Origin: an uncultured Porphyromonadaceae bacterium
GTDB lineage: Bacteria > Bacteroidota > Bacteroidia > Bacteroidales > Muribaculaceae
Length of the DNA stretch: 8,890 nt
Assembly: GCA_947178655.1 (NCBI GenBank)
Contig: CAMWZB010000032.1
Coordinates: 1-8,890, forward strand
Direction: 5' to 3'
Under the pieces are notes generated by a model. The model ran no database searches, was not told where the DNA came from, and worked only from the letters and a program-made list of their open reading frames with translations. Positions 1 through 8,890 of the stretch are shown one piece after another (position 1 is the stretch's first letter; each line of letters begins with the position of its first letter). The translations under genes were made by a program, and so were the position numbers.

Positions 1-300
1 TATCGGGTCGAGGTAATACTGGTTGGGAGTGCCCATGAAGCGGTAAGTCACACCGTCCACTCGCAGCAGACCGTCGATGGCCTTCTCGCGTTCGCTCCAG
101 TGGCGAGTGGGACCGCCGTTGAGAGTGTCATAGTTTGACCATATCGAGAAGAACGGGTCATTGACCAGCAGAGGTACGGAGGGGAGCCTCAGATTGTTTT
201 TCTTGTAAGGGGTGAAGTCCTCGGCGCTTTGCCCTTGGGCCGGCATCACTACCGATGCAGCCAGTGCAAGGCCGGCGAAGAATCGTCCGATTTGTTTCAT
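1..300 (-). CDS. Secreted glutaminase-A-like (DUF4964/DUF4965 family) protein, N-terminal part
   Basis: The gene starts at an ATG read on the minus strand at 300-298 and stays open for 100 codons to the left edge, so only its N-terminus is visible. It begins with a signal peptide (residues 1 to about 24: MKQIGRFFAG, then a hydrophobic core ending MPAQGQ). From residue 37 comes LRLPSVPLLVNDPFFSIWS (37-55), followed by TRHW (65-68) and GLLRVDGVTYRFMG (77-90). This order, with a VPL..NDP-FSIWS block, a TRHW block and an L-VDG--YRFMG block, is the hallmark of the N-terminal domain (DUF4964) of the large Bacteroidota and fungal proteins annotated as glutaminase A, usually about 800 residues with DUF5127, DUF4965 and DUF1793 after it. 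In gut Bacteroidota these proteins are exported, often lie beside glycan-utilization genes, and their true substrate is mostly untested; 'glutaminase' is inherited from the fungal enzyme. It is transcribed divergently from the 580-3336 gene. The family call is firm, the activity is not. Confidence 0.85.
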   Translation of the reverse strand, partial: MKQIGRFFAGLALAASVVMPAQGQSAEDFTPYKKNNLRLPSVPLLVNDPFFSIWSNYDTLNGGPTRHWSEREKAIDGLLRVDGVTYRFMGTPNQYYLDPI

Positions 301-373
301 GATTGATTAGTTGATGAGGTATTTCTGTCGCAAAATTAATCATGTGTTTCCGAATACTCTGTGACCTCTCGGT

Positions 374-404
374 CAAAGATACGCAAAAGCAGGTCAATGA
401 CAGA
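374..404 (-). promoter_or_regulatory. Promoter of the glutaminase-A-like gene
   Basis: On the minus strand TATCTTTG (381-374) matches the Bacteroidota -7 consensus TAnnTTTG exactly. TCTG (404-401) sits 19 bp upstream as a three-of-four match to the -33 TTTG. Transcription would start near 367, giving a leader of about 67 nt before the ATG at 300. A small dyad, GACC-TCTC-GGTC (363-374), spans the predicted start site. No TGAACAGC-type operator half-site was seen close to this promoter on its own strand. Confidence 0.65.
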
Positions 405-436
405 CATTGAGACTGAAAAACAACCCCTTAAAATGC

Positions 437-475
437 TTTTGACATGATATTGTCATTTATTGAACAGCTATTTTC
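437..475 (+). promoter_or_regulatory. Candidate HTCS operator: direct repeat with 21-bp period
   Basis: Two related 18-bp half-sites lie head to tail at 437-454 and 458-475, agreeing at 12 of 18 positions (pattern TnTTGAnnnGnTATTnTC). The TGA of the first begins at 440 and that of the second at 461, exactly 21 bp or two helical turns apart. The downstream half-site carries TGAACAGC followed by TATTTTC. A matching pair with the same 21-bp spacing occurs at 8737-8775 before another exported-protein gene. Paired direct repeats just upstream of the promoter are what AraC-family activators bind, and the neighbouring HTCS ends in an AraC domain. The repeat is seen directly; its binding by that HTCS is inference. 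The first half-site also contains a dyad, TGACA-N6-TGTCA (440-455). Confidence 0.6.
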
Positions 476-505
476 GATGGCGGCATCAGATACACTTTAC
501 CTTTG
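471..505 (+). promoter_or_regulatory. Promoter of the duplicated lectin-like gene
   Basis: TACCTTTG at 498-505 is a full match to the -7 consensus TAnnTTTG. No good -33 TTTG lies at the usual 19-21 bp; the nearest is TTTTC (471-475), 22 bp away, overlapping the end of the operator half-site. A strong -7 with a poor -33 covered by an activator site suggests an activator-dependent promoter. The start site would be near 512, leaving a leader of about 68 nt. No Shine-Dalgarno sequence precedes the ATG at 580; a run of seven T lies directly before it. Confidence 0.65.
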
Positions 506-579
506 CAACTGAAAAAAACGAAACCCTTCTCAGACCTGAACGATAGAGAACCTTAAATATTATCCAAAACTGTTTTTTT

Positions 580-3336
580 ATGAAACAAAGAACTTTACTT
601 CTTGGCCTTGGGCTCGTTTCGGCCATGGCTATGCAGGCAGCTTCGCCCTTCCAGGGTGCGGCCGGCCCGTTCGCGTCGGGTACAGACTACTGGCTGTATC
701 AGGTGGAAAGCGGCAAATGGCTTCAGAACAACTTCGGACAGAACACCGGTGATTGGACCACACGTGCCAAACTCGGCAATTATGGTCTCGACATAGATAT
801 CACTCCTGTCGAAGACGTTGAGAACGGATATGTCTTCAATACCAAACTTACAGGTAACGGCAATATCTCGGCCGGCAATGACCGATTCTATCTTGACACC
901 AACAACAGGTCGGTATGGGGTATCATCCCTGTAACTGTCGACGGCGTGTCGAATGCATATCACATTCAGGCTCTCGAAGGTGACGGTCTTGCCGAAGGCG
1001 ACAACTACCTTCTCGGCGCTGCCGAAGGCGAGCTCTCGGACATGCCCGACGAAGGAGCCACAACATGGCAGTTCGTGACCAGGGCCGAGCGCATCGAAAA
1101 GATGGTAGCTGCCGCTGCAAACGGCACACAGTCAGCTACATGGCTTATTCCATGGAGCGACATGGGCCGCAACAACTACCGTGACCGCCAGTGGGTCAAG
1201 ACCTTCAATTCAGACGGTTCAGGCGTAGGCGCATGGAACGAAGCCGTATTCCCGTCGCGTCAGGTGATGGAGGCATGGCACCGTGCCACCAACTACCGTC
1301 ACTACGTGACCCTGACAGATATCCCCAACGGTACGTACGAATTCACCGTCACCGGCTACTACCGTGACACTGAGGTCGAAAATGCCGAACTCCAGCAGCG
1401 CATGGCCGACGGCACCGAGGTACTCCGCGCCAAGTACTTCGCAGGCGAGGCCGAAGGCACTATGATGCCTATCTCCAAGTACGGCAGGACAGCCGAAACC
1501 GCCAACTACTACTATGTAGAGCCCGCCGACATCTGGGTTCCCAACAATCTTGAGGCCGCTTCCCGCGCTTTCGTTGACGGTGACTACGTGAACGAATGGA
1601 TCCGCTGCGTCGTGACCGACGGCACACTCACCGTGGGTATTATCAAGGACGAAGCCGACCATCGCGACTGGCTCGTATACGGTGGCGTACAGCTCCGTTA
1701 TGTAAGTTCTGATGTCACCGGTGCCGACTACACCGCACTCAAGACTCAGCTTTCGACCCTAATTGACAAGGCAAAGACCCTTGCCCAGACTCCCGGTATC
1801 GCCGCAGCTGTGGCCGAAGCCGAGGAAGTTCTCGCAGGCAACAGCGCCAATGCTCTTCGTATGAAGGTTTTCGCCATGAAGGACCTCGTGCGTGAAATGA
1901 GCGGTGCTTCCGACCTCATCAACGCTTACAACGCCACCAAGGAAATCGTATCCAAGATGGGTCTCGACACAGCCAAGGCTGATGAGATGCTTGCCGCAGC
2001 CATCACCCGCAACGCTATCAACGACGCTCTCACCGAACTCCGCTACACCCGCCGCTATGCAGCAGCTGACAAGCAGGAGGACGTATTCAAGGGCAATGTT
2101 CCTGCCGAAGGCGAATTCTTCCTCTACAACGTCGGCCGCAAGCAGTTCCTCTGCGGTGGCTCCGACTGGGGCGCACACGCTGCTCTGGGCATGCCCGGCA
2201 TCGCACTGCATCTTGAGGCTGAGAACGTTGACGACCTGGCCTTCCACATCGAGACCGGTCTCTATAACGGAGCCGAACAGCACTACATAGGCTATCGTGG
2301 CTACATGGACTCGGGCAAGGCCGGAGCATGGCAGTTCGTGCCCGTTGAAGGCAAGGAAAATGTCTACAACATCGCCCAGTACGACTACAAGGATGTGCAC
2401 TGGATCTGGAATCCCTTCGCTTCGACCGACCAGGGCCGCAACGACGAGACTACAGTAAGCACCGAAGGCCACAACACCGACCTCAGCGACCCCAACGCAC
2501 AGTGGAAGCTCGTCACCCGCGCAGAGCGTGACGCACTCCTTGAGGAAGCCGGTCTTAAGAACCCCGCCGACGCTACATACTTCATCGCATCTCCCAACTT
2601 CAACCAGCGCGAGAACGCTGAAGGCGTATGGCAGCGTCAGGACTTCGGCGTATGGAGCTACGGTCAGAACTACAACGACTTCGCCGCAGAATCATGGAAC
2701 ACCGTCAGCAGCGACATGTCGCAGATCGTCGAAGGTCTTCCCGCAGGTGTGTACGCACTCACCGTGCAGGGCTTCTACCGCAACGGCTGTCACCAGACTA
2801 TCGTGGCTGAGGATGAAGAAGGCGAGAACCTCTACGGACAGCCCGACCTCGACCAGCTGCAGAATGCTCTGATATACTTCGGTGATGCCGAAGAGCTTCT
2901 CCCCAACATCGTGAGCGAAAGCGGCAAGGTGCCCGGCGAAGGCCGTGAAGCCAAGTCGATTTCGGACGAGCCCGTAGTCTACACCTATCCCTACAACGTT
3001 CCCGAGGCTACCGTATACTTCAAGAACGGTCTCTACAAGACCACTCTGGTCGTAAATCACGAAGGTGGCGACGCTACTATCGGTGTGGCCAAGGACGTTG
3101 CCGGTTCGGCTGAGGACTGGGTTGTTGTCGACAACTTCCGTCTCAAGTACTACGGCGCCGACACTACAGTCGAAGACGTTCGCGACGAAATCGCTTCGGG
3201 CGTAGAGAACATCACTGTCGCAACTCCCGAACGTCAGGCCGACAACCGCATCTTCAACCTCCAGGGTATCGAAGTACGCGACGCATCGGCTCCCGGCCTC
3301 TACATCCGCAACGGCCGCAAGTTCATCGTTCGCTGA
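580..3336 (+). CDS. Large secreted protein with two homologous lectin-like plus beta-sandwich halves; function unknown
   Basis: This 918-residue protein has a signal peptide (residues 1 to about 21, MKQRTLLLGLGLVSAMAMQA). The mature part is an internal duplication. Each half opens with a ricin-B/trefoil-like segment (FASGTDYWLYQVESGKWLQ from 31; GEFFLYNVGRKQFLCGG from 511), reaches a shared VTRAER (166-171 and 645-650), then a beta-rich module with IPNGTYEFTVTGYYR in the first half and LPAGVYALTVQGFYR in the second. Each half closes with a DW-V motif and a final strand (W364 and W847). Equivalent landmarks are about 480 residues apart. A helical, Ala/Leu/Glu-rich linker (about 374-505) joins the halves. 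The C-terminus (891-918) reads NLQGIEV, then APGLYIRNGRKFIVR, a tail common on exported Prevotella- and Muribaculaceae-type proteins. No catalytic signature is recognised, so glycan binding or adhesion is the best guess. Ile is rarely encoded by ATA here, unlike in the neighbouring HTCS, which may reflect high expression. The gene is monocistronic, bounded by its own promoter and terminator. Confidence 0.9.
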   Translation: MKQRTLLLGLGLVSAMAMQAASPFQGAAGPFASGTDYWLYQVESGKWLQNNFGQNTGDWTTRAKLGNYGLDIDITPVEDVENGYVFNTKLTGNGNISAGNDRFYLDTNNRSVWGIIPVTVDGVSNAYHIQALEGDGLAEGDNYLLGAAEGELSDMPDEGATTWQFVTRAERIEKMVAAAANGTQSATWLIPWSDMGRNNYRDRQWVKTFNSDGSGVGAWNEAVFPSRQVMEAWHRATNYRHYVTLTDIPNGTYEFTVTGYYRDTEVENAELQQRMADGTEVLRAKYFAGEAEGTMMPISKYGRTAETANYYYVEPADIWVPNNLEAASRAFVDGDYVNEWIRCVVTDGTLTVGIIKDEADHRDWLVYGGVQLRYVSSDVTGADYTALKTQLSTLIDKAKTLAQTPGIAAAVAEAEEVLAGNSANALRMKVFAMKDLVREMSGASDLINAYNATKEIVSKMGLDTAKADEMLAAAITRNAINDALTELRYTRRYAAADKQEDVFKGNVPAEGEFFLYNVGRKQFLCGGSDWGAHAALGMPGIALHLEAENVDDLAFHIETGLYNGAEQHYIGYRGYMDSGKAGAWQFVPVEGKENVYNIAQYDYKDVHWIWNPFASTDQGRNDETTVSTEGHNTDLSDPNAQWKLVTRAERDALLEEAGLKNPADATYFIASPNFNQRENAEGVWQRQDFGVWSYGQNYNDFAAESWNTVSSDMSQIVEGLPAGVYALTVQGFYRNGCHQTIVAEDEEGENLYGQPDLDQLQNALIYFGDAEELLPNIVSESGKVPGEGREAKSISDEPVVYTYPYNVPEATVYFKNGLYKTTLVVNHEGGDATIGVAKDVAGSAEDWVVVDNFRLKYYGADTTVEDVRDEIASGVENITVATPERQADNRIFNLQGIEVRDASAPGLYIRNGRKFIVR

Positions 3337-3368
3337 GACATCGCATCATAGAGACATACCATAGATCA

Positions 3369-3395
3369 GGGGCGCCCGTCGGGGTGCCCCTTTTC
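3369..3395 (+). terminator. Intrinsic terminator after the duplicated lectin-like gene
   Basis: A 9-bp stem (3369-3377 with 3382-3390, one G-T wobble) closes a GTCG loop and is followed by TTTTCTT. It begins 32 bp after the stop codon. It separates this gene from the HTCS promoter, so the two genes are probably transcribed independently. Confidence 0.85.
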
Positions 3396-3440
3396 TTCCC
3401 CCTTTTCTGTTTTGACAAGACGAAAAAACTGTTCTCTAAA

Positions 3441-3472
3441 TTTGCATAACTCACCCATAATTAGTAACTTTA
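3441..3472 (+). promoter_or_regulatory. Promoter of the HTCS gene
   Basis: TTTG (3441-3444) is followed after 20 bp by TAACTTTA (3465-3472), seven of eight to the Bacteroidota -7 box when the invariant positions are compared with TAnnTTTG. The start site would be near 3479, about 24 nt before the ATG at 3503. An alternative is TAAATTTG (3437-3444), a full -7 match, with TTTG at 3411-3414 at a long 22-bp spacing. CTGTTC (3429-3434), the reverse complement of the GAACAG core of the operator half-sites, lies just upstream and could be an autoregulatory site. Confidence 0.55.
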
Positions 3473-3502
3473 CGCACACAATCATACTTCAAGTCTGATG
3501 CT

Positions 3503-6500
3503 ATGCCACGTCACACTTTCATGAGAATTCTCTTGTTTGTCAGCACATTGCTCTTTGCTGTTGCCGGAGCCTTCGGTTCCGGAACGAGTCGTGAAATCAT
3601 ACAGGCCCGTTTCGGTGTCGGGAAGCAGAATATATGCGCTCTCCGCGACAGTTACGGATTCATGTGGGTGGGCACTCGTACAGGTCTGAGCTGCTATGAC
3701 GGCAAAGGCCGGTCGGTCAGCTCTCTCCAGTCAGGCATCCTTAGCGGTACGTCCGGTCAGAGCATAAGCACGCTCTATGAGTACGGCGACAACATATGGT
3801 TCGGCACGCCTACCGGACTTAAGGTATTCGACCGCCACGCCAACAAGGTATCAGGCTTTCCGTACCGCACCAAGTATAGAGTCAATGTGTCGGCTCCTGT
3901 ACAGCGTATCCTTGACTCAAGAGGTGGGCGCATATGGATCATCACTCTCGGTCAGGGTCTCTTTGTGTTCAACACTACCGACAGCACGCTGGTGCAGAAC
4001 AGCCGCTACTCGGCGTTCTATTCCGACCTTGCCATGGGCGACGACGGGCGCATGTACACTGTCACTCTCGATGGCCGGATGCAGGTGTTCAATCAGGCCG
4101 GCGACTTCATCGAGGAGCATGTCATCCCGGGATTCGAGTATGACAAAACCATCCTCCGCATGACCTCCGCAGGCAGGCGCATATACATTTCAGGTAATTC
4201 TGAACTGTTCACGTACTCTATTGACTCTCATGAATTTATATTGCCTGCATTAAAGATTTCGCCCCATGTGACCGTCAACAGTCTCATCGCTTTGGAGGAC
4301 GAAGACATCCTTCTGGCCACCGATGACGGCCTGTACCAGTACTCTGCCGACACTCATACATTCACGAATCTTTCGCCCGTGTATGGTGACGAGGACGGCT
4401 ATCTTCCTGAAGAGCGCATCAATTCGCTGACGTCGGATTCGGATTCGGATATCATCATCACCACCCCTGACGGAGGCATCTGCTATCTGGCCAGTGTGCG
4501 CAGTGGCACGCGATTCATCCCTCTGCCGGAGCGTGAAGGCAAGTCTGACAGAGTCAACACACTGGCTGTATGCGGTCCTGACCGCATGCTGGCCGGAACC
4601 ATGGACGGGCTGAAAGTGTTTGACGTCGCTATGGGGTCATTCACTGACTTCGGACCCTCCGTGGCTGAGGGCTGTGATGTGAGCACAATATGCCAGACAG
4701 GCGACAGCCTTTGGGTCGGCACGAGCCATAACGGTCTGTTTCTGTACGACTTGTCGACAGGTGCGCTCAATCACTTCACATACAATTCAGATTCGCCCAA
4801 TACACTGATAAGCAATAGTATTGACGAGGTTTTCCATACAAGTGCCGGTGAGATATATGTGCGTACCAGCTGGGGATTCTGCCGCTATGTGCCTGAGCAC
4901 AACGATTTCGTCACTATGGCCGAATTCGCCAGCCACAGTCAGATAAATGCCATCTGCGAGGACCATAGTCATGCCCTGTGGATAGCCTCGGCCGACAACT
5001 CGCTGCACCGTCGCAAGGAAGGTGACCGGAGTTTCTTCGCTTTCCAGTCGCAGGCTATCGGGCGCACTCCTGTGACATCGCTTTTCTGCGACAGCCGCGG
5101 GGTAGTGTGGGCAGTGACCGTCGACAATCATCTGTTCTATCTCGAAGAGGATGCGGCTGACTTCACGCGGTTCAATATAGAGCTGGGGCAACTCAACCGT
5201 ATACTCTTCCATCAGGAGGACCTTGACGGCAATATATGGATCGGCACCGCCGACGGTGACCTGGTCAAGATATCTCCGTCGCACGAAGTCAGCTATTTCT
5301 ATTATCCCATACAGAAACTCCGCATACAGCCTTTCGAGTCTGTTGCGATGATGCCTGACGGTCAGATATATTTTGGCTCGGATACGGGGCTGAAGGTGTT
5401 CACACCCAGGGAAATGCGCACCGGCATGTCGGCGCCTAAAGTGTTCGTGCAGTCGCTCGACTTCCCTTATCTTGATGACAGCGACGAGGAGCTGCGCCGT
5501 CTCGGACTTGATGCGCCGCTCTATACGTTCCGGGAGATACAGCTTCCGTACAGCGACAACACCTTCACTCTCCATCTTTCGTCGGTCCACGGCGCCAAGA
5601 TGTCCAATCTCCGCTACGACTATATCCTTGAAGGGGTTGACAAGACCAGAATGAACGGTTTCGGTCCGTCGATAAGCTACACCAACGTCGCCCCCGGCAG
5701 CTACACCTTCCAGGTCCGCTCGACGTTCGGCAATGAAGCCTTTGAGTATTCGCTGCCCATCGTCGTGCTGCCTCCGTGGTATCGTACCAACACCGCATAT
5801 GTCGCATACTGCATAGCAATCATCGTGCTCATCGCTGTGGCCGCGCTTGTGGCCAAGCGTCAGCTCAACCGCTATTACCGACAGCGTATCAGCGACATGC
5901 GCATACAGAAAGAGCGTGAGACTTTCGAAGAGAAGACGCGGTTCTTCATCAACCTCGTCCACGAGATACGCACGCCGCTCACACTCATCAATCTGCCGCT
6001 CGAGAAGATGACCGAGACCATAGAGAAAGGCGGAAGCACATCCAACGCCGAACTGCGTCGAAACGTGGCATCCATGCACCGTAATGTCAACTATCTGCTC
6101 GGCATCATCAACCAGCTGCTTGACTTCCGCAAAGCCGACAATGGCGACGAAGTGAAGCTCGTCCGCAGTTCGTACGAGCTCACCGGTCTGATAGGCGAGA
6201 TAGTGCGGCGGTTCAAGGAGCCGCTTGAGTCGGTGGGCAAGTCGTTGGTGCTCAAGCTGCCTGACAATCCTGTCTATGCCAGGATTGACCTCCAGAAATT
6301 CGATCGGGTGGTGATGAATCTCCTTGGAAATGCTGTCAAATATTCGCGCAAGACTATCGAGGTCAGTCTCACCGTGGCCGACGGCGACAATCTCATCGAC
6401 CTGGCCATCAGCGACGACGGTCCCGGAGTCCCCGTGGCAGAGCGCGAGAAAGTGTTCGAGACGTATTACCAGATATCCGGCGACTATACGGCCTCTCTCG

Positions 6501-7444
6501 GCACCGGTCTGGGACTGGCTTATGCCAAGCTCATCGCCGAGGCCCACGGAGGTTCTATCCGTGTGGAGGAGAATCCGGGAGGCGGAGCGGTGTTCGTCCT
6601 CACATTGCCGGTCAAGGCTGTCAAGGCCGATGCAGTGGTCGAGGTTGAGAAACCGGCGGAGGCGGAGACTGCCGAACCGCAGCGTCAGGAGTACACCGTA
6701 CTGCTGGTCGATGACAACAAGGAACTCCTCAGTCAGGTCTCCGAAGCCTTGTCGGAGTATTACCGCGTCCTTACTGCCGCCGACGGACAGGAAGCCTTCG
6801 ATGTTCTGATGCAGAATGATGATGTCGACCTGATTATCAGTGACTACATGATGCCTAAGGTCGACGGTGGCGAGCTGGCGCGCCGTGTCAAGTCGAACGT
6901 TCGCTTCTCTCACATCCCGTTCATCATGCTCACGGCCAAGACCGACGGCGAGTCGAAAGTGGAGGGACTTGAAAGCGGTGCCGACATCTATATAGAGAAG
7001 CCGTTCACCATCAAGCAGCTACGCCTTCAGATATCCAACCTCAGGCGTATCCGCAAGACAATGATAGAGAAGCTCCAGGCTTCGGGCATTTCGGGTCCTG
7101 AAAGCGAGATGGAGCCTCTGCTCAACAGGGTCGACGCAGAGTTCCTCCAGACGCTCAACGACAACATACGCGTCAACGTCGCCGACGAAGAGTTCTCGAT
7201 AGACGTGCTTGCGCAGCAGCTCAACATGAGCCGCTCCAGCTTCTACCGCAAGCTGAAGGCAGTCACCGGACTCAGTCCGGCCGATTATCTGAAAAATTTC
7301 CGTCTGGAGTATGCCGCGCAACTTCTGCGCGACGGAGAGCGTGTCACGGAAGTGGCTCTCAAGACAGGCTTCACTTCCGGCTCTTACTTCGCCAAGTGCT
7401 TCAAGGCCAAGTACGGATGTCTGCCTAAGGACTATACCGCATAG
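3503..7444 (+). CDS. Hybrid two-component system (HTCS) sensor-regulator
   Basis: This 1313-residue one-protein signalling system detects a ligand in the periplasm and activates transcription in the cytoplasm. In order: an N-terminal signal segment (the Met at residue 7, position 3521, gives a more typical signal peptide and may be the real start); a propeller sensor of repeated two-component-regulator motifs (about 30-675, recurring W-GT--GL and IW-GT-DG blocks); a Y_Y_Y domain (about 681-758); one membrane helix (about 765-785); a HisKA domain with H-box FINLVHEIRTPL and phospho-acceptor H820; an ATPase domain with N-box NLLGNAVKYS (N943), DDGPG (971-975) and GTGLGL (1000-1005); a receiver (from 1064) with acidic pair D1070/D1071, phospho-acceptor D1114 and K1166; and an AraC-type double helix-turn-helix (about 1215-1311, containing LNMSRSSFYRKLKAVTG). 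All key residues are intact, so it should be functional. HTCS proteins normally control nearby glycan-utilization genes, with oligosaccharides as typical ligands. The ligand cannot be read from the sequence. The best target candidates are the promoters near 498 and 8799. Confidence 0.97.
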   Translation: MPRHTFMRILLFVSTLLFAVAGAFGSGTSREIIQARFGVGKQNICALRDSYGFMWVGTRTGLSCYDGKGRSVSSLQSGILSGTSGQSISTLYEYGDNIWFGTPTGLKVFDRHANKVSGFPYRTKYRVNVSAPVQRILDSRGGRIWIITLGQGLFVFNTTDSTLVQNSRYSAFYSDLAMGDDGRMYTVTLDGRMQVFNQAGDFIEEHVIPGFEYDKTILRMTSAGRRIYISGNSELFTYSIDSHEFILPALKISPHVTVNSLIALEDEDILLATDDGLYQYSADTHTFTNLSPVYGDEDGYLPEERINSLTSDSDSDIIITTPDGGICYLASVRSGTRFIPLPEREGKSDRVNTLAVCGPDRMLAGTMDGLKVFDVAMGSFTDFGPSVAEGCDVSTICQTGDSLWVGTSHNGLFLYDLSTGALNHFTYNSDSPNTLISNSIDEVFHTSAGEIYVRTSWGFCRYVPEHNDFVTMAEFASHSQINAICEDHSHALWIASADNSLHRRKEGDRSFFAFQSQAIGRTPVTSLFCDSRGVVWAVTVDNHLFYLEEDAADFTRFNIELGQLNRILFHQEDLDGNIWIGTADGDLVKISPSHEVSYFYYPIQKLRIQPFESVAMMPDGQIYFGSDTGLKVFTPREMRTGMSAPKVFVQSLDFPYLDDSDEELRRLGLDAPLYTFREIQLPYSDNTFTLHLSSVHGAKMSNLRYDYILEGVDKTRMNGFGPSISYTNVAPGSYTFQVRSTFGNEAFEYSLPIVVLPPWYRTNTAYVAYCIAIIVLIAVAALVAKRQLNRYYRQRISDMRIQKERETFEEKTRFFINLVHEIRTPLTLINLPLEKMTETIEKGGSTSNAELRRNVASMHRNVNYLLGIINQLLDFRKADNGDEVKLVRSSYELTGLIGEIVRRFKEPLESVGKSLVLKLPDNPVYARIDLQKFDRVVMNLLGNAVKYSRKTIEVSLTVADGDNLIDLAISDDGPGVPVAEREKVFETYYQISGDYTASLGTGLGLAYAKLIAEAHGGSIRVEENPGGGAVFVLTLPVKAVKADAVVEVEKPAEAETAEPQRQEYTVLLVDDNKELLSQVSEALSEYYRVLTAADGQEAFDVLMQNDDVDLIISDYMMPKVDGGELARRVKSNVRFSHIPFIMLTAKTDGESKVEGLESGADIYIEKPFTIKQLRLQISNLRRIRKTMIEKLQASGISGPESEMEPLLNRVDAEFLQTLNDNIRVNVADEEFSIDVLAQQLNMSRSSFYRKLKAVTGLSPADYLKNFRLEYAAQLLRDGERVTEVALKTGFTSGSYFAKCFKAKYGCLPKDYTA

Positions 7445-7490
7445 CGGTCGTCGCTCAGGCGGGCTTCCGGCCGTTCATCCGGCCGACGCC

Positions 7491-8513
7491 TCAGGGCCTT
7501 CCGAATTCGGGAAGGCCTTTTTCATTCCATTTGATTTCCTTCAGGGCCACCACCTTGCGCATCCAGTTGTTGTCGTAGTACTTCATCTGGTAGAAGAGCC
7601 AGTCGCGTTTGTCCTTGGGGCTGCGGATGTATGAGATGTTCGACGCTCCGAAGTAGTGAGCGCTGTCGGCAGCAAGGAACTGGGGCTCAGACATTTTTGT
7701 CCACGATTTCGGGTTCAGCAGGTCGCTTCCGTAAGGCGCGTGGAGCATACCCACGGTAGAGTAGACCGTCCATATTCCGCTGGCCGAGTAGCATACCACG
7801 ATGTTTCGGTTGTCAGGCGATATCATCACCTGCGGGTTCTCGTTCACATAGATAGGGTAGGCCGATCTCGTGCCGTCGGGGTCAATCCACTGACGTTCCC
7901 ATTCATATATAGGTTCGGACAGCTTGACACGTTCGGATGCGAGAGTCCACGGATTTGCCATCCGTGCTATGAATATGCACTGTGTCTCGGCCTCTATCCT
8001 GCGCTTCTCCCAGCCCGACCAAAGCATGTACAGCTCGCCGTCGCGCTCGAAGACGGTCGGGTGTATCGCCCAGTTCCAGTCGCTGGTGGTGATGATAGGA
8101 CCGTGAGCGATCCATTCGCCTTCGCGCGGATCGTCGGACGCATTCTCGAAGGCATATAGCTGATGGTAGTCGGTGTTGCCGTTCGTGTCCGCCTCGAAGT
8201 ACATATACCACTTCCCGTCTATACGGTGAAGCTCAGGCGAATACATGTTGTGCAGACCCTTGTCGGTCAGGGTGAAGACGACGCCTCCTGACGTGTCGGA
8301 GCCGAAGCCATTGATGTCGGTGGCATGATGGATTCGGGCCGTGTCGACTGCTTCGGTCTGCGTCACCAGATAGAAATTGCCGTCATATTCGGCCACGGCA
8401 GGATAAGCCTCGTGTTTAAGTATAATATGGCCTGCGGTCTCGGCCTCTTCGGTCGAGCAGGAGGCGGCGACTATGAGCAAGGAGAATAATATGGCAAACT
8501 TTAATCTATGCAT
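7491..8513 (-). CDS. GH43-fold lipoprotein (GH43_26-like) with substituted catalytic residues
   Basis: This gene encodes 340 residues. The ATG at 8513 is chosen because it starts directly with a lipoprotein signal (MHRLKFAILFSLLIVAASC, lipobox Cys19); the reading frame continues 70 codons upstream, but only by reading through the promoter repeats. Acidic residues soon after the cysteine (STEEAE) resemble the Bacteroidota signal for surface display. The fold is read from the blocks YDGNFYLVT (43-51), YSPELHRIDGKWYMYFEAD (91-109), HPTVFERDGELYMLWSG (151-167), MANPW (185-189), NENPQVM (224-230), the CYSAS motif, and LLNPKSWTKMSEPQF with a final LPEFG. This matches exo-1,5-alpha-L-arabinofuranosidase-type GH43 (subfamily 26-like). 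In active relatives the first block contains ADP with the catalytic base Asp; here it is AYP (Tyr37). The pKa-modulating Asp of the third block is His151. The probable acid, Glu225, is kept. It may therefore be a binding protein or use altered chemistry. It is convergent with the HTCS and driven by its own tandem promoters. Confidence 0.88.
   Translation of the reverse strand: MHRLKFAILFSLLIVAASCSTEEAETAGHIILKHEAYPAVAEYDGNFYLVTQTEAVDTARIHHATDINGFGSDTSGGVVFTLTDKGLHNMYSPELHRIDGKWYMYFEADTNGNTDYHQLYAFENASDDPREGEWIAHGPIITTSDWNWAIHPTVFERDGELYMLWSGWEKRRIEAETQCIFIARMANPWTLASERVKLSEPIYEWERQWIDPDGTRSAYPIYVNENPQVMISPDNRNIVVCYSASGIWTVYSTVGMLHAPYGSDLLNPKSWTKMSEPQFLAADSAHYFGASNISYIRSPKDKRDWLFYQMKYYDNNWMRKVVALKEIKWNEKGLPEFGRP
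7495..7522 (+). terminator. Intrinsic terminator of the HTCS gene, inside the end of the convergent GH43-like gene
   Basis: GGCCTTCC (7495-7502) pairs perfectly with GGAAGGCC (7510-7517) across a 7-nt loop, followed by TTTTT (7518-7522). The polarity fits the plus-strand HTCS, whose stop is 51 bp upstream. The hairpin DNA also encodes the last residues of the minus-strand GH43-like protein (ending PEFGRP), so the two convergent transcripts overlap. On the minus strand no T-run follows the stem, so it does not look like a terminator for the GH43-like gene. Confidence 0.8.
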
Positions 8514-8533
8514 GGTGTGAGATTTTGGTGGTG

Positions 8534-8565
8534 CAAAGATACGAATAAGTCGAGCCAAATCCAAA
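8534..8565 (-). promoter_or_regulatory. Proximal promoter of the GH43-like gene
   Basis: On the minus strand TTTG (8565-8562) precedes TATCTTTG (8541-8534) by 20 bp, an ideal Bacteroidota promoter. The -33 box lies inside the palindrome at 8556-8579, so a dimeric regulator bound there would compete with or contact RNA polymerase. The start site would be near 8527, leaving an unusually short leader of about 14 nt before the ATG at 8513. Confidence 0.75.
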
Positions 8566-8581
8566 TTCATTTGGATTTGCG
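8534..8581 (-). repeat. 48-bp promoter/palindrome repeat, gene-proximal copy
   Basis: This is identical over 48 bp to 8606-8653, with a start-to-start period of 72 bp and 24 bp of unique sequence between the copies. It holds a 24-bp inverted repeat (8556-8566 and 8569-8579, arms CAAATCCAAAT, 2-bp spacer) and a full promoter facing the GH43-like gene. Identity ends exactly at both edges. Confidence 0.95.
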
Positions 8582-8605
8582 AGCGGGAGTATCTAAGACA
8601 GTAGT

Positions 8606-8637
8606 CAAAGATACGAATAAGTCGAGCCAAATCCAAA
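8606..8637 (-). promoter_or_regulatory. Distal promoter of the GH43-like gene
   Basis: The same arrangement as the proximal promoter: TTTG (8637-8634), 20 bp, TATCTTTG (8613-8606), again with the -33 box inside a palindrome. The start site would be near 8599, giving a leader of about 86 nt. Confidence 0.65.
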
Positions 8638-8653
8638 TTCATTTGGATTTGCG
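8606..8653 (-). repeat. 48-bp promoter/palindrome repeat, distal copy
   Basis: This is the second identical copy of the module at 8534-8581, with its palindrome at 8628-8638 and 8641-8651. A transcript begun here would carry the whole proximal copy in its leader, where the palindrome could fold into an 11-bp hairpin. Confidence 0.95.
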
Positions 8654-8697
8654 TCATCGGATATGCCCGGAGGGCGATGCGTGCAAATTTCAGGTCA

Positions 8698-8727
8698 ATC
8701 AGTGACGCTTCCGTGTAAATCACTGAT
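8698..8727. repeat. Inverted repeat ATCAGTGA-N14-TCACTGAT
   Basis: Two perfect 8-bp arms (8698-8705 and 8720-8727) face each other across 14 bp. It lies between the distal GH43-like promoter and the direct-repeat operator of the right-edge gene. No T-run follows on either strand, so it is not an obvious terminator. The centre-to-centre distance of about two helical turns would suit a dimeric DNA-binding protein, which is inference. Confidence 0.55.
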
Positions 8728-8736
8728 ACAGGCTGC

Positions 8737-8775
8737 CCATGACCGGAATTTTATCATATTTGAACAGCCTTTTTC
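8737..8775 (+). promoter_or_regulatory. Candidate HTCS operator before the right-edge gene
   Basis: TTTGAACAGC followed by CTTTTTC (8759-8775) matches the downstream half-site at 460-475. A weaker half-site begins with TGACC (8740-8744), its TGA exactly 21 bp before the TGA at 8761, the same spacing as at 440 and 461. TGAACAGC starts 38 bp before the -7 box here and 37 bp before it at the other promoter. Matching sequence, spacing and distance make chance unlikely for the strong half-site; the weak one (8 of 18 positions shared with 437-454) is less certain. Confidence 0.55.
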
Positions 8776-8806
8776 ATCATCGGACGCCGCTTTTTTCGTA
8801 ATTTCG
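8771..8806 (+). promoter_or_regulatory. Promoter of the right-edge gene
   Basis: TAATTTCG (8799-8806) matches TAnnTTTG except for one C. TTTTC (8771-8775), 23 bp upstream, takes the place of a -33 box, just as at the 498-505 promoter. The start site would be near 8813. The sequence right after the -7 box (GCAACAGAAAAAC) resembles that at the other promoter (GCAACTGAAAAAA). Confidence 0.5.
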
Positions 8807-8857
8807 CAACAGAAAAACAAACCTTTTATCATATCAGAATCAATCCCGAAAAAACGT

Positions 8858-8890
8858 ATGAAGAAACTGGTACAATCCGCAGTCCTCTGC
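8858..8890 (+). CDS. Start of a probably exported protein, cut by the window edge
   Basis: An ATG at 8858 opens an 11-codon stretch, MKKLVQSAVLC, to the end of the window. The Lys pair followed by a hydrophobic run looks like the beginning of a signal peptide or lipoprotein signal. A promoter and operator similar to those of the 580-3336 gene stand about 50 to 120 bp upstream, and an A-rich stretch (GAAAAAACG) precedes the start. Too little is visible to name the protein; the shared operator suggests co-regulation with the duplicated lectin-like gene. Confidence 0.6.
   Translation, partial: MKKLVQSAVLC

Follow-up and report, generated by a model that had tools for sequence, protein, structure and literature searches.

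Matched 21-bp direct repeats at two promoters of a Porphyromonadaceae polysaccharide utilisation locus: probable operators of the HTCS encoded between them

HTCSs form a major class of glycan-use switches in gut Bacteroidota, many of them with binding sites still to be defined. At the araI1-araI2 site of AraC, two AraC-type domains occupy direct half-sites 21 bp apart, with the proximal half lying by the core promoter; the putative operators described here share this tandem layout, but their presumed DNA-binding domain belongs to a membrane protein with a phosphorelay, and a Bacteroidales -7 box marks the promoter. The closest described systems are the HTCS operators of B. thetaiotaomicron (HTCS_Ara, HTCS_Hep, HTCS_Man, HTCS_Rgu and others), for which the text of Ravcheev et al. 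(2013; PMC3878776) reports predicted motifs for 16 of 36 HTCSs as direct repeats of two half-sites at a mean spacing of 21 bp, leaving 20 of the 36 without a predicted motif, and the architecture found here was therefore to be expected. According to the same text, those operators resemble ours in standing 5' of SusC/D and glycosidase operons, in being common to orthologous HTCSs and in sometimes including an unlinked target operon, whereas ours belong to another HTCS and another lineage and have a half-site word of their own. SusR-type operators are likewise described there as direct repeats at PUL promoters, but SusR is a regulator of another family and its repeat centres are 67 or 77 bp apart, as against the 21 bp found here. 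An initial sequence-only reading of this DNA had called HTCSs a class with few defined sites, which is right in that many still have no motif but overlooks the 16 of 36 predicted in the text of PMC3878776. We measured a fixed distance to the -7 box for the present operator family; the text of PMC3878776 (logos and supplements lying outside the comparison) gives none, nor was a statement of one found in the mostly open-access text of the literature searched, including PMC6874557 and PMC12125979. The site type is thus already known, the regulon is new relative to the literature searched, and the operators are a well-supported addition to the known type.

The window, meaning the whole 8,890-nucleotide stretch analysed here (GenBank assembly GCA_947178655.1, contig CAMWZB010000032.1), carries, in order from its left end, a DUF4964 gene start, the P918 gene, the HTCS gene, a GH43 gene and a second DUF4964-type start (Table 1). 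Pfam resolved the HTCS into a Reg_prop sensor, Y_Y_Y, HisKA, HATPase_c, Response_reg and an AraC-type HTH_18 domain (residues 1236-1312), the last of which had been predicted for the regulator between the two sites, whilst P918 matched no Pfam family at E 0.001. The HTCS sequence also contains the SHIP receiver motif, which the text of PMC11253607 links, for most HTCSs, to a block on DNA binding that phosphorylation lifts. In the closest relative, Porphyromonadaceae bacterium UBA7048 (genome G001; contig DLAL01000085.1, locus L001; 84% identity to the window over 8.5 kb), a TIG-domain protein and SusC are encoded behind the second GtaA-type gene, and SusD in the adjoining stretch L080, which makes the window part of a polysaccharide utilisation locus (PUL). 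Four features that mark an HTCS operator are found in this setting, namely a direct repeat of two half-sites, about 21 bp between them, an adjoining regulator whose single chain unites sensor, kinase, receiver and AraC-type HTH, and conservation 5' of orthologous PUL operons in genomes with the HTCS.

Table 1. Positions of genes, putative operators and -7 boxes in the window.
Feature	Position	Strand	Remarks
DUF4964 gene start (GtaA-type enzyme), cut by window edge	1..300	-	Pfam
Weak third operator candidate: TGAC 396, TGAC 375, -7 box TAATTTTG 338-331 at +37	331..396	-	Faces leftmost gene
Putative operator 1, direct repeat: distal half 440-454 (TGAC 440-443), proximal half 461-475 (TGAACAGC 461-468, TTTTC 471-475)	440..475	+	5' of P918; kept in L001 at 3945
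-7 box TACCTTTG	498..505	+	+37 from TGAACAGC start; +37 fixed in homologous loci
P918, 918-aa protein; target gene of putative operator 1	580..3336	+	Homologues with same repeat 5' in many related loci
HTCS regulator, 1313 aa	3503..7444	+	Pfam
GH43-family glycosidase	7491..8513	-	Pfam
Putative operator 2: distal half 8740-8754 (TGAC 8740-8743), proximal half 8761-8775 (TGAACAGC 8761-8768, TTTTC 8771-8775)	8740..8775	+	Second GtaA-type gene and operon behind; L001 12104
-7 box TAATTTCG	8799..8806	+	+38 from TGAACAGC start (37 in L001)
Second DUF4964/GtaA-type gene start, cut by window edge	8860..8890	+	Sequence; L001 comparison

The initial reading had pointed to TGAC and TGAACAGC half-sites whose TGA starts lie 21 bp apart at both promoters, to a strong half-site of the form TGAACAGC-N2-TTTTC, and to its position 37 and 38 bp before the -7 boxes, and all three statements are exact. 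At lag 21 the distal and proximal halves are identical at 10 of 15 positions in site 1 and 9 of 15 in site 2, so each is a true direct repeat. TGAC-N17-TGAACAGC occurs in the window at these two places only; with 15-19 N allowed on both strands there were 2 matches against 0.01 expected, and none of 200 shuffles yielded two. The reported likeness of the first transcribed bases also holds (GCAAC-N-GAAAAA at each -7 box, the leading G being the last base of the box), as does the poverty of the -33 elements: in the wider set, no position between 28 and 7 bp ahead of the -7 box had TTTG in more than 6 of 47 sites. The box proposed for scanning, TAnnTTTG, describes the first -7 box and misses the second, which ends in TTCG. 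The weak TGAC/TGAC pair on the minus strand (396-361) has 6 of 15 matching positions and a matrix score of 6.2, compared with 42.1 and 46.5 for the main sites; it is conserved in L001 at 3901, and stronger sites stand 5' of the leftmost gene's orthologue in eight loci (L083, L106, L109, L113-L115, L117 and L118).

L001 was the only close match among 11 loci returned by a search of genome contigs, the other ten (27-30% identity, through kinase and receiver parts) being left unused. Both strong sites are conserved in it with the 21-bp period kept. The HTCS frame of L001 is broken into two overlapping frames (7001-9811 and 9700-10944), either by an assembly error in this MAG or as a decayed gene, while the operators are intact, a combination that we count against the HTCS-operator reading. 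A motif common throughout the genome and away from promoters would have spoken against the same reading; in the relative's 2.7-Mb genome (G001), which was scanned in place of the window's own, TGA-N18-TGAACAGC was rare, occurring at seven places. Three of these are inside long reading frames (L085, L033, L013); of the four outside, three are regulon promoters, two orthologous to those in the window and one 5' of a GH127 gene, and the fourth (L022) is at a gene junction where the TGA is the stop codon of a 106-aa frame and the other end falls within the start of a 337-aa frame. The GH127-promoter copy is on a separate contig, and an opposite-strand 116-aa frame at that place was taken as spurious. 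In the more distant relative G010 the GH127 orthologue lies within the HTCS cluster, tying GH127 independently to the HTCS system, and one of the three TGA-N18-TGAACAGC places in this genome is intergenic and in the HTCS/GH127 cluster. An off-register control in G001 (22 instead of 21) gave 0 exact and 8 one-mismatch matches, versus 19 for the reversed control; a scan allowing three mismatches was too loose (3626 matches), and the exact search was used instead. A further suspected site in L001, 5' of the TIG/SusC operon (TGAACA at 14802), had no box at +37, fell outside the top four by matrix and was dropped.

To extend the comparison, the sensor part of the HTCS was searched against 397 genomes of the family, yielding 15 genomes at E <= 1e-100, and neighbourhoods were fetched for the 13 beyond G001 and G010. 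The sensor was chosen as bait because P918 matched 21 of 99 genomes with long matches only in G001 and G010, the others being partial and many C-terminal. All 14 other HTCS-homologue loci examined carry the 21-bp direct repeat (one with a changed base), bearing out the expectation that it would be conserved in relatives that keep the HTCS, and the genes behind are of the same kinds (P918, GtaA-type paralogues and the SusC operon). Across the window and 19 loci, the TGAM-to-TGAAYA spacing gave 37 matches at 21 bp against 0-11 at every other spacing from 8 to 44, and the TWnnTTTG box gave 31 matches at offset 37 against 1 at all other offsets from 20 to 59. All 34 sites in homologous loci stand 5' of a same-strand PUL gene, of P918 type, left or right GtaA type, the TIG/SusC operon or GH127; for at least four of them (L116, L117 and two in L118) the longest called frame begins at or before the operator, and the true gene start is presumably further in. 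A leave-one-locus-out matrix of the 36-bp site (>=16 bits, top six matches per strand, -7 box outside the matrix) found 36 matches in 15 sequences, 36 of 36 with a -7 box at 37 or 38, as measured with training sites preselected for a -7 box at 37 and with loci that are not independent, some being close kin (for example L114, L115 and L117). With duplicates and N-containing sites removed, 48 distinct sites gave the profile TGAMCnGATWTT...TnTT-TGAACAGnTATTTnC, followed by 22 weakly conserved bases (0.05-0.57 bits each) and TAnnTTTG. The T-run conserved in the proximal half is 26-28 bp before the -7 box, which we take to be about where a -33 element would be expected. The two halves of a promoter did not covary, their likeness over positions 3-14 being 5.90 within and 5.83 between promoters (sd 0.16), which we likewise set against the operator reading.

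Across the 397 genomes, the composite pattern, in which the 21-bp repeat is joined by a -7 box at 37, occurred at 89 places in 58 genomes, and the reversed pattern at 10 (hand count). Of the 15 HTCS-positive genomes, 14 had the composite pattern, with 39 of the 89 places, as did 44 of the 382 others (Fisher p 6e-12); in the fifteenth HTCS-positive genome, G183, a single base of the site is changed (L112). With three loci left out, none of 13 first-hit sites from HTCS-positive genomes fell inside a frame of at least 150 aa, compared with 7 of 17 from the others, and two other word families account for 7 of the 10 intergenic first-hit sites in HTCS-negative genomes. These families, TGAMACAAATG...TGAACAA and TGAACAAAATTA...TGAACA, place other words in the same 21/37 geometry at seven sites, all outside long frames (G131:C1:84197, G182:C42:68084, G150:C63:5611 and G219:C12:43976; G154:C72:3814, G170:C111:4707 and G135:C92:1388), the first four being within about 5 kb of another HTCS.

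Additional matches were annotated in 12 regions from nine genomes, which include six of the seven such regions from HTCS-positive genomes; the seventh (G130:C15), left out, has a site that matches coding hits in G112 and G166. Reference PUL orthologues were found in 11 of the 12 regions, and 15 of 17 sites are directly 5' of one. In the twelfth region (L159), the site precedes a BNR/CBM9 and a GH31 gene that each show 41% identity to the corresponding member of an adjacent gene pair behind SusD in G001, whilst a second site in L161 precedes a 392-aa gene with no reference-PUL match and tells against the operator reading. Among the HTCS-negative genomes with the pattern, four of 44 (G206, G252, G149 and G245) were annotated around the site. 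Three of them, G206, G149 and G245, have a shortened HTCS within about 5 kb (L164, L166 and L167) that had been missed by the sensor search, in which the two best candidates per genome were scored at 1e-100. These shortened proteins are encoded near the same PUL genes, with the operators kept: that of G206 (L164 16221-17972, 583 aa) comprises kinase, receiver and AraC domains without a propeller sensor and begins 243 bp behind the previous gene, that of G245 (L167 159-1892, 577 aa) has the same make-up but is less certain, being at a contig start, and that of G149 (L166 14933-18073) has 1046 aa. They might be constitutive or partner-dependent. In G252 the sites and target genes are present but a clear HTCS orthologue was not found, which again counts against the operator reading. 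The remaining pattern-bearing HTCS-negative genomes are, partly as a matter of judgement, put down to chance or to other HTCSs.

The DNA-binding domains give a compatible picture. HTH domains of 17 other motif-bearing HTCSs are on average 62% identical to that of the window (55-71%), versus a mean of 37% and a maximum of 53% for 32 other HTCS HTH domains, and the 18 motif-bearing domains share residues that are rare in the 32, including K1264, A1297 and K1303. This likeness fits a motif that belongs to the DNA-binding domain of the window's HTCS, without amounting to proof.

We consider it highly probable, on the strength of sequence comparison, that the HTCS whose gene lies between the two repeats uses them as operators, at which tandem AraC-type domains would activate transcription. 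The proposal of an AraC-type activator made in the initial reading gains support from the rarity of the motif in the relative's genome and from its conservation with the HTCS, and it is from these that we infer binding. In the proposed mechanism, the HTCS would sense its glycan fragment and become phosphorylated, whereupon two AraC-type domains would occupy one DNA face in tandem and contact one half-site each (distal TGAMCnGATWTT, proximal TGAACAGnTATTTnC), 21 bp corresponding to two helical turns. The proximal half-site, lying a constant 37 bp ahead of the TAnnTTTG box, would stand in for the missing -33 element, and the HTCS would thereby recruit RNA polymerase to promoters that are weak alone. 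The predicted regulon comprises P918, the two GtaA-type paralogues and the SusC/SusD operon, to which relatives would add unlinked GH127 and GH31/BNR operons; the GH43 and GH127 genes suggest that the substrate is perhaps a glycan containing arabinofuranose.

The main competing explanation assigns the repeats to another transcription factor, encoded elsewhere, and makes the HTCS no more than a neighbour. Since 44 of the 382 genomes without an HTCS call have the composite pattern and G252 yielded no clear HTCS orthologue, this explanation has something to draw on, but we judge it improbable: the HTCS is the only regulator among the four genes scanned in the window, pattern and HTCS co-occur strongly across genomes, three of the genomes first scored negative proved to have a shortened HTCS near the site, and the 21-bp tandem architecture is that of HTCS sites in the text of PMC3878776.

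A shared ancestral or duplicated promoter, without operator function, might account for the resemblance, given the paralogy of the two GtaA-type proteins (left and right, with 49% identity in L001) and the similar first transcribed bases; we hold this to be very unlikely, because operator 1 faces P918, which has no match to GtaA-type proteins, and the left paralogue is on the other strand. The same motif moreover precedes the GH127 and BNR/GH31 genes, and the repeat and its +37 offset persist at 30-41% sensor identity over intervening bases of 0.05-0.57 bits, a position-specific conservation that largely refutes common descent of the promoters as the cause. Chance resemblance between two AT-rich promoter regions, conceivable in that short motifs recur and TGAACAGC is 8 bp long, has a negligible probability in our estimation. 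It is contradicted by the 0.01 matches expected in the window and by the 89 places against 10 for the hand-counted reversed pattern, and it is refuted by the conservation in relatives with a sharp spacing peak. The reading of the repeats as operators of the adjoining HTCS accordingly remains the one we prefer, and it supplies an operator and a regulon for an HTCS subfamily in 15 of the 397 sampled genomes, plus the three with shortened HTCSs recognised later.

A motif-blind test addressed other HTCS promoters of the family: 15-mer repeats (>=9/15) were counted per lag and offset 5' of non-coding TAnnTTTG boxes. At 20 other HTCS loci, the highest counts (10, where non-zero cells averaged 2.1) fell at lag 21 and offsets 37-44, whilst a summed-match statistic separated poorly (518 at lag 21, offset 38, versus 512 at lag 22, offset 27). 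The genomes of these loci had been chosen for a composite match, so the test was repeated on 33 HTCS loci (212 boxes) of 11 genomes without a match to the composite TGAAYA pattern. Here the top cell was lag 21, offset 38 (16; mean 2.4, sd 1.9), and by lag there were 24 boxes at 21 versus 1-11 at lags 12-20 and 22-32. Two scrambled anchor boxes gave no comparable peak: the highest cell counts were 4 for the one with 86 anchors (lag 21 at offsets 45 and 56 being among these cells) and 6 for the one with 123 (at lags 13 and 24). The signal comes from a minority of boxes and from canonical boxes only, a few loci look like orthologue pairs, and the offset of the repeat start is defined to within a few bases; the half-site words vary between loci.

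These counts suggest that the 21/37 geometry is general among HTCS promoters of the family. We lean, with some reserve, towards one rigid grammar that accepts any half-site word, in which a half-site is followed 21 bp on by a second, proximal one that takes over from the -33 element, and TAnnTTTG begins about 37 bp after the proximal half-site starts. If this is true, operators and hence regulons would be readable without a motif, as 15-mer repeats at lag 21 in register with a -7 box. Lag 21 together with a -7 box at about +37 could thus serve to predict operators of HTCSs for which no motif is known, and activation at promoters that have no -33 element becomes directly testable.

Several smaller observations concern the genes and spacers of the locus. 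The left GtaA-type protein of L001 (2-3805) has DUF4964/DUF5127/GtaA domains followed by GH2 domains, a fusion of which we know no description. P918 belongs to a large family (P918/P939), with no Pfam match or a weak, sub-threshold one, that accompanies the HTCS in many loci; homologues are found in L083, L106, L108, L109, L111, L113-L118, L156, L160, L162, L164 and L166. It is absent from the fetched stretches L107, L110 and L112, the genomes of L107 and L110 having it elsewhere (L160 and L156, respectively). The HTCS gene sits 3' of a terminator-like hairpin (3368-3391) in the intergenic stretch 3337-3502, which holds no copy of the operator repeat, and for both reasons the HTCS may not be self-controlled. 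A promoter-like pair, TTTG...TAAATTTG (3411, 3437), precedes the gene in the window and is not conserved in L001. Between GH43 and a weak minus-strand repeat at 8718 are two identical 48-nt copies (8534-8581 and 8606-8653, 72 bp apart), both containing the palindrome CAAATCCAAATTCATTTGGATTTG and, on the minus strand, a TATCTTTG box. The matching stretch of L001 (12003-12060) is without them, which may point to an insertion or duplication at the GH43 promoter.
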